Source: Cyanidium caldarium (Eukaryota; Rhodophyta; Bangiophyceae; Cyanidiales; Cyanidiaceae). Taken from it: 64,000 nt of DNA. The position numbers and the translations under genes are program-made. Location of the stretch: positions 773,267 through 837,266 of the forward strand of contig JANCYW010000001.1 of the NCBI GenBank assembly GCA_026184775.1. The letters are read 5' to 3'. Within the stretch, counting starts at the first letter, position 1; every line of letters starts with the position of its first letter. Shown piece by piece: positions 1-64,000 of this stretch. The notes under the pieces are model-generated. The model saw nothing but the letters and a program-made list of their open reading frames with translations, searched no databases and was not told the origin of the DNA.

Positions 1-11
1 CTCGGCTGTCG

Positions 12-2753
12 ATGATGCTGGGCGAGCTGGAGCACGCCGAGAGCGAGGAAGAGGACGAGCTGCGTAGCGTCCGGCGCGAGCGCGATATGTTGCTGTCGCG
101 CATCCGCGATCTGGAGGAGGAGTTGGAGCAGCTGCGCAACCGGAACGATCGCGACGACGGCGCGGTGTTGCTGGACAATTCATCGCCGCCGCAAATTCGG
201 GACGCCGAGCGACCGGAGCTCGATGTGACCATCTTGGAGACCGGTGCGCCGCTGTTCAAAAGCGGACCGCGCGGCGCCGACGACCTGTGGGCGACGGTGG
301 CCGCCGCGGACACCGATGCGCCGACCGCGCTGCAGGAGGCGTTGGAGCGGACGCGCGCGGAATTGGCCGAGGCGCGTGCCGCCCAGGGTCGACTAGAAGA
401 AGATGCCTACGAGACGCAAGCGGCGCTGGAGTCGCGCCTGTTTGCTGCCGAGGAGGAGCTGCAGCGATTGCGAGCGACGACGACGACGACAACTGCGTCG
501 CCGAAAACGGAGGACCTCGACGGACTGCGCGGGCAGCTGCAGTCTGCGGTGGAGGAGGCAGCGATGTGGCGGGACCGCGTGTCACCATTGCAAGCGCAGG
601 TGGATGCGCAACGCGCCGAGCTGGATGCGGTGCACGCCGTGGCCACGGCCTCGCATGGTGCCTCTGCGGCGACGGTAGCGCCGGACGCCAACGCCTCGGT
701 GGAAGAGCGGGTGCGCCAACTGGTGAGCGAACGTCTGCTGCTGCTCAGCGCGCTCCGGGCGTGCGCCTCGGTGGCGCAGCGCCTTTCGGCGGGGATGCGC
801 CAGTCGGCGGCCGCCGCGGACACTGCTGGCGCTCGGGCGGCGTCGCGATTGGACGCGCTGAAGGAGCGCTGCGAGTACCTGCAGGAGGTGGTGTGGCAGC
901 GCGAGCAAGAGGCTGGCGGACACATTCGCGACCTGACAGAGCAGTGCCAGTTGCTGCAAGCGCGGGCGAAGGAGCGCCAGGCGGCGTTGGAGCAGGCGCA
1001 ACAGCAGTTGGACGAGTTGACACAGCAACTGATGCGCAAGGAGGAGGAGATCGAGGGCTTGCAAGAGACGGTGCTGTCGTTGGAGGAGTCGGTGGCCGGT
1101 GCGGAGGCGCTTCAGATGGCCGGCGATACCGAACGACAACGGGAGCGCGAGCGCGTGTGCCGAGAAGCGCAAGCCGCTCAGGCAGAGGTGGAGCGGTTGC
1201 GCGAACAGTTGAGCCGCGCCGAACAAGAGGGCGATGCACTGCGGGTGCGACTGTCGAGCATGGAGGCGGATGCTGAGAAATGGGAGCGAGTGCAGGAACG
1301 GCTGCGCGCGACGGAGCAGGAACGCGACGCGCTACGGGTGGAATTGGAAGACGCCGCGGGGAGCGGTGTTGAGTTGGAGCAGTTGCGCGAGCGACTGACG
1401 GCAGTGCAATCCGAGCGGGATGGCCTGCAGCAGCGTCTGGCAGAGTCCGTCGACGAGCACACCGAGCGGCAGCAGCGCTTGCAAGCGCAACTATCTGCCG
1501 TGGAGCGGGAGCGCCAGGAGTGGCAATCGCGCTGCTCGGAGATGGAACGCGAGCAGCAGCGCTTGCAAGAGACGTTGCAGCGCATGGGCGACGAACAGGA
1601 GACAGCGCAACGACGCAGCGGTGCCGATGTGGCGCAGTTGCGGGCGCAGGTGGAGATGCAGGCGGCGGAGTTGGACACCTGCCGTTCGCACATCGAACAG
1701 CTGGAGTCGCAATGGCAGACCGATGGCGAGGCGCTGACGGCGGCGCAAGCGCGCACCGAGGAGTTGGAGGCGCAGTGGCACCGGCGGATGGCAGACCAGG
1801 AGGTCGCTACGCGCGACGCGGTGGAGCGCGAATGGGAGGCGAAATGGCGACAAGTGATTGACGAACATCGCCGGCAACGCGAAGCGTACGACGCGCGCAT
1901 CGCGCTGTTGGAATCGTGCGCGCAAGACCGCGAGGAGACCATCCAGCGCATGAGCGAGGAGCACGAACGCCTGCTCAGCGAGCTCGAGCAGGAGGTGCAC
2001 GCGCTGCAGCAGACGCAACAACCGTCGGGGTGGTCGCCCCAGGACCCGGAGCGCATAGCCGAGTTGGAGGCGCAGCTCACCACGGAGCGCATGGCGTCGG
2101 GCGACCTGCGGCAACAGGTGATCGACGCGCGCGCTCAGCTGCAAGAGCTGCAGCAGATGCTGGATTGGTGTCGCGACGAGGTCGTTGGCGAGCGCGACGC
2201 GGAGACCAGCGCGCAGGTGGAGGCGCTCGATATGAGCCATCCGGCGCGACGCATTCTTTCGCTGCGTCAGGCGCTCTCCGAGGCCGAGACCGAACGCCAG
2301 GCGGTGTTGGGGCAGCTGGCCGACTGCCGCGAACGCCTGGCAGCGATGGAATCGCGTGCGGCCGAGCGGGAACAGACGCTGCCGTCGCTGCAGCGGCAAC
2401 GCGATGCGCTGCTGCAGCGCGAAGCCTCCGGCGCCAGTGCCGTGGAGATGCTCACCGATGAGAATGCGCGGTTGTCGCAGGAGGTGTCGGCGTTGCGAGA
2501 GCAGCTGCAACGGATGCAGCGCGAGCGCGGATCCCCGCCGCCGGGGCGCACGTCGGCGGGCGCTACTGAGCAAGCGCTGGCCGAGGAGCTGTCGCGTCTG
2601 CAGGAGGAACACAACGAGCTGCTGATCTGTCTGGCGGAGATGGAGAACGAGTGCAGCGAGTACAAACAGCGGTTGGTGGAGGTGCTGCACGCGGAGGGCC
2701 AGGCGGCGGCGACATCTGCCACGGCGGCGGGCAATGCACGACCGGTGGCCTGA
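12..2753 (+). CDS. Large coiled-coil protein, probably 5'-truncated by the window edge
   Basis: The product is at least 913 residues and almost entirely alpha-helical coiled coil: long runs rich in Glu, Gln, Arg, Ala and Leu with heptad spacing from about residue 100 to 890, broken by short Ser/Pro/Thr-rich stretches near residues 55-90 and 840-855. No enzymatic or membrane segment is visible. The frame stays open back to base 3, so the first ATG at 12 may be internal and the gene may begin outside the window. Proteins of this kind are golgins, centrosomal or spindle scaffolds, or myosin-tail-like tethers. Nothing here decides between them, and low-complexity coiled coils give misleading similarity hits. 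It is tail-to-tail with the Pol5 gene, 21 bp apart. Confidence 0.75.
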   Translation: MMLGELEHAESEEEDELRSVRRERDMLLSRIRDLEEELEQLRNRNDRDDGAVLLDNSSPPQIRDAERPELDVTILETGAPLFKSGPRGADDLWATVAAADTDAPTALQEALERTRAELAEARAAQGRLEEDAYETQAALESRLFAAEEELQRLRATTTTTTASPKTEDLDGLRGQLQSAVEEAAMWRDRVSPLQAQVDAQRAELDAVHAVATASHGASAATVAPDANASVEERVRQLVSERLLLLSALRACASVAQRLSAGMRQSAAAADTAGARAASRLDALKERCEYLQEVVWQREQEAGGHIRDLTEQCQLLQARAKERQAALEQAQQQLDELTQQLMRKEEEIEGLQETVLSLEESVAGAEALQMAGDTERQRERERVCREAQAAQAEVERLREQLSRAEQEGDALRVRLSSMEADAEKWERVQERLRATEQERDALRVELEDAAGSGVELEQLRERLTAVQSERDGLQQRLAESVDEHTERQQRLQAQLSAVERERQEWQSRCSEMEREQQRLQETLQRMGDEQETAQRRSGADVAQLRAQVEMQAAELDTCRSHIEQLESQWQTDGEALTAAQARTEELEAQWHRRMADQEVATRDAVEREWEAKWRQVIDEHRRQREAYDARIALLESCAQDREETIQRMSEEHERLLSELEQEVHALQQTQQPSGWSPQDPERIAELEAQLTTERMASGDLRQQVIDARAQLQELQQMLDWCRDEVVGERDAETSAQVEALDMSHPARRILSLRQALSEAETERQAVLGQLADCRERLAAMESRAAEREQTLPSLQRQRDALLQREASGASAVEMLTDENARLSQEVSALREQLQRMQRERGSPPPGRTSAGATEQALAEELSRLQEEHNELLICLAEMENECSEYKQRLVEVLHAEGQAAATSATAAGNARPVA

Positions 2754-2774
2754 GCGTCGCTGTGCGGGTCGGTT

Positions 2775-5700
2775 TTAGGAAGGCACGGCGCCAAATTCCC
2801 GCAACAATTGATGGGCGTGGGCGCGCACATTCGGTGCCGCGTCCGGGCGCTCCAACACCAGCAGCTGCAGCACCTGGCGCAATGCATCGAGAAAGGTGGG
2901 CGGATGCGCCGGAGTGCCCACCCGGCGCCACCACACATGCCACGGCCGAAACGCTTTGAGCGCCGCGCGCACCGACTGCGCCCGCGGTCCGAGGTATGTA
3001 AGGGCGCACCGCAGCGCCTCCACGGCCAGCACGGCTTCGGCGTCGCTCAGGTGAGATTCGCCGGCGGTATGCGCGGCAATGCGCGCGGCGCTCGCCAGAC
3101 ACTCCAAACGTGTTGCCGATGCGCCGACATCGCTGCGTCCCTCGGCGTCTTCCGTGGCCGCGCGCAATAACGAGTAAACCGTCGATCGGGCCAGAGCCGC
3201 CGGATACTGACACGCCAATCCCTCCAGAAACGTCAGCACGGTACGCGCGGAGGCGCCACGTTCAGGGCGCTTCACGGCCGCCTCCAGGCGGTGCCGCGGC
3301 GGTCGACGGCGGCGGTGCGCTTCCCTCCGGAGATACTTCTCCAGCGCCGGCGCCAGCACTTGCTCCCGCATCATCGATGCAAAGGTGTCCGCCTCCATGG
3401 CGGCACTGCACAGCCGCGCTGCCCAGGTCACCACGTGGGTGCACGCTCGAAAGGCCATCCCGGACGCGCCGTCGCGTATATCCTCCATCGCAGCGTCGAT
3501 GACGGCTGCCAAGGCGCGCGCCGCCTCCGCATCCGACACTCGGAAAGCGCCGACGGACAGTTTGCACATCCGACCCAATGCCGCCTGCATCAGCCGATCC
3601 AGTAGGCCGTGCGCTGCACCAAACCGCTCCTGCACGGCGGCCACGCAACGCATCAGGGCGTATGCCACGTCCACCAGCAGCGGCACCGAGGGCGGTGTCG
3701 CTGCGCTGCCGCGCGCCACCTGTTTCACAAACGTCTCCACCAAGTCCAGCACGCGATGGGCGTATTGCGCGTCATGCAGGTCGGCGTCGCGGCGCTGTTG
3801 CCGGGCGTTACGGCGCGGCCGGCCCAACCCGCCCATACGGAATGCCTCCGCCAACCGCGCATCGTACTCCTGCAGCGTGCGCTCGTCCTCCTCGTCGGGA
3901 TTGAGGTCCAGCTCCACCTCCAGATCCGGCACGAGAGAGTGGGGGCTGTTGTCGATGTCTGCCGTATCGGCCGGCGCCTCTTCATCGTCGTCGTCCGAGT
4001 GGCCAGCGTCGCTCTCTGTATCCGCATCGCGTTCTGTCTCGTCCTCCTCAGATGACTCGGAATCGTCGTCGGCGTCGCTGTCGTCTTCATTTTCGCTCGA
4101 GGACGCCTCGGCCGACGACCCTCGCTCCCCCTCTTCTTCGTCGGGCAGGGCGCCGGGCAACTGACTCAGCACGACGCTCATCGCTCGGGCGTCGACACCG
4201 CCGCCTGCACACCAGCACTCAAAGGCGCTGTGGACCGAGCGACGCACAGCCGCCGAGGGTATCTCCAGCAGTTGCACCATGGCCACGGCCACGTCCTCGG
4301 GAGACGAGGCGTTGTCTGGGGTGTCGCCCACCGGTCCCAGCCATTTTGCCGCCAGTTTGTGCAGCGTCGACCGATCGACGCCCAGTTCAGCCGATAAGAG
4401 TTGCTTCTGACGCGCCCAACAGAGCAGAAGTAGGTCGGCGAGCAAAATGCCAGCGGTAATATGGAGCGAGTTGGCCGATGCCTCCAGTGCGGCAACCGTG
4501 TCGAGGCACGCGATGCGTTGCTCGCGGCCGTCCGACGCGGTCGGCACCAAGTGTTTCACCACGTAATCGCGCACCAGCACCCGATACGCGCCCCCTCCAG
4601 ACACCAACAGCGCCGTGAGCAGCCGCATCGCATCCCACACCGCCGCCTCATTCTCAATGCAGCCATGCAACTGCTCCAACAGAGCGCCCAGCGTGTCGGC
4701 CCATTCCGTCGACAGTGCCACCGGACGACCCTCCAGCGCAGTACATGCCATCCGCACTGCCAGACCGGTGTGTTGCTGCTCCATGACGCGGCGAACCGGC
4801 GTAAGCAAGGTGTCTGTGTCGAGCGCCGCCACGCAACGCTCCAGCAGATCGCCGCGGGCCTGTGCCACCGCCTCCAACGATGGCTCGCTCGCAGTCACAA
4901 TGGTCTGCGCCCAGCGCTTCCGCGTGTTCGCGTTCGCGGCGCTCAGGCACCGCAGCAGCGCTTGCCGCGCCGCCTCCGCAGCGGTCGCCGTGGGCGGCGG
5001 CGAGCCAAACCCGGGCGCGTGTCGTCCGTGTAGCAGCAGCGTGTGCACCACCTGCGTCGCCCACACGGGGCCCAAGTCAATGTGCGGAGGTTGGGCCTGG
5101 GTCGTCAGCACTTCCAGCGCCCGGCTCAGCAACAGCGCCCCGGCGCGGCGCTTCTCCGGCACCGCACTCTGTAACAGATGCGGCGCCACCACCAGCTCCA
5201 CGACGTGGCCCAGGCCATGAGGGTCGTTCTCATCGCCGCTCGCTACGCTCATCTCCACAAGCACATTCAGTGCATCGGGCACGTCGGTGCACGCTGTGGC
5301 CGTCAGCGACGCTATCGCCGGTGCCACCACCTCTTTCAGTAGTTGCGGCGCGGCCGCCGGGGCGGTCGCACCCCACAGTGCACATTCGCTCCCTCCATCG
5401 CGTACGCCAAACGCTTGCCGGCAATGCAGCGCCACCGCCAGCGCATCGACGTCGTATGCCGACGAGTGTCCACCGGGGTGTCGCCTCTGTCGACGTTGCA
5501 AGTACCCGCGCACCAGCGCCCGGGCGGATGTGCCATCGGCAAATGCTTGCGGCGACGGCACGGCTTTGTCGATGGAGGCGCAAGCGAGACGCCCACACGC
5601 CTCCGTTGACGTCCACTGCGGCAACTCGGCGAGCGCGCTCAGTTCGTCCAGAATCGGCCGCAGCCACGGAGCGCCGGTCTCACCGTCGATGAACGCCGTT

Positions 5701-6248
5701 GCTGCCCGCACTCTGGCATCCAGGATGTCCAGACGTGCCGAGGCCACCTCTCGCGCATCGGCATCTGCACGCGACCAGCTGGGCGGCACGGCACCGCCCG
5801 CCTGCCAGGTGCACGGCGGGTAGTGCCGGTCGGCTTCGGCCAACACCCGTTGCGCCAGCGTGAGGCCGGGGGTGTCACGGTCCTCGATAGAGGCACCGGC
5901 TCGCAGCGCTTCGTTCAGCGCCAATGCAAAGCCGCGACGGACGGTACTCTCCGAAGATGCCAGTCCGCGCATCAGTCGCTTGATGAGGTAAGCGCGAATA
6001 TCCTCCGGCGGCAGCGTTCCGCGGCTCGCCGTCGTTGGCTCGGCTATGGCTTGCGCCACTGTCTTGGCGGATCGAGTCTGTTTCTGCACGCTGTCATCGT
6101 TCAGATTTCGCAGAGCGTCTAACACTCGCGTGGTCACCGCCAGCGCCGCTCGTTCCTTGGTCACCAGCCGCTTGGCCGGCGACGACGTTGCGGTGTCCCG
6201 TCCGTCGTCCGACCTGCGCTTCGAACGGTTCTTTCTTGATTGCGTCAT
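2775..6248 (-). CDS. Pol5 / MYBBP1A-family nucleolar protein
   Basis: A 1157-residue protein of helical (HEAT/ARM-like) repeats. Residues about 80-115 carry the family's N-terminal signature: a 'YLIKRLMRGLASSESTVRRG' type stretch followed by 'FALALNEAL'. A basic, nuclear-localisation-like N-terminus (SRKNRSKRR) and a long acidic block rich in Glu, Asp and Ser around residues 695-790 match the architecture of yeast Pol5p and animal MYBBP1A. These are nucleolar proteins needed for rRNA synthesis and large-subunit assembly; despite the name they are not thought to act as DNA polymerases. The ATG at 6248 is preferred over a TTG one codon upstream. It is divergent from the S1P lyase gene, with about 157 bp between starts. 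Confidence 0.8.
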   Translation of the reverse strand: MTQSRKNRSKRRSDDGRDTATSSPAKRLVTKERAALAVTTRVLDALRNLNDDSVQKQTRSAKTVAQAIAEPTTASRGTLPPEDIRAYLIKRLMRGLASSESTVRRGFALALNEALRAGASIEDRDTPGLTLAQRVLAEADRHYPPCTWQAGGAVPPSWSRADADAREVASARLDILDARVRAATAFIDGETGAPWLRPILDELSALAELPQWTSTEACGRLACASIDKAVPSPQAFADGTSARALVRGYLQRRQRRHPGGHSSAYDVDALAVALHCRQAFGVRDGGSECALWGATAPAAAPQLLKEVVAPAIASLTATACTDVPDALNVLVEMSVASGDENDPHGLGHVVELVVAPHLLQSAVPEKRRAGALLLSRALEVLTTQAQPPHIDLGPVWATQVVHTLLLHGRHAPGFGSPPPTATAAEAARQALLRCLSAANANTRKRWAQTIVTASEPSLEAVAQARGDLLERCVAALDTDTLLTPVRRVMEQQHTGLAVRMACTALEGRPVALSTEWADTLGALLEQLHGCIENEAAVWDAMRLLTALLVSGGGAYRVLVRDYVVKHLVPTASDGREQRIACLDTVAALEASANSLHITAGILLADLLLLCWARQKQLLSAELGVDRSTLHKLAAKWLGPVGDTPDNASSPEDVAVAMVQLLEIPSAAVRRSVHSAFECWCAGGGVDARAMSVVLSQLPGALPDEEEGERGSSAEASSSENEDDSDADDDSESSEEDETERDADTESDAGHSDDDDEEAPADTADIDNSPHSLVPDLEVELDLNPDEEDERTLQEYDARLAEAFRMGGLGRPRRNARQQRRDADLHDAQYAHRVLDLVETFVKQVARGSAATPPSVPLLVDVAYALMRCVAAVQERFGAAHGLLDRLMQAALGRMCKLSVGAFRVSDAEAARALAAVIDAAMEDIRDGASGMAFRACTHVVTWAARLCSAAMEADTFASMMREQVLAPALEKYLRREAHRRRRPPRHRLEAAVKRPERGASARTVLTFLEGLACQYPAALARSTVYSLLRAATEDAEGRSDVGASATRLECLASAARIAAHTAGESHLSDAEAVLAVEALRCALTYLGPRAQSVRAALKAFRPWHVWWRRVGTPAHPPTFLDALRQVLQLLVLERPDAAPNVRAHAHQLLREFGAVPS

Positions 6249-6405
6249 CAATGCGAGCCGTGACGATGGGAAACTGCCTTCGACACCAGGATAGACTCAC
6301 TGGGCACTTTCGGACTTTTCTCGTGTTCCCCACCGGAGCAGGACGTCGTCCACTTTGTGCTAGCGACGGCGGACGCCGAGCGCGTATCGCCGCAAGGCGA
6401 CGGCG

Positions 6406-8334
6406 ATGTCGGGTGCGGAACGTGCGCGTTTCCGGAGGACGACGCTGAACAGAGAGCGCTTGTTGGAGATGGAGGCAGCGCAGAGTTTACCGGAAAAGAC
6501 GGACGCGTTGTCGAGGGAAAGCGACGGCGCTCACGGCTTGTCTGACGCGGACGGCGATCTGGCTCCTAGTGGAGGTGACCAGGGAGCGCCTGCGGAAACC
6601 GGCAATCATAGTCGGGAGGAGAGCGGTACGGCAGCCGCCGCTTCCGAGGCGGACAGCGAGCGCCGTGTGAAATCCAACCTCACGTCGCAAGCGCGTGATG
6701 GCGCAAGTACTCCCGCTCCTGGGTCTGGTTGGCGAGCGCGTTTGGAGCGTTCGGCGCAGCGCGCTCTGCAGGCGGCCTTGGCGCACGTGCCGGAGCGCGC
6801 CGCCTCGTTGGCGTATCGCTTGGTGAAACGGCTGTTCCCGTCGGTGGCGGTGCGCATCCGCGCCGAACTGGCACAGCGACTGGAGGCGCTAGAGCCCCAA
6901 GTACACCCGTATCGAGACGCCGTGGAGACGTTTGCCCGACTGCCGCCCGGGGGCATCGAGGCGTCGCAGATTGTGCAGTGGATGCAGCGGCTGCAGCAGC
7001 GCGAGTCGGCCAAATGGGAGGAGGGCTACGTGAGCGGTGCGGTGTATTCCGGCGAGCGCGAGCACACACAGCTCATGTCGGAGGTGTATGCGCTGTTCAG
7101 TCAGACCAACCCGTTACACGCCGATGTGTGGCCGTCGTGCACCAAGTTCGAGGCCGAGGTGGTCAGCATGACCGCCCGCATGCTCGGTGATGTGCCGGGC
7201 GTGTGTGGCACGGTCACTTCGGGCGGCACCGAGAGCATTCTGCTGGCGTGCAAGACATATCGCGATTGGGCGCAGGCGGAGCGCGGCATCCGCCACCCCG
7301 AGATGGTCATACCGAGCACGGCACATGCGGCGTTCCACAAGGCAAGCGACTATTTTGGCATTCGTCTGCGTCTGGCCGAGGTAGATCCGCTCACCTGGCA
7401 GGTGAAGATGTCCTCGGTGCGACGACTGGTGAATCGCCGCACGGTGCTGCTGGTGGGCTCGGCGCCGCAGTATCCGCACGGCGTCATCGATCCGATCGAG
7501 GCGTTGAGCGCGCTGGCGCAGCAGCGCGGCATCGGACTGCATGTGGACGCGTGCCTCGGCGGCTTCGTGTTGCCGTGGATTGAGCGTTTGCAGCAGCAGC
7601 AGCGCCATCGGCAGCGAACATCTCCCGAGGACGCTTTTCTGGCGCACATTCGCACGCCGCAGTTCGACTTTCGGCTTCCCGGAGTGACGTCCATGTCGGT
7701 GGACACGCACAAATACGGATACGCGCCCAAGGGCACCAGCGTGGTGTTGTACCGCCACGGCGACTTGCGTCGTTACCAGTTTTATGTCATCACCGACTGG
7801 AGCGGAGGATTGTACTCCTCGCCGACGCTGGCCGGCAGTCGGTCGGGCGCGCTGATTGCGGCCTGCTGGGCATCGATGGTGCGCTGTGGCGAGGACGGGT
7901 ATGCCGAGCGCACTGCGGCGATTTTGCGCACCGCCCATCGCATCAAGACCGGTATGGCGGAGCGCGTGCCCGAGTTGTGCATCCTGGGCAACCCGCTGTG
8001 GGTGATCGCCTTCACCGCCGCCGATCCCACCGCCCTCAACATTTACGAGGTGATGGACGCCATGGCCGCGCGAGGTTGGTCGCTGAACGGCTTGCATCGT
8101 CCACCGTGCGTTCACCTGTGTGTGACGCTGCGCCACTGCGAACCAGGTGTGGCCGAGCGCTTCCTGCGCGACTTGCGCGCTGCCGTGGACATTGGGTTGC
8201 GGCTCCGTCGCCGCGGCGATACCGCCGAGCACGGCATGGCACCCATCTACGGACTGGGCGGCACCATTCCGGCGCGCGGCCTCGTGAGAGACTTGCTGCT
8301 CGCCTACATGGACTTGCTTTATCAGGTTTCTTAA
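6406..8334 (+). CDS. DPL1: Sphingosine-1-phosphate lyase
   Basis: A PLP-dependent group II decarboxylase-type enzyme of 642 residues that cleaves phosphorylated long-chain bases into a fatty aldehyde and phosphoethanolamine, the exit step of sphingolipid breakdown. Visible motifs are the 'GTVTSGGTESILLA' cofactor-phosphate loop, the 'HVDACLGGF' segment holding the Asp that pairs with the pyridine nitrogen, and the Schiff-base lysine in 'SVDTHKYGYAPKG' (Lys436). The N-terminal 100 residues are polar and low in complexity. After them an amphipathic or weakly hydrophobic helix near residues 125-150 may stand for the ER anchor of the family. Length is somewhat above the roughly 570 residues usual for the family because of the N-terminal extension. 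Confidence 0.93.
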   Translation: MSGAERARFRRTTLNRERLLEMEAAQSLPEKTDALSRESDGAHGLSDADGDLAPSGGDQGAPAETGNHSREESGTAAAASEADSERRVKSNLTSQARDGASTPAPGSGWRARLERSAQRALQAALAHVPERAASLAYRLVKRLFPSVAVRIRAELAQRLEALEPQVHPYRDAVETFARLPPGGIEASQIVQWMQRLQQRESAKWEEGYVSGAVYSGEREHTQLMSEVYALFSQTNPLHADVWPSCTKFEAEVVSMTARMLGDVPGVCGTVTSGGTESILLACKTYRDWAQAERGIRHPEMVIPSTAHAAFHKASDYFGIRLRLAEVDPLTWQVKMSSVRRLVNRRTVLLVGSAPQYPHGVIDPIEALSALAQQRGIGLHVDACLGGFVLPWIERLQQQQRHRQRTSPEDAFLAHIRTPQFDFRLPGVTSMSVDTHKYGYAPKGTSVVLYRHGDLRRYQFYVITDWSGGLYSSPTLAGSRSGALIAACWASMVRCGEDGYAERTAAILRTAHRIKTGMAERVPELCILGNPLWVIAFTAADPTALNIYEVMDAMAARGWSLNGLHRPPCVHLCVTLRHCEPGVAERFLRDLRAAVDIGLRLRRRGDTAEHGMAPIYGLGGTIPARGLVRDLLLAYMDLLYQVS

Positions 8335-8454
8335 AAGAAGGATACAGGGCGAAAGAGTGGTGGCGAAGACACAACCCGGACAAGGCCGTGGCGAGCGCCG
8401 GCCAATGGAACCAGGTGTCAGGCCTTCGCCCCGGGTCTGATTCCAAGGTGATTT

Positions 8455-9018
8455 TCAGGCCACCGACTGGACCGCTCGAGGCGATCCTAGGGTACTGCGA
8501 CCAAAGGCGGTCGCCCTGTTGCTGCTGCGGGGAAAACGTCGCGCTCTCACCTGCGCGTCGTGTTCCTCTGCGGTGCCGACACGCTCCCAAGCGTCCAGCC
8601 ACTGCGCCAGGGCGCCCACCGATGCCGGCCACGGTTTGGAAGCGTACCGCCGCACGGTGTCGCCGGCCGCCTGCTGCACCCGCTGTCGTGTGTCCTCGGC
8701 GGCGCGATCAATATCCGTCTCGTATCGCGTCAGGTATTGTTGCACGTACGCCTGATACAGCACGGTGGCGCCGCGGGTGTGGGGCAGCACCAACCACAAC
8801 AGGAACGCCACCTTGGCCTCGTGGTAGAACGGGAAGCCCGACGCCACCCAGTCGCCCACCGCCTCGGCCACACTGAACCCCGCGTGTACCACCCAGTACA
8901 TGAGCCACTGCTTGATCTCCGCCGTCTCACTTCGCTTCAGCGCCTTGTACGTGGCGTAAGCGGGGTACAAGTAACCGAACAGCGTGCACAGCGCCGTGGA
9001 GAGGAACGCGCCCAACAT
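8455..9018 (-). CDS. TB2/DP1/HVA22 (REEP/Yop1) family ER-shaping protein
   Basis: The 187-residue product begins with hydrophobic hairpin segments and the family signature 'LYPAYATYKALK', then 'KQWLMYWVVHAGFSVAE', 'FPFYHEAKVAFLLWLVLP' and 'GATVLYQAYV'. These are hallmarks of HVA22/REEP5/Yop1 proteins, which insert hairpins into the ER membrane and curve it into tubules. The C-terminal third is an amphipathic, basic tail. The frame is open a further 77 codons upstream to 9249, but that extension is Gly/Ala/Arg-rich, lacks an ATG before this one and does not look like the family, so Met at 9018 is chosen. A second, more divergent member of the same family lies at 49815-51770. Convergent with S1P lyase and divergent from the glutaredoxin. 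Confidence 0.88.
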   Translation of the reverse strand: MLGAFLSTALCTLFGYLYPAYATYKALKRSETAEIKQWLMYWVVHAGFSVAEAVGDWVASGFPFYHEAKVAFLLWLVLPHTRGATVLYQAYVQQYLTRYETDIDRAAEDTRQRVQQAAGDTVRRYASKPWPASVGALAQWLDAWERVGTAEEHDAQVRARRFPRSSNRATAFGRSTLGSPRAVQSVA

Positions 9019-9347
9019 GAGTGTGCGAGTAGAGGCGGGACTGCGTGCTGACCCCTCCGGGGAGAAGGGTGCGAAGGTAAGAGGATGTTGTCTCGCGCAG
9101 TGATTCGGGTGGTCCCGTCCGGCCACCGCTCCGCTAAACTCCTGGCTTGTGGAGGTCGGCAAGGCGTGTGCCCACACCACGAGGCCGCCGCTGCCGTAAA
9201 AAGTGGCGCGCGCGCGCGCGCCCCCAAACGGCTCTCCCGCACACGGCATCGCGCGTCAGCAGCCGGCCATTCGCTACGCACCGCGCGCCTCGCTGTGGAC
9301 CCCTCTGGACGCCGCAACGTGCGCTCGACGTCGGGTGGCAAGTCGCC
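9019..9347. promoter_or_regulatory. Divergent intergenic region between HVA22-like and glutaredoxin genes
   Basis: About 330 bp separate the two head-to-head ATGs, so both promoters must lie here or overlap coding sequence. It contains a short (CG)n run near 9208-9220. No clear TATA box or other recognisable element was found. Open frames through it start at non-ATG codons and look like extensions of composition rather than coding sequence. Confidence 0.4.
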
Positions 9348-9911
9348 ATGTCCACGGCGTTTCACTTCCCTTCGGGCGTGCCGGCCGCCCTACTGTATAA
9401 CCGAGGATGTCAGGCGGTGGCTCGTTATAGTGCTTTGGGTGGCGAGGCGCCGCGGTTCGCCTCGGCGTGGAGTGGATTCCAGAGCGGCCCTCGGGAGGCG
9501 CTGAGTCGAGTGGCCGCTCCCCATTCGCTGTCACCTATGGGCGGCTTGCTGAGCAAGCCGGGGGCGCGATCGCTGCAGTCGTCGGCGACGCCGTCGGCGT
9601 TGGAGAGGGAGGTGCGGGATACGATCGCCTCCAACCCGGTGGTGGTCTATTCGAAGAGCTGGTGCGGATTCAGTCACCAGGTGAAGGCGCTGTTCCGGGA
9701 ACTGAAAGTGCCGGCCAAAGTGATCGAGCTGGACGAATTGGGCGCCGACGGCGATGCCATGCAGACGGCGCTGCACCAGATGACCGGGCAGCGGACGGTG
9801 CCCAATGTGTTTATCGGCGGCCGGCACGTCGGCGGCTGCATGGAGACGCTGGAGGAGTACGACAGCGGCACGTTGCAAAAGCGCCTGCAGGTGGCGCTGG
9901 AAGGGAAGTGA
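9348..9911 (+). CDS. Glutaredoxin with CGFS active site in a class I-like context, probably organelle-targeted
   Basis: The last ~105 of 187 residues form a thioredoxin-fold glutaredoxin: 'VVVYSKSWCGFSHQVKALF' with the active-site Cys106, the cis-Pro in 'TVPNVFIGG', and the glutathione-binding 'GGRHVGGCMETLEE'. Glutaredoxins reduce disulfides or mixed glutathione disulfides using GSH; CGFS types often carry [2Fe-2S] clusters instead. Here the CGFS motif sits in a short class I-type framework (SKSWC preceding, no long class II loop), so redox versus Fe-S function is open. The first ~60 residues are hydroxylated and basic with few acidic residues, typical of a plastid or mitochondrial presequence. 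A shorter product could start at the ATG at 9537. Confidence 0.85.
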   Translation: MSTAFHFPSGVPAALLYNRGCQAVARYSALGGEAPRFASAWSGFQSGPREALSRVAAPHSLSPMGGLLSKPGARSLQSSATPSALEREVRDTIASNPVVVYSKSWCGFSHQVKALFRELKVPAKVIELDELGADGDAMQTALHQMTGQRTVPNVFIGGRHVGGCMETLEEYDSGTLQKRLQVALEGK

Positions 9912-10070
9912 AGCGAGGCGCAGTGCATTGGGTGTGATGCGCTCGCCGTTGCGTGTTGTCAGGAATGGGACAACGCGAATGCACGCCCAGTATACGCACC
10001 GCGGAATGATCTTCGACGTGGCGGACTGCGTCCACTCGGTCCGTGGCCGCCGCATGCATCTTCGGTTCTC

Positions 10071-11387
10071 TCATTCCCGATGGTAATTGCTCCACTCGCC
10101 GCCGTTCTTGGCATAGTAATCCATGGGATATCGATCGTATCGCCAGGGCGTCTTGCCCAGCGCCACCAGCGCCTCGTAGGGTGTGAGCACCGGAGCGCCA
10201 TCCGGTCCCAGCTCCTCGCCCCAATCGATGCTGAGGCGCGGACAGGCCACCTGAATCCACGCCTCGATGCCGCTGCGCGCCAGGCACCGCAGGCGCTGCG
10301 GACTCACCTCGCTGCATAAAATGGTTACGTAGTGCTTGCCGGACTCGCGCAATGCCCGCTGCAGGCGCTGCACAATGCGCGGGTTGCCCTGGCGGCCGAG
10401 CGTACCGAAAATCAGTCCGAACCGACGCGTCTCCGGGCGCGCCGCTCGGCGAATGGCCGTCAGTCGCGCCTCCATCATCCCCGGCAGGTCGTACCGCTCG
10501 CGCGTGAGCACCTTGCTGTAGGGATCGTAACGGTAAGCGCGTGCGAGGCCGGGGTTGTGAATGAGCACCGACTCGAGGTGGAAGCGGCCGTCGCCCACGT
10601 ACAGCAGTACCACCGGGGCGGCCGGCGACTCGCCCGGCCGCTTCTCGTCGATGATGGGCGCGGTGCAGCCGAGCAGCTCCCCTGGCGACAGCGGTCGTGC
10701 CTGTGGCACCTCCACTTCGGCGAATCGATCCAGTTGCCGCAAGGCGGCCGCGCACTCTCCCAGCGCCGAGGCGAACTGGATGGTGCTGACCAGCGTCAGC
10801 CGCGGCCGCTCCGCCGGCATCTCCCGAAACTCCTCCTGCACGCACGCCACCAGATGCGACACGTCCCACCGAATGTCCACAAACACGTACATGGTGCGGA
10901 TGGCGCACTCCGACACCGGCACCAGGCAGCTGTGCCCGTAGTGCACCAGAAAATCGCATCCGAGCGCCGCGGCAGTCTGGTCATCCACACAGCAGGCGCC
11001 GTAGGTCACGTCGCCCAGAATGACCACTTCGCAACCCTCGGCGTCGCGATCGTGATCCCAACCGAAACGCCGGAAAATGTCTGCCAGCGTGCAGGCGAAC
11101 ATTTGCAGCCCTTCGGGCAGTTGCAGCGCGACGCGCCGCGCTCGCTCCCGGCGGATGCGGCGCACGGTCTTGACGATCTCGAAGTTGTAGTTTTCAGGAA
11201 GCGCCCGGATGGATTCGTGCAAAAGACGATCGGCGGCTATGAGGTCCTCGTTAAAGCGGCCGTCGTCTCGTCGTGATTGAACAGAGCGTCGCGGCGGCGG
11301 CGTGCCACCCGGCCGCGCCGAGATCGCTTGGTCGGCGTCGGCCAGGTACGCTTCCACAATGGCCTGCGCCCGCGCTTGCTCTTCCAT
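10071..11387 (-). CDS. DPH1: Diphthamide biosynthesis protein 1 (radical SAM-like 4Fe-4S enzyme subunit)
   Basis: The 438-residue protein matches the DPH1/DPH2 family. This enzyme starts diphthamide formation on elongation factor 2 by transferring the 3-amino-3-carboxypropyl group of SAM to a histidine. All three cluster cysteines expected of a true DPH1 are present, one per domain: in 'DVTYGACCVDD', in 'SPGELLGCTAP' and in 'IQVACPRLSIDW'. The family segment 'ALQLPEGLQMFA' is also clear. Residues 1-45 are a variable N-terminus. Start is ATG at 11387, one codon inside a GTG. Its partner DPH2 is not in this window. Divergent from RPS5. Confidence 0.93.
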   Translation of the reverse strand: MEEQARAQAIVEAYLADADQAISARPGGTPPPRRSVQSRRDDGRFNEDLIAADRLLHESIRALPENYNFEIVKTVRRIRRERARRVALQLPEGLQMFACTLADIFRRFGWDHDRDAEGCEVVILGDVTYGACCVDDQTAAALGCDFLVHYGHSCLVPVSECAIRTMYVFVDIRWDVSHLVACVQEEFREMPAERPRLTLVSTIQFASALGECAAALRQLDRFAEVEVPQARPLSPGELLGCTAPIIDEKRPGESPAAPVVLLYVGDGRFHLESVLIHNPGLARAYRYDPYSKVLTRERYDLPGMMEARLTAIRRAARPETRRFGLIFGTLGRQGNPRIVQRLQRALRESGKHYVTILCSEVSPQRLRCLARSGIEAWIQVACPRLSIDWGEELGPDGAPVLTPYEALVALGKTPWRYDRYPMDYYAKNGGEWSNYHRE

Positions 11388-11707
11388 CACGACGACGAGA
11401 TGGGAGACTTACTGTGAGGTATGTATTGTGCGTAGCATCGGTTTGGCTGCAGAATTCGATGGGAGCCGCCGCGAGCGCCTGTCGAGCGTCTCGGCCAATG
11501 GTCCAGCGCCGAACACCCGTTCGGGTCGCCCAGCAGCATCCTCTGCACTAGATTGTACAATCTTGCTCGCCGCCGCCGGCTCGCGGCCCGTCGACCGCGC
11601 TGCCGTGCCGGACTGGGTGTTTGGGCAACCGCGTTGTGCTCGGCGCTTCTCCCCGGCGCGTAACCCCTCTCGGAGTGGTCTCGTCAGATTGCCCTCCTCC
11701 CTTTCTC
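11388..11707. promoter_or_regulatory. Divergent promoter region of DPH1 and RPS5
   Basis: About 320 bp between two head-to-head ATGs. It has a slightly lower GC content near 11400-11440 and a pyrimidine-rich stretch (ccctcctccctttctc) immediately before the RPS5 ATG at 11708, reminiscent of pyrimidine tracts at the 5' ends of ribosomal-protein mRNAs in other eukaryotes. That functional reading is inference. Confidence 0.35.
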
Positions 11708-12298
11708 ATGGAGATCGACAGCGGGAAGGAGATTAAGCTGTTTAATCGGTGGTCGCTGGAAGAGGTGGAGGTGCCGGACATCGCCCTCGCCGACTACATC
11801 GCCGTGAAGCAAAAGTACGCGGTGTACCTGCCGCACACCGCCGGGCGGTATCAGACGCGACGCTTTCGCAAGGCGCAGTGTCCTATCGTGGAGCGGCTGG
11901 CCAACTCGTTGATGAAGCACGGGCGGAACAACGGGAAGAAGCTGATGGCGGTGCGCATCGTCAAGCACTGCTTCGAGATCATCCACCTGCTGACGGATCA
12001 GAACCCGGTGCAGGTGCTGGTGGAGGCGGTGATCAACGCGGGGCCGCGCGAGGACTCGACGCGTATCGGCTCGGCCGGCACCGTGCGTCGACAGGCGGTG
12101 GACGTATCGCCCATGCGCCGAGTGAACGTCGCGCTGTGGCTGCTGACGACGGGCGCGCGCGAATCCGCCTTTCGAAACGTGAAGACCATCGCCGAGTGCC
12201 TGGCCGACGAGCTGATCAACGCCGCCAAGGGCAGCTCCAATTCGTATGCGATCAAGAAGAAGGACGAGATCGAGCGGGTGGCCAAGGCGAACCGTTGA
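11708..12298 (+). CDS. RPS5: 40S ribosomal protein S5 (uS7)
   Basis: A 196-residue cytosolic ribosomal protein of the uS7 family, which sits in the small-subunit head by the E site and contacts mRNA and tRNA. Diagnostic eukaryotic stretches are 'IKLFNRWS', '[19 protein letters not shown]', '[19 protein letters not shown]', '[12 protein letters not shown]' and the C-terminal '[14 protein letters not shown]'. Length agrees with the usual 190-205 residues. The start at 11708 is chosen because the upstream 29 in-frame codons lack similarity and have no ATG. Divergent from DPH1. Confidence 0.97.
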
Positions 12299-12554
12299 AG
12301 AGAAAGGAACTCGTTCACGGCGGGTTGCGAGGTCGGTTTGGGTGATGCTGTCGCTCGCCACCGCCTCTGAATGGCCTGCGCTCTGAACCGGTAAACTGTC
12401 CACGACTCGGTGCCTCAACGAATGTGTCGCGGCGCGCCTTGACCGTGCCCACGCTTTTTCAAACCACCTCTCACGTCACACCCCACACTCTCATTGTTGC
12501 GAGGCGCCACGCACGCATCAGGGTACGCAAACACAACGTGGCGGCCGGCGCCGT

Positions 12555-13466
12555 ATGCGCCCTCTTCTACCCGCTTTCCTCAGCTCGCTCACCCTGCGAG
12601 CACCCGCTCGCACGCTGGCTCGCCTCCGACAGGTCGCTGGGCTACGCGAGTGCACGAGTGCGGCGGCCACGTCGCCGCAGTTGGTGCCGGTGACGCATGC
12701 CGAATCGGGCGAAGTGTACCGGGTGTTGCGGCGATCGTCGCGCCTATTACGGCCGGTGCCAGAACGAGAGATGACCCGCCTCTTTCGACTGACCGAGTGG
12801 GAGCGGCACTACCAGCAAGCGTCGACGGCGGCCGTGCGCATCGCTGGGGTGGACGAGGCCGGGCGCGGCAGTCTGGCGGGCCCGGTGGTGGCTGCCGCCT
12901 GTGTCTTGCCTGAAGACGTGTGGATCGAGGGCGTGAACGACTCCAAGCTGCTCAGTGCCGAGGCGCGCGACGAGTTGTTTGCGGCCATCTGCGGGCCGCA
13001 CTCGGGCATCGCCGTCGGCGTCGGCATCGTGGAGCACGACGTCATCGACACGGTGAACATTCTGCAGGCGACCGTGCTGGCCATCCAGAAAGCGGTGCGG
13101 GCGGTGCCGGGCGCAGCGCCAACGCGAGTGCTGGTCGATGGTCTGCTACCTCGGGCGCTGATCGCCGCCGACGCCACCACACCGGCGTCACCCATGGTGG
13201 GCATTGTGCAGGGCGACCGCTTGTGCATGAGCATTGCCGCCGCCAGCGTGGTGGCCAAAGTGACCCGAGACCGCCTGATGGAGGAGCTGGACGCGCGGTA
13301 CCCCGGCTACGAATTCGCGGTCAACAAGGGCTACCCGACGCCGCGCCACTTGGAGCTGCTGAGTGCGCTCGGTCCGTCACCGATGCATCGGCGCACCTAC
13401 GCGCCAGTGAAACGGTGGCTGGAGCAGCAGCATGTGGAGGGGAACGGGGCGTCTGAAGAGATGTGA
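12555..13466 (+). CDS. Bacterial-type ribonuclease HII, organelle-targeted
   Basis: The enzyme cleaves the RNA strand of RNA-DNA hybrids and single ribonucleotides in DNA. The catalytic acidic tetrad is intact: Asp100 and Glu101 in 'GVDEAGRGSLAGPVVAAA', Asp195 in 'VLVDG', and Asp221 in 'VQGDRLCMSIAAASVVAKV'. The 'SLAGPVVAAA' form is that of bacterial RnhB rather than eukaryotic nuclear RNASEH2A. Residues 1-85 precede the enzyme and look like a targeting sequence (MRPLLPAFLSSLTLRAPART, Arg/Ser/Leu-rich). A role in plastid or mitochondrial DNA maintenance and an endosymbiont origin are inferred. Confidence 0.93.
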   Translation: MRPLLPAFLSSLTLRAPARTLARLRQVAGLRECTSAAATSPQLVPVTHAESGEVYRVLRRSSRLLRPVPEREMTRLFRLTEWERHYQQASTAAVRIAGVDEAGRGSLAGPVVAAACVLPEDVWIEGVNDSKLLSAEARDELFAAICGPHSGIAVGVGIVEHDVIDTVNILQATVLAIQKAVRAVPGAAPTRVLVDGLLPRALIAADATTPASPMVGIVQGDRLCMSIAAASVVAKVTRDRLMEELDARYPGYEFAVNKGYPTPRHLELLSALGPSPMHRRTYAPVKRWLEQQHVEGNGASEEM

Positions 13467-13890
13467 GGTAGTGCAAGGGAGCAATCGGGTGGGGCGGTAG
13501 GCGGGCGTGCACGCGCTCGGGCAATATAGCGTACTCGTAGCTAGGTACCGGTGGCTGATCGGTATGTAAATATTTGCAGGTGCACCGCTGTCCCCAGGGG
13601 GAGGGTTGTGCGCGTTATCGCGGGAGCGGTGCGTTGCCTGCGGCGAAGGACGCGCATCCGTGCATCCACCCCTGTGTCCAGCATGGATCCATATTGTATC
13701 ATATTTGGGCAGTTGGGTAGACGCCGTGCATCGCCGGGTCACAGCTTCTCCGCGCGTTGCGCCACGCCGGTTCGGAACCTTGCCCGAATTCGCACGCTAA
13801 CCACGCTCCACCAGCGCGCACCTCCTCCCCGACATCTCCGTTCCTCTCCTCGCACACCTGTATCGTGCGCTCCTCCAACTCTTCTTCCTC
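13467..13890. other. Intergenic region, no gene recognised
   Basis: About 424 bp between RNase HII and NOP58, both on the plus strand. It includes a lower-GC patch near 13540-13580 (gtatgtaaatatttg) and another near 13690-13710 that could be promoter-like. No tRNA, snRNA or conserved ORF was found. The last 80 bp before the NOP58 ATG are pyrimidine-rich. Confidence 0.3.
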
Positions 13891-15423
13891 ATGTTGGTGC
13901 TCTTTGAGACGCCCGCCGGCTTCGCCCTGTTCAAGGTGCGACACGAGGAGCGGCTGCGACGGGCGGGCGTGGACGACATTGCGTCCATGTTTCAGCACGC
14001 TGCCGACGAGGGCAGTGTGCGGAGCCTGCTGAAATTGAAAGCGTTTAAGAAGTTCGACGACCTGGCCGAGGCGCTGACGTCGGCGACGGCGCTGGGCGAG
14101 GGCAAGCTCTCCAAAACGCTGAAAAAGTTCCTGCGCAAACACGTGGACGTCAGCGACGAGTTGGCTATTGGTGAGGCAAAGCTGGCCGGCATCATCAAGG
14201 AGAAGCTGGAGCTGCGGTGTGTGTATGACCCGCTCACGCTGGAGATTATGCGTGGCGTTCGAGCGCACGCCGACGAGCTGCTGCGGCGGGCCGGCGAGTC
14301 GAGCGCACCCGACGCCGCGCAACACATGACGCTGGGCTTGGCGCATTCGCTGTCGCGTTACAAGCTCAAGTTCTCGCCCGACAAACTGGACGTCATGGTG
14401 GTGCAGGCGATCTCTCTGCTGGACGACCTAGACAAGGAGATCAACACCTACGCCATGCGGTTGCGTGAATGGTTCGGGTGGCATTTTCCGGAGCTGTCGC
14501 GGCTGGTGGCGGACAATGTCGCCTACGCCAAAGTGGTGGGGCGCATGCGCACGCGAGAACGTGCCGCTGCGCTGGACTTCAGCGACCTCGTCGACGCCGA
14601 CACCGACCAGCGGGTGAAGGAGATGGCGCTGGTGAGCATGGGCACCGAAGTGGGCGAAGAGGACGTGATCAACATGGTGGAGCTGGCGGAACAGGTGGTG
14701 TGTCTGGCGGATTACCGCGTCGAGCTGTTCGAGTATCTGCGCAACCGCATGGCCGCCATTGCACCCAATCTGACCGCCATGGTGGGCGAGCTGGTGGGCG
14801 CCCGCCTCATTGCGCACGCCGGCAGCCTGATGAATCTGGCCAAGTACCCGGCGTCGACCATTCAGATTCTGGGAGCGGAGAAGGCGTTGTTTCGCGCCCT
14901 CAAAACCAAGCACGCCACCCCCAAGTACGGTCTCATCTACCACGCCAGTTTGGTGGGACAGGCGAGTGCCAAAAACAAGGGCAAGATCTCGCGCGTCTTG
15001 GCGGCGAAGGCGGCGCTGGCCACCCGCGTCGATGCGCTTGGCGAGCACGCCGAGGCGGACACCGGCGAGGCCACGCTGGGTCTGGAGAGCCGTGCCAAAG
15101 TGGAGCGGCGGCTGCGTCAACTGGAGGCGGCGGCGGCGGCGGCGGGTGTGGGCGCTCGCACCAACGGAGGCCGGAGCGGCGGCGGAAGTCGCGTCGAACA
15201 ACCGCTGCCTCCGCCAGCAGGCAGCAGCCGGCGATATCAGCCGCCGTCCGAAAAGCGTGTCTATCGCGCCTCCGATGACGTGCCCCGACCGGACGATTTT
15301 GTGCCGCTGCCGCCGGCGGATGGCGCGGATGCCGGTGCACCGGACGCGTCGCAGAGAAAGAGACGCTCCCACCACCGCGAGGAGGGGCACGGCGGCAAGG
15401 ACGCCCGACGAAGAAGAGAGTAA
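13891..15423 (+). CDS. NOP58: Box C/D snoRNP core protein NOP58
   Basis: A 510-residue nucleolar protein that, with NOP56, fibrillarin and SNU13, forms the box C/D RNP guiding 2'-O-methylation and pre-rRNA processing. Order: NOP5 N-terminal domain from 'MLVLFETPAGFALFKV' (1-65); coiled coil with the NOSIC segment (about 160-210); Nop RNA-binding domain with 'GWHFPELSRLV', 'LVGARLIAHAGSLMNLAKYP' and 'QILGAEKALFRALKT' (about 250-400). The NOP58-specific start and 'FKKFDDLAEAL' distinguish it from NOP56. The C-terminal tail (about 415-510) is Gly/Ser/Arg-rich and basic instead of the usual long Lys/Glu repeats. Confidence 0.96.
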   Translation: MLVLFETPAGFALFKVRHEERLRRAGVDDIASMFQHAADEGSVRSLLKLKAFKKFDDLAEALTSATALGEGKLSKTLKKFLRKHVDVSDELAIGEAKLAGIIKEKLELRCVYDPLTLEIMRGVRAHADELLRRAGESSAPDAAQHMTLGLAHSLSRYKLKFSPDKLDVMVVQAISLLDDLDKEINTYAMRLREWFGWHFPELSRLVADNVAYAKVVGRMRTRERAAALDFSDLVDADTDQRVKEMALVSMGTEVGEEDVINMVELAEQVVCLADYRVELFEYLRNRMAAIAPNLTAMVGELVGARLIAHAGSLMNLAKYPASTIQILGAEKALFRALKTKHATPKYGLIYHASLVGQASAKNKGKISRVLAAKAALATRVDALGEHAEADTGEATLGLESRAKVERRLRQLEAAAAAAGVGARTNGGRSGGGSRVEQPLPPPAGSSRRYQPPSEKRVYRASDDVPRPDDFVPLPPADGADAGAPDASQRKRRSHHREEGHGGKDARRRRE

Positions 15424-15900
15424 AAGGATGCTTGCGTGGTGTGCCTAGGGAGATAGTGTGGGTATGTCAGAGATTCGTTATGCCCCGATGCTACCGACAT
15501 GCCGATACGTTTTCGATGCAGCGGCTCGGCCGCACGTTCCGCGACGCGCTCGCGGCGAGCACGTTCGGTGTCGATGGCTGACGCTGGCGAAAGCGAATCA
15601 AGTCGGCGGGATCCGAGCGCACCCTCGACGGCGCGACATCAACGCACTCCCAGGCAACGAGGAGAGCACTGTGCAAACGCTCCCATCGCGTCACCTGCAG
15701 GTGGACGCTAGCCGATTGCTGACCCTTTCGGGTGGCTGGGAGGTCGTCCGGGTGGGGAGGTGCGCACGCGTCGCCTCGCTCTGCGGCGGGTTCGGCCATC
15801 GTCGGCACGCCGGTGCTCTTGCAGTTTAGGGCACCGCCACGACCAGCCGATCTTTCACCTTCTGTTTCTGTAGGTTAGGCACTACTGCAGCCTCTTCCCT
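15424..15900. other. Intergenic region, no gene recognised
   Basis: About 477 bp between NOP58 and MTHFR. Short open frames on both strands have no recognisable similarity and overlap each other. The final ~60 bp before the MTHFR ATG are relatively AT- and pyrimidine-rich (around 15840-15898), compatible with a 5' leader. No RNA gene was identified. Confidence 0.3.
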
Positions 15901-17811
15901 ATGTACCGTTCGAACACGGAAAATGGCGATAGCCCGACGCTGCCGCTGCGGCGGAGCCCGACGCCGTCGCACCGCGACTACAACCTGCGCGAGGTGCCGC
16001 GCATAGGCGATAAGATTGCGGCGCGCGCTGAGGACGGCCGCGTGTTTTTCAGCTTCGAGTACTTTCCGCCCAAGACCGGACAGGGCGTGGTGAACTTGTA
16101 CGAGCGGGTGGACCGGATGGCACGGCTGGAGCCGCTGTTTGTGGACGTGACCTGGGGCGCCGGCGGCTCCACCAGCGAGCTCACCCTCGAGCTGAGCGGC
16201 AACATCCAGCGCTTTTTTGGGCTGGACGTCACGATGCACCTGACCTGCACCAACATGCGAGAGGGTCAGGTGCGCGAGGCACTGGAGGAGGCCAAACGCC
16301 GCGGCATCCGCAACATTGTGGCGCTGCGCGGCGACCCGCCGGCCGGCCAGGAATGGTACACGTGCGCGGAGGGGTTCGAGCACGGCCGCGACCTGGTGCA
16401 GTACATTCGTGCCCACTACGGCGACTACTTCGGCATCGTGGTGGCCGGGTATCCGGAGGGACATCCGGCCGGCCTGCTCGATGGCAAACTCACCTACGAG
16501 CAGGAGCTGCACTACCTGAAAGAAAAGGTGGAGTGTGGCGGCGACGTCATCATCACCCAGATGTTTTATGACGTGGAGCGCTTTCTGCAGTTTGTGGCCG
16601 ACTGTCGCGCCATCGGCATCACCGTGCCGATCCTGCCGGGCATTCTGCCCATCCAGTCCTATTCTGGCTTCACACGCATGACCGGCTTTTGTCGCACGCA
16701 TGTGCCGCCCGCAGTGCTGGCGGCGCTGGACGAGCGCAAAGACGACGAGGATGCGGTGAAGGCGTTTGGAGTGGAGTACGGCACCGAGATGTGTCGGCGC
16801 ATCCTCAAGTCGGGGCTGGTGCCCGGCTTGCACTTCTACACGCTCAACCTGGAGAGCACCGTGGTGGCCATTTTAGAGAATCTGCGCCTGATCCCCAAGT
16901 TCGAGTCGGTGCGCTCGTTACCGTGGCGTCCGGCCACCATCGACGGCCGGCGCTCCGAGGACGTGCGGCCGATATTCTGGGCCAACCGGCCCAAGAGCTA
17001 TCTGCTGCGCACCGAGGGCTGGGACGACTATCCCAACGGCCGCTGGGGCGATTACCGCTCACCGGCCTACGGCGAATGGACCGAGCACCACCTCTTGGGC
17101 GGCGGTGGTCTGTACACTGCGGCGCAGAAAGAGCGCGTGCGGACGGTGTTGGGCACGCCGCAGACGCTCGCCGAGATCGGCGCGGTGTTCGTCAAGTATG
17201 CGCGCGGCGAGGCGGCGGCGCCGTTCCCGTGGGCCGGAGAGCCGCTGTCGCCGGAGACCGCCTGGATCGCCGCGGCGCTGGAGCGTCTGAACCGCCACGG
17301 CTTTCTGACCATCAACTCGCAGCCGCGGGTCAACTGCGCGCCGTCCACCGATGTGACCGTCGGCTGGGGCGGTCCCGGCGGCTACGTCTACCAAAAGGCG
17401 TACGTGGAGTTTTTCTGCTCGACGTCCAAGATGGAGTCGCTCTTCGAGGCGGCCGCGTCGTCGCCCGAGTTTGCGGCGCTCTCCATCTACGCCATCAATG
17501 CCGCCGGTGAGCAGCGCACCAACGTGCGCAAGCCGCGCACCAATGCGGTCACCTGGGGCATCTTTCCGGATCGCGAAGTGATCCAGCCCACTGTGGTGTG
17601 TCCGGAGAGCTTCAAGGCGTGGAGCAAGGAGGCGTTTGCGCTGTGGATTCAAAACTGGGCCTCGATCTACGACCACGAGCAGGGCACGCCGGCGGAGCAG
17701 CGCTCGGTGCAGCTGATCCGCGATATTCACGACACCTTCTGGCTGGTCAACGTGGTCGACAATAACTTTGTCAGCGGGGATATCTTCAAGGTGTTTGCGC
17801 TCATCTCCTAA
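15901..17811 (+). CDS. MTHFR: Methylenetetrahydrofolate reductase, eukaryotic two-domain type
   Basis: This FAD enzyme reduces 5,10-methylene-THF to 5-methyl-THF for methionine synthesis. The N-terminal catalytic barrel (about residues 35-345) shows 'FFSFEYFPPKTGQGVVNLY', 'DVTWGAGGS', 'HLTCTNM', 'NIVALRGDPP' and 'YPEGHP'. The C-terminal regulatory domain (about 380-636) begins with 'RPIFWANRPKSY...WDDYPNGRWGD' and includes 'LTINSQPRVN', 'GWGGPGGYVYQKAY' and 'NAVTWGIFPDREV', as in plant and animal enzymes. The 636-residue length is normal for the eukaryotic form, whereas bacterial MetF is about 300. Confidence 0.97.
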   Translation: MYRSNTENGDSPTLPLRRSPTPSHRDYNLREVPRIGDKIAARAEDGRVFFSFEYFPPKTGQGVVNLYERVDRMARLEPLFVDVTWGAGGSTSELTLELSGNIQRFFGLDVTMHLTCTNMREGQVREALEEAKRRGIRNIVALRGDPPAGQEWYTCAEGFEHGRDLVQYIRAHYGDYFGIVVAGYPEGHPAGLLDGKLTYEQELHYLKEKVECGGDVIITQMFYDVERFLQFVADCRAIGITVPILPGILPIQSYSGFTRMTGFCRTHVPPAVLAALDERKDDEDAVKAFGVEYGTEMCRRILKSGLVPGLHFYTLNLESTVVAILENLRLIPKFESVRSLPWRPATIDGRRSEDVRPIFWANRPKSYLLRTEGWDDYPNGRWGDYRSPAYGEWTEHHLLGGGGLYTAAQKERVRTVLGTPQTLAEIGAVFVKYARGEAAAPFPWAGEPLSPETAWIAAALERLNRHGFLTINSQPRVNCAPSTDVTVGWGGPGGYVYQKAYVEFFCSTSKMESLFEAAASSPEFAALSIYAINAAGEQRTNVRKPRTNAVTWGIFPDREVIQPTVVCPESFKAWSKEAFALWIQNWASIYDHEQGTPAEQRSVQLIRDIHDTFWLVNVVDNNFVSGDIFKVFALIS

Positions 17812-18354
17812 AGCAGGTACGTTCTCCTCACCGGTTGACGGGCAGCAAGGCCGGCAGGACGATCGGAACGGCTGTGGGGCAGGGAAAGCGACTGTCGTCT
17901 ATCCGAGGGCGAGAAAAGGAGATGAATGAAGAGCACTGCATGTCGGTCGTCAGCAGTGACAGACACATGGTCGGCTGATGTCTCCTTCAGGACTCTGCAG
18001 TGACTGGTTCTCCCATCTCTCGGCGTCCTGATCAGAATGCGTGGTCGCGGCCCGTTGTCCCGGGCATCCGACCCGTCAACTTGCGTTGGCGTCGCCGCCC
18101 GGGTCCTTCTCTAGGGCGTGCCGCCATTCAGGTATGTGGGAGTGCCTGATTTTTCCCGTTCATCATCTCGAAGACACTGAGAGAAGGATCATCCTCGAGC
18201 AGCGCGTCAAGACGACAAAGCAGCGAGGCGCGGCGTCCGCTCGATCGCGGCGTTTCGGGCTGTCCCGGTGAGACGCGCGACGGCCACCTCGCATGCCGTT
18301 GGAGGTGGAGCGTCGACGCCATACCCGACACCGACAGCCACATCCACGCCCATT
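17812..18354. other. Intergenic region, no gene recognised
   Basis: About 540 bp separate MTHFR from the mS37 gene. Searched by eye for tRNA arms, snoRNA C/D boxes and ORFs, with nothing secure: 'tgatgtc' and 'ctga' strings near 17975-17995 are too weak to call a snoRNA. In-frame codons upstream of mS37 back to 18268 are Thr/Pro-rich and could be part of an N-terminal extension. Confidence 0.3.
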
Positions 18355-18633
18355 ATGGGAGCGCGCAACAAACTGAAGGAGCTGCGACTGCCCAAGCGAT
18401 CCGAGATAGAGCGGTTCGTGAAGCAGCGGCCGACGTGTGGCATGGAGATGCTCAGTTTCCTCAACTGTCTGAAAGCGAATCAGTTTCAAGACAGTGCGTG
18501 TGTGCGCGAGCGCATGGCACTCGAGGAGTGCGTGCGGGAGCATCAATCGAGCACTGGCAGCGGATCGGGTCGGAAGCGCAAGGACACCTTGATGTACCAC
18601 CTGAAGCGATTGTACTATCTGCAGCGGCGATGA
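18355..18633 (+). CDS. Mitochondrial small ribosomal subunit protein mS37 (CHCHD1/Mrp10-like), twin CX9C
   Basis: A 92-residue protein with an exact twin CX9C (CHCH) motif: Cys28/Cys38 and Cys49/Cys59. The inter-helix 'CLKANQFQDSAC' resembles the 'CWKQNEFRDDAC' type linker of CHCHD1, and the C-terminal 'YHLKRLYYLQRR' resembles the tail of yeast Mrp10. Such proteins are imported into the mitochondrial intermembrane space by the MIA40 disulfide relay or, for mS37, reach the mitoribosome. The start at 18355 gives a length typical of Mrp10 (about 95); an in-frame start at 18268 would add 29 mostly Thr/Pro residues. Other CX9C proteins cannot be fully excluded. Confidence 0.75.
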   Translation: MGARNKLKELRLPKRSEIERFVKQRPTCGMEMLSFLNCLKANQFQDSACVRERMALEECVREHQSSTGSGSGRKRKDTLMYHLKRLYYLQRR

Positions 18634-18887
18634 GGGGAGGAGGGCGACGGAGGCAACGAGAGACGGGCGGTCAAGTGGAAGAGGGCTGACGAGCACTCGC
18701 CCGTGCAAGGCGTGGAATGATGAGTGAGGCGACACGCGCAGAGACGTACAATACCTTGCAGCGTTTGCAAGTGGATCGAATAACTACAAAGGGGTGCTGG
18801 TCCGACCCGCGCAGCAACAACCCCCGGTGGACGTGTCGGTGCCCGCCCGTGTTCCCTGTGCAGCACGCACGCGCTCATCATGATGGC

Positions 18888-19913
18888 TCACGCGCGACAC
18901 TCTGCATCCCAGAAGGTGTCGGTCGAGCCGTCGACATCCTCCGCCGCACCATCGTCCGCCGGCAGACACTCACACAGGTACGATGGGATGATGCGCCGCG
19001 CAAAGTACTCCTGATTGGAGTATCGCCAACTGCTCTTGCCGCCCAAGCCAGCGGGCAACACGTGCCCATCCACGTACGCCTGCAGCAGGGTACCCATGTG
19101 GGTGCGCGTGCCGGGTTTGGCCTTGCGCTCGGCGAACTTGATCTTGGCGGCGGTGCGCTTGTCTATAAACGGTTTGATGAGCTGGAAGAAAGTCCAAAAC
19201 AACACCGGCGCATCGATGCATATCGCCATCCCGAGTCGCTCCGGATAGTGGTCTTGCAGGATCTTCAGCGTCTGGCGCTGCACCTGCAGTGACGGCGCGT
19301 TGCGCAACGAGTAGCCCTGGAAATCGATGATCAGACACAGCTTCTCCACCGGCGGCCGCATCATCGCGACGGCGCGCTCCAGCGTGTACACCAGGTGACG
19401 CATCTGGCCTTGCGACGTCTTGCGTTCGCTGGTGTTTTGCAGACGCGGTGTCATGATCACCAATGGCCGGTTGTACTTGTCGTAGCCGTGCACGTACATT
19501 TTGCCGGTCTCGGACTGATGTCTCACATCCGCCAGGTCCGCGCGCAGCATCATCTCCTCCACCCCAAACTCTCGCCGCCACAGAAGCGTCTCCTGCCATT
19601 GGCGGTAAGCGCGGCCGACGTGGCGCCGTCGCGCCCGCAGGAATCGCGACAGGCACGCATCATCCGACCAACGCCGTTCGGACGCGCTCAGCTGTATCCC
19701 GGACGCGCGAATGCGCTCGCGGAGGCTGTCGACCAGCGCCCGCGTGTTCTCATCCACCGCCGGCGTCATCACCACTGCTTCCAGATCCGAGCTGGCGAAC
19801 GAGGCCGCATCGTCATCCTCCTCGGCGGCGCGGTCGCTGGCCGATGCGTCAGTGTGAAAACTGGGCGCGGGCAACGACGGCGCCGCCGCATCGGGCTTAC
19901 CGTTTTCGGTCAT
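18888..19913 (-). CDS. Sec14-like CRAL-TRIO lipid-transfer protein
   Basis: A 341-residue protein. Residues about 60-125 form the helical CRAL-TRIO N-domain with 'DDACLSRFLRARRRHVGRAY', and about 140-300 form the lipid-binding pocket: 'VYTLERAVAMM', 'LCLIIDFQGYSL', 'ILQDHYPERLGMAICIDAPVLF', 'FFQLIKPFIDKRTAAKI'. Sec14-type proteins exchange phosphatidylinositol and a second lipid between membranes and couple lipid metabolism to Golgi traffic. The first ~50 residues are polar and acidic. No GOLD domain or transmembrane segment is present, so it is a minimal cytosolic Sec14-type protein. Divergent from the CPBP protease. Confidence 0.9.
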   Translation of the reverse strand: MTENGKPDAAAPSLPAPSFHTDASASDRAAEEDDDAASFASSDLEAVVMTPAVDENTRALVDSLRERIRASGIQLSASERRWSDDACLSRFLRARRRHVGRAYRQWQETLLWRREFGVEEMMLRADLADVRHQSETGKMYVHGYDKYNRPLVIMTPRLQNTSERKTSQGQMRHLVYTLERAVAMMRPPVEKLCLIIDFQGYSLRNAPSLQVQRQTLKILQDHYPERLGMAICIDAPVLFWTFFQLIKPFIDKRTAAKIKFAERKAKPGTRTHMGTLLQAYVDGHVLPAGLGGKSSWRYSNQEYFARRIIPSYLCECLPADDGAAEDVDGSTDTFWDAECRA

Positions 19914-20240
19914 CCCTTTGAATGACCGGGGCTTTTACACGACAAAGACACGGATAAACGAACTGTATGGATCGCATCCGACCTTCTACGGTGTGCCACC
20001 TCGTCGCTGTGCAGTGTGCCCCATGAGCTGGTGAACGTGCGTGCAGTGGCCGAGCAGGCCCATTCCGCGCGAATCGAATCGACGGCTTGGCCGCCTCGCG
20101 CCGACGAGCGTCGTGGTGGGAGAGACGCGGGACACGAGCCGAGGGGAGCCGCACGGCTTGGAACGCAAGCGAGGAGACGCCACAAGGCGGAAGGCAGAAT
20201 TTCGCCAGCGTCCAAAGGGTGCAACGGACGCCAGGACGGC
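19914..20240. promoter_or_regulatory. Divergent region between Sec14-like and CPBP protease genes
   Basis: About 327 bp between the two ATGs. The plus-strand frame of the protease stays open to 20016, but only from a GTG, so this part is treated as 5' leader and promoter. No recognisable motif was found. Confidence 0.3.
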
Positions 20241-21281
20241 ATGGGAGCGCATATTGGGCGAGCGAGTGGGGGCAGAGGGGCAGCGGGTCGGAGGGTGATG
20301 CCGTGGAAAACGGGTGGTCCAGTTGCTCCGAGCGCCGCAGCACCACTGCACTGTTTCGGCACAGGTGTAGGCATTTCACAGACGGCTTGGGTGACCAGCG
20401 GCGTGGCGATCAAAAGTCTGCTGGCGTCCGACGCGTCGGCAGGGCGCTACCGGCGATGGTCCGCCGCGGACTACCAACACGTCACCCGCCACCGGTGTCC
20501 GCTCCCGCTTCGATGCCGCCGGCCGCACCTCACGGCACCTGCTTGTGGGGCACAGTCACCGTTACGCCTGGCACTCTCTGCCCCAACGCCCGACAAAAAA
20601 CGCCCACTTTCCTTGCCACCCTTCTCAGCGTTGCTGAGCAGCACCCAGCCAGATGTGTATTGGCTCGGCCTGAGCACCGAGGCAGCGCTCTTTCCGCTGG
20701 CGATGCTGCTGAGTCGGTTGTTTTCCGTCTCGCTCTTCAGCGGGACGGTGTGGACCGATGCCGTCGCCATTCGAGACGGTGTGCTGCTGACGGCGCCGTT
20801 TGCGGCCATCTTCCTCTCGCTGGGAATCGTGCCACTCGAGGCCATACAGCGGCTGCAGCGATTGACCGAGCTCGCCACCATGCGGGTATTCGGCAGGCGC
20901 AATGTGATCGAGGTGCTGCTGTTCTGTATCGCCGCCGGCTTCGGGGAAGAGGCGCTCTTCCGTGGTCTGCTGCAAGGCGGACTGCTGCAAAAGTTTGGCA
21001 ACCTGCCGCTGGCGATGGCTCTCAGCGCCGTGGCGTTTGGCGCCGCCCACGCGGCCACCCCGGCCTACTTCTTTCTGAGCGCCATGGCGGGCGCCTTTTT
21101 CTCCTGGGAGTACGAGTTTCTGCAGCACAATCTGGTCGGCCCATCGGTCACGCACGCGCTGTACGACTGGATCACGGTGCTGGTGGTCAAGCAGACGATC
21201 CTCAGTGACAAGAACTCGTTCTGGTGGAAGGAGGCGGCCGAGCACTCTGCGGATACCGACCAGCCGGACACCAAGGAGTGA
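20241..21281 (+). CDS. CPBP-family (CAAX/Rce1-like) intramembrane metalloprotease, probably plastid-targeted
   Basis: A 346-residue protein whose C-terminal ~180 residues hold the CPBP (Abi) domain: several membrane helices, the catalytic 'EEALFRGLLQGGL' (Glu236-Glu237, Arg240), the 'AFGAAHA' metal-binding His near residue 267, and 'HALYDW' with His305. This family includes Rce1, which processes prenylated proteins, and many plastid and cyanobacterial members of unclear substrate. The polar, Arg/Ser/Pro-rich N-terminal ~140 residues suggest a plastid transit peptide (inferred). The first ATG in frame is 20241; another at 20298 is equally possible. Confidence 0.85.
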   Translation: MGAHIGRASGGRGAAGRRVMPWKTGGPVAPSAAAPLHCFGTGVGISQTAWVTSGVAIKSLLASDASAGRYRRWSAADYQHVTRHRCPLPLRCRRPHLTAPACGAQSPLRLALSAPTPDKKRPLSLPPFSALLSSTQPDVYWLGLSTEAALFPLAMLLSRLFSVSLFSGTVWTDAVAIRDGVLLTAPFAAIFLSLGIVPLEAIQRLQRLTELATMRVFGRRNVIEVLLFCIAAGFGEEALFRGLLQGGLLQKFGNLPLAMALSAVAFGAAHAATPAYFFLSAMAGAFFSWEYEFLQHNLVGPSVTHALYDWITVLVVKQTILSDKNSFWWKEAAEHSADTDQPDTKE

Positions 21282-21960
21282 CGGTGGTGAAGTGTTCGGT
21301 CGGGTGTGAAAGATTTGGCAACCGTAAACGGGTGCAACTGCGATAACACGTATGCATAAAAGAGGGTGTCCGATCGTGCCTACGGTGTCTGCCGCCGCTC
21401 CGCCTAGCCGGTCGCACGTGAGCGGCCAGCTGGGAAATCGAGCGAGCAGTGCCGTCACTCGATTTGGGCCGCCGTCTCATCTGCCCTGCACCCCGTAAAA
21501 CTCTCCGGCAGTGGGCCGCCACAGGCGCCGCCCAGCCTCATCACTTGCGCGCCCCCCTCCGTACTCGCTTTCCATCGTCTCCCAGGTTCCCCTTCCCATC
21601 TCCGTCATTTCCACGGGCAACCTCGTCGACGCGCATGGGCGAAACGCGCAGTGCACGTGTACGCTCGAGCTGCGCTACGACGAGCACCGCGACCTACGTG
21701 GGCTGGCTGCAGGCAGCGCACCCGAAGGTGTCCATGCCGCGGGCACTGCTGTTACGGGGAACTAGACAGTAGCATCAACATCGACGCGCAACGTTGTAGT
21801 GCGGGCCGGCGGTGACCGCGACGCGAGGGGAAACCGTCCGGCGGCCGTGGCCGGCCCGACGCTCTACCTCGGGCAGGGCGAGCCCGGTGAAGCGTCTGTG
21901 GTGACGTTTTCGGTCCGTCAAAGTGCGCAGAGACGAGGATTCTCTCCAGTGGGCACGTGC
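21282..21960. other. Intergenic region, no gene recognised
   Basis: About 680 bp between two plus-strand genes. Part of it (21799-21960) is open in frame with the phosphatase but lacks an ATG. A short frame at 21511-21765 (84 codons) reads as moderately protein-like but is not recognised and has no support. Otherwise nothing is seen. Confidence 0.3.
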
Positions 21961-24723
21961 ATGGACGTGCACGAGGCTGAGCGTGCCACCGCCGCGGCGG
22001 CCGTGTGCGGGCTGGACGGATGCGATGTGCACGACGCGGAGCGGTCTTCCGGCGGGGGTACCGGGCGTGGACACCGCCGCACGTTCTCGACAGTGCGGCG
22101 GGCGTCGCAACGCACGCTGGGGAACATCGACTTGAGCGCCATGGCTTCGTCGACGCCGCCGCCGCCAGCCACCCCCGAGGCGTCGGCGCGGTCGGCCTCG
22201 GGCTGGCCGGGCGCCGAAGCCGGCCAGGCCGTACTGCCTCCTCGTACAGCGATGGCCACCGCGGGGAGTGCGACTCGGTCGATGACGAATGAAAGGGAAT
22301 CCCGTGCATGGCGTCTGTCACCGTTGTCGTACGGCGGCGCCGACGATCCCGACAAGGCATTGCCGCAGCGCGTGGGGATGGCCCCGCAGCTGGCGAACGC
22401 GCGCCCCGTCGACGGCAACAGCACCACCTGGCCCACCAAGGCGACCGCCAGCGCTGGCGCCCTGGTGGACGCTCCCTTCGTGCGCCCGCGGAATCGCAGT
22501 CGTTCGCGCTCGCAGGGCGAACACGCCGACTGGTGGCACGGAGTGGTGTCGCAGCTGCGTGTGGAAGAGGCGCAGGCGCACGCGACGCCCGGCCACGGAC
22601 GAAGCGCATCCCCCAGTCCGAGCACTCCGCCTGCTGACGTACCCACCGGCGGCAGCCGCAGTCGCGCCGGCTCCCTGGGCTGGCTGAACCCGTTCCGACA
22701 TCGGGCGGCATCGCACGGCAAGACGCCCTCGCCGACCTCCACCCTGCCGCCGCCGCTGCCGCACCTGGGGACGCTGTCGGCGGTGGACCAGCGCGAACCG
22801 CCCATGTCGGCCCCCGCGGGCGACACATTTGACACGATGGATATGCGCGACCTGATGCGCCACATGTCGGAGAGCATCTCGCTGGTGCGCGACTACCTCA
22901 TGTGTTGTGGACATCGGCCGGCCGCCAACCTGGCAATGCTGCAACAGCACGGCATCACCCACGTGGTGAATGCGGCTGGCGGTACGGTGCCCAATTTTTT
23001 CGAGGAACACTTTTGTTACATGCGGCTGTACGTGCACGATCGCGACGAGCGCATGACCATGGAGGAGATGATGAGCCTGTTCTACCCGGTGACGGATTTC
23101 ATCGACGAAGCGCGTCGCGTCGGCGGCCGCGTGCTGGTGCACTGCCATCAGGGTATCTCGCGATCCAGCACGCTGGTGCTGGCGTATCTGTTGTTGCGTG
23201 AGGGCGTCTGGCCGCTGGAGGAGGCGGTGCGGCAGATGATCCGCGCGCGACCGATGGCCTGCCCGAACACCGCGTTTCTGGACGCGCTTTCGGAGATGGA
23301 GCTGCGGGTGTACGTTGGCCGTTGTCGCTCGGCGTTGCGTCAGGGACTCGTTACGGTGGGTGGCAAGGGCAGTGCGATACCGCCGTCGCAATCGGAGCGG
23401 GGCAAAGAGGCACCCATGGAGGCGACGATCACTGCAGTGAACCCGCACCACCACACCAACAACAAGGTGTTCGGTTGGGATTGCGACGCCATATGGATGT
23501 CGTTTTGGCGGTCGCGCAGCAAGTGGTTGCCTGGCGGACGGCGGACATCGACGACCGCACAGGCCGACCCTCGACGACTTGTCGGAACGGTGCCGGAGAC
23601 GCACGCCCAGGCAGGCGATGCGTCGCGCTCGCTGGCGGCATTGGAGCGCGCTCCCAGCAGCGAGCCGGAGGTGATCGACGATGACGAGGTGCAGGAGCTG
23701 CTGCGGCTACGACTGTTCCGGTTGGATGATTCTTCAGCGTGGCAAGGGCAGCGTGAACACCGCGGCATCCGCTCGCTGTTATTCCGCACGCCCGCAGCGC
23801 GTGCTGTAGCCTCCATGGCGAAGAATCATCACGGTCGCGGTAGTGGTGGTGATGATGGGGCGCGCCGTGCGTCAGCAGCGCCGATACCGCCTCGGCCGCC
23901 GAACCACACCCACACATCGACAGGGCTGCCTGGTCGCACCACCGGCACCTACGCCTTTTTGGTGGGTCGGCAACAGCGACGACTGCGCGTCACCTCCGAC
24001 CGTTGTTACGTGATGCACACCCCGTTCACGCGCGAGTTTCTGGAGTTGATGCGAGCGACGTTCCGCAGCGATATGCCGGCGTCGTTGGCCGCCAGCGACG
24101 GCGCCCATGCGGCTGCGGTCAACGACGCGGCGAATCACGCTCGCGGCACACGCCATCGACGTTCCATGTCCATCAGCGCGCATGCGGTGTACGCCGACAA
24201 TCGCCTCTTCGGTGGCAGTGCGGCGGTGGCGGCGGCATCGGGCGACCCGCTCGGCGATACGCGTCTGTTTGTGTGGTGCGGCGCGCGGGCGTCGGCGCGA
24301 GCGCTGCGGGCGGCATTGCGGTTGGCGTGGAATATCGCGGTGACCGAGTGTACCTTTTTCGATTCCTATGAAGACAAGTGCGCCATATGGGATGCGTTTG
24401 CGGAGGAGATGGAGCACAAGTTGGCGCCGGTGATGCAGGTGCTCGGTTCGCCTGCGCTGCCGTCGCCGCCGACCGCGTCGGAGGGCCACGGCGGGCAGCG
24501 AACGCGACGGGAACGGAAATCGACCGCCGAACCGGCAGCGGCGGCGATACCGGAGACGACGACGCCCGAGCGAGCGCTCGGCGATGCGACCCCGTGCGCC
24601 CTATTGGCGGTGCCCGGCGTGCCCATATGCGTGGTGTACGACGGACACGAGCCGGAGGAGTTTCTGGTGCACTTGCACCGCACCAAATCGCTGCTCGGTC
24701 GCATTCGATGGTTCGGTGTGTAA
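21961..24723 (+). CDS. MKP1-type dual-specificity phosphatase with C-terminal gelsolin-like domain
   Basis: A 920-residue protein. After a ~290-residue Ser/Pro/Arg-rich leader comes a dual-specificity phosphatase domain (about 300-445) with signature 'VLVHCHQGISRSSTLVLAYL': nucleophile Cys395 and Arg401, and upstream general-acid loop 'VHDRDERM'. A low-complexity linker follows. From about residue 766 'DTRLFVWCGARAS', and near the C-terminus 'GVPICVVYDGHEPEEFLVHL', read as a gelsolin-like fold. The same order, DSP then gelsolin-like, is known in plant MAP kinase phosphatase 1, which dephosphorylates stress MAPKs. The start is the first ATG; an open frame continues to a GTG at 21799. Confidence 0.87.
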   Translation: MDVHEAERATAAAAVCGLDGCDVHDAERSSGGGTGRGHRRTFSTVRRASQRTLGNIDLSAMASSTPPPPATPEASARSASGWPGAEAGQAVLPPRTAMATAGSATRSMTNERESRAWRLSPLSYGGADDPDKALPQRVGMAPQLANARPVDGNSTTWPTKATASAGALVDAPFVRPRNRSRSRSQGEHADWWHGVVSQLRVEEAQAHATPGHGRSASPSPSTPPADVPTGGSRSRAGSLGWLNPFRHRAASHGKTPSPTSTLPPPLPHLGTLSAVDQREPPMSAPAGDTFDTMDMRDLMRHMSESISLVRDYLMCCGHRPAANLAMLQQHGITHVVNAAGGTVPNFFEEHFCYMRLYVHDRDERMTMEEMMSLFYPVTDFIDEARRVGGRVLVHCHQGISRSSTLVLAYLLLREGVWPLEEAVRQMIRARPMACPNTAFLDALSEMELRVYVGRCRSALRQGLVTVGGKGSAIPPSQSERGKEAPMEATITAVNPHHHTNNKVFGWDCDAIWMSFWRSRSKWLPGGRRTSTTAQADPRRLVGTVPETHAQAGDASRSLAALERAPSSEPEVIDDDEVQELLRLRLFRLDDSSAWQGQREHRGIRSLLFRTPAARAVASMAKNHHGRGSGGDDGARRASAAPIPPRPPNHTHTSTGLPGRTTGTYAFLVGRQQRRLRVTSDRCYVMHTPFTREFLELMRATFRSDMPASLAASDGAHAAAVNDAANHARGTRHRRSMSISAHAVYADNRLFGGSAAVAAASGDPLGDTRLFVWCGARASARALRAALRLAWNIAVTECTFFDSYEDKCAIWDAFAEEMEHKLAPVMQVLGSPALPSPPTASEGHGGQRTRRERKSTAEPAAAAIPETTTPERALGDATPCALLAVPGVPICVVYDGHEPEEFLVHLHRTKSLLGRIRWFGV

Positions 24724-24780
24724 ACGCGACCGCGTGGACCAGGAATCGTTACGATGGGGTGTGCAGGGGCGCGCGATCGA

Positions 24781-26196
24781 TCAGCTCGAGGCGGGCAGTT
24801 GCTGTTGCAGAATGCGCACGTGTTTGTGTAACAGACGCACCTCGCAACTCGTCACCGCCGCCTCCCCGTCGTTCGCCTCTGGGCCGGTGCACCGCCGCCA
24901 CAACTGCAGCGCATGATCGAGTCGTTCGTGAGCGCCGGGCGCATCGCCCATTTTCAAAGCGCACACCGCGCCATTGTTCAGCGCCGCCACCGCCCAGGTG
25001 CCGATGGCGGGCGCGGTGAGTAGCGCCTCAGCGGCCGCCGGGCGATTCGTCTCGTCTCCCCTGACGCCATCCAGAATCGACTCGAACAACATGGTTGCGG
25101 CGTCGAATGCATCCACTGCCTCGCTGAGCTGCTCGTCGGCCGCCAGCACCAGTCCGCGGTGGAACAACAGCGCTGAGCGACACTGTTGCATCAACTGCTC
25201 GGCCGTCGGTGGCAACGGGTCCGGAGCGGTTGCGGCTGGGGCTGTCGAGCGGCCGCCCGGCTCGGCGGTCGTCGCCGCAGACAGACGCGCACATTCTGCC
25301 TCTAGATAGCGCACCCACCGGTCCGCCGTGTGCAGCAGCTGGAGCGCATGTTCCACATCGCCCAGCGCCAACAGGGCCCGGGCGAGCGACAGCAGCACTT
25401 GCCACGCTAGCGCCACTTGATCCAACTCGGTATCGTCCAGCGGCACATCCAACTGCGGGCACCAGGCGCTCTGTCGATCGCCGTCCAGGCCGGCTCGCCC
25501 GATAAAGTCCAACAAGTACCGCCGCATCTCCACAATGTTGTCTACCTGTATGGTCCACGGCAGCGCGTGGGATAGGAGGGTGAGAAAGCACCGTTGCCAG
25601 GTGCGCGTTCGAATGCGGTGCTGGCGCGCATCCGGTACGCTGACCCCTTCTCGTTGCGTTTCTAAAACGTGTACCGCTCGCTCTGCCTGATACAGCACGT
25701 CGAACAGCTCCCGCAGGACGACCGATGCATCGTGAGCGGCAGACGAGTTTTCTGCGGATGCCTCCGCGGTACGCAGCTCCCATCGGCTCACCGCGTTGAG
25801 GGTGGAGAGTGCCTGTTGCAACCACTGTTCCAGTCGGGCGTCGTTGTCGGGTGGCGAACGGAGCCGAGCAGAAGTGGAGAGAACGTCAGCGAGCGGTGGC
25901 TGGGTGAGCCATTCATCCGACAGAGCCGCGTCGCCCCTATTCAGTCGCTCCCATTGTAGCAAAAGTCGCTGCATACCGTTATGTTCCTCGTTCTCACGAC
26001 GGTCGCCGGTGAGCGTCGCCTGTGCTGTCCTTCGATCCATCACCTCCGTTTCGTCAGCGCTGTCCGCCGCTCGAACGTCCTCCTGCAGGCTTCCTCCTGT
26101 CTGTTCCGTGGATTTCTCGTCCATCGCTGGCGCGCCCCTCTCATCCAATCCGATTCCGCTCAATGAACCCGATAGATCCGGATCCGGTGCCTCCAT
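24781..26196 (-). CDS. TPR-like helical protein, possibly TRAPPC12-related
   Basis: A 471-residue protein. The N-terminal ~80 residues are acidic and disordered. The rest is alpha-helical with a tetratricopeptide-like C-terminal half, including 'ALARALLALGDVEHALQLL', 'SEAVDAFDAATMLF' and 'ALNNGAVCALKMGDAPGAHERL'. The last segment resembles the 'NNNAAVCLLYLG' type TPR of TRAPPC12, a TRAPP tethering-complex subunit, and the length and helical N-half are compatible. This assignment is tentative, since TPR proteins look alike. Start is ATG 26196, three codons inside a GTG. Divergent from the ChAPs gene, another trafficking factor. Confidence 0.6.
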   Translation of the reverse strand: MEAPDPDLSGSLSGIGLDERGAPAMDEKSTEQTGGSLQEDVRAADSADETEVMDRRTAQATLTGDRRENEEHNGMQRLLLQWERLNRGDAALSDEWLTQPPLADVLSTSARLRSPPDNDARLEQWLQQALSTLNAVSRWELRTAEASAENSSAAHDASVVLRELFDVLYQAERAVHVLETQREGVSVPDARQHRIRTRTWQRCFLTLLSHALPWTIQVDNIVEMRRYLLDFIGRAGLDGDRQSAWCPQLDVPLDDTELDQVALAWQVLLSLARALLALGDVEHALQLLHTADRWVRYLEAECARLSAATTAEPGGRSTAPAATAPDPLPPTAEQLMQQCRSALLFHRGLVLAADEQLSEAVDAFDAATMLFESILDGVRGDETNRPAAAEALLTAPAIGTWAVAALNNGAVCALKMGDAPGAHERLDHALQLWRRCTGPEANDGEAAVTSCEVRLLHKHVRILQQQLPASS

Positions 26197-26383
26197 TCCC
26201 CCCACTCCCTCCCTTGTGCCTCTCGCGGCCGAGCCTCGCTTGAGGCCCGCATCCCCCGCATGCCCCGCCCGCTGTCCGACTTTTCTCTCTCTCTGCCGCG
26301 ACGCCCGTTCCGTTCGTCCGCTGCAGGCGTCCGCGCCTTTTCACCCGCCGTTCAACCTCGAGAGAGGTCACTCCGCCCTCTGA

Positions 26384-28969
26384 ATGTGCTCGGAGGTCAT
26401 CAAGGGCACGCCAGAGGTGGTGGACGAGTGGGTGGAGGTGGGCACCGCCTCTGCGCCCGCTCATGCACCGGACAGCCCAGGCGATGGGGAGGCGGTCGCG
26501 TGGCTGGTGCCGCGATCGGTGCGAGTGCGCCAGCAGCACCTGGCGAGTTTCCGGTTATCGTACGGCGCGCCGGATATGTGTGTGGTATGCAAGCGGTGGC
26601 GCAGTGCGTTGCAGTCTTCCAAATCGAGTCGGCGCGCGGACGAAAAGGTGCTCGACGAGCGTTGGCGGACGGTATCGCGCACGACGCCGACGGGAGCAGA
26701 GCGGGCGGCGCCAGCAGTGCAAGACGGCGGGAAAGAGCCGAACGGGGACAAGCTGGTCGGTGCGCAGCAGCAGCGAGTGCAAGTCGAGTCCACGGCGCTG
26801 GAGGTGCTGACGACGGCGGTACGCGCCGGCAGCACCCTCCTCTCGCCGTGGTTTCACTTTGTGCGCGGCATCGGAATGCGCACACCGGCAGAGGCGGCGG
26901 CCTATTTGGGGTCCACCGCGCTGCACGGGCTGGAGTCGGCGCCGTGGTATTCGAGCGGCACCTACACGGTGGAGAGTGCGGCGTATATAGCGTACAACTG
27001 CATGTCGCAAGTGGATGTGGTGGTGGAGACGCACTTTCCGGGCGGCGTGCGCGTGCGGCTACTGGGCGATGCCGACGCCGACTCTCTGTTGCTGGATGAG
27101 GTGTTCTGGGCGGAGTTGCACGTGTCCGCTGCGCTGCGCTGCGTCGATCGCGCCGGCGAGAAACCGGTGTACCCGGCGCTCAAGGCGTTTCCGCTGTTGG
27201 ACAAGGATCTGTCCGAGGAGGAGCCGTTTCTAGAGGCGGCACGTCTGTGCTACCCGCACTGGCATCACGCCGGCAGTAGCGTGTACGGTGTGCGCGCCAC
27301 TGCGGCCAACTCGATCATCGCCGACGGTATCGCCAAGTACTTTTTCCGGTACTCGCGATTCGAGGCGGCGGCGGCATTTTTCGAGGGCCTCTCCGAGCAC
27401 TTCCAGGATGCGGCGTTGCGCATTCATGCGGCGCGCGCTCGACAACTGGCCGGCGATACGGAGGCGGCGGCGCGCATTCTGCACGAGCAGGTGTTAAGCG
27501 GACCGCGCGCGCACGCCCTGACCGGCGGCGAGGGCATGCGGGCGGCGGTGGCGCTGGCGCAGCTGGAGGCCGCACAGGGCGATGTGCTCAAGGCCATGCA
27601 ACGTATTCGCGAGTGCGTGCAGCCGTCGTCGAAGCGGGAAGCCCGCGAGCCGGTCGATGAAATCACCGACCAAGCGTCCGCCCCGACCGAGCCTCCGCCA
27701 CAACGCTGCAGTCTGCCGTGGATCGCGTTGGCGCGACTGGCGGTGCAGGTCGGACAATTTGCCGAGGCGTTGATCTGCCTCAATGCCGCCGAATTGGAGC
27801 CGCCGCGCATGGATCTGTTTCTGCGGGAGATCAGCACCACCGACCCGAGCGCGGAGTCGGCGCGTCGACGCGCAGTCACCAAACCGCAACCGGGACACGC
27901 CGACGGCACCGAGCTGGTGTGGGCGTTGGCACGACGGCTGGCCGACGAGCGCATCGGCCTGGGCGCGTTCGGATTGGGCAAAGACCGTCACAGTGTCGAT
28001 CACATGCTAGCCGAGCTGAGCGGACCGCTGCTGACCGATTCGGAGCGCGAGGCATTCGAGGTGCTGGTGGCGATCCTGAACCGCGTCGGCTGGGACGACT
28101 TGTTGCGCATCCGCGGCGAGGTGTTTATTATGGAGTCGGATGTGACCGCCGCGGAAGCGTCGGCGGCAACGGCGGCTGCCGCAGCGGTTGATGTGGCGGA
28201 GGAGCCGGCAGCTGTGCCGGGTACCCCTCCGGCCGAATCCGGGGAGAAAGAGGCGGACGAGGAGGTGCAAGTTGTGGAGGAAACGGCGGTCAGAACGACA
28301 ACACCGGGAACGACCGCATTGCCGCCGACAACTTCCTCCTCGAAACGCATGTGCACGGCGTGGCTGGATTTCCTCGTGAGCAACCTGTATGAGGACCTGC
28401 GGGCGCTGGCGGTGTGGCAGGCGGAGGATCGCGAGTTGCAGGCCGCCGTCAGCGGCGCGGATGCATCGACGGCTGCGGTGCCGGTTGATCCCGTCCCGTC
28501 GACACCGGCGGCGCCGTCGTGGCAAGAGGTGGTGCAGCGCACCCGTCGCGCGCCCGTCGATTGGCAGCGTCGCGGCGAGCTGGCGCTACGCCTGCAACGC
28601 GACGCCGATGCGGAGCGCGCTTTTCGGGTGTGTGCTGCGGTGGCCGCCGACCAGCGACAACCGGCGGTCACCGCTTGGTTACGCCTGGCCGCCATTTACA
28701 CCCAGCAGCAGCAGCGCGCGGCCGACACGCTGAGAGCGTGCGAGTCCGCCTGGGACGCCATCGAGTCGTTGCCGGAGCTGGTCAAAGCGACCTCGCCTTC
28801 CGCTTTGCCGCCCCCGCCGGTGTTGCGAGAGCGCGGCTTCGAGGCGGTGGCCACCTTTGGCCTGGTGTCGTTGCGCAAAGCGGCCACCGCGGCCGACATT
28901 CGCCTCGACCGCATGAGCCCGCTGCTGCTCGATGCGGTCGCCTGGCGCGTGCACGGATTCGATCGGTGA
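26384..28969 (+). CDS. ChAPs-family (Chs5/Arf1-binding, exomer) trafficking protein
   Basis: An 861-residue TPR-rich protein. It shows the family's N-terminal region ('LSYGAPDMCVVCKRW', near 50-70), the central 'SSVYGVRATAANSIIADG' followed by 'YFFRYSRFEAAAAFFEGL' (about 290-335), and the conserved C-terminal 'CTAWLDFLVSNLYEDLRALA' (about 655-675). In yeast, Chs6, Bud7, Bch1 and Bch2 bind Arf1 and Chs5 to form exomer, the trans-Golgi cargo adaptor exporting chitin synthase and other membrane proteins. A Glu-rich, low-complexity insert lies at about 590-645. Its partner Chs5 is not visible here. No paralogue occurs in the window. Confidence 0.8.
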   Translation: MCSEVIKGTPEVVDEWVEVGTASAPAHAPDSPGDGEAVAWLVPRSVRVRQQHLASFRLSYGAPDMCVVCKRWRSALQSSKSSRRADEKVLDERWRTVSRTTPTGAERAAPAVQDGGKEPNGDKLVGAQQQRVQVESTALEVLTTAVRAGSTLLSPWFHFVRGIGMRTPAEAAAYLGSTALHGLESAPWYSSGTYTVESAAYIAYNCMSQVDVVVETHFPGGVRVRLLGDADADSLLLDEVFWAELHVSAALRCVDRAGEKPVYPALKAFPLLDKDLSEEEPFLEAARLCYPHWHHAGSSVYGVRATAANSIIADGIAKYFFRYSRFEAAAAFFEGLSEHFQDAALRIHAARARQLAGDTEAAARILHEQVLSGPRAHALTGGEGMRAAVALAQLEAAQGDVLKAMQRIRECVQPSSKREAREPVDEITDQASAPTEPPPQRCSLPWIALARLAVQVGQFAEALICLNAAELEPPRMDLFLREISTTDPSAESARRRAVTKPQPGHADGTELVWALARRLADERIGLGAFGLGKDRHSVDHMLAELSGPLLTDSEREAFEVLVAILNRVGWDDLLRIRGEVFIMESDVTAAEASAATAAAAAVDVAEEPAAVPGTPPAESGEKEADEEVQVVEETAVRTTTPGTTALPPTTSSSKRMCTAWLDFLVSNLYEDLRALAVWQAEDRELQAAVSGADASTAAVPVDPVPSTPAAPSWQEVVQRTRRAPVDWQRRGELALRLQRDADAERAFRVCAAVAADQRQPAVTAWLRLAAIYTQQQQRAADTLRACESAWDAIESLPELVKATSPSALPPPPVLRERGFEAVATFGLVSLRKAATAADIRLDRMSPLLLDAVAWRVHGFDR

Positions 28970-29039
28970 GTGGCAGGGTGAGGGTGACCATGAATACCGC
29001 GAGCTGAACGATAAAAATACGCCAACGCTCCCGCCCTCT

Positions 29040-29957
29040 TCACACTTCGGCACCCGGCGGCGGTGGCGTGTGTCGATGCTTGTCGAGCGCGCTCATGGCC
29101 TCCTCCGACACGCCACACGCTGCCGCATTCATTCGCAGGTGTGGCCCGTACCGCACCCGATATACCAGATGACCCACATAGGCACCGAGCACCAGTCCGG
29201 CCAGCACGTCCACATAGTCGTGATGATAATCGCGCACCCGCGTCATCGCCATCGCCACGGCGTATGTCATCGGCAACAGGGCGCCCAGCCGGCGTATCCA
29301 TCGCATCTGCCGCGGCGAATGCGGAAACCACTGCGGACACACGTGGTCGATCCAGCACGTCAGATACGTGGCAGCCGCTGCCGATATGGAGGCGTGTCCA
29401 GAGGGGAACGCCTTGCGCGCCTCGTGCACCAGCATCGGGTCCCCGGTGCAGCCCATGCGCAACACTTCGTCTTGGTAGGCTTTGCAGACGGCCGCAAAGT
29501 GCGGCCGCGGCCGGCCGGCCGCACACTTCACCCATATCGTCAGCAGGGCGGTCAGTCCGTTGGCTTCGGCCAAGCCGGCACAAAACTCTCGCCACGCTTG
29601 GCGGTCCTGCGGTAGGGTCGAGTCCTCCGCGCCCGGCGCCACGCTGCCCGAGCGCTCCCACCCGCCGCCACTGGCCGTATCGCCCTGCGCCATCCAGTCG
29701 CGCAACGACGCCATCACCAGCCAAGACAAGGGCGGCACCAGCCACGCCACCAGCAGTGCGGCGGCCGCAGTCACTGTCGGCCGCTTGTAGGGGTATTGCA
29801 CGGCGGGATCGCGCAGATCCACCGGGCGTACGTGCGGCGGTATCCACGCGTTCATCGCCGCGGGGAGCAGCAAGCCAACCACCACAATGGCCACCCACTC
29901 GTAGTGCAACGCCGAGTAGAACGACAGACACCGAGAGGATGGGCGAGCTTCGGGCAT
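29040..29957 (-). CDS. PAP2-superfamily lipid phosphate phosphatase
   Basis: A 305-residue membrane phosphatase with six likely transmembrane helices (first at about 20-38). All three PAP2 motifs are complete: 'KCAAGRPRP' (144-152), 'PSGH' (185-188) and 'TRVRDYHHDYVD' (Arg240, nucleophile His246, Asp250). It follows the lipid phosphate phosphatase pattern seen in plants, animals and yeast Dpp1/Lpp1, which dephosphorylate phosphatidate, lysophosphatidate and diacylglycerol pyrophosphate. An extra ~45-residue polar loop (about 92-120) precedes motif 1. Tail-to-tail with the ChAPs gene, 70 bp apart. Confidence 0.93.
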   Translation of the reverse strand: MPEARPSSRCLSFYSALHYEWVAIVVVGLLLPAAMNAWIPPHVRPVDLRDPAVQYPYKRPTVTAAAALLVAWLVPPLSWLVMASLRDWMAQGDTASGGGWERSGSVAPGAEDSTLPQDRQAWREFCAGLAEANGLTALLTIWVKCAAGRPRPHFAAVCKAYQDEVLRMGCTGDPMLVHEARKAFPSGHASISAAAATYLTCWIDHVCPQWFPHSPRQMRWIRRLGALLPMTYAVAMAMTRVRDYHHDYVDVLAGLVLGAYVGHLVYRVRYGPHLRMNAAACGVSEEAMSALDKHRHTPPPPGAEV

Positions 29958-30228
29958 GAGGCGGGTGGAGGAGGGTGAGGGACAAACGGTGCTTGGTGCG
30001 TACAGTGTGCGCCAGGCCCTCCGGCACGTGAGGGCACGTGTCCCGGCGGCACACCAGCGCGAACGGGAGGGGAGAGAAATTCCCGCAGCGCAGCGCCTCG
30101 AGACAAGATCGCGCGCGTTACGTTCGCAAAGCGGTGCCGGCCGGTCGGTGTCTCCTGTAGAGGCGGGCGCACGCTTCGTCGGGTCGTTGTCGGCGCCGCA
30201 AAACTCTCATCTCCCCATATGTTCTCCG

Positions 30229-32538
30229 ATGGCTCGAGACAATCTCGATACTGTCATTCCGGGCGAGGACAGCCTGCTCATCGCGGTCCGCCGGAGAGGC
30301 AGGCCCATCTGGCTGGTCAACCAGTCGTTGCGCGTGCCGGATTGCGGCCTGGTGACGTTCGAGGCGTCCGGCTCCAACGACGTGGTGTGTCTGCTGTGCC
30401 ATCGGTCGGACGGAGTGGAGTCGGATACGCAGGTGGAGTTTGAGGCGCGTGCGTCGCGTGCCTGCTTCGAGATGGTCTTTGGCAGTCACCAGAACACCCG
30501 CTCGCTGCTACGGGTGCACGGGGTGGTGCAGGCGGAGAACGCCGTGGATCGCAAAGCGCCGCGCGTGTCGAGTGGTGACACGGCCACGGGACTGACGCGC
30601 GATGGCATCGTGGGGGTGGCGTTCAGTCGGTACTGGGTGGCGGTGTCGCCGGACTATCTCGAGGCCGGGGTGGGGTTTCCCGGCGAACAGCGCGTGTTGC
30701 GATATCGACGGACGGGCGCCCGGGGAGACGCCGCCGCCGCCGACGGGGTGCGATGGGTGGGCGTGTCGTGCTGGGACGCGCCGGTTATCTTCCGCAACGT
30801 GCAGGTGTTCGATTTGTGGCCCGGCACGCTGTTGCCCGAGGTGTCGCGGCGAGAGCGAGTGACCGACGACGAGGGAACGTGGGAAGATGGCGGGCGGTCG
30901 GGTGCGACGGCGGCGGACGAGATGGTCGGGTTTGCCTGTGAGCGGGAGCACACGAGTGATGGGCTTAGCGAGTCGCGCTGCCAAGAAATCGTATGGGCCC
31001 GCCGCTCTGCCCTTATCGCCTCGTCGCCGGTGTTCCGTGCGATGCTACTGACCAGCGGCATGCGGGAGGCGCGCGTTGGATGTCGAGACGCATCGATGTC
31101 GGACGCGGATCCGTTTGACGCCTCTGCGGTCATCCCGTTGCCCGGAGTGCCGGTATCTGCGTTTCGAGCGATGGTGGCGCATGCGGTCGAGCGCCAACCG
31201 TGGCCAGAGGAGAAGGGGGAGGGGGATGCGCTGCTTGCTGAACACTTGGCACTGCTTTATTTATCCATGGCGTTCGATTATTCGCAGTTGGGTAATGATG
31301 TGGCCCTGCATCTCCTGCACCGACTGCAACAACGTGCTTCCTGCATCCCGCCATCGCAGCTGGTGGCGGTGGCGAATGCGTCCGTGCAGTTGGCTCGACC
31401 GGATCTCTTTCTTGGCGCCGGTCACGCCATCCACCAGCGCCTCGTGCAGGAGCTGCCAGCGAGTGAGACGGCATGGCGACAAGCGTGGATGAATTTGGAC
31501 GTGCACGTGATGCTCAGCGTGCTGCTTCTCATGTCCGACAAGTATACCGCTCGTCGATGGGCGGCGTGGTGGTTGAGCGACGGGGAGCACCTGACTGACG
31601 ACGACGACGACGACGACGACGACGCATCTCCTGGTCACTCGCACCTGCGGCCGGCCGCGCATTGTCACCCGAGGGATGCGCAACGAGTACGTGCGTTGCT
31701 GCAACACCCTCCCGACACCGATCCGTCGCTCTTCACAGGCCGCGTGTGCTGTCTGGACGCCGATCACGCTCGCTGCCTGCCGCCGTACCTCCTCCCGCCG
31801 TGTATGCAAGCGCATTTCCATGAAAAGCAACAGCGGCGACAACTGCTGTATCGCGCGCTGTATACCGCCCACGAAATGCATCACCTCGCGCCCTCCACAC
31901 CCGTTCGACCCGTGAGTGCCACCACCTCCGCACCACCTCCCCGCTCGGTCTGCATTCCCTACATACCCGGGTACGAGGACCGCGGCCTGTTGGCGTACCT
32001 CGGGTACGTACCACCGAGCATGCGGGTGTGGCGCAATCCGTGTCGTTCGGGCGCGGTGCGCGTCAGCGCCTCGTCGCTGCTGAATCTGAACCGCGAGGCG
32101 CTCTGTGAACATCTGGGCCGGTGCGCGCACAACTTCGCCTCCGTCACGCCGTGTCACAGCTTCGCGTGGGTGGCCATCGACTTTGGGCCGCATCGCCGCG
32201 TGCGCCCCACGCATTACGCGCTGCGGCACGACGCCAGTGCCGTAGAGTTTCTGCGCGACTGGGTGCTGGAGGGGCGCAGTGGCGACAACGACGAGGACGA
32301 TGCTGCTGCCGCGGCGTGGCACGTACTGCTGCAGCATCGCCAGGACCGGACGCTGTGCGCACCACACGACGCGGCGGTGTGGTCGATAGGGCCATCGGGG
32401 GCGCACAGCGGCGACGACGGCCACGGTCCGTGGTGGCGGGAGCTGCGGGTGCGCGCGCTGCGGAACAGCAGCGGCACGTCGCGGCTGGTGCTGGCCTCGT
32501 TGGAGTTTTACGGGGAACTGGTGTGGGAACCGTGTTAG
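30229..32538 (+). CDS. BTB/POZ protein with farnesoic-acid-methyltransferase-like and F5/8-type domains
   Basis: A 769-residue multidomain protein. Residues about 10-200 resemble the beta-sandwich annotated as 'farnesoic acid O-methyltransferase-like', seen in 'LVTFEASGSNDVVCLLCH', 'FEMVFGSHQNTRSLLRV', 'FSRYWVAVSPDYLEAGVGFP' and 'WVGVSCWDAPVIFRNVQVF'. About 250-420 is BTB/POZ-like ('SALIASSPVFRAMLLTSGM'), with a low-complexity insert. A short Asp run near 460-470 and a variable stretch follow. About 600-769 resembles the discoidin/F5-8C or APC10-like fold ('SFAWVAIDFGPHRRVRPTHYAL', 'LRNSSGTSRLVLASLEFYGEL'). BTB proteins often serve as cullin-3 adaptors. ATG 30229 is chosen because upstream codons overlap the divergent PAP2 gene. 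Confidence 0.72.
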   Translation: MARDNLDTVIPGEDSLLIAVRRRGRPIWLVNQSLRVPDCGLVTFEASGSNDVVCLLCHRSDGVESDTQVEFEARASRACFEMVFGSHQNTRSLLRVHGVVQAENAVDRKAPRVSSGDTATGLTRDGIVGVAFSRYWVAVSPDYLEAGVGFPGEQRVLRYRRTGARGDAAAADGVRWVGVSCWDAPVIFRNVQVFDLWPGTLLPEVSRRERVTDDEGTWEDGGRSGATAADEMVGFACEREHTSDGLSESRCQEIVWARRSALIASSPVFRAMLLTSGMREARVGCRDASMSDADPFDASAVIPLPGVPVSAFRAMVAHAVERQPWPEEKGEGDALLAEHLALLYLSMAFDYSQLGNDVALHLLHRLQQRASCIPPSQLVAVANASVQLARPDLFLGAGHAIHQRLVQELPASETAWRQAWMNLDVHVMLSVLLLMSDKYTARRWAAWWLSDGEHLTDDDDDDDDDASPGHSHLRPAAHCHPRDAQRVRALLQHPPDTDPSLFTGRVCCLDADHARCLPPYLLPPCMQAHFHEKQQRRQLLYRALYTAHEMHHLAPSTPVRPVSATTSAPPPRSVCIPYIPGYEDRGLLAYLGYVPPSMRVWRNPCRSGAVRVSASSLLNLNREALCEHLGRCAHNFASVTPCHSFAWVAIDFGPHRRVRPTHYALRHDASAVEFLRDWVLEGRSGDNDEDDAAAAAWHVLLQHRQDRTLCAPHDAAVWSIGPSGAHSGDDGHGPWWRELRVRALRNSSGTSRLVLASLEFYGELVWEPC

Positions 32539-32551
32539 CGGGAGGTGAATT

Positions 32552-35500
32552 TTAATGCACGGGACGGAGGGCGCGACGGGTGCGCGGCGGGGATGGAGAG
32601 GGGGAGCGGGACACCGCTTCTTCTTCTTCTTCTTCTTCTTCGTCGTCGTCGTCGTCGTCGTTCACGTCGGATTCGGACGTGGCGTCCACCACCAGCTTGC
32701 GGCGGGTGCGCGGAGCGGTCCTGATCGGCGCCTGATCCTCCGGATCCTCCTCGTGCATGGATGCCTGGCGACGAGGACGACGGCGATATGGGTGCGAACT
32801 GACGACATCCCCTCGGTTCTCCTTTCCCCCTCCTCCTCCTCCTCGTCGTCGTCGGCGGCGGCGTATCGAATTCTCCTTCCCGTTACCATTTCCCCGCGAG
32901 GCACTCCGCGCATCGGCGGTCAGCTGCCGCACCCGCGCCAGAGCCGCTTGGCGCACCGTGGCCGGCGTGCGCAACCGCAGCGTCTCCACCTTGTGCCGCA
33001 TCGCTTCCAGCTCCGGATCGATGTCCGCAGTGGGCGTCATCAACGAATCCGCAGCAGGCGTGGCCGACGGCTCGCCGGCCGCCTCCGCTCCCTCGGGCTC
33101 TTCAGCCGGCTTTCCGAGTTGCTGCAGTCGCGCCTCCCACTCATCCAACACGACTTTGGTGGTGGGCTTGCAAAACTTGCGCGCCTTGCCCAACACCATC
33201 AGCAGATGCTGCCGCACCTCCGCATCGCGCGCCGCCCACTCCGCGTAACACTTCCACAGGTCGCTGAGGCGCCGCACCGTGCGCTCGCCGGTGTAGTTCA
33301 ACAGCGTCAGACAGTAGGCCAGGTTGCGCGCATCCGCCGCCGTGGGCGCCGTCCGCATGCGCTGGCACAATTTGTCCACCAGCGCTTCGGTGTGCCGCTC
33401 CCGCTCGATAAACGACAGCACGAAGCGGGCGATACGTCGAAATGCCTCCGTGCCGCACTCGGACGGCGGCCGCCGCGTCAGACAGCTGATCATATCCGGC
33501 AGCAGCTGGTACACGGCGCTGGCGCCGCTCGGCCCGCCCTTGCGGCTCAAGTCATAGAACAAGGTGCGCGCCAGGTCGACCACGCGCCCGTCCGCATCCT
33601 CCAGACAGAGCGCCAGCTCGGCCACCTGTCCCTTCACCTTGATCATATCGTTGAGCACCAGGTGCGTCAGCGCCATCAGAGCGTTGCGGCGGACGCGGGT
33701 ATCTTGGTCGCGCAGCGCCGCGTACAAGTGGCGCGTCCACGGCTCCAGCAGATTGGGAAAGCGGAACGCCAGGTCGCTCAGGGCGACGACGGCGTTGGCG
33801 CGGGCGACGGCAGCAGCCGCTGCTGAGGTGTCGGCGGCCGCCAAGCAGGTGAACACATGTGGCAGGTACTGCGCGGCCAGCGCCTCGCTGATACACATAA
33901 AGCGCGTCAGACACAGCAGCGCCATCGACTGCAGCGACGACGGTGCTGTGGAATCCAGTGCCCAGTGCGCCGCCAGCGGCAGCACCAGCCCGCCCAACAG
34001 GGCATCCGGGCTGACCAGTTCGGCCTCCACCTCCTTCAACAGCGCGTCGAGGTCGGCATCCAGCGCGGTGGCACTCGCGGCGCCGGTGCTGGCCACCAGG
34101 TCGTCGTCATCGTGGTCGCTGGAGGCGGCAGCGGTCGGCCGTCGCCCTCGCCGTCCCGGCCGAGCCTCCGGTGCCGCCTGTGCCTGCGCGGTATCCGCAT
34201 CGATGGCTTCACCCGACGGACCGCGTCGCTGTTGCCGATACTGTCGCCGTAGACGGTGCGCTTGCGACTCGGCGTACGCCAGCTGCTGCAGCGCGATGGC
34301 GCCGCCCACTTGCAACAACCGCCGGGCGGCCGCCGCCGACACCGTCGTCTCCGCGCCGCCCAACCGCTGCACCAAGCGTTGCAACAGCCGCGCCGCCACC
34401 GCTCCCGGATGGGTGCAGCGGGCATACAACGCTGCCAGTGCCGTTGCTGCTGCCGCCTCTCCCTCCCCCAGCACCACCGACTCCAGACGCCCGACCCACG
34501 GATGATCCGGCGGCCAGCGCTCGTCGGTGCCGCAGCGCAGCGCATCACAGCACCATCGCGCCATCACCGCATCGTCCAGTCCGACCGTCTCCAACTGGGC
34601 CAGCTGCCACGGTGCCAGTGCCTGCACCCGCGCTACGCTCTGGATCAAGAACGCCGCCCCGCGCCGCATGGCCAACGTGGTACCGGGCACGCGGTCAGCC
34701 AACGTGTCCCACAGACACTGCACCACGGCTGCCGGCACTCGCTCGGTGCGCACCAGCGCCTGCATCCACTCATCCAGACAGGCCACCTCGCCCACCGTAG
34801 CCGCCGCCACCAGCTGCACCAGCCCGCGCACCACCTGCACCACGCCGGCCGCATGCGTTGGCAGCTGACCGCTGTTGCTCTGGGCGCGTGTCCGAGCCAC
34901 CCACGCTTCGTACGGCGCCCGCAACAGCAGCTCCTCGAGCGCATTCAGCGCCGCCTCTTTCACCGCGGCCTCGCGCGACATCACCAGCAACAGCATCGGA
35001 CGGTGCGCGTCGGCCGCACTGCGCACCTGCAGGCGGCTGGCGGCGACCAGCAGCGCCACCGTCTCGATGACATCGGTGACAAAACGCGAGCGCAACAACG
35101 GAGGGGCGGCGGTAGCCAGCGCCTCATCGATGGCCTCGGCAAAATCCACCGCGCTGGCGTAGAAGACGGCGGCATTGCGTGCCGTCGTCTCCGACTCGAG
35201 CTCGGTCTCAGGCATCTCTGACGCCCGCTGGTGTTCTTCCAGTTTGGCGCGAAACGCGTTCGCCTCCAACCGGGCACCGTACGGGTTGTGGCGCACCAGC
35301 GCGTGCATCAGCTGTATGGCGGCGCGGCGTACGTGGCTGCTGCGGTCGTGGGTGCGACTGGCGACCTGACGCGCCAGCGTGGGAAACAGCTGCAGCGGCA
35401 GGACGCGCGCCTCACACAGCGCATTCCAAGTCTGCAGGGTGCGTGCCCGCGTGAACGAGCTCACATCCGCCAGCCGCTCCAACAGAATATGGGTCAGGGC

Positions 35501-36817
35501 GTCGCGGGTCTCGGCATCATCCGTCGACGACGCCAAGTGCTGCAGCACCCGCCCGATGGCATGCACCACGCCGTTGCGCACCGCGTACGATTCGCCATCG
35601 AGCTGCTCCAGCAGCACGCCGATATGCCGCTGCGTCCACTGTGGCAGACGGTCGCTGAGCTCCATGACGAATGCCGCCACGCTCTTGGCGCCGGCGAGGT
35701 CTTTGGCCAGATCCGCTGCATTCAGCCGGCCGACCTGTCGCACCAACTCCTGGGCGAACCGCCGCCCGCCCTGCTCGTCGCTGGCGTCGGTGAGCGCTTG
35801 CAGCATCTCCACCAGCGGCACCGCCGCCAACTCCTGGCGCAACAGCACCTGCACCAGGGCGGTGCTGGCGGACACGGCCTGTCCGTGCCGCTGCACGCCA
35901 ACGCCCAGCAAGCGTGTCACAACGGCGCGCACGCGCTTGTCCTTGCACGTCGTCGCCGATTCCATCAGGCGATAAGCCGCCCGGCAGAAGAGGTTCACGT
36001 ACGCCTCCTCGGCAGCATTGCGGCCGAACATGGCCCGGAGCACGGCGGACGACTCGATGAGGCGGGCAAACTGCTCCAGAAAGGCCTCGCGCTGTTCCGA
36101 AGCGCTCCAGTCAAAGTCGGCACAGGCCAGCAGCATCTCGTCGACCGGAGAATCGCCGTTTTCTTCATCGCCATCGTCGACATCGCTGCTATCCGATGCC
36201 GAGGTCGGGCGGCGGGCCGCACGTTGCTTCTGTCGACGTGGCCGCGGGTGGGCTGCCGGGCGTGGCGCCGGGGTCGTCAGGCCTGTCGGCACCACACTGT
36301 CCTCCAGCGATTGCTCCATAACCTGCACCAGGAAAGCGCCCACGAATGCGGCCAAGCGTCCCGCCGATAGCATCAACGCCGGGGCGTCGCTGCCCTCTGC
36401 GTCGGTGGCCTCGGCCATGGCCGCCACGTGGCGCATACCGGTGGCCACGCGGCTGGCCACTTGGCCACGTGCCAGGGCCGTATCCAAGCTGGCCCAGTGG
36501 TGCACACACCAGTAGAGCGCTTGAAACTGCTCCAAACCGCTGGCAGTGGCGTGCGCGAGCCACCAGCCGTTGCGCCATTCGGCGCCACCCGTATCGCCCA
36601 GCGCCTCCAAGTCTTCTGCTTCCAGCGCCACCTCACTGCTGGCTACCCGCACCGCTTCGCTCACGGACAGCTGGTCGGCCAGGTCATACAAGTCCGGTGT
36701 CACCGAGAAGCGCACGTACTTGGCCCGCTCCTCGTCTTCCTCTCCGCTGCGCACGCGTTGTCGCGCCCGCACCGCCAAATCCTCAAAGTGTACCGGGATG
36801 ATGAAGGGAGTGAACAT
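32552..36817 (-). CDS. Condensin complex subunit 1 (CAP-D2)
   Basis: A 1421-residue HEAT-repeat protein. The conserved condensin subunit 1 C-terminal module lies at about residues 950-1150: 'HLVLNDMIKVKGQVAELALC', 'DLARTLFYDLSRKG', 'AVYQLLPDMISCL', 'RIARFVLSFIERERH'. The N-terminal 'MFTPFIIPVHFEDLAV' and length fit CAP-D2/Ycs4 of condensin I. It binds DNA and chromatin and regulates the SMC2-SMC4 ring in mitotic chromosome compaction. The C-terminal ~170 residues are basic then strongly acidic, with runs of Asp and eight consecutive Glu encoded by pure codon repeats near 32620-32660. CAP-D3 of condensin II is the main alternative but lacks this arrangement. Only 13 bp separate its stop from that of the BTB gene. 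Confidence 0.88.
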   Translation of the reverse strand: MFTPFIIPVHFEDLAVRARQRVRSGEEDEERAKYVRFSVTPDLYDLADQLSVSEAVRVASSEVALEAEDLEALGDTGGAEWRNGWWLAHATASGLEQFQALYWCVHHWASLDTALARGQVASRVATGMRHVAAMAEATDAEGSDAPALMLSAGRLAAFVGAFLVQVMEQSLEDSVVPTGLTTPAPRPAAHPRPRRQKQRAARRPTSASDSSDVDDGDEENGDSPVDEMLLACADFDWSASEQREAFLEQFARLIESSAVLRAMFGRNAAEEAYVNLFCRAAYRLMESATTCKDKRVRAVVTRLLGVGVQRHGQAVSASTALVQVLLRQELAAVPLVEMLQALTDASDEQGGRRFAQELVRQVGRLNAADLAKDLAGAKSVAAFVMELSDRLPQWTQRHIGVLLEQLDGESYAVRNGVVHAIGRVLQHLASSTDDAETRDALTHILLERLADVSSFTRARTLQTWNALCEARVLPLQLFPTLARQVASRTHDRSSHVRRAAIQLMHALVRHNPYGARLEANAFRAKLEEHQRASEMPETELESETTARNAAVFYASAVDFAEAIDEALATAAPPLLRSRFVTDVIETVALLVAASRLQVRSAADAHRPMLLLVMSREAAVKEAALNALEELLLRAPYEAWVARTRAQSNSGQLPTHAAGVVQVVRGLVQLVAAATVGEVACLDEWMQALVRTERVPAAVVQCLWDTLADRVPGTTLAMRRGAAFLIQSVARVQALAPWQLAQLETVGLDDAVMARWCCDALRCGTDERWPPDHPWVGRLESVVLGEGEAAAATALAALYARCTHPGAVAARLLQRLVQRLGGAETTVSAAAARRLLQVGGAIALQQLAYAESQAHRLRRQYRQQRRGPSGEAIDADTAQAQAAPEARPGRRGRRPTAAASSDHDDDDLVASTGAASATALDADLDALLKEVEAELVSPDALLGGLVLPLAAHWALDSTAPSSLQSMALLCLTRFMCISEALAAQYLPHVFTCLAAADTSAAAAAVARANAVVALSDLAFRFPNLLEPWTRHLYAALRDQDTRVRRNALMALTHLVLNDMIKVKGQVAELALCLEDADGRVVDLARTLFYDLSRKGGPSGASAVYQLLPDMISCLTRRPPSECGTEAFRRIARFVLSFIERERHTEALVDKLCQRMRTAPTAADARNLAYCLTLLNYTGERTVRRLSDLWKCYAEWAARDAEVRQHLLMVLGKARKFCKPTTKVVLDEWEARLQQLGKPAEEPEGAEAAGEPSATPAADSLMTPTADIDPELEAMRHKVETLRLRTPATVRQAALARVRQLTADARSASRGNGNGKENSIRRRRRRRGGGGGGKENRGDVVSSHPYRRRPRRQASMHEEDPEDQAPIRTAPRTRRKLVVDATSESDVNDDDDDDEEEEEEEEAVSRSPSPSPPRTRRALRPVH

Positions 36818-36895
36818 GAGCAGTTAGGAGAGGTGAGTGCTGCAGGAGGCGAGCGTCAGGTCGTTCATCGCCCGACGAGGTGCCGGTTGGGACTG

Positions 36896-37268
36896 CCGAG
36901 GCAGGCGCTGCCATTTTTTTGAAATAAAGTCGGGAATGCGTGATGGCCAGTTTGGCTGTGTGACAGATTTTTGCCGACGTTCGTGACGGATTCGGTTTTT
37001 GAAACGGTTCGATCGGTGGACCGAGGCAGGCGCGACCCGTTTTGGAGACCAGTCGGGAATGCGTGATGGCCAGTTTGGCTGTGTGACAGATTTTTGCCGA
37101 CGTTCGTGACGGATTCGGTTTTTGAAACGGTTCGATCGGTGGACCGAGGCAGGCGCGACCCGTTTTGGAGACCAGTCGGGAATGCGTGATGGCCAGTTTG
37201 GCTGTGTGACAGATTTTTGCCGACGTTCGTGACGGATTCGGTTTTTGAAACGGTTCGATCGGTGGACC
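36896..37268. repeat. Three tandem direct repeats of 123 bp
   Basis: Two identical-looking 123-bp units (starting at 37021 and 37144) follow a first unit (about 36896-37020) that matches except for its first ~30 bp, where 'cgctgccatttttttgaaat' replaces the 'cgcgacccgttttggagacc' of the others. The array fills the space between two head-to-head genes, CAP-D2 and the membrane-protein gene at 37326. The period is a multiple of three, so open frames run through on both strands, but they have no other coding sign. Confidence 0.93.
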
Positions 37269-37325
37269 TCTCGTCGACTGCTCGACGTGACGCTTTCGCT
37301 CAGCACCCCTCTCATCGTTCAGCGC

Positions 37326-38477
37326 ATGACCCTGGTCACCCGAGACCGCCTGCAATGGCTCGCCGCATTAACGGTTCTCTTTGCATTTGCCACAATTTTC
37401 TCTCTGAGCACCTGCAGTACGACGTGGGGTTGGGCGTGGCAGCGGTGGCGAGATCGATACGTTGGCGGCGGGTTGGCGTCGACCGAGTTGCCGCCGCTCC
37501 CGCCGGGCGCCGCTCGACAAATGCAGGCGTTGCTCGAATACGCCAAGGATGGTCAAGTGCGCGCCGCCAACGGCACCGTTATGGATCGTCCTGCTCGACA
37601 TTTGTTCCACTCGTCCGTCAACGACATCTTCGAGTGGCGGGTGTTCTGGCTCCTGGACCCGAGCGCCTGCCATCACTGGGACGGCGCGGCCGCATCGGGC
37701 CGCTCACTGCTCCGCAATGTCGCCAAACGCGTCAAGCGCACCGCGATATATCTTCGTTTCAAGCCGGAGATGTCCGTCAAAGTGCCGCACGATCCCGAGA
37801 CGCGCTCCGACGTGTACATGAACCTGCACGACGCGGAAAACGGCCTGAAAGTGCGCGGCGTCTCCCGCGGCAGCAGTGACGAATCGCCCTACGTGGAGCT
37901 CAAGGTGCGCGTGCGCACGCACGTCTTTCGCAACCCGCTGCTTACGCAGCCTATCGTGATTGAAGTGTGGGACAAGACGCTCCACCAGGCGGTGGCCGCA
38001 GCGCAGGTCGGCAATCTGTCGGAGTGGCGCCGCATTCTACGCGAGCACGTCGAACACATCCAGTCGCACGACGGCGGTATGTTGGGCGATCTGGATGCCG
38101 CCCAGAGTCTGGCGGTGAAGGTGAGTCGCGCGGAACGCGCCCTGCCGCGTCGCGATGCGCGCGCACAACTGGTGTCGCTGCACAAGCGGCGCTTCCGAGC
38201 CGAGATGCGACTGGCGGCGCGTCGGCGCACCGGCGTGTACAAGTTGGAGGTGACCGATGTCAAGTACGACAGGTGTCGCGCCGAGTGGCGATTGCCGTGG
38301 AGCACCGCGCGCCAACGTTGCTGTTACCGTTCGATGGCGATCGAGGGCACCAACGCGGCGGCGGTGGCCACCTTTGTCATGGTCGCGTACGACTTGGTGC
38401 CGCCGCGGCGTCGCCCGTCGGAGGTGGTGGGCGGCTACCCGGCCTTTGTGGAGGTGCTATCGGCGGGATCGCTGTGA
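37326..38477 (+). CDS. Unrecognised single-pass membrane-anchored protein
   Basis: A 383-residue protein I do not recognise. Residues 9-30 (LQWLAALTVLFAFATIFSLS) form a signal anchor or uncleaved signal. The rest is a soluble, basic, beta-rich domain containing 'VNDIFEWRVFWLLDP', 'YLRFKPEMSVKVPHDPETRS', 'YVELKVRVRTHVFRNPLL' and, after a coiled segment (about 215-300), 'YKLEVTDVKYDRCRAEWRLP'. The 'VELKVR' strand recalls CYTH/triphosphatase-type barrels, but the catalytic Glu/Lys pattern is not clear. The frame continues upstream into the 123-bp repeat from a TTG; the first ATG is at 37326. Function unknown. Confidence 0.7.
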   Translation: MTLVTRDRLQWLAALTVLFAFATIFSLSTCSTTWGWAWQRWRDRYVGGGLASTELPPLPPGAARQMQALLEYAKDGQVRAANGTVMDRPARHLFHSSVNDIFEWRVFWLLDPSACHHWDGAAASGRSLLRNVAKRVKRTAIYLRFKPEMSVKVPHDPETRSDVYMNLHDAENGLKVRGVSRGSSDESPYVELKVRVRTHVFRNPLLTQPIVIEVWDKTLHQAVAAAQVGNLSEWRRILREHVEHIQSHDGGMLGDLDAAQSLAVKVSRAERALPRRDARAQLVSLHKRRFRAEMRLAARRRTGVYKLEVTDVKYDRCRAEWRLPWSTARQRCCYRSMAIEGTNAAAVATFVMVAYDLVPPRRRPSEVVGGYPAFVEVLSAGSL

Positions 38478-38639
38478 GAGGGCGAGAAGATGCAGAAGAC
38501 GTATGGCGTGTCGACGGAATACCTGGCTGATAGGAGCGGGTCGATTTACTCTCGAGCGAGCACTAGAGACAAGAATGGTACAACGAGCGGCTGCCGTCGC
38601 CCGTATCGCGCGCCGTCCTCTCTTATTACCGCCAAATGA

Positions 38640-41283
<2,644 letters not shown>

Positions 41284-41411
41284 AGCGCGGCTGTTGTCGC
41301 TGACTCCACACTTTTACGCGATCAACGATCCTATCGTACAGGGCGCGCCTCTTCGGTTTGCGTACACACGCACACATTGTCATTTTCGGTGTCTCTCACT
41401 GCATGATTCTA

Positions 41412-42431
41412 CTACTTGACCAGCGCCACATCCACCTCGGTCAGGCGCACCGGCCGGTTCTCTTTGACGCTGCGCGCTGCCGCCATGGCCGCCAAGATGG
41501 GCACGCGGCCATCCACACCGCTCACCGGCGGTTCGGCGTCCTGGTCGATCATCTCCACAAAGGCGTTCATGATGTTGGCGTACGCCTCGGCGTATCGATC
41601 CATGAAAAAGTCGTACGACCGGGGTTGCAGGTGTCCGCTGACGCCGCCGTACACCACCGTGTGCGGGCCCTTGTTGAGGCCTTGCAGGGAGCCTTTGGCG
41701 CCGAACACTTCAATGCGCTGGTCGTAGCCGTACGCACAACGCCGCGAGTTGTCAATGGTGCCCATTGCGCCGCCGCTCATCTTCAGCACGGTGATCTGCG
41801 TGTCCAGGTCGTTGGCCGCCTCCGCCTCCGCATCGAAAGCGCGACCGACCACGTACACCTCCTCGATCTCCTGCCCGGTGACGAAGCGCGCCATGTCGTA
41901 GTCGTGGGAGCACATATCCAGAAAGATGCCACCGCTCTTGGCCAGGTATTCGGCGGGCGGCGGCGCCGGGTCGCGCGAGTGAATGTGAAACAGGCGCACG
42001 TCGCCGATCACGCCGCGCCTCACCTGATCGTGCACGTGGCGAAAGTTGCTATCGAAGCGGCGCTGGAAGCCGACCAGCAGCTTCACGCCGGACGCCTTGA
42101 CCACATCCAGACACCGGTCGATGGTGATCAGATCGTTGCTGATGGGCTTTTCGCAGAAGATGTGTTTGCCGGCGCGCGCCGCCTGCATCATCTGCTCGGC
42201 GTGGAACGGCGTCGGCGAGCAGATCACCACGCCGCGAACGCGCTCGTCTTCGAGCAGCTCCGCGTAGTCGGTATAATAGGCGGTGTTGAAGCGGTGGGCC
42301 ATCTCTCGGCCCGGCACCTCCATCGGGTCGGCCACACCGCGCAGTTCCACGTTCGGCAGGCGCGAGAGGGCGTGCGCGTGCACCTGCCCGATGCGCCCGG
42401 CGCCAATCACCCCGACACCCACCGTTTCCAT
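41412..42431 (-). CDS. Gfo/Idh/MocA-family oxidoreductase, inositol 2-dehydrogenase-like
   Basis: A 339-residue NAD(P)-dependent dehydrogenase. The N-terminal Rossmann fold shows 'GVIGAGRIGQVHA' (7-19). The conserved 'CEKPISND' provides catalytic Lys95, and the C-terminal beta-sheet domain has 'SGGIFLDMCSHDYDMARFVTG' spanning Asp172 and His176, the triad of myo-inositol 2-dehydrogenase IolG. Length matches IolG. Related sugar dehydrogenases share these motifs, so the substrate (myo-inositol, scyllo-inositol or an aldose) is inferred. An in-frame ATG at 42521 would add 30 residues that could be a targeting peptide. Confidence 0.85.
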   Translation of the reverse strand: METVGVGVIGAGRIGQVHAHALSRLPNVELRGVADPMEVPGREMAHRFNTAYYTDYAELLEDERVRGVVICSPTPFHAEQMMQAARAGKHIFCEKPISNDLITIDRCLDVVKASGVKLLVGFQRRFDSNFRHVHDQVRRGVIGDVRLFHIHSRDPAPPPAEYLAKSGGIFLDMCSHDYDMARFVTGQEIEEVYVVGRAFDAEAEAANDLDTQITVLKMSGGAMGTIDNSRRCAYGYDQRIEVFGAKGSLQGLNKGPHTVVYGGVSGHLQPRSYDFFMDRYAEAYANIMNAFVEMIDQDAEPPVSGVDGRVPILAAMAAARSVKENRPVRLTEVDVALVK

Positions 42432-43554
42432 ACGTGTCCTGGTGATGGACACATTGTGATGGCGTGGATGGCGTATCGGGCGGGGAAACGCGCAGGTCAC
42501 AAAGCTCATCGCGTGGCTCATGGCTCGGGTTGCTCGTCCTCGTGAACGTCAACGGACATCGAGAACGCGACGGCGGCGGTTCGGGCGGCCGGCCGAGCGT
42601 GAAATCGAATGCAGGCGATGTTTCGGTGCGAGGGAGGCAGATCCACAGGGGAGGAGCGTGGGGAGAGAGAAAGAGGAGCGTGGGGAGTTGTTGAGAGGAT
42701 GCGGTAGACGAGGGAGTGACGTGGGGAGGCGTGGTGTTTCCTGTGTCGAAGTTTTCACGGTGATGACGTCTGGCGATCACGGCCCCTCAACCAGACTCCA
42801 GGTTGCGCCTGCTGCCCCACGCCAATTCACACCTCACTCTCCACACGCCACGCATCGTCCTGAACGGAAGAGCGGTGCTGGAGAAGAACGTCTGGTCAAG
42901 ATGGTGTATCCGCAGGTGGAACTCGCCGCTTTATATTCCGATTTCGTTGCGTCCTGCGTGACCTACTTCAAAGGATCTCTTTTGCAGTATGAGTCTCGCT
43001 TCCGTGCGATTCTAGAAATTTGGGGAACAGCCTCAGCGACGATGCGGAGAAGCATCGCCCCGTTCGCGGAGCGTCTCTGCGAAGAGGCGCTCGTTGGCGC
43101 GACCTGCCCCTCGGGTGCGCACACTGCGTGCGCTATCGGTGTCTCTGCGGGAGGCGGCGGCCGACGGGGTGCATGAACGGCAATGTTTGCGCGGCGGTGG
43201 CGAATTCCAAGTCGTTTTTTGGTGGAGGTGACAGGGGTCGTGATGAAGAAGAGCGGAGATTGCGATAAAGGTCGCCAGGCCTCATCCGCATCTCGGTCCC
43301 GAGTGAGTACTTTGCTTGCCATGTTGTCTTGCCCTGGCATCCCTTCCATGGCGTTCTCTATTTCGCATCACATCCCAGTTCCCTCATTTCCGCGTTCCCG
43401 CGTTCGTGGCGCCGCCACATGTGTGTGCCGTTTCGCTTGCGTGTGCGTTTCGCGGCGGGCGCGCGCGCGCAGACGCTCCGACGCCAACCGCTCTGTGTCA
43501 ACTCGCGTCACAGCTGTGCACGTCGAGCACCAGCACCCCTCGGGACTCATATCG
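42432..43554. promoter_or_regulatory. Long divergent intergenic region (about 1.1 kb)
   Basis: This is one of the largest gaps in the gene-dense part. It lies between the head-to-head oxidoreductase and PHD-finger genes. It includes a purine-rich stretch (about 42620-42700), a lower-GC patch (42900-43030) with a possible small ORF, and a pyrimidine-rich stretch near 43330-43400. The PHD frame is open back to an ATG at 43183, so part of this may be coding or 5' leader. Confidence 0.35.
42901..43176 (+). CDS. Doubtful small ORF between oxidoreductase and PHD-finger genes
   Basis: A 91-codon frame from ATG 42901 encoding 'MVYPQVELAALYSDFVASC' and 'VTYFKGSLLQYESRFRAILE'. The first half has a lower GC content than its surroundings and a protein-like mix of residues; the second half becomes Ala/Gly/Arg-rich. 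It lies in the otherwise empty 1.1 kb upstream of the PHD gene. It could be a small unrecognised gene, an exon, or a chance frame. No family is recognised. Confidence 0.2.
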   Translation: MVYPQVELAALYSDFVASCVTYFKGSLLQYESRFRAILEIWGTASATMRRSIAPFAERLCEEALVGATCPSGAHTACAIGVSAGGGGRRGA

Positions 43555-44589
43555 ATGGATTCGGTGCGGGTGCGGGTGTGGAACGGTGGCGAGGTGGACG
43601 GTGCCGCTGCCGCTGTTACCACCGCCGCTCCTCGTGCCGAGAACCCTATCGCTGCCACCGTCGTAGATGACGGCTCCTGCACCGAGACCGACGAGGAGGC
43701 GGACGGTAGCGGATTGCACGAGCGACGGTCCATCCATGTTCGGGAGCGGCCGGTGCCGGTGGCCGCCCCGCAGGCGCTGGCGAAAAGCACCGCCCCCAAA
43801 CGCGGGCGCGGGGCCCACAACGCCGCCAGCCGCCGCGTGCCCCCTTCGCGCACCTTTCCTGCTGCTGCACGGACGAGCAGCGCACCCAAGGCCCGCGAGG
43901 CCCGACACCGTCGCGCCCCTTCGGTGCACACCTTGTCCAGCGGCGCCCGTATCGACTTGAGCAAGGTGAAGATACCCGAGCGGTACCTGACCTGCCCGAC
44001 ACCGCTGTCCAACCACGCTGTAGCCGCCATCGCGCACGGCTGGGCGCCCGACGATGTGTGCTCCATCTGCGGCGTGGGCGGCGACATTGTGTGTTGCGAC
44101 GAGTGTCCCATGGGGTATCATTTACAATGTCTGGGGCTGATCGAGCTGCCCGACGGCGAGTGGCTGTGTCCGGCGTGCATGGTGCGCATTCAGGTCGAGG
44201 AGCGGTTGCGAAAAGAGGCGCAGGTGACCACGGGCGATCAGGGTGCTCGCACGGAGCCGTCTCCGTCGGAGGGCGCCGCCGCCATCAAGGCGCCCGACGG
44301 TGACGACGCCTGGAGCGGCGTGTTGGCGGCGGTGGCCAGCGCCGGGCATGCGCCATCCCCGACCGCCGAGGCATCCGTGCAGGAGCTGCTGGCGGCGATT
44401 GCCAGCGCCCACTTCGGCGACGAGCAGGAGGCGGTGCTGGTGGAGTGGGCGCTCCGCCGCGACGAGGCGCTGCTGTCGCTGTTCCAACATTTCGGCAGCA
44501 AGCGCGACAAGTTCGTTCACTACGCCCAGATGCTGCTGCGACAACGCCATGTGGACGAGCCCGCGGAGCAGGAACCCGCCACTCGGTAG
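43555..44589 (+). CDS. PHD-finger protein, probable chromatin reader
   Basis: A 344-residue protein. The first ~130 residues are low-complexity, Ala/Pro/Arg-rich and basic. A single C4HC3 PHD zinc finger at about 169-209 reads 'CSICGVGGDIVCCDECPMG', then 'YHLQCLGL' and 'GEWLCPAC', with all zinc ligands in place. It is of the type that reads histone H3 tails. A helical C-terminal region (about 255-340) includes 'SVQELLAAIASAHFGDEQEA' and 'LLSLFQHFGSKRDKFVHYAQ'. No other catalytic domain is visible. Four earlier in-frame ATGs exist back to 43183; 43555 is chosen because upstream residues are Cys/Arg-rich and irregular. Confidence 0.85.
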   Translation: MDSVRVRVWNGGEVDGAAAAVTTAAPRAENPIAATVVDDGSCTETDEEADGSGLHERRSIHVRERPVPVAAPQALAKSTAPKRGRGAHNAASRRVPPSRTFPAAARTSSAPKAREARHRRAPSVHTLSSGARIDLSKVKIPERYLTCPTPLSNHAVAAIAHGWAPDDVCSICGVGGDIVCCDECPMGYHLQCLGLIELPDGEWLCPACMVRIQVEERLRKEAQVTTGDQGARTEPSPSEGAAAIKAPDGDDAWSGVLAAVASAGHAPSPTAEASVQELLAAIASAHFGDEQEAVLVEWALRRDEALLSLFQHFGSKRDKFVHYAQMLLRQRHVDEPAEQEPATR

Positions 44590-44663
44590 CGAAGAAATGA
44601 ACACGCGCTCTGCGTATCTTCACCGCAAGCGGCCGCGCGTTACGCGGTACATATCGCGCCACC

Positions 44664-45545
44664 TCAGGCGGACTTTTCCAACAGACCCAGCAGGCACCGC
44701 TCGGCGGTGGCGCAGCCGGCGTCGGCCGCCTGCGCCAGCAGTTTCTTGGCGCGCGAGACTTGGTCCACGGCGTGCGCATCGCCGGTCACCGCCGCCGCCT
44801 GATACCGCTGCACCATCACCAGCGCCAACACACACACGGTATAGGCGTCGAACTCGCTGCCGGTCTGAATTGCCTCTCGCGCATGCCAGCGCGATAAATA
44901 CCGTTCCGCTCGCGCCCACGCACCGTTGGCGGCCGACACGATGCCGTACACCCGCTGCGCCTCGTGCGTGACCGCATCGGCATCGGGCGACTCCGCCAGA
45001 CGCCGCAACCACGTGCACGATAACGCCAGCGCGTCCGGATCGGCCACCTCGCGCAGCTCCAGCGCCGCCTCGTACTGCGCTTCCGGCATGCCCGCCAACG
45101 CCGCCGCCATCAGATACCGCCGCGCGATAAAGTAGTCGGTGGGAAGCGCATCCAGCCGCCGTGGCTGCCAGCGTCCGCCCACATTGGCGTGGAGCAGTGT
45201 CTCCTCTCGGAGCCGCCCCTGTCGCGCCTCCAACGCCTGCGACCAGGCCGCGGGCAGCCAACGCTGCTGCCAGCGACGCAACCACCGCTGCCACCATTTC
45301 ATCCGCCGCTGCTCCGCCATAAATCGTTCCTGCGCGTGCGCGCCGCTTTTGTAGTACTTGCTCAGCGCCAGTGCCGCAGCCGGCAACCGTTCCGACAGCC
45401 ACGCCCGCAACAGCCACGCGTGCGCCTGTCGCAACTGCTCCTCGGTGCGCTGTCGCAGCGGTCGTCGCAGCACATCCAACGCCGCCCGGTACCACGCATA
45501 GCCTTGCGACACCGTCTGCGGTGCTGCCGCCCGTGACGAAGACAT
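44664..45545 (-). CDS. Sel1-like repeat protein
   Basis: A 293-residue helical protein. Sel1-like (SLR) repeat features appear at about 135-165 ('YFIARRYLMAAALAGMPEAQ') and at the C-terminus ('AKKLLAQAADAGCATAERCL'). An Arg/Trp-rich segment lies around 75-100 ('MKWWQRWLRRWQQRWLP'). Sel1 repeats are alpha/alpha solenoids for protein-protein contacts, in ER-associated degradation and in mitochondrial assembly factors. No signal or membrane anchor is seen. The ATG at 45545 is preferred over 45659, whose extra 38 residues are Arg/Ala-rich and could alternatively be a mitochondrial presequence. Divergent from AP-3 beta. Confidence 0.7.
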   Translation of the reverse strand: MSSSRAAAPQTVSQGYAWYRAALDVLRRPLRQRTEEQLRQAHAWLLRAWLSERLPAAALALSKYYKSGAHAQERFMAEQRRMKWWQRWLRRWQQRWLPAAWSQALEARQGRLREETLLHANVGGRWQPRRLDALPTDYFIARRYLMAAALAGMPEAQYEAALELREVADPDALALSCTWLRRLAESPDADAVTHEAQRVYGIVSAANGAWARAERYLSRWHAREAIQTGSEFDAYTVCVLALVMVQRYQAAAVTGDAHAVDQVSRAKKLLAQAADAGCATAERCLLGLLEKSA

Positions 45546-45848
45546 GGAAGCATCAGCGCGTGGTACGCATGTTGCGCGCCGCGGTGAGGCGGTGCGCCCC
45601 CGCCACTTCACCGCTCGAGCCGGCGCGTGCCGGTGGGCAGCGCGCGCCGTCCACATCAATCAACTTGCGGTTTCTCGTTTCGCGCGCACGAACGCATGTC
45701 GCTCACTCCGAGTTGATTGCATTTCGCACGCGGCACCCGGCACACAAGTCGTCGGGTCGCACGGGTCGACGCCCTCACGACCCACACTCCGCGTCTCTCC
45801 TCCACCATGTGCCGCATCCTATGAAAGTCTTCCATCCCGTCTCTTCCC
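45546..45848. promoter_or_regulatory. Divergent region between Sel1-like and AP-3 beta genes
   Basis: About 303 bp between head-to-head ATGs. The AP-3 proximal 60 bp are pyrimidine-rich. No defined motif was found. Confidence 0.3.
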
Positions 45849-48800
45849 ATGAGTCTGCTCTCCACGCACTTCATCCCGTCCCGTCTGGCGAGCGCGCTGT
45901 CGGACGCGGCCTACTTCGAGTCGGGCATGCTGCACCCGGCGGCGCTGCGACAGCAGTTGGACCTGGGCGGTGCACACGAGAAGCTCGACGCCATGAAGCG
46001 GTTGTTGGCGTTGATATCTATGGGTCGCGACGTGTGCGCCTTTTTTCCGGCGGTGGTGAAGAACGTGGGCGCGACCGATGAGCGCCTCAAGCGCCTGGTG
46101 TACATCTACCTGCAACACTACGCGAGTCGACAGCCGGACGTGGCGTTGCTGAGCGTGAACGCTTTTCAGAAAGACCTCGCGCACCGCAATCAGTACGTGC
46201 GGGCACAGGCGCTGAAGGTGCTCACTTCGATCCGCCTGCCGATCATCCACGCCGTCGTGGTGATGGCGCTGAGCAAGGCGGTGCGCGACGGCAGTGCGTA
46301 CGTGCGGCAGACGGCGGCGCTGGCGGTGCCCAAAGTGCACGCGCTGGAACCGAGTCGCTTCGAGGATACCTTGCGGCAGCCGCTATGGACGCTACTGCAG
46401 GATGCGGATGCGCGGGTGGTTGGCGCGGCGCTGGTGTCGTTCGCGGAGGTGCGGCTGGAGGCGGTGGCCGAGTGTCTGCCGCTGTTTGACCGGTTGTGCG
46501 CGCAACTGCTGCACATGGAACCATATGCTCAGGCGGTGGCGCTCACCGTGCTGCTGCGATGTGTGGCCGCCGAATGGAGCACCGACCCTGTCGTGGAGCA
46601 GGAGGAAGAGGAGGAGGAGATGGTTGCGAGCAGCAACGGTGGCGAGCGGCCGTCGTCGTCGTCGTCATGGACACCGCGCGACCTCCACGCGTATCGTTTG
46701 AAGCAGGTGGCCCGCGGGTTGCTGCAATCGCGCAACGCCGCGGTGGTCAGTGCGGCCGCTGCGGTGCTGCTGCATCTGTGGGATGCACACGTCGAACGCT
46801 TTCCGGAGGCGACGGTGCGGGCGTTGTTGCGTTATACGCGCATCGACACGCCACTGCAGCTGCCGATGTTGCGATTGTTGGCGGTGGCGGCGGCGCGAGA
46901 ACCGCCGGCGGTAGCGCCCTACTATCGGGAGTTTTACATTCACCTCGGAGCGGAAGGCGCCGCGACCACCGTGACGCGCGGCAAGCTGGCGGTGTTGTGG
47001 GAGTTGGCGCGGCAGGTGTCTTCGCTGGCGCCACCTATCATCGAAGAGCTGTTGTATTACGTGGGGCAGGCTCCGACGCCGCTGGGGATGGAAGCGGCGC
47101 GGATGCTGGGCGCGTTGGCCGCCGCCGACGCCGCCCTCGCATCTTTCATAGCCCGCGCCCTGGGCGATCTATTGCTGCGAGCGGGCCAGCCGGCCGGTGA
47201 GCCCGCCTCGGACGCCTGGGTGCTGCTGTGTGTGCAGCTGTCGGAGCGTTTGCGTTACGACCGAGACGTAGCGACGCAACGACGGAATCGGCAGTTGGTG
47301 CGCACGCTGGCGCGGCACCTGTTGTGGTCGTCGTCTCCGTCGTCACCAGGGCGTACGCCGCTGTCGGCGGCGGCGCGTGGCCACGCGCTGTGGTTGCTGG
47401 GCGAGCATGCTGCGCTGGCTGGCAGTTTTGCGGAAGAGGCGCTGCGTGTGCACCTGCTGCGGTACGAGAGCGAGCCGAGCGCGTTTGTGCGGCTGCAGAC
47501 GATTCGATTGGCGGTCAAGGTGGCCGCCCGACGACCGGCGAGCGAGCGATTGGTGCAGGCGCGACAGTTGGCGATGCAGTTTGGTCTGGTGGATGCGGAT
47601 GTGGATGTGCGCGACGCGTCACGACTATTCGAGTCGCTGGTGCAGAATGGATTGGCGGCGACGGAGGTGGGGGAGGAAGGCGAGGGGAGTGGGTCGAATA
47701 CGTCTTTCTTGTTGGAGGGGATGTCGCTGGGCGGCTCGGGTGGGTTGCCGTCCGGCTGCGTGCTGGGCTCGATGCGACATGTGTTGGACGGGCCGGAGGC
47801 GTGGGAGGTGCCGCTGCCGCGATTTGTGTATCGAGCGCGCACCGACATAGAGCGCGCGCCCGAGGTGTTGGAGTGTCGGGTGGCGGCGCCTGCGCTCCCT
47901 GCGGCCCCGTCTGTTGCAGCGCCCGCACCGAATCTGGAGGAATTCTATGGCACCGAGTCCAGTGAAGAGACCGACGTTGAGGAGGAAGAGGAGGAAGCAT
48001 TATTGCATTGGGATGCGGAGACGGAGGCGCCGGCATTGGTGCCGGCGTTGGGCGCGCGGCCGCGCGACACCCCACCCGATGCACCGCCTGCGGATGCACC
48101 CGTCTCCATCCCGACGAGTTCCACGTCGCCGCCACGCAGCACCGTACGGCCGCGGGTGGTGTGGGACGGCGCGCAACCGGATCAACGAACGTTGCCGCTG
48201 CGGGTGCTTGTGTGGGTGCGGCACGACGCGCCGACCGATCCGGAGTGGTTGCCGCTGGCGTTGCGGTTGGAGATGGCGGGCGGTGCCAGTCGCATAGCAC
48301 CGACGGATCGCCTGGTGGTACGGGCGGTGTCGGGTGACTCGGCAGCCGATATGCACCTCCCGGAGCCGGTAAGCGGACGGTCCGTGCGAGCGGGAGGCGC
48401 TACCACTGTCTGGTATCTGCGCAAACGGGCCGGTCGTCTGCCGCGCGCCCGTCTCCATATCTCGGTGGAATCGGCTGCGGACGTGCGACACCACGCGGAG
48501 GTGCAAGTGCATCTGTCGGCGCTGGACTGTGTGGGCGTGCGTAGCGACGCGCAATGGCCGCAGACGCCAACGGCATTCCGGCAGCAGCAACGCCTGTTAG
48601 GGGGAGTGATGTGTCCATCGTTTGCCATCGAACGGATGGGCGAAGATTGGACGCGGGCATGCGCGGAGCGTCTACAACAGGCAGCTGCCTGGGTGACCGT
48701 ACCGACGGAGGAGGTGAACCAACATAAGCTGCTGCTGTTGGCGGGGTCTTTTGTGGACACCCCGCAACCGTCGCTGGTGTTGCTGGCCATCGCCGAGCAG

Positions 48801-48911
48801 GACGACAACATTCCGACCTCATCGAGCGCGCAACTCCAAGTGACCTTGGCCTGTGACGATGCCATCCGCTGCGCCCCGCTCGCTGCCCAGCTGCGTCAAG
48901 TGCTCTCATAA
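45849..48911 (+). CDS. AP3B: AP-3 adaptor complex subunit beta
   Basis: A 1020-residue large adaptin. The N-terminal trunk (about 1-600) shows the AP-3 beta signature 'KLDAMKRLLALISMGRDVC', 'FFPAVVKNVGATDERLKRLV', 'YIYLQHYA', 'LLSVNAFQKDL', 'RAQALKVLTSIRLPII' and 'GSAYVRQTAALAVPKVHAL'. An acidic hinge (about 698-730, 'TESSEETDVEEEEEEA') matches the Ser/Glu-rich hinge of AP-3 beta. A shortened C-terminal ear-like region ends the protein. With delta, mu3 and sigma3 it sorts cargo from the Golgi or endosomes to vacuoles or lysosomes. The hinge and N-terminal sequence separate it from AP-1/2 beta. Confidence 0.92.
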   Translation: MSLLSTHFIPSRLASALSDAAYFESGMLHPAALRQQLDLGGAHEKLDAMKRLLALISMGRDVCAFFPAVVKNVGATDERLKRLVYIYLQHYASRQPDVALLSVNAFQKDLAHRNQYVRAQALKVLTSIRLPIIHAVVVMALSKAVRDGSAYVRQTAALAVPKVHALEPSRFEDTLRQPLWTLLQDADARVVGAALVSFAEVRLEAVAECLPLFDRLCAQLLHMEPYAQAVALTVLLRCVAAEWSTDPVVEQEEEEEEMVASSNGGERPSSSSSWTPRDLHAYRLKQVARGLLQSRNAAVVSAAAAVLLHLWDAHVERFPEATVRALLRYTRIDTPLQLPMLRLLAVAAAREPPAVAPYYREFYIHLGAEGAATTVTRGKLAVLWELARQVSSLAPPIIEELLYYVGQAPTPLGMEAARMLGALAAADAALASFIARALGDLLLRAGQPAGEPASDAWVLLCVQLSERLRYDRDVATQRRNRQLVRTLARHLLWSSSPSSPGRTPLSAAARGHALWLLGEHAALAGSFAEEALRVHLLRYESEPSAFVRLQTIRLAVKVAARRPASERLVQARQLAMQFGLVDADVDVRDASRLFESLVQNGLAATEVGEEGEGSGSNTSFLLEGMSLGGSGGLPSGCVLGSMRHVLDGPEAWEVPLPRFVYRARTDIERAPEVLECRVAAPALPAAPSVAAPAPNLEEFYGTESSEETDVEEEEEEALLHWDAETEAPALVPALGARPRDTPPDAPPADAPVSIPTSSTSPPRSTVRPRVVWDGAQPDQRTLPLRVLVWVRHDAPTDPEWLPLALRLEMAGGASRIAPTDRLVVRAVSGDSAADMHLPEPVSGRSVRAGGATTVWYLRKRAGRLPRARLHISVESAADVRHHAEVQVHLSALDCVGVRSDAQWPQTPTAFRQQQRLLGGVMCPSFAIERMGEDWTRACAERLQQAAAWVTVPTEEVNQHKLLLLAGSFVDTPQPSLVLLAIAEQDDNIPTSSSAQLQVTLACDDAIRCAPLAAQLRQVLS

Positions 48912-49286
48912 CGTGTGTGTAGAATGAATAGACAGTACGATCGACGGGGAGAAGACACAGAGAGCGATGCAGAGAGAGAGACCTGTGAGGGATGCACGCG
49001 CTGCTCTCTGCGTCGATGGTGGATCGCGCGCGCGCACACACGCACACGCACACGCACACGCACACGCACACGTTCGGGCGGGCCGGTGTGGTCGTTCGGG
49101 GCGTGGGAGCTCGAATTGCTGTTCCCGAGCACGTATCCCACGCCACTGCCTCGCTTCGTCATGTTTGTGGCACACCACTCCCCACTGCCGAGTAATTACA
49201 CGCACTCGCCATCTCCTTTATGCACTCGCCTCCGTCACCGTGTTCTCCGAGCGCGCCGCGCGCCTGCGCTCCTCTCTCCCGCACGC
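48912..49286. other. Intergenic region with (CA)n/(CG)n microsatellite
   Basis: About 375 bp between AP-3 beta and the next plus-strand gene. It contains a purine-rich AGAG stretch (48945-48985) and an alternating purine-pyrimidine tract at about 49025-49075 of 'cacacg' type units. No gene was found; frames through it start at non-ATG codons. Confidence 0.55.
49025..49073. repeat. Alternating purine-pyrimidine microsatellite (CA/CG)
   Basis: About 45 bp of almost perfect alternation: a CG-rich start, then repeats of 'cacacg'. Such tracts can adopt left-handed DNA and vary in length between strains. Confidence 0.85.
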
Positions 49287-49772
49287 ATGCAGGCGCCGTC
49301 GGGGGCGGCACCGGCGCGCCAGAACGCCGTGGCGGCTGCAAGTGCAACGTACCCACGGCTGACCCAGTTTCTGGAAGCGTGCAAGCAGCTGGGTGAGGTG
49401 CGCATCATCGCCACCAATGCGGCGGCGGTCATGGAGGCCATAGCCACGCTGGACGGGCTGTTTTATGCGGACGTGCCTCGTCGGGGCATGTACGCCAACG
49501 TCGTCGACCACTCCATCAACCTCGATCTGCATCTGCGTCTGCCGAGTGTGCGGGCGGTGCGCTTCGAGCAGGGCACGAGTCGGGGCAACCCGCCGTCGCC
49601 CACCTACATCCTGCGCTTCCTGGGGCACGACAAGGAGGGCACGGACCTGGTGTTGAGTCTGTTTCTGAGTCCGGTGGGCGAGGTGCCGCCCGAGCGGGTG
49701 GAACGCTGGATGCAACTGCGACAAGCGTATGCTATCCTCACGCCCGAGCAGGAGTATGTGTGCGCGTTTTAG
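49287..49772 (+). CDS. Small protein resembling ChuX/HutX haem-utilisation family
   Basis: A 161-residue soluble protein. The stretch 'LGEVRIIATNAAAVMEAIAT', 'LFYADVPRRGMYANVVDHS', 'INLDLHLRLPSVRAVRFEQG' and 'YILRFLGHDKEGTDLVLSLF' suggests the beta-rich ChuX/HutX-like fold, where bacterial members bind or traffic haem and photosynthetic eukaryotes have uncharacterised homologues. The 'NLDLHLRLPSVRAVRF' segment is the best match. This is a pattern-based guess; haem binding is not shown. The start at 49287 is favoured because the upstream frame runs through the microsatellite from a GTG. Tail-to-tail with the next gene, 42 bp apart. Confidence 0.6.
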   Translation: MQAPSGAAPARQNAVAAASATYPRLTQFLEACKQLGEVRIIATNAAAVMEAIATLDGLFYADVPRRGMYANVVDHSINLDLHLRLPSVRAVRFEQGTSRGNPPSPTYILRFLGHDKEGTDLVLSLFLSPVGEVPPERVERWMQLRQAYAILTPEQEYVCAF

Positions 49773-49814
49773 GAGGCGGGGGTGCGGGCGTGCCCGTTCG
49801 GCCCTATGCTCCGA

Positions 49815-51770
49815 TCACACGGCCGCACTGTGTCGACGGAGGGAGCGGTGGTAGGTGCGGACGCGCTCGTAAGCGCGCGCTCGCGACTCTGGACTGTACG
49901 GCGACTCGTCCTCCATAAACGTGGCGCCCAGTTCGCCCGGCCCGATGAGTTTCATGGATCCGTGCGGCGTGCGCGCGGAGGCGCCGGACGCCGATGGCGA
50001 CGCGGGCGTGGCCAGCGACCGAACGGGTGTCGTCGCGGCGGCGGGCACGCTGCGGCGCATGAAAGTATTCGGTGCGCTGCTCGCTCCGGACCCTTGCCCG
50101 GTGAATGCCCGCTTCAACGATGCCCACAGCGAGCGGTGCCTGTCGGTGGAGCGCGAGGGAGCCACGGCCGCGGCCGTCGCGATGATGCGCGGTTTTTCCG
50201 CCAGTGGGTGCAGGAGCTGCGCGTCATCGGCCGCGTACATCTCGTTGCCCATTTCATCCTCCGTGGAGCGGAAGCGGTACGGAAAGTGGTGCGCCTCGGT
50301 CAGCGGTGGAAGCAGCCGCGGCAACCAGAGAGCCAGCTCGTCCAGCGCCGATACCGACGTCGGCGCCGTCGCCGCCACCGTCGTCGCTGCCACGGTGTCC
50401 CTGGCGGTGGCCATCGGATACAGCGCACCGGCTTCGTCGTGATCGTCGCCGCCGCCGGCGTCGGATGCCACGCTGGGGCTGCGCGGCGACGCCCGGCGAC
50501 CAGCCACCGGGGAAGCACTGCGCCGCCCGCGCTGTCCACCGGGCGAGCGCAACAGTGCCGAATGAAAGCTGGCGTCGCCGTGGGCCACTTCCAAGGCGTC
50601 GTCGCTCAGCCCATCCGACGACCTGCTCACAAGCCGCGGCGTCCGCTCTTCGGCCCGCCAGGGCGACGCCTCCGCGGCGGTGACCGGTCGTCCACGTCGT
50701 TTGGCGGATGCGGCACCCTCGCGCCTCCCGGCCGCGTCGCCGACGCCACCGTGCAGCAGCACCGAGGTGGCCCGTCGCATGCGCGCCACGCGCCCCGCCA
50801 ACCCCACCTGTGCGCCCTGTAGCGCCGCACTGCCCAGCATGGCCGCCTCGGCGGCGTTGCCGCTGTTGGCCAGCACCCACGCCAACACGAAACTCAACAG
50901 CTGCCGCAGCAGGAACCAGCCTTGGCGCGTTTTCATGCGCGCTCGACTCACCCACAGATCGATCTCCGGCTCGTGCGCCTCGATGTATCCGGCGAGCAGT
51001 CGGCGGTACAACAGGCTGGCCATTTCAAACAGGTTGTATTGGCCCATGGCGCGTCGTCGCAACCGCCGTCGCGCGCTGCTGTTGTTGGTGACGGCCGCAT
51101 CCGACGTCGCCGCGGTTGCACTGCCGGTGGAGGACGCTGTCGCCCCGGCGGCAGCATTGCCAACGCCGTTCGACTGCGTCCACCAGTCGTTGAGCGACGT
51201 GCCGCCCACCACCAGCAGCGGTGCCAACACCTCGAAGACGCCGCGATGCACCGGAAACACCAGCACGAACACCGCCAAGGACTCGCCCCAGGCATGCAGG
51301 CGAAGCAAGGCGCGCGTCCACCGCCCCCAGACGGTGCGCCCGTCGCCGCTGGCGCCCAGCGACAGCACCGCGCAGCTGAGGCGCAGTGCCTCCCGCACGC
51401 CGCCGGACACAAACGCCAGCACGCCGTACACGATCCAAAACTGCAGCACCCGGCGATACCGCAGCGACGAGCACCCACGGCCCGACAGCAGGTGCGACAA
51501 CAGCACCAGCGTCTGGTACGCCGCAAACGCCAGCGTGCCAAACCGCAGCCAGGTGGCCAGCGGCGACACCGCCAAGAGCGTGAGCGAAGAGGAGGCCGTG
51601 AATGCCGGCGGGAGTGGGGGCGGCGGCTGCGACTCGGGCGTGGCGGAGGGTAAGGCGGTGAGCGGGTCGGCGGAAACGGTTCCCGTCGGGTGCGAGGCAC
51701 TTGGCGCGGCCGCCTCCGCCGTGTTCGGCCAGTCGACATCCGGGACTGGCGGCGGATGCACACCGTCCAT
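49815..51770 (-). CDS. Divergent HVA22/REEP-like membrane protein with long disordered tail
   Basis: A 651-residue protein. The first ~65 residues are Pro/Ser-rich. Residues about 70-190 contain three or four hydrophobic segments arranged like the TB2/DP1/HVA22 domain: 'FGTLAFAAYQTLVLL', 'RRVLQFWIVYGVLAFVSGGV', 'HAWGESLAVFVLVFPVHRG' align in order with the family's Tyr/Ala, W..Y and membrane-hairpin blocks, though weakly. A further short hydrophobic helix at about 290-305 and a ~330-residue Ser/Arg/Ala-rich tail follow, with possible phosphorylation sites. An ER-shaping role is inferred; it may instead be an unrelated membrane protein. Confidence 0.6.
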   Translation of the reverse strand: MDGVHPPPVPDVDWPNTAEAAAPSASHPTGTVSADPLTALPSATPESQPPPPLPPAFTASSSLTLLAVSPLATWLRFGTLAFAAYQTLVLLSHLLSGRGCSSLRYRRVLQFWIVYGVLAFVSGGVREALRLSCAVLSLGASGDGRTVWGRWTRALLRLHAWGESLAVFVLVFPVHRGVFEVLAPLLVVGGTSLNDWWTQSNGVGNAAAGATASSTGSATAATSDAAVTNNSSARRRLRRRAMGQYNLFEMASLLYRRLLAGYIEAHEPEIDLWVSRARMKTRQGWFLLRQLLSFVLAWVLANSGNAAEAAMLGSAALQGAQVGLAGRVARMRRATSVLLHGGVGDAAGRREGAASAKRRGRPVTAAEASPWRAEERTPRLVSRSSDGLSDDALEVAHGDASFHSALLRSPGGQRGRRSASPVAGRRASPRSPSVASDAGGGDDHDEAGALYPMATARDTVAATTVAATAPTSVSALDELALWLPRLLPPLTEAHHFPYRFRSTEDEMGNEMYAADDAQLLHPLAEKPRIIATAAAVAPSRSTDRHRSLWASLKRAFTGQGSGASSAPNTFMRRSVPAAATTPVRSLATPASPSASGASARTPHGSMKLIGPGELGATFMEDESPYSPESRARAYERVRTYHRSLRRHSAAV

Positions 51771-52063
51771 GCCGTTGCACTCTTCACTCCACGCTCACCC
51801 CGAGCGACAAAGATCTCAGCTCCTGTACACAATCCAAGTAGTTCGATACGATCCCTCCGGCACGTTCATCTCTTCGAACCGACCGTGCTACCGGCCACGC
51901 CCGACGGCGGGAGAGAGGGAGGGAGAGAGCGAGACGGAGGTGCGCGTTTTGCGGCGCCGCGGTCCGGGCACCGCGTTCGTCTGCCGTTGTGGCGCTCGGT
52001 CCGCGGTGGTTGCGGCGAGCGGCACAAGTGTCTGAAACAGAGGCGCCCGGATCTCACCATCCC

Positions 52064-52324
52064 ATGGGTGTCATCAAAAACAAGTACATCGAGGAGTGGG
52101 CGCACAACCGGGTGACGTTGGAGGAGCGGTTTCGGTGGAACCGCCGCAACTTGGTGGGCGCGCTGGTGTTTTGCGTGCTGGTGCCGTATGGCCTGTTTCG
52201 ACTGACCGTGAAGGCGGCCGAGGAGGCAGAGCCGAACCGCGGGCCCGAGTTGTACGGTCGACAGCGCTACTACATCGGCGGCACGCGCCAGCTGCTGGAG
52301 GAACGAAAGGAGGGGGAGAGATGA
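52064..52324 (+). CDS. Probable mitochondrial complex I B15-like (NDUFB4-type) subunit
   Basis: An 86-residue single-pass protein. An N-terminal 'IEEWAHNRVTLEERFRWN' precedes one membrane helix at about 30-47 (LVGALVFCVLVPYGLFRLTV) and a charged C-terminal tail. The W-A..R pattern before the helix, the 'GAL....P' in the helix and the charged tail resemble the C-terminal half of NDUFB4/B15, an accessory subunit of the respiratory complex I membrane arm. Small subunits are hard to assign, so this is moderately uncertain. An in-frame codon at 51989 adds 25 residues without similarity. Divergent from the HVA22-like gene, 293 bp between ATGs. Confidence 0.6.
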   Translation: MGVIKNKYIEEWAHNRVTLEERFRWNRRNLVGALVFCVLVPYGLFRLTVKAAEEAEPNRGPELYGRQRYYIGGTRQLLEERKEGER

Positions 52325-52553
52325 ACTGCGTTGATGGTGCCGGTTCTCGTTGTTCTCAGTAAAGCATCTTGCACGGGGTGTATATTTGTGTATATTTGTG
52401 TGTGTGTGTCTATGCGGGAGCGTGCTCGGTTGCGGGTCGTCATCAAGCGCGCCCGTCTCCTCCGACGAGCACTGACGCTGGGGGACGGTGTTTTGGAGCG
52501 GGCGCTCTCGGTGAACGTGCAAGGGCGTCAGGCGCGTGCGCCCATTGAGCTTC

Positions 52554-53405
52554 ATGCGTTCGTGGCGGACACGCCAACAGGGTGGATGGGAAGAGGCATT
52601 TGTGACCACCGTCTCCTTCAGTGGCTGGCGCCGGGTGGCGCGCGGTCGACGGGCGCTGTGCGTGCGCAGTCAGGACTGCGCCGAACCGCCCGGCGTCCGC
52701 GGCTGGCGCTGCACTCGACGCGCCGTGTTGCAACGGGCACTGGCCACGTTCGCCCTGAGTCTCATCTCGTCAGCCGGCGCGTCTCCGGCGGTGGCCGACG
52801 AGGCGCCGCCCAAGACGTCGTCGCCGGTGGACGCGTCCGTCAACGAGGACGTCTCTGGGCTGCGGTTTGTGGATTTCGTGGAGGGCACCGGCGCGTCGCC
52901 GCAATGGGGTGACTTGTGCGTGATCGAGTACGAGTTGTACACGCTGCCGCGGCCCAAACCGGGTGTGCCCTACCAGGGCGCCCTGAAACGCTACGCTACG
53001 TCGCATCGCCGTAGGCGCGAGGACAGCGGGTATCTGTTGCGGCACGGCAACGGTCGCACCATACGCGGTCTGGAGCTAGCGCTGCACAGTATGCGCGAGG
53101 GCGGGATGCGGCGGGTCATCATTCCACCGCATCTGGCGTACGTCGGCTTCGACCTCGGTCCGATCCCGGAGTGGACGTTTGCACGCAACGCGCTCGCCAA
53201 GAGTTTGGGCAGCGGCAACGTCCTGGTGATGGATGTGCTGCTGGAGCGCGTGATGAAGGACCCGAACATGCCGCCGCATTACACGGACTCCGAGCCGGAT
53301 GAGGAGGAAATCCAGCGCGATATCGAGGAGTACTACCAGGAACACACCGCCAAAGGCGAGGTGCCGCCGGAGGATGACGGCGGCGAGGCTGCGGATGACG
53401 TTTAG
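52554..53405 (+). CDS. FKBP-type peptidyl-prolyl isomerase, predicted thylakoid lumen
   Basis: A 283-residue protein. N-terminal residues 1-80 look like a bipartite plastid/thylakoid presequence: a basic first part, then Arg55-Arg56 before a hydrophobic stretch (LATFALSLISSAGA) and an 'AVADEA' cleavage-like site near 82, as in Tat-imported lumen proteins. The FKBP domain (about 95-225) has 'FVEGTGASPQWGDLCVIEYE', 'GRTIRGLELALHSMREGGMR' and 'VIIPPHLAYV'. The C-terminal ~50 residues are highly acidic. Lumenal FKBPs assist folding and assembly of photosynthetic complexes. Its stop overlaps that of the convergent cis-prenyltransferase gene. Confidence 0.88.
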   Translation: MRSWRTRQQGGWEEAFVTTVSFSGWRRVARGRRALCVRSQDCAEPPGVRGWRCTRRAVLQRALATFALSLISSAGASPAVADEAPPKTSSPVDASVNEDVSGLRFVDFVEGTGASPQWGDLCVIEYELYTLPRPKPGVPYQGALKRYATSHRRRREDSGYLLRHGNGRTIRGLELALHSMREGGMRRVIIPPHLAYVGFDLGPIPEWTFARNALAKSLGSGNVLVMDVLLERVMKDPNMPPHYTDSEPDEEEIQRDIEEYYQEHTAKGEVPPEDDGGEAADDV

Positions 53406-54334
53406 GATGGCCGCGAGTGCACGCCGCCAAAGCGCCGTTGTCGTCGGGCGTACTCGCGTAGCGCCTCGGCGAAATCGGCGGCGGTAAAGTCGGGCCACAG
53501 AACGTCGGTGACGTACAGCTCGGAGTAGGCCGCGTGCCACAGCATAAAGTTGCTGAGTCGCTGTTCGCCGCCGGTACGGATGATGAGTTCCGGGTCGTTG
53601 TGCGCCGCCTTGTGCGCGCGTCGCAAGTATGCCGCGAAGAGCGACTCGTCGACGTCGTCGGCGCACAGCTGGCCGGCCTCGACGTCGTGCGCGATGGCCC
53701 TGGCCACGGCGGCGATTTCGCGGCGTCCGCCATAGTTGAGCGCCACGTTCAGGTTGAGGTTGGTGTGCTGGCAGGTGCTGCGCTCCGCCTCGGCCAGGCA
53801 TGCCTGCATGGGCGGCGGCAGCGCCTCGAGTTCCCCGATAAACCGCAGCCGGATGCCGCTGTCGTGGATGGCCGGCATCTCCGCCCTCAGCGCCGAGGTG
53901 ACCAGCCGCATCAGAAACGCCACTTCGGACGCCGGTCGGCACCAGTTCTCGGTGCTGAACGCGAACACCGTCAGGTCGGCGATACCCCACTGTACACTGG
54001 CGTGCACCACTTGTCGCAGCGCCTCGACGCCGCGCTGATGTCCGTCGGTGCGCGCGCCGCAGTGCAACTGGCCCCAGCGCCCGTTGCCGTCCATGATGAG
54101 GCCTACGTGGCGCGGCACCGGGTCGAGCCGGAACGGCCGCACCGTGCCGTGGGTCGAGTGCGGGGTCGCGGTGTTGAGCGACGGCGGCTCCAAACTGTGC
54201 GACGAGGTCAGGAGGGGTCGCTGGCGGGAGACGGGTGGGTGATGGGAGCGACTGCAGCGGTGAAGGGGGAGCAGGGGTAGGAAGGCTGGATGAGAGTGGG
54301 ATAAGTGAGGGTTTCCATGTATCTCCCTACCCAT
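53402..54334 (-). CDS. cis-Prenyltransferase (undecaprenyl / dehydrodolichyl diphosphate synthase family)
   Basis: A 310-residue enzyme condensing isopentenyl diphosphate onto an allylic primer in cis, making dolichol or other polyprenyl precursors. The substrate-binding 'HVGLIMDGNGRWGQ' with catalytic Asp82, 'TVFAFSTENWCRP', 'NLNVALNYGGRREI', and the C-terminal 'IIRTGGEQRLSNFMLWHAAY' plus 'SELYVTDVLWPDF' are all present. This is the homodimeric UppS/DHDDS-type catalytic subunit, with the 'RTGGEQRLSNF' loop intact. Residues 1-70 form an N-terminal extension, possibly a transit peptide or membrane anchor region. The start is the first ATG (54334); its promoter must lie between there and the divergent arsM start at 54457. 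Confidence 0.93.
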   Translation of the reverse strand: MGREIHGNPHLSHSHPAFLPLLPLHRCSRSHHPPVSRQRPLLTSSHSLEPPSLNTATPHSTHGTVRPFRLDPVPRHVGLIMDGNGRWGQLHCGARTDGHQRGVEALRQVVHASVQWGIADLTVFAFSTENWCRPASEVAFLMRLVTSALRAEMPAIHDSGIRLRFIGELEALPPPMQACLAEAERSTCQHTNLNLNVALNYGGRREIAAVARAIAHDVEAGQLCADDVDESLFAAYLRRAHKAAHNDPELIIRTGGEQRLSNFMLWHAAYSELYVTDVLWPDFTAADFAEALREYARRQRRFGGVHSRPS

Positions 54335-54456
54335 CTTGCTCGGTGTGCTCGTCAGGAGCCGCTGCCCGCAACGCTCGACCCGAGAGCCGCGGCGTTCGTC
54401 GGGCGATTGGGGCGCAGGCGAGAGCGAGGGACGGTGACGCGCGCCGCAAACTCGCC

Positions 54457-55335
54457 ATGAGCCCGTGTGAGTGCAAGTCGCCTTGTGGGGAGAAGCGAGA
54501 CAACAACGATGTGGTGGCGGGCGTGACGGAGTACTACTCGCAGACGCTGAAGACGTCGGCCGACTTGAAGACGACGGCGTGCTGCCCGGCGGAGGCGATG
54601 CCGGCGAGTCACCGGGCGGTGCTGGCTGAGGTGGCCGACGAGGTGCAGGCGAAGTTTTACGGCTGCGGCTCGCCAATACCCGGGGACAGGTCTATTGCGG
54701 GCCTGACGGTGCTGGATCTGGGCTGCGGCACTGGGCGCGACGTGTTCCTGGCGTCGAAGCTGGTGGGCGAGTCGGGTCGGGTGATCGGGGTGGATATGTT
54801 GGAGAGTCAGCTGGAGGTGGCGCGGCGGTACGTGGGGTACCACGCGGAGAAGTTTTTCGGGGATGCGTCTCGGTCCAACGTGCAGTTTCTGAAGGGGTAC
54901 ATTGAGGATCTGCGGTCGACGGAGCCGGTGGGGGTGGCGGACGCGTCGGTGGATCTGGTGTTGAGCAACTGCGTCTGCAACTTGTCGCCGGACAAGGCGC
55001 GCGTGTTTGCGGAGGTGTACCGGGTGCTGAGGGCGGGCGGCGAGTTTTACTTTTCGGACATTTACTGCGATCGCCAACTGTCGGAGGCGGCGCGGCAGGA
55101 CAAGGTGCTGTACGGGGAGTGCTTGGGCGGCGCGTTGTACTTGGAGGACTTTCAAAGGTTGATTCGGGAGGCCGGGTTTTCGGATGTGCGGCTGGTGCAT
55201 TCTGCGCCCGTGGAGGTGGAGGATGCGAGGTTGCGGGAGCTGGTCGAGGGGGTGCGGTTTTTTTCGTGCACGTTCCGTTGCTTCAAGGCAGGTGGGGGCA
55301 GATCCAACGGGAAGGACAGTACCGGAGAGGAGTAG
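54457..55335 (+). CDS. arsM: Arsenite S-adenosylmethionine methyltransferase
   Basis: A 292-residue enzyme that methylates arsenite to volatile or less toxic methylarsenicals. The SAM-binding motif 'VLDLGCGTGRDVFLASKLVG' is at 85-104. The four As(III)-ligand cysteines known from the Cyanidioschyzon enzyme have counterparts at Cys42 or 43 ('TACCPAEA'), Cys70 ('FYGCGSP'), Cys172 ('SNCVCNLS') and Cys222 ('GECLGGALY'), offset by two residues from the published numbering. The N-terminus is Cys-rich (MSPCECKSPC). Algal arsM genes are considered horizontally acquired from bacteria. It lies about 8.7 kb from the telomere, with a divergent 122-bp gap to the cis-prenyltransferase. Confidence 0.96.
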   Translation: MSPCECKSPCGEKRDNNDVVAGVTEYYSQTLKTSADLKTTACCPAEAMPASHRAVLAEVADEVQAKFYGCGSPIPGDRSIAGLTVLDLGCGTGRDVFLASKLVGESGRVIGVDMLESQLEVARRYVGYHAEKFFGDASRSNVQFLKGYIEDLRSTEPVGVADASVDLVLSNCVCNLSPDKARVFAEVYRVLRAGGEFYFSDIYCDRQLSEAARQDKVLYGECLGGALYLEDFQRLIREAGFSDVRLVHSAPVEVEDARLRELVEGVRFFSCTFRCFKAGGGRSNGKDSTGEE

Positions 55336-56324
55336 CCTCTAAAGCGCCTTCGTATCAGTCAAAAACGCGCAGTGCGTGTCACGCGACCCGCGAGGTGACC
55401 CCGCTGCGTCCTTCGTCAGTCCAGACACTCTACTCCGGATTGGGCGAAATACGCGGTTGCCACGTAGTCGTCTGAGCGGGCTTGACCGCGGCGAGTGCCC
55501 CCGTTTGCGGTGCGATGGGTCGTTCGGGCACTGCAGTGCGCGATGATGATAAGATTAGAGTGTCAGGTTTGGTCGTGCGGCGGCGCCCGCGCGCTGGGCG
55601 TTGCGCTAAAGCAGGTGCAGAATTCAACTTTGTAGAACCTCGACGAGGGCGACACGGATAGGCGGGGTGTGGAACGCCGTGCGGAATGGCCAACGTGATT
55701 CGTGGCAGGTTGTATACGGTATTGCTGTTGCGGCTGTGTATGTACTCACACTTCGTGATCTGACACTGCAGCAGACGCTTGACGGTGCTTGCGTTTTCGT
55801 CCTCCCCACGGCGTTTGTGCAGGTGAGACCGAGCACTGTCAGCCGTATCGCGATTGACGCACCGACCAGAAACGCTGTGCGTGGCCTCGGTTGCGGTGTC
55901 GGAATACCAGCTGCCGCCGCACGCTGCAGCGCGACGAAAACGCCGTATGCAACCGACTGCCCATCGTTGGGAGGCCTATGTCAATTACACACAGCGATGG
56001 ACCTGTTGGTGTCGTTGTATGTCGAGAAGAGCAACAACACGTGTGACTCTGCGTCATCCCCTTCACCGAGCGTCGCCGACGACCTAGTGGGTGAATTCTG
56101 TCTCTTACCTGCTTTTCAACAACATCCAAGTTTATGATTCGGTGTTTATGGCGCTGGTGCTCTCTCTGTACGCATTCGATACTGTCCTCATTCATGTGTG
56201 TCTTTCCTGGGTGTATTCTGGTCGTTGCCGTTCCGTGCATGCAATCCATTGTCCGGCTCTCGTTCCCGTTGCCCCAGCGCCGTCGGTCCGTGCACGCTCC
56301 CCAATCTGCCTTCCTCCTCCTCAT
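55336..56324. other. Intergenic region of lower GC content, no gene recognised
   Basis: About 990 bp between convergent arsM and the Kelch-trefoil gene. GC content is visibly lower than in flanking genes, especially near 56080-56230. Short open frames on both strands resemble no family. No tRNA or snRNA was seen. It may contain 3' UTRs or an unrecognised RNA. Confidence 0.35.
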
Positions 56325-58871
56325 CTAACGTATGGCCACACACTCTGTATCGTTGACACACACCTCGTCGTCGGTGCAACAGCGCACCTTGTTCACAAAG
56401 TTGTCCGAAGGTATGGTGTAGGTGCCGCACTGCTTGGAGGGGTCCCGGCACACGCAGAACGAGGCCGCGGTGCCATAGGTGGTAGTGGTGGTAGATGATA
56501 ACCCCGAGTTGCCGCTGGCTCCCGCGGTGTAGGCGCAGTTCTGGGTGGCGGTGTTGCAGCACTCGGGACCGCACGGCACATACGTGGTAGAGTTGCTCGT
56601 TCCCGAACTGGTGCTGTCGGTGGCCGTCGTTGACCCCGCCGACTGACACACAAACTGCGGCACCTTCTGATAGCACTCGCCGCCGTAGCCCACGCAACAG
56701 CCCGCCTGCAGACACTGCTGCACCGTGGGTGTTGTCGAGGAAGATTGGTGCTGTGGGTGACAGGGCTGCCGCTGAGACTGCGGCACCGCACAGGTGTGCT
56801 CCGCCTGGTAGCAGTATGGATCGTTTCGGAAGCCCACCACAGTCCCACCATCCAGACGCCACACCGCCTCGCGGTTAGCGTCGTAGCAGCATCCCTGGGA
56901 GAGGCAGGTGAAGCGGTTGATGCCCGGCTGGCCGCACGGCTGGCGGGTGGAAGAGGTGTCCGAAGAGGAACACAGGGGCACCGGGGCCTGCACTTCGAGA
57001 GCGGCGGCCGACGCTTGCGGAGCCTGTTCGGCGTCGTAGAAGCACCACGGGGCGATGACGTCGTTGGGCGTCGGTTGCCAGCAGCATCCGGGGATGGCGC
57101 GGCACTCGTCGGGGTAGATGTATGCCCAGCCGCAGGCGATGCGGGAGTGCACCGACACCAGCGCGCATTGTTGGGAGACGCTGCGCAGGGTGCATTGTTG
57201 GGTGTTGGTGTTGAAGCAGCAGCCGACCTGTTCGCACTGTTGGGCGTTGGTGTATTGGTTGGGGCTGCCGCAGGTGGTGTTGGTGCAGAGCGGTGTGGCG
57301 GTGGGGGAGATGGTGGTGGTGGCGGTGGCCGTCGCGGTTGCGGTCGGTGTCGGTGTGGCTGTTGTGGTTGCGGTGGCCGTCGCGGTTGCAGTCGCGGTTG
57401 CGGTCGGCGTCGGTGTAGGCGTTGCCGTGACCTCGGCCAGGAGAAAGAGATCGTTCAGGAAGCCTTCTGCGCCATCAACGTCGTATCCGTCGCCACCAAA
57501 CAAGTACGGGTCGCCACTGGCAGTCGTCCATGACACAGCTACATAGCGAGCGCCCGGCACGGTGGTCGCATTGAATACGCCCTTCTGGTTGTAGATGCCT
57601 GGCTGGTTGGTCGCATTGCTCCCACTCAGCCATGCCCACAGCCCGGTGGCCACGTCATACGACCAAAAGTCGTTCCTAAGGTTCCCGCCAGAGTTGAAAC
57701 CGCCAAACAATTGCAGCTCGCCATTGGGCCCGTCGAACGGCACCGCATAAGAACGAGCTCCTGGATATGCGCTGGTGCTCTGCATGCCTTTGTCGGTGTA
57801 GACACCCCGAGCGTTGACGGTGTCATTGCCCGCGATCCACGTCCATATGGTGGACGTGTAATCGTACACCCACAAATCGTTCAAGAGACCGATGGAGCCA
57901 TCTCCACCAAAGAGATACAACTGGTCAGTGGGGCGCGTCCACGACGTCGCGCCGTAGCGACTCGGTGGCAGCGTCGACGCGCTACCGACGCCCAGTGTGC
58001 CGTAGGATCCCGCGTCGCCCGCCCCGCTGGACCCCGATAGCCACACAAACTCGAACGACGTGAGGTTCAACTGCCACAAGTCGTTGAGGAAACCTTCGGA
58101 ACTTACTCCGCCAAACAGCAACAACCGGTCACCACTCAGCGTCCACGTCGATGCCAACGAACGTGCGCCAGGGTAGTTGTTCCTGCTGGGCACGCCCTTG
58201 GTACCGTACACTCCAGCCGCATTGATGGTCGTCTTGCCAGCGATCCATACCCACTCGTTCGTCTGCGTGTCGAAAAGCCACCAATCGTTGAGGTCGCTCA
58301 ATTCGCCGTTTGTATCGTACCCAAAGCCACCAAAGAGCACCAACGACCCGTTCGAGGTAACCCAGCTCGCAGCGTAGTGGCGGCCGCCTGGCGCATTCGA
58401 CGGACTTGGCACGTACAGAGTGCCGTATTCGCCGGCAACGTCAGTGCTCGTGTCGCTCCCGCTCACCCACTTCCATTGTCCCAGCTGCAGCGAGTACGCC
58501 CACAAGTCGTTGAGAATGCCGAATCTGCTACCAGTGAGATAACCGCTTCCTCCGAACAGCCACAAAAAACCGTCCAGGCCCGTCCATGAAGTCGCTCCGA
58601 AACGCCCTCCCGGCATGTTACTGGCAGCAGACACGTTCTTCGTGCCATACACACCTCCAACGTTGATCGTGTCGTTGCCACTCACCCACGTCCACTCGAT
58701 CGTCGGCACACCCGCTGACACTCCCGTCGCTGCCCGCTCCACCCGCCTGCGCCCCGCCCCACCCCACTCCAACGCCGGCCCGCGTCCCAACACCTGACAC
58801 ACCACCCCGCCCACCACACACGCCGCCACCAGCACCCCCAACAGCACGGCGTGCAGTCTCGACGCAGCCAT
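56325..58871 (-). CDS. Secreted Kelch-propeller protein with C-terminal trefoil (P-type) domains
   Basis: An 848-residue protein starting with a signal peptide (residues 1-25, 'MAASRLHAVLLGVLVAACVV'). Six ~64-residue Kelch-type repeats (about 55-475) have the pattern W.W.SG....G.YGT.G...PG.R....W......LFGG.GY......LNDLW, probably a six-bladed propeller. A Thr/Pro/Ala linker (about 481-523) follows. Then come four trefoil-like Cys modules with '.GCC' cores (about 532-562, 577-613, 645-687, 702-736), and a Cys-rich end with 'CGPECC' and 'VCRDPSKQCG'. It is likely a cell-wall or extracellular glycan-binding protein. The Kelch part resembles bacterial propeller proteins; trefoils are eukaryotic. 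Confidence 0.85.
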   Translation of the reverse strand: MAASRLHAVLLGVLVAACVVGGVVCQVLGRGPALEWGGAGRRRVERAATGVSAGVPTIEWTWVSGNDTINVGGVYGTKNVSAASNMPGGRFGATSWTGLDGFLWLFGGSGYLTGSRFGILNDLWAYSLQLGQWKWVSGSDTSTDVAGEYGTLYVPSPSNAPGGRHYAASWVTSNGSLVLFGGFGYDTNGELSDLNDWWLFDTQTNEWVWIAGKTTINAAGVYGTKGVPSRNNYPGARSLASTWTLSGDRLLLFGGVSSEGFLNDLWQLNLTSFEFVWLSGSSGAGDAGSYGTLGVGSASTLPPSRYGATSWTRPTDQLYLFGGDGSIGLLNDLWVYDYTSTIWTWIAGNDTVNARGVYTDKGMQSTSAYPGARSYAVPFDGPNGELQLFGGFNSGGNLRNDFWSYDVATGLWAWLSGSNATNQPGIYNQKGVFNATTVPGARYVAVSWTTASGDPYLFGGDGYDVDGAEGFLNDLFLLAEVTATPTPTPTATATATATATATTTATPTPTATATATATTTISPTATPLCTNTTCGSPNQYTNAQQCEQVGCCFNTNTQQCTLRSVSQQCALVSVHSRIACGWAYIYPDECRAIPGCCWQPTPNDVIAPWCFYDAEQAPQASAAALEVQAPVPLCSSSDTSSTRQPCGQPGINRFTCLSQGCCYDANREAVWRLDGGTVVGFRNDPYCYQAEHTCAVPQSQRQPCHPQHQSSSTTPTVQQCLQAGCCVGYGGECYQKVPQFVCQSAGSTTATDSTSSGTSNSTTYVPCGPECCNTATQNCAYTAGASGNSGLSSTTTTTYGTAASFCVCRDPSKQCGTYTIPSDNFVNKVRCCTDDEVCVNDTECVAIR

Positions 58872-61340
58872 ACGCCACTCTAGCACTCACCAGCACACCT
58901 GGAACGAGAAAGATGACTCTACTTGGAATGATTCTTGGAGTAGTGGTCACGCAAACGCCCGCGCACAACTCCAAAGCACGTGCGGGGCCGTTCCGCGTCG
59001 TCAATGTGTTTTGAATTGCCCGCGATCGCCACCGAGCCGTCCTCTGGAAGGGAAAAATGGCGCGCGCATTTTGGCGCCAGATTTGATCGGGCATCGGCGC
59101 GCACGGTGTTGCGGGGTGGACGGGGAAGGGCGTGCGTGCGGCATGGAGGATGGGGGTGGCGTGGTCTGCGACACCTGTTCGGCATCTGTTGGGGAATGGT
59201 GACAGTAGTGGGTGGGTGTCGGGAGTGTCACCAGTCGTCGGTGGAGGGCGATGGGGAGTGGGTGTGGAAGGGGGCAGGTGGTGGCGTTGCCCCACACCTT
59301 GGGTGGCAGCGGTGTGCCCGTGCGATCGAGCAGCGGACATCGCCCACAGCAGTCATCATGGACGACGCGCTTCTTGATACTGGCGCGTTCAATGACCGAC
59401 TTGAGCCGGTGGTGTGCGCTGTCGGTGCCGACGAGGCCAGAGTGCCCTGCAGACCGAGTGGCGCAGCCGGTCGCCCAGCAGCGTGCTCGACACACGCGCA
59501 CAGGGCGCTGTCGCCGAGACCGCTCTGGCGTGGGGACCGTCTGTTCGGGCGCTGGTGGCACCCGGTGATGATGAGGATGACCATCGAGTGTTCGGCTCCA
59601 TGCGATATTGAATGTAAACGTGTGCGGCATCGGGTGGGTACCGACGGTCACTGGGAGCGTCGATGCGGATCCCAGCAGACCCAGAGTGTCCGGCCATCCC
59701 GAGTGGTCAACGCCACCGGCATCCGGTGGAGCGCGGCACTCACCTCGCGGTGGAGCATCCGACCACCCGATCGGACACTGACCCGGCACCCATCGCCACA
59801 TCGGGTGCACCGATCGATGGTGGTCGCAGCACTGTCCAGCGGTATGCGTGTGAGGGCGTGGCCGTCGGCGCGGTGTGTGGTGCCGCGAACAGGCAGTGGT
59901 GGCCACATCGACTGGGCCAGCAGCGGCGCCTCCGCACACACACACACCACCCTCCCGGCACACCCCAGCAGGCCCGGTGGAAGACCTGTCTCCTGGTGCC
60001 CGGTGCACTGGTGACTCCGGGCAGTGGCGCCCACATCCCCTCTGCAATGGGCCCGGCGATGATGCCGGTGTTGGGGTGGTGGTGGTGGAGGAGGCGCGCT
60101 CATCGCCGGGCACCAGCCATGTCGCCTGCCAGAATGGCGGTTCGTGTCGGTGAGCGGGTTGATTGTGGGCACCCCGGGCGCACTGCATCGAGTGTCCACC
60201 GGTCACGGTGACCGCTCGCTTGACGCTGCACCGTCGCCGTCCCCACTGGAGCCTACGCCGCCCAGGTGACCGCGACCACGCCCCTCACAGCCGCCCGTCT
60301 CCCGCACTGATCGAGAACGACTCCCGCAATCGAATGGCATTGACAACCACCAACGAGGCGCATTGCGCGGCGAGCCCAGTCAATGCCCACATCAGCGCCA
60401 GCACGGTGCCAGGGTATTGCACATGGTCGTGGAGACGGAGGCCAACGGCTGAGGGTGTGTGTATGTGTGCATGGGCGCGCACACACGCTCTCGCCTATCG
60501 GCACCCAGAGCGATCTCTGATGAGCGGTGGGGAGCACCCACCGGGCACGCACATAAGCACATAGGCACACCGCGCCGTGTCACGGAGAGGTGGCTGCTCC
60601 CAGACTGGGGGGCAGCGCCCACATCCACCCGACGACTGTGGTGAGAGGAAGGGAGTCGGGAGTGGTGCGTGATGTGTGTGTGTTCGTGTGTGCGAGGTGG
60701 TGGTTGTGGTCATCATCACCATCGGTGTCGTCGTCATCACTATGGTCGTCGATCTTCGGGTGCGCCCTCTCAGGGACACCGGGCGCACCGGGTGGCGGTC
60801 GGAGACATCTGTTGTCGCCGCGCAGTTGGCCCCGAAGCAGGTCCGTGCATCGAGCAGTGCAGGCGTTGCCGGTGGCGCATGCACTGTCTCACCTCCGCAA
60901 ACGTCCACAGCTGGTGGCGGTTCTGGTCATTCAACGGCAGGCGCGTTGTCGACAAACACACCTGACGCTGTCGACGAGGAGATGGCGTGCCGCCGGCGCG
61001 CCAGAGTATTGTCGGGGTGCCTGTACGCTTGGCCGGCGCATTGTGTCATGGTGGATGCGGTGCCGGCGTCACTGGCAGTGCTGGTCACTGAGATGTTGGT
61101 GATGGTGGGTGAAGAATGGAGCTGGTGTATGTGCGAGGTAGTGATGGGAGTGTTGGGTGAGAGAGAGGCATGTGGCGTATGAGGTGCAGTATTGGGCGAC
61201 GAATGGATCATTGTGGTATTGCGCATTGGGTGTGTGTGTGTGTGTGTGTTGGGGCGGGCGGTTACGTGGCCGGATGGTGTTAGGGATGCGGGATGGCGGA
61301 TTTCGGGTTTTCGCGCTGTGGGATGGTTGATGGTTGAGAG
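58872..61340. pseudogene. Subtelomeric region with possible remnants of a cysteine-rich extracellular protein
   Basis: No intact gene is evident in about 2.5 kb. On the plus strand, short pieces in different frames look like extracellular modules: near 59580-59690 a thrombospondin-type-like segment ('CSAPCDIECKRVRHR...GHWERRCGSQQT'), near 59990-60050 a sushi-like end ('ARCTGDSGQWRPHPLC'), and near 60125-60153 'CQNGGSC' as in EGF-like domains. 'CIEQCRRCRW' follows at about 60860. Frame changes between these pieces suggest a decayed gene, or several. The minus strand is also open for 401 codons (59001-60206) but this looks like noise. Low confidence throughout. Confidence 0.3.
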
Positions 61341-61344
61341 AGGG

Positions 61345-61422
61345 CAACGCCGATTGAAGGCGATTGCCGATTGCCGATTGCCGATCGAGGAACATCGCCG
61401 ATTACGGATTACTGATTGAAGG

Positions 61423-61461
<39 letters not shown>

Positions 61462-61712
61462 CGAGGAAAATCGCCGATTACGGATTAGTGATTGAAGGCG
61501 ATTGCCGATTGCCGATTACGGATTAGTGATTGAAGGCGATTGCCGATCACTGATTGCCGATTGCCGATCGAGGAAAATCGCCGATTACGGATTACTGATT
61601 GAAGGCGATTGCCGATCACTGATTGCCGATTGCAGATTGCCGATCGAAGACAATCGCCGATTACGGAATAGTGATTGAAGGCGATCACTGATTGCCGATT
61701 GCCGATCGATCG
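61345..61712. repeat. GATTGCC-based tandem array
   Basis: About 370 bp made of the heptamer 'gattgcc', its variants, and a recurring block of roughly 35-45 bp: 'cgaggaaaatcgccgattac' followed by 'ggatta(c/g)tgattgaaggc'. Blocks restart at about 61387, 61463, 61568 and 61642 with different numbers of heptamers between them. It is a complex subtelomeric minisatellite. Confidence 0.9.
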
Positions 61713-61749
61713 TGCGCGGGCGGGGAATGGTAAGAGTGTCGTGCGGCGC

Positions 61750-63687
61750 CATTGGGCAGTGCGTGGGGGGCAGTGGTGTCGAGTGAGAGAGCGTGTGTGT
61801 GTGTGTGTGCGTGAGTATACGTATGGAGTGTTTGGGTGAGTGGGGGAGGTGGTGTTGTGTTTCGAGTGTGTTACGTGCTGGCGTAAGGGCGTGCAGTGGG
61901 CACGCGGTGGGCGGTGGGCGTTGGCGCGGCGCTGGCGTATGAGGGCTTGGGCTGACCGACGACGATGGGTGGTGGTGGTGGTGGGAGAGGGGTCATGGGC
62001 GTGCGGGAGCGTTGGTTGGTGGGTGTTGGGAGTGTTGGGAGTGTTTGGAGTGTTCATGAGTGTGTGTTGGGTGTTGGGGTCGGTTTGGGGCGGGAACGGC
62101 CAGCGGGTCGGTTGGGAGCTGGGAGCTGGGGGAGTGTTGGCGGGTGAGCGCCCGATGGGTTGATGATCGGTGGTGGTGGGAGAGGGGTCATGGGCGTGCG
62201 GGAGCGTTGGTTGGTGGGTGTTGGGAGTGTTGGGAGTGTGTTGGGGTGGTTGGAAGCGGAAGCGGGGAGCGGTGGCTGCGCGTGCGTCTGGGAGTGTAAA
62301 AGAACGCTGAGAGCTCTGGATCGATGGAAGGAATGAAGGAATGAGCGATTGATGGGGTGAGCGTGTGGGATGGGCGTTGCGCAGCGCTGCGCAGCGTCGG
62401 GAGGCGTGTGTGTGTGTGAGAGTGTTGTGATGGTGGTGGTTTGCTACAGGGGAACGAGCGGGGCAGGTGAAGTGAGATGGGTGAGTATGGGTGAGTATGG
62501 GTGTGTACGGGATGGTGTGTTGATGGATGTGGAGATGGAGGTGAATGATTGTTGGTGGTTGGTGGTGGGTTGGAGTGAGATGAATGGAGGTGTTGGTGTT
62601 GGTGGATGACGGAGTGTTGGTGGAGTGAAGTTGGAGGGCGGCTGTGAGTGTGTGTGCGCTTGTGTAAGTGAGTGTATGCGTTTGGGAGTGAGTGGCTGGT
62701 TGTGGTGGGTGGATGCGTGTGTGTGTGGGATGAGCGTGTGTTGCCTGAGTGGGTGTTACTGGGGTGGTTCGTTGGCGTGTGTGTGTGTGTGTGTGCGCCG
62801 GACGGTGGGACGGTGGGACGGTGGCGGGAGGTGGGAAAAGCGTTTTGGAGTGTTGGCGGGTGCGAGAGGAGTCGGTGTTGATGCGGCTGGTTGTAGACGA
62901 GGGGAGTGCCGGGTGTATGGAAGCGTATGGAATGGGGTCGCCTTGTGTGTGTATGCGCACAGATCGGTAACGGTTATGGGAGCGGAGTCGCCTTGTGTGT
63001 GTGTGTGTGCCGATCGGTAGCGGCAACGCGAGAGGGGGCGCCATGACGCGGATCGGTAACGGTTATGGGAGCGGCGGCGCATTGTGGGTGCGCGCGCGCC
63101 GATCGGCGGCGGCGCGCAGGTGAGGGTGCGCGTTGATTGTGTCGATCGAGAACAGTAGACAAGAGGCGGCGATCGCGACGATGGTGCGGAGTGGTGGATG
63201 CGGTGTGGGCGCCACCTGGTGGGAAAGCGTCGGTGGTAGTGGGAGAGAGCGATGGTGGTGGTGGGCAGCGCGGCGGCGGTTACGGTGTCTATGTGGGTAG
63301 TGTTGTTGTTGCTGTTGCAGGGTGTATGTAACGAGTCCCGGAACGGCGACGATGATGAAGCGTGTGGAAGGTGTATGTGTGGGAGCGGGTGTTGTGGACG
63401 GGAGTGTGTGGGAGTGTATGGGAGTGGCGTGACCTGAATGGAATGGATGTGGCATGGCAAGCCGCAATTGCGTTTTTTGTGGATGTGTATCGCCGATCGG
63501 CGCCGTGCCCTGCCCGGGAGTGGAGCGTGTGTGGCTTGTTGGAGCGGTGGGGAACGGGCATGGGGAGTGGGGCGGCGCATGTCGGGAATGTGTTTTCGTT
63601 ATTTGTTTTTTATTGGGGATCGACGTGTGCGCGCGCGATCGTGCGCACGGGAGAGAGCGTTTGGGGGAATGGGAGTGGTGTCGCGTG
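61750..63687. repeat. G+T-rich subtelomeric simple-sequence region
   Basis: About 1.9 kb in which the plus strand, running toward the telomere, is dominated by G and T (gtgtgtgt, gttgggagtgttgggagtgt, gggtgagtatgggtgagtat). It includes several (GT)n tracts near 61790-61810, 62405-62425, 62780-62795 and 62997-63010. Long minus-strand frames here encode only Pro/His/Thr/Ser/Arg-rich sequence produced by the bias and are not genes. Confidence 0.8.
61981..62240 (+). repeat. Direct duplication, two copies 195 bp apart
   Basis: A block of about 60 bp starting 'gtgggagaggggtcatgggc' at 61981 recurs from 62176, including the 'gttggttggtgggtgttggg' stretch. Copies differ only at the edges. It lies within the G+T-rich subtelomere. 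Confidence 0.85.
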
Positions 63688-63858
63688 TGAATTGGGTGAG
63701 ATCGGGCGAAGGGGTGTGAGTTGGGTGAGATCGGGCGACCGGGTGTGAGTTGGGTGGGATCGGGCGACCGGGTGTGAGTTGGGTGGGATCGGGCGACCGG
63801 GTGTGAGTTGGGTGAGATCGGGCGAAGGGGTGTGAGTTGGGTGTGAGTTGGGTGGCAA
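63688..63858 (+). repeat. 29-bp subtelomeric tandem repeat, six copies
   Basis: Units begin at 63688, 63717, 63746, 63775, 63804 and 63833. The consensus is 'tgagttgggtgagatcgggc' followed by 'gaccgggtg'. They are nearly identical, with variants 'gggatc' for 'gagatc' and 'gaagggg' for 'gaccggg'; the last is shortened and runs into the telomere. Confidence 0.93.
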
Positions 63859-64000
63859 GGGGGGGGAATGGGTGGGGAATGGGGGGGAATGGGGGGGAAT
63901 GGGGGGGAATGGGGGGGAATGGGGGGGAATGGGGGGGAATGGGGGGGAATGGGGGGGAATGGGGGGGAATGGGGGGGAATGGGGGGGAATGGGGGGAATG
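63859..64000 (+). repeat. Telomere: (AATGGGGGGG)n, chromosome end
   Basis: About 14 consecutive units of 10 bp, 'gggggggaat', run to the end of the window with the G-rich strand 5'->3' toward the end, as expected at a right telomere. The first unit is irregular ('gggtggggaat') and the last has six Gs. Cyanidioschyzon merolae telomeres are described as AATGGGGGG, so this is the same type with one extra G. Confidence 0.92.

Follow-up and report, generated by a model that had tools for sequence, protein, structure and literature searches.

The gene considered here, situated in Cyanidium caldarium 063 E5 at a distance of 5.1 kb from a telomere, joins a Kelch propeller to trefoil domains, and the question it raises is what such a protein does and why its copies at other chromosome ends differ so unequally along their length. 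It lies in a window, by which we mean the whole analysed stretch of 64,000 nucleotides (assembly GCA_026184775.1, contig JANCYW010000001.1, positions 773,267 to 837,266 of the forward strand), and its host is an acidophilic alga, as a first-pass annotation made from the letters alone had guessed. The same annotation had called the architecture unusual, an idea that has to be given up: both the architecture and its subtelomeric duplication have been in print for Cyanidiales since 2023. Cho et al. (2023; PMC9812998) described Kelch domains fused to trefoil or hint domains via a Thr/Pro/Ala-rich peptide, ranked this K/T/H family first in prevalence among subtelomeric duplications of Cyanidiales, with around 12-24 copies per species, stressed identities above 80%, noted arsM near Kelch genes in Cyanidium and assigned the family no function. 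The gene studied here shares with that family the species and strain, the domains, the Thr/Pro/Ala linker between Kelch and trefoils, a signal-peptide-like start and copies at chromosome ends. Trefoil genes at C. merolae chromosome ends had been located earlier, according to the accessible part of Nozaki et al. (2007), and the available portion of a nickel-stress study of C. merolae reports raised trefoil-factor genes, some of the Kelch-trefoil type, many of these genes going up or down. The part of a recent study accessible to us (Plant Cell, 2026) counts 13 trefoil-like genes in Cd. caldarium, expressed predominantly in walled diploids in bulk data, lists none of this set in Galdieria partita, proposes that they protect at low pH and have converged with the trefoil factors of vertebrates, and reports that gene targeting is possible in this alga. 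A term search of the main text of Cho et al. (2023) returned neither "loop" nor "mosaic" nor "gene conversion", and among the listed titles and abstracts on Kelch subtelomeric variation or red-algal antigenic variation we found none on the pattern described below. What is added here, as measured against that main text and the accessible Plant Cell text, is the mosaicism of the copies, their islands of divergence and the concentration of change on one face of the propeller.

The Kelch+trefoil (K+T) gene has the parts that the first-pass annotation had read from it, a signal peptide, six Kelch repeats, a Thr/Pro/Ala linker and four trefoils, with the frame and domains borne out and the signal peptide assigned by inspection and a predicted helix (Table 1). 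Each of the six Kelch blades has four strands, and the GG and Trp motifs are present. That the cysteine modules are trefoils holds up as well: the Pfam trefoil model scores 64.4 bits against a cut-off of 21 over four stretches, the six cysteines of each follow the P-type order shared with vertebrate TFF1-3, and trefoil 2 aligns with TFF3 (6v1c). In the full-length AlphaFold model the trefoil half has mostly pLDDT <50; modelled separately, its confidence is better and still moderate, with weak Foldseek matches (best E 0.012).

Table 1. Features of the K+T locus; positions count from the first letter of the window.
Feature	Position	Strand	Remarks
K+T (Kelch+trefoil) gene	56325..58871	-	848 aa, intact frame; 5' end towards telomere
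Signal-peptide-like N-terminus	58794..58871	-	residues 1-26; by inspection; predicted helix 3-28
Six-bladed Kelch propeller	57420..58706	-	residues 56-484
Blade 1 BC loop	58515..58547	-	residues 109-119; differs between paralogues
Blade 2 BC loop	58293..58325	-	residues 183-193; differs between paralogues
Blade 3 BC loop	58089..58106	-	residues 256-261; differs between paralogues
Blade 4 BC loop	57885..57902	-	residues 324-329; differs between paralogues
Blade 5 BC loop	57678..57698	-	residues 392-398; most constant of the six BC loops
Blade 6 BC loop	57459..57491	-	residues 461-471; differs between paralogues
Thr/Pro/Ala linker	57288..57419	-	residues 485-528; unequal lengths in paralogues
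Trefoil 1	57192..57287	-	residues 529-560; six Cys
Trefoil 2	57042..57167	-	residues 569-610; six Cys; Trp before Cys6
Trefoil 3	56811..56972	-	residues 634-687; six Cys
Trefoil-3 variable insert	56814..56885	-	residues 663-686
Trefoil 4	56673..56792	-	residues 694-733; six Cys
Cys-rich C-terminal tail	56340..56648	-	residues 742-844; 12 Cys
2.5 kb upstream of the K+T gene	58872..61371	.	similar between copies (divergence 0-2.6%, 200-base steps, 6/9 copies)
Telomere repeat AATGGGGGGG	63849..64000	+	

The two halves of the protein have different relatives. A search with the full protein gave 1467 matches, and in the best 120 only P0002 (Cyanidium) and P0004 (Cyanidiococcus CCYA04G1438) span both halves; coverage of the query by the remaining 118 is 47-65%, and the six of these that carry an organism name are bacteria. 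The Cyanidiococcus protein has the full architecture, with Pfam Kelch and trefoil matches and 47% identity over 95% of the query, and differs by a longer, Gln-rich spacer within trefoil 4 and by its Ser/Thr tail. For the propeller, a scan of prokaryote genomes found at least 436 relatives, the best 80 loci being 39-46% identical and belonging to bacteria and Asgard archaea. A tree was built from 94 rows, namely 5 of the 9 Cyanidium Kelch parts, P0004, 11 protein hits and the 77 of these 80 loci left after filtering for coverage and stops; in it the algal Kelch sequences group as a single clade (100/98) amid prokaryotic rows, with mixed phyla nearby. The proposal of the first-pass annotation that the propeller had been gained horizontally thus stands as supported and not as proved, because the searched collection consisted of prokaryotes, with no eukaryotic outgroup; transfer from bacteria is what the sequence comparisons suggest. 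The six-bladed Kelch propellers of LZTR1, KLHDC2, Keap1 and KLHL20 are about 20-22% identical to it over the aligned part and are intracellular parts of E3 ligases, whereas the propeller here belongs to the prokaryotic type and comes after a signal-peptide-like N-terminus. Two enzymes were considered and set aside: galactose oxidase, which has seven blades and a Tyr-Cys cofactor while the present propeller has six blades and no Cys between residues 26 and 528, and N-acetylneuraminate epimerase (NANM, Pfam PF24996), which scores 22.3 bits against a cut-off of 45.

The trefoil region searched against 5.8 billion proteins gave two hits among 4675 candidates, P0002 and P0004, and a trefoil-protein profile retrieved 13 proteins among 7993 scored candidates, of which the two with an organism name are from Cyanidium; among viral contigs, 94 pattern matches yielded no confirmed trefoil homologue. 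Within the genome, matches away from the subtelomeres comprise a trefoil-only gene at C10:427680 and, on C7 and C20, three further proteins with trefoils; C3 has a single weak match (E 0.5). The C10 gene (P0123 = CDCA10G3079) carries trefoils without Kelch, a hydrophobic start of its own and a Thr-rich linker, and since it presents the trefoil module without the propeller, fusion of the propeller onto a secreted trefoil gene would be a simple history.

The expectation that a gene in this position would be duplicated and varied, with paralogues at other chromosome ends, proved correct. In the assembly of 20 contigs (8,787,356 bases), a search of the genome with its own gene gave at least 57 matches, from which we count nine intact K+T copies (C1R, C6L, C7R, C10L, C14R, C15L, C15R, C16L and C20L) and 20 relics, together occupying 29 of the 40 chromosome ends. 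All 29 are directed away from the telomere and lie at most 13.5 kb from the end. The relic matches fall into two classes by where they start, 14 at codons 605-631 (C1L, C3R, C4L, C5L, C5R, C8L, C9L, C9R, C10R, C11L, C13L, C13R, C14L and C18R) and six at codons 714-739 (C8R, C16R, C17L, C17R, C19R and C20R), which suggests that a small number of old truncations were passed from end to end. As donors of the trefoil-3 insert, the seven of the 20 relics that were looked at (C1L, C5L, C5R, C9L, C9R, C13L and C14L) were set aside, their match breaking inside the insert, between residues 666-668 and 682. The ends are related beyond the gene itself: telomere repeat opens the sequence at each of the 21 ends examined, namely the right end of the window (C1R) and the 20 left ends (few units at C16L), and these left ends have telomere-proximal sequence in common with the end of the window, with identities of mostly about 88-95% where the matches are longer.

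The nine intact copies are recombination mosaics. Their alignment has 2526 gap-free columns, 427 of them variable and 260 informative; 49% of the pairs of informative sites are incompatible, and the PHI statistic is 0.247 against a permutation mean of 0.498 +/- 0.009, with none of 1000 permutations as low. Single pairs display the same block structure, C1R and C16L being identical in all six Kelch segments and 22.6% different in trefoil 3, while the Kelch parts of C14R and C20L are no more than 0.4% apart and their linkers are unlike, that of C20L being the linker of C6L. Mosaic paralogues of this kind are a mark of surface repertoires diversified by recombination. The accessible text on the Babesia VESA1/ves genes (PMC7485966) describes copies varied by segmental gene conversion, with block-wise mosaicism as seen here; the K+T host differs in being a free-living phototroph, and the expression recorded for its trefoil-like genes is a bias towards one life phase in bulk data.

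Divergence among the nine copies forms islands along the gene. It amounts to 0.9% over 1.45 kb upstream, 7-11% in the alignment windows from Kelch to linker (codons 67 to 516), about 1-2% in trefoils 1-2, 13% in the alignment window holding the trefoil-3 insert, 1-5% in the remaining coding sequence and 9% over 400 bases downstream. For the six copies with longer flanks, divergence is back up to 5-11% beyond the alike 2.5 kb upstream, and homology fades beyond about 3 kb from the ATG. Fourfold sites, counted only at codons whose first two bases are invariant, follow the same course: divergence is 0.142 in Kelch (0.114-0.169, 179 sites) and 0.005 in trefoils 1-2 (0-0.015, 45 sites), with 0.194 in the linker, 0.059 in trefoil 3, 0.043 in trefoil 4 plus tail and 0.032 in the signal region. 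Protein constraint is an unlikely cause of a 28-fold difference at silent sites inside one gene, which implies that exchange, or selection against homogenisation, has been unequal along it. Since the telomere-proximal block is mostly some 88-95% identical and the 3' flank 9% divergent, the Kelch divergence is not unusual for this subtelomere, and it may be the alike stretches, instead of Kelch, that are its odd part.

Within the propeller, variation is concentrated on one exposed face, the candidate ligand face. A class combining the BC loops with the residue pair that follows the conserved Arg at strand-A entry (BC/R+2), set after the alignment had been seen, holds 64 of the 433 Kelch sites (15%), of which 47 are variable, as against 66 of the other 369; thus 66 of the 113 variable Kelch sites fall outside the class, while sites with at least three residues lie almost wholly inside it (31/64 versus 4/369, that is, 31 of 35). 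The ratio pN/pS is 1.13 in BC/R+2 (0.82-1.61), an interval that spans 1, so that positive selection is not demonstrated, and 0.20 (0.14-0.26) elsewhere in Kelch; relative to the motif-class strands (0.11) the contrast is tenfold, and with codon labels assigned at random none of 2000 trials was as extreme. A second set of classes, taken from predicted secondary structure, gives a lower ratio on this face: the modelled BC loops have a pN/pS of 0.79 (0.52-1.22) and the three residues preceding strand A 0.82, against 0.21 in the predicted AB and CD loops of the opposite face (11 of 46 sites variable), 0.16 in predicted strands and 0.39 in the remainder of the predicted DA loops. The trefoil-3 insert reaches 0.68 (0.42-1.10), against 0.31 in the rest of the trefoil half. 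In all, the genome holds seven different BC-loop sets. Available descriptions of KLHL20 and Keap1 have BC and DA loops forming the substrate face, the DA loops of KLHL20 being largely buried, and by analogy with such propellers the BC/strand-A face may be the ligand face here.

We give a probability of roughly one in two to the reading that the K+T product is secreted or belongs to the wall and consists of a disulfide-rich base, a spacer and a variable propeller for binding, whose recognition face has been diversified. In the walled diploid the protein would most likely be secreted to the cell wall or matrix, where the trefoil block and Cys-rich tail may serve as an acid- and protease-resistant, disulfide-knotted base and the Thr/Pro/Ala linker as a spacer, probably glycosylated; the six-bladed propeller would bind a partner via the BC/strand-A face. 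Exchange between chromosome ends would homogenise trefoils 1-2 and the upstream region and reshuffle sequence blocks, and selection may have retained the diversity of the binding face, leaving its several loop sets on one scaffold.

The reading of a diversified recognition face has to be weighed against a plainer one, in which a structural wall or matrix protein has BC loops that are simply unconstrained and drifting, and duplication raises dosage with no recognition repertoire. We consider this rather unlikely, yet it has real evidence on its side: in 37 relatives the same positions are again the most variable (2.60 bits for BC and 3.31 for R+2, versus 1.72 for AB, 2.02 for CD and 1.43 for strands), which counts against recognition and is expected if they are less constrained; the loop pN/pS is about 1; and many copies are expressed in diploids in the bulk data accessible to us. 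Drift of free loops nevertheless leaves unexplained both the gap at fourfold sites between Kelch and trefoils 1-2 and the second island at the trefoil-3 insert, and the islands speak more for diversity that is maintained than for simple drift.

The islands might also have arisen from unequal exchange, with conversion reaching the upstream region and trefoils 1-2 and less often the repeated Kelch part, or with diverged blocks imported once from a lost relative, either of which would make selection on the face unnecessary. Silent sites are raised throughout Kelch and linker, beyond the loops, the telomere-proximal block and 3' flank are as diverged as Kelch, and the blades are internal repeats that could misalign; but exchange within Kelch does happen, as the exact identity of C1R with C16L and the likeness of C14R to C20L demonstrate, and the tenfold contrast between loops and strands needs differences in constraint or selection anyway. 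We regard this explanation as improbable. It is more improbable by far that the mosaics are assembly artefacts of near-identical chromosome ends. Copies up to 98-100% identical across kilobases are ones that an assembly could scramble, which counts against the mosaic reading, but nine full-length stop-free frames, the low strand pN/pS and the presence of telomere repeats at every one of the 21 ends examined speak for careful assembly.

Block-wise diversification at chromosome ends is best known from parasites. A broader and distinctly tentative proposal is that a free-living red alga carries a recombining subtelomeric set of secreted recognition propellers, in which a bacterial-type Kelch part became fused to a secretory trefoil module of the alga, end-to-end exchange shuffles blocks and selection upholds the diversity of the BC face and of one trefoil insert. 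Such a set would correspond, outside parasites, to the families behind antigenic variation or allorecognition; it would be deployed mainly in the walled diploid, and its targets in hot-spring mats might be neighbours, microbes or viruses. The raised expression of the 13 trefoil-like genes in diploids, in the bulk data of the accessible Plant Cell text, counts against expression of one copy at a time. With this pattern, a subtelomeric expansion that had lacked an explanation becomes a testable claim of recognition; if the claim is true, block-wise diversification at chromosome ends also serves a free-living alga with a genome of <9 Mb, and the family traces one route from a bacterial-type propeller to a eukaryotic secreted module.

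The suggestion that the trefoils bind glycans is weakened by their residues. In TFF3 the sugar is contacted by the side chains of an Asp/Asn before Cys2 and a Trp before Cys6; trefoils 1-4 here have Thr, Ala, Pro and Pro before Cys2, and the Trp occurs in one of the four. None therefore holds the full pair, a lectin for GlcNAc-alpha-1,4-Gal of the TFF type was rejected as a candidate, and to judge from these residues lectin action of that kind is unlikely for the K+T trefoils. For TFF1, the Asn form retains binding at pH 2.6. The three internal trefoil proteins encoded on C7 and C20 have one domain each with Asn or Asp plus Trp.

Partial copies of the Kelch+trefoil gene, found at 20 chromosome ends by searching the C. 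caldarium genome itself, fall into two groups by where their match to the gene starts: at codons 605-631 in 14 of the 20 and at codons 714-739 in the remaining six, as if a few truncations had spread from end to end. Loci L013, L016, L017, L019, L021, L022 and L025 are examples of ends with such a relic. Relics at seven left ends were recovered a second time when the shared end sequence was mapped. At the left ends of contigs 1 (C1L, locus L009) and 4 (C4L, locus L012), the telomere-proximal shared block has a second, more inward occurrence, with copies on C1L at, for example, 3602-5260 and 6908-8566; because the block recurs in this way, entire end blocks appear to be stacked in tandem at these two ends. 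In the window, this block includes a minisatellite, and several other ends match there repeatedly. The telomere unit of C. caldarium, AATGGGGGGG, has one extra G compared with AATGGGGGG, the published C. merolae unit.

Features inward and outward of the Kelch+trefoil gene, and other trefoil proteins
Feature	Location	Strand	Remark
FKBP-type isomerase gene	window 52536-53402	+	PF00254, 1.3e-08; next inward of methyltransferase/Kelch+trefoil pair
cis-prenyltransferase gene	window 53405-54676	-	PF01255, 3e-76; next inward of the same pair
Methyltransferase gene	window 54235-55335	+	PF13847, 7.8e-29; beside Kelch+trefoil gene
CGATTGC-type minisatellite	window 61349-61709		
Telomere repeat	window 63849-64000		unit AATGGGGGGG
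Internal trefoil protein	L030 3099-4241	-	
Internal trefoil protein	L031 2647-3273	-	
Internal trefoil protein	L032 2868-4106	+	
Additional trefoil match	G000:C9:10661-10801		29.4 bits; in 378-aa open frame near C9 left end

In Cyanidium, arsM has been co-duplicated with Kelch genes (Cho et al., 2023; PMC9812998), and the adjacent methyltransferase gene, a candidate arsM, would fit this pattern. Section 6 of the same paper gives 12.0 Mbp for Cyanidium and 8.8 Mbp for Cyanidiococcus, the reverse of its Table 1 (Cyanidium 063 E5 8.79, Cyanidiococcus 12.0); the size of the assembly analyzed here matches the table, not the text.

Among the best 80 of at least 436 prokaryotic relatives of the Kelch part, propellers of the same type are encoded on three Lokiarchaeal contigs (L038, L039 and L098; 41-44% identity), and these form a single clade in a tree of 94 rows comprising algal Kelch parts, prokaryotic loci and protein hits. 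Elsewhere in C. caldarium, the three internal trefoil proteins each have one domain in which both lectin positions are conserved, with Trp at one and either Asn or Asp at the other, making them candidate acid-stable trefoil lectins.
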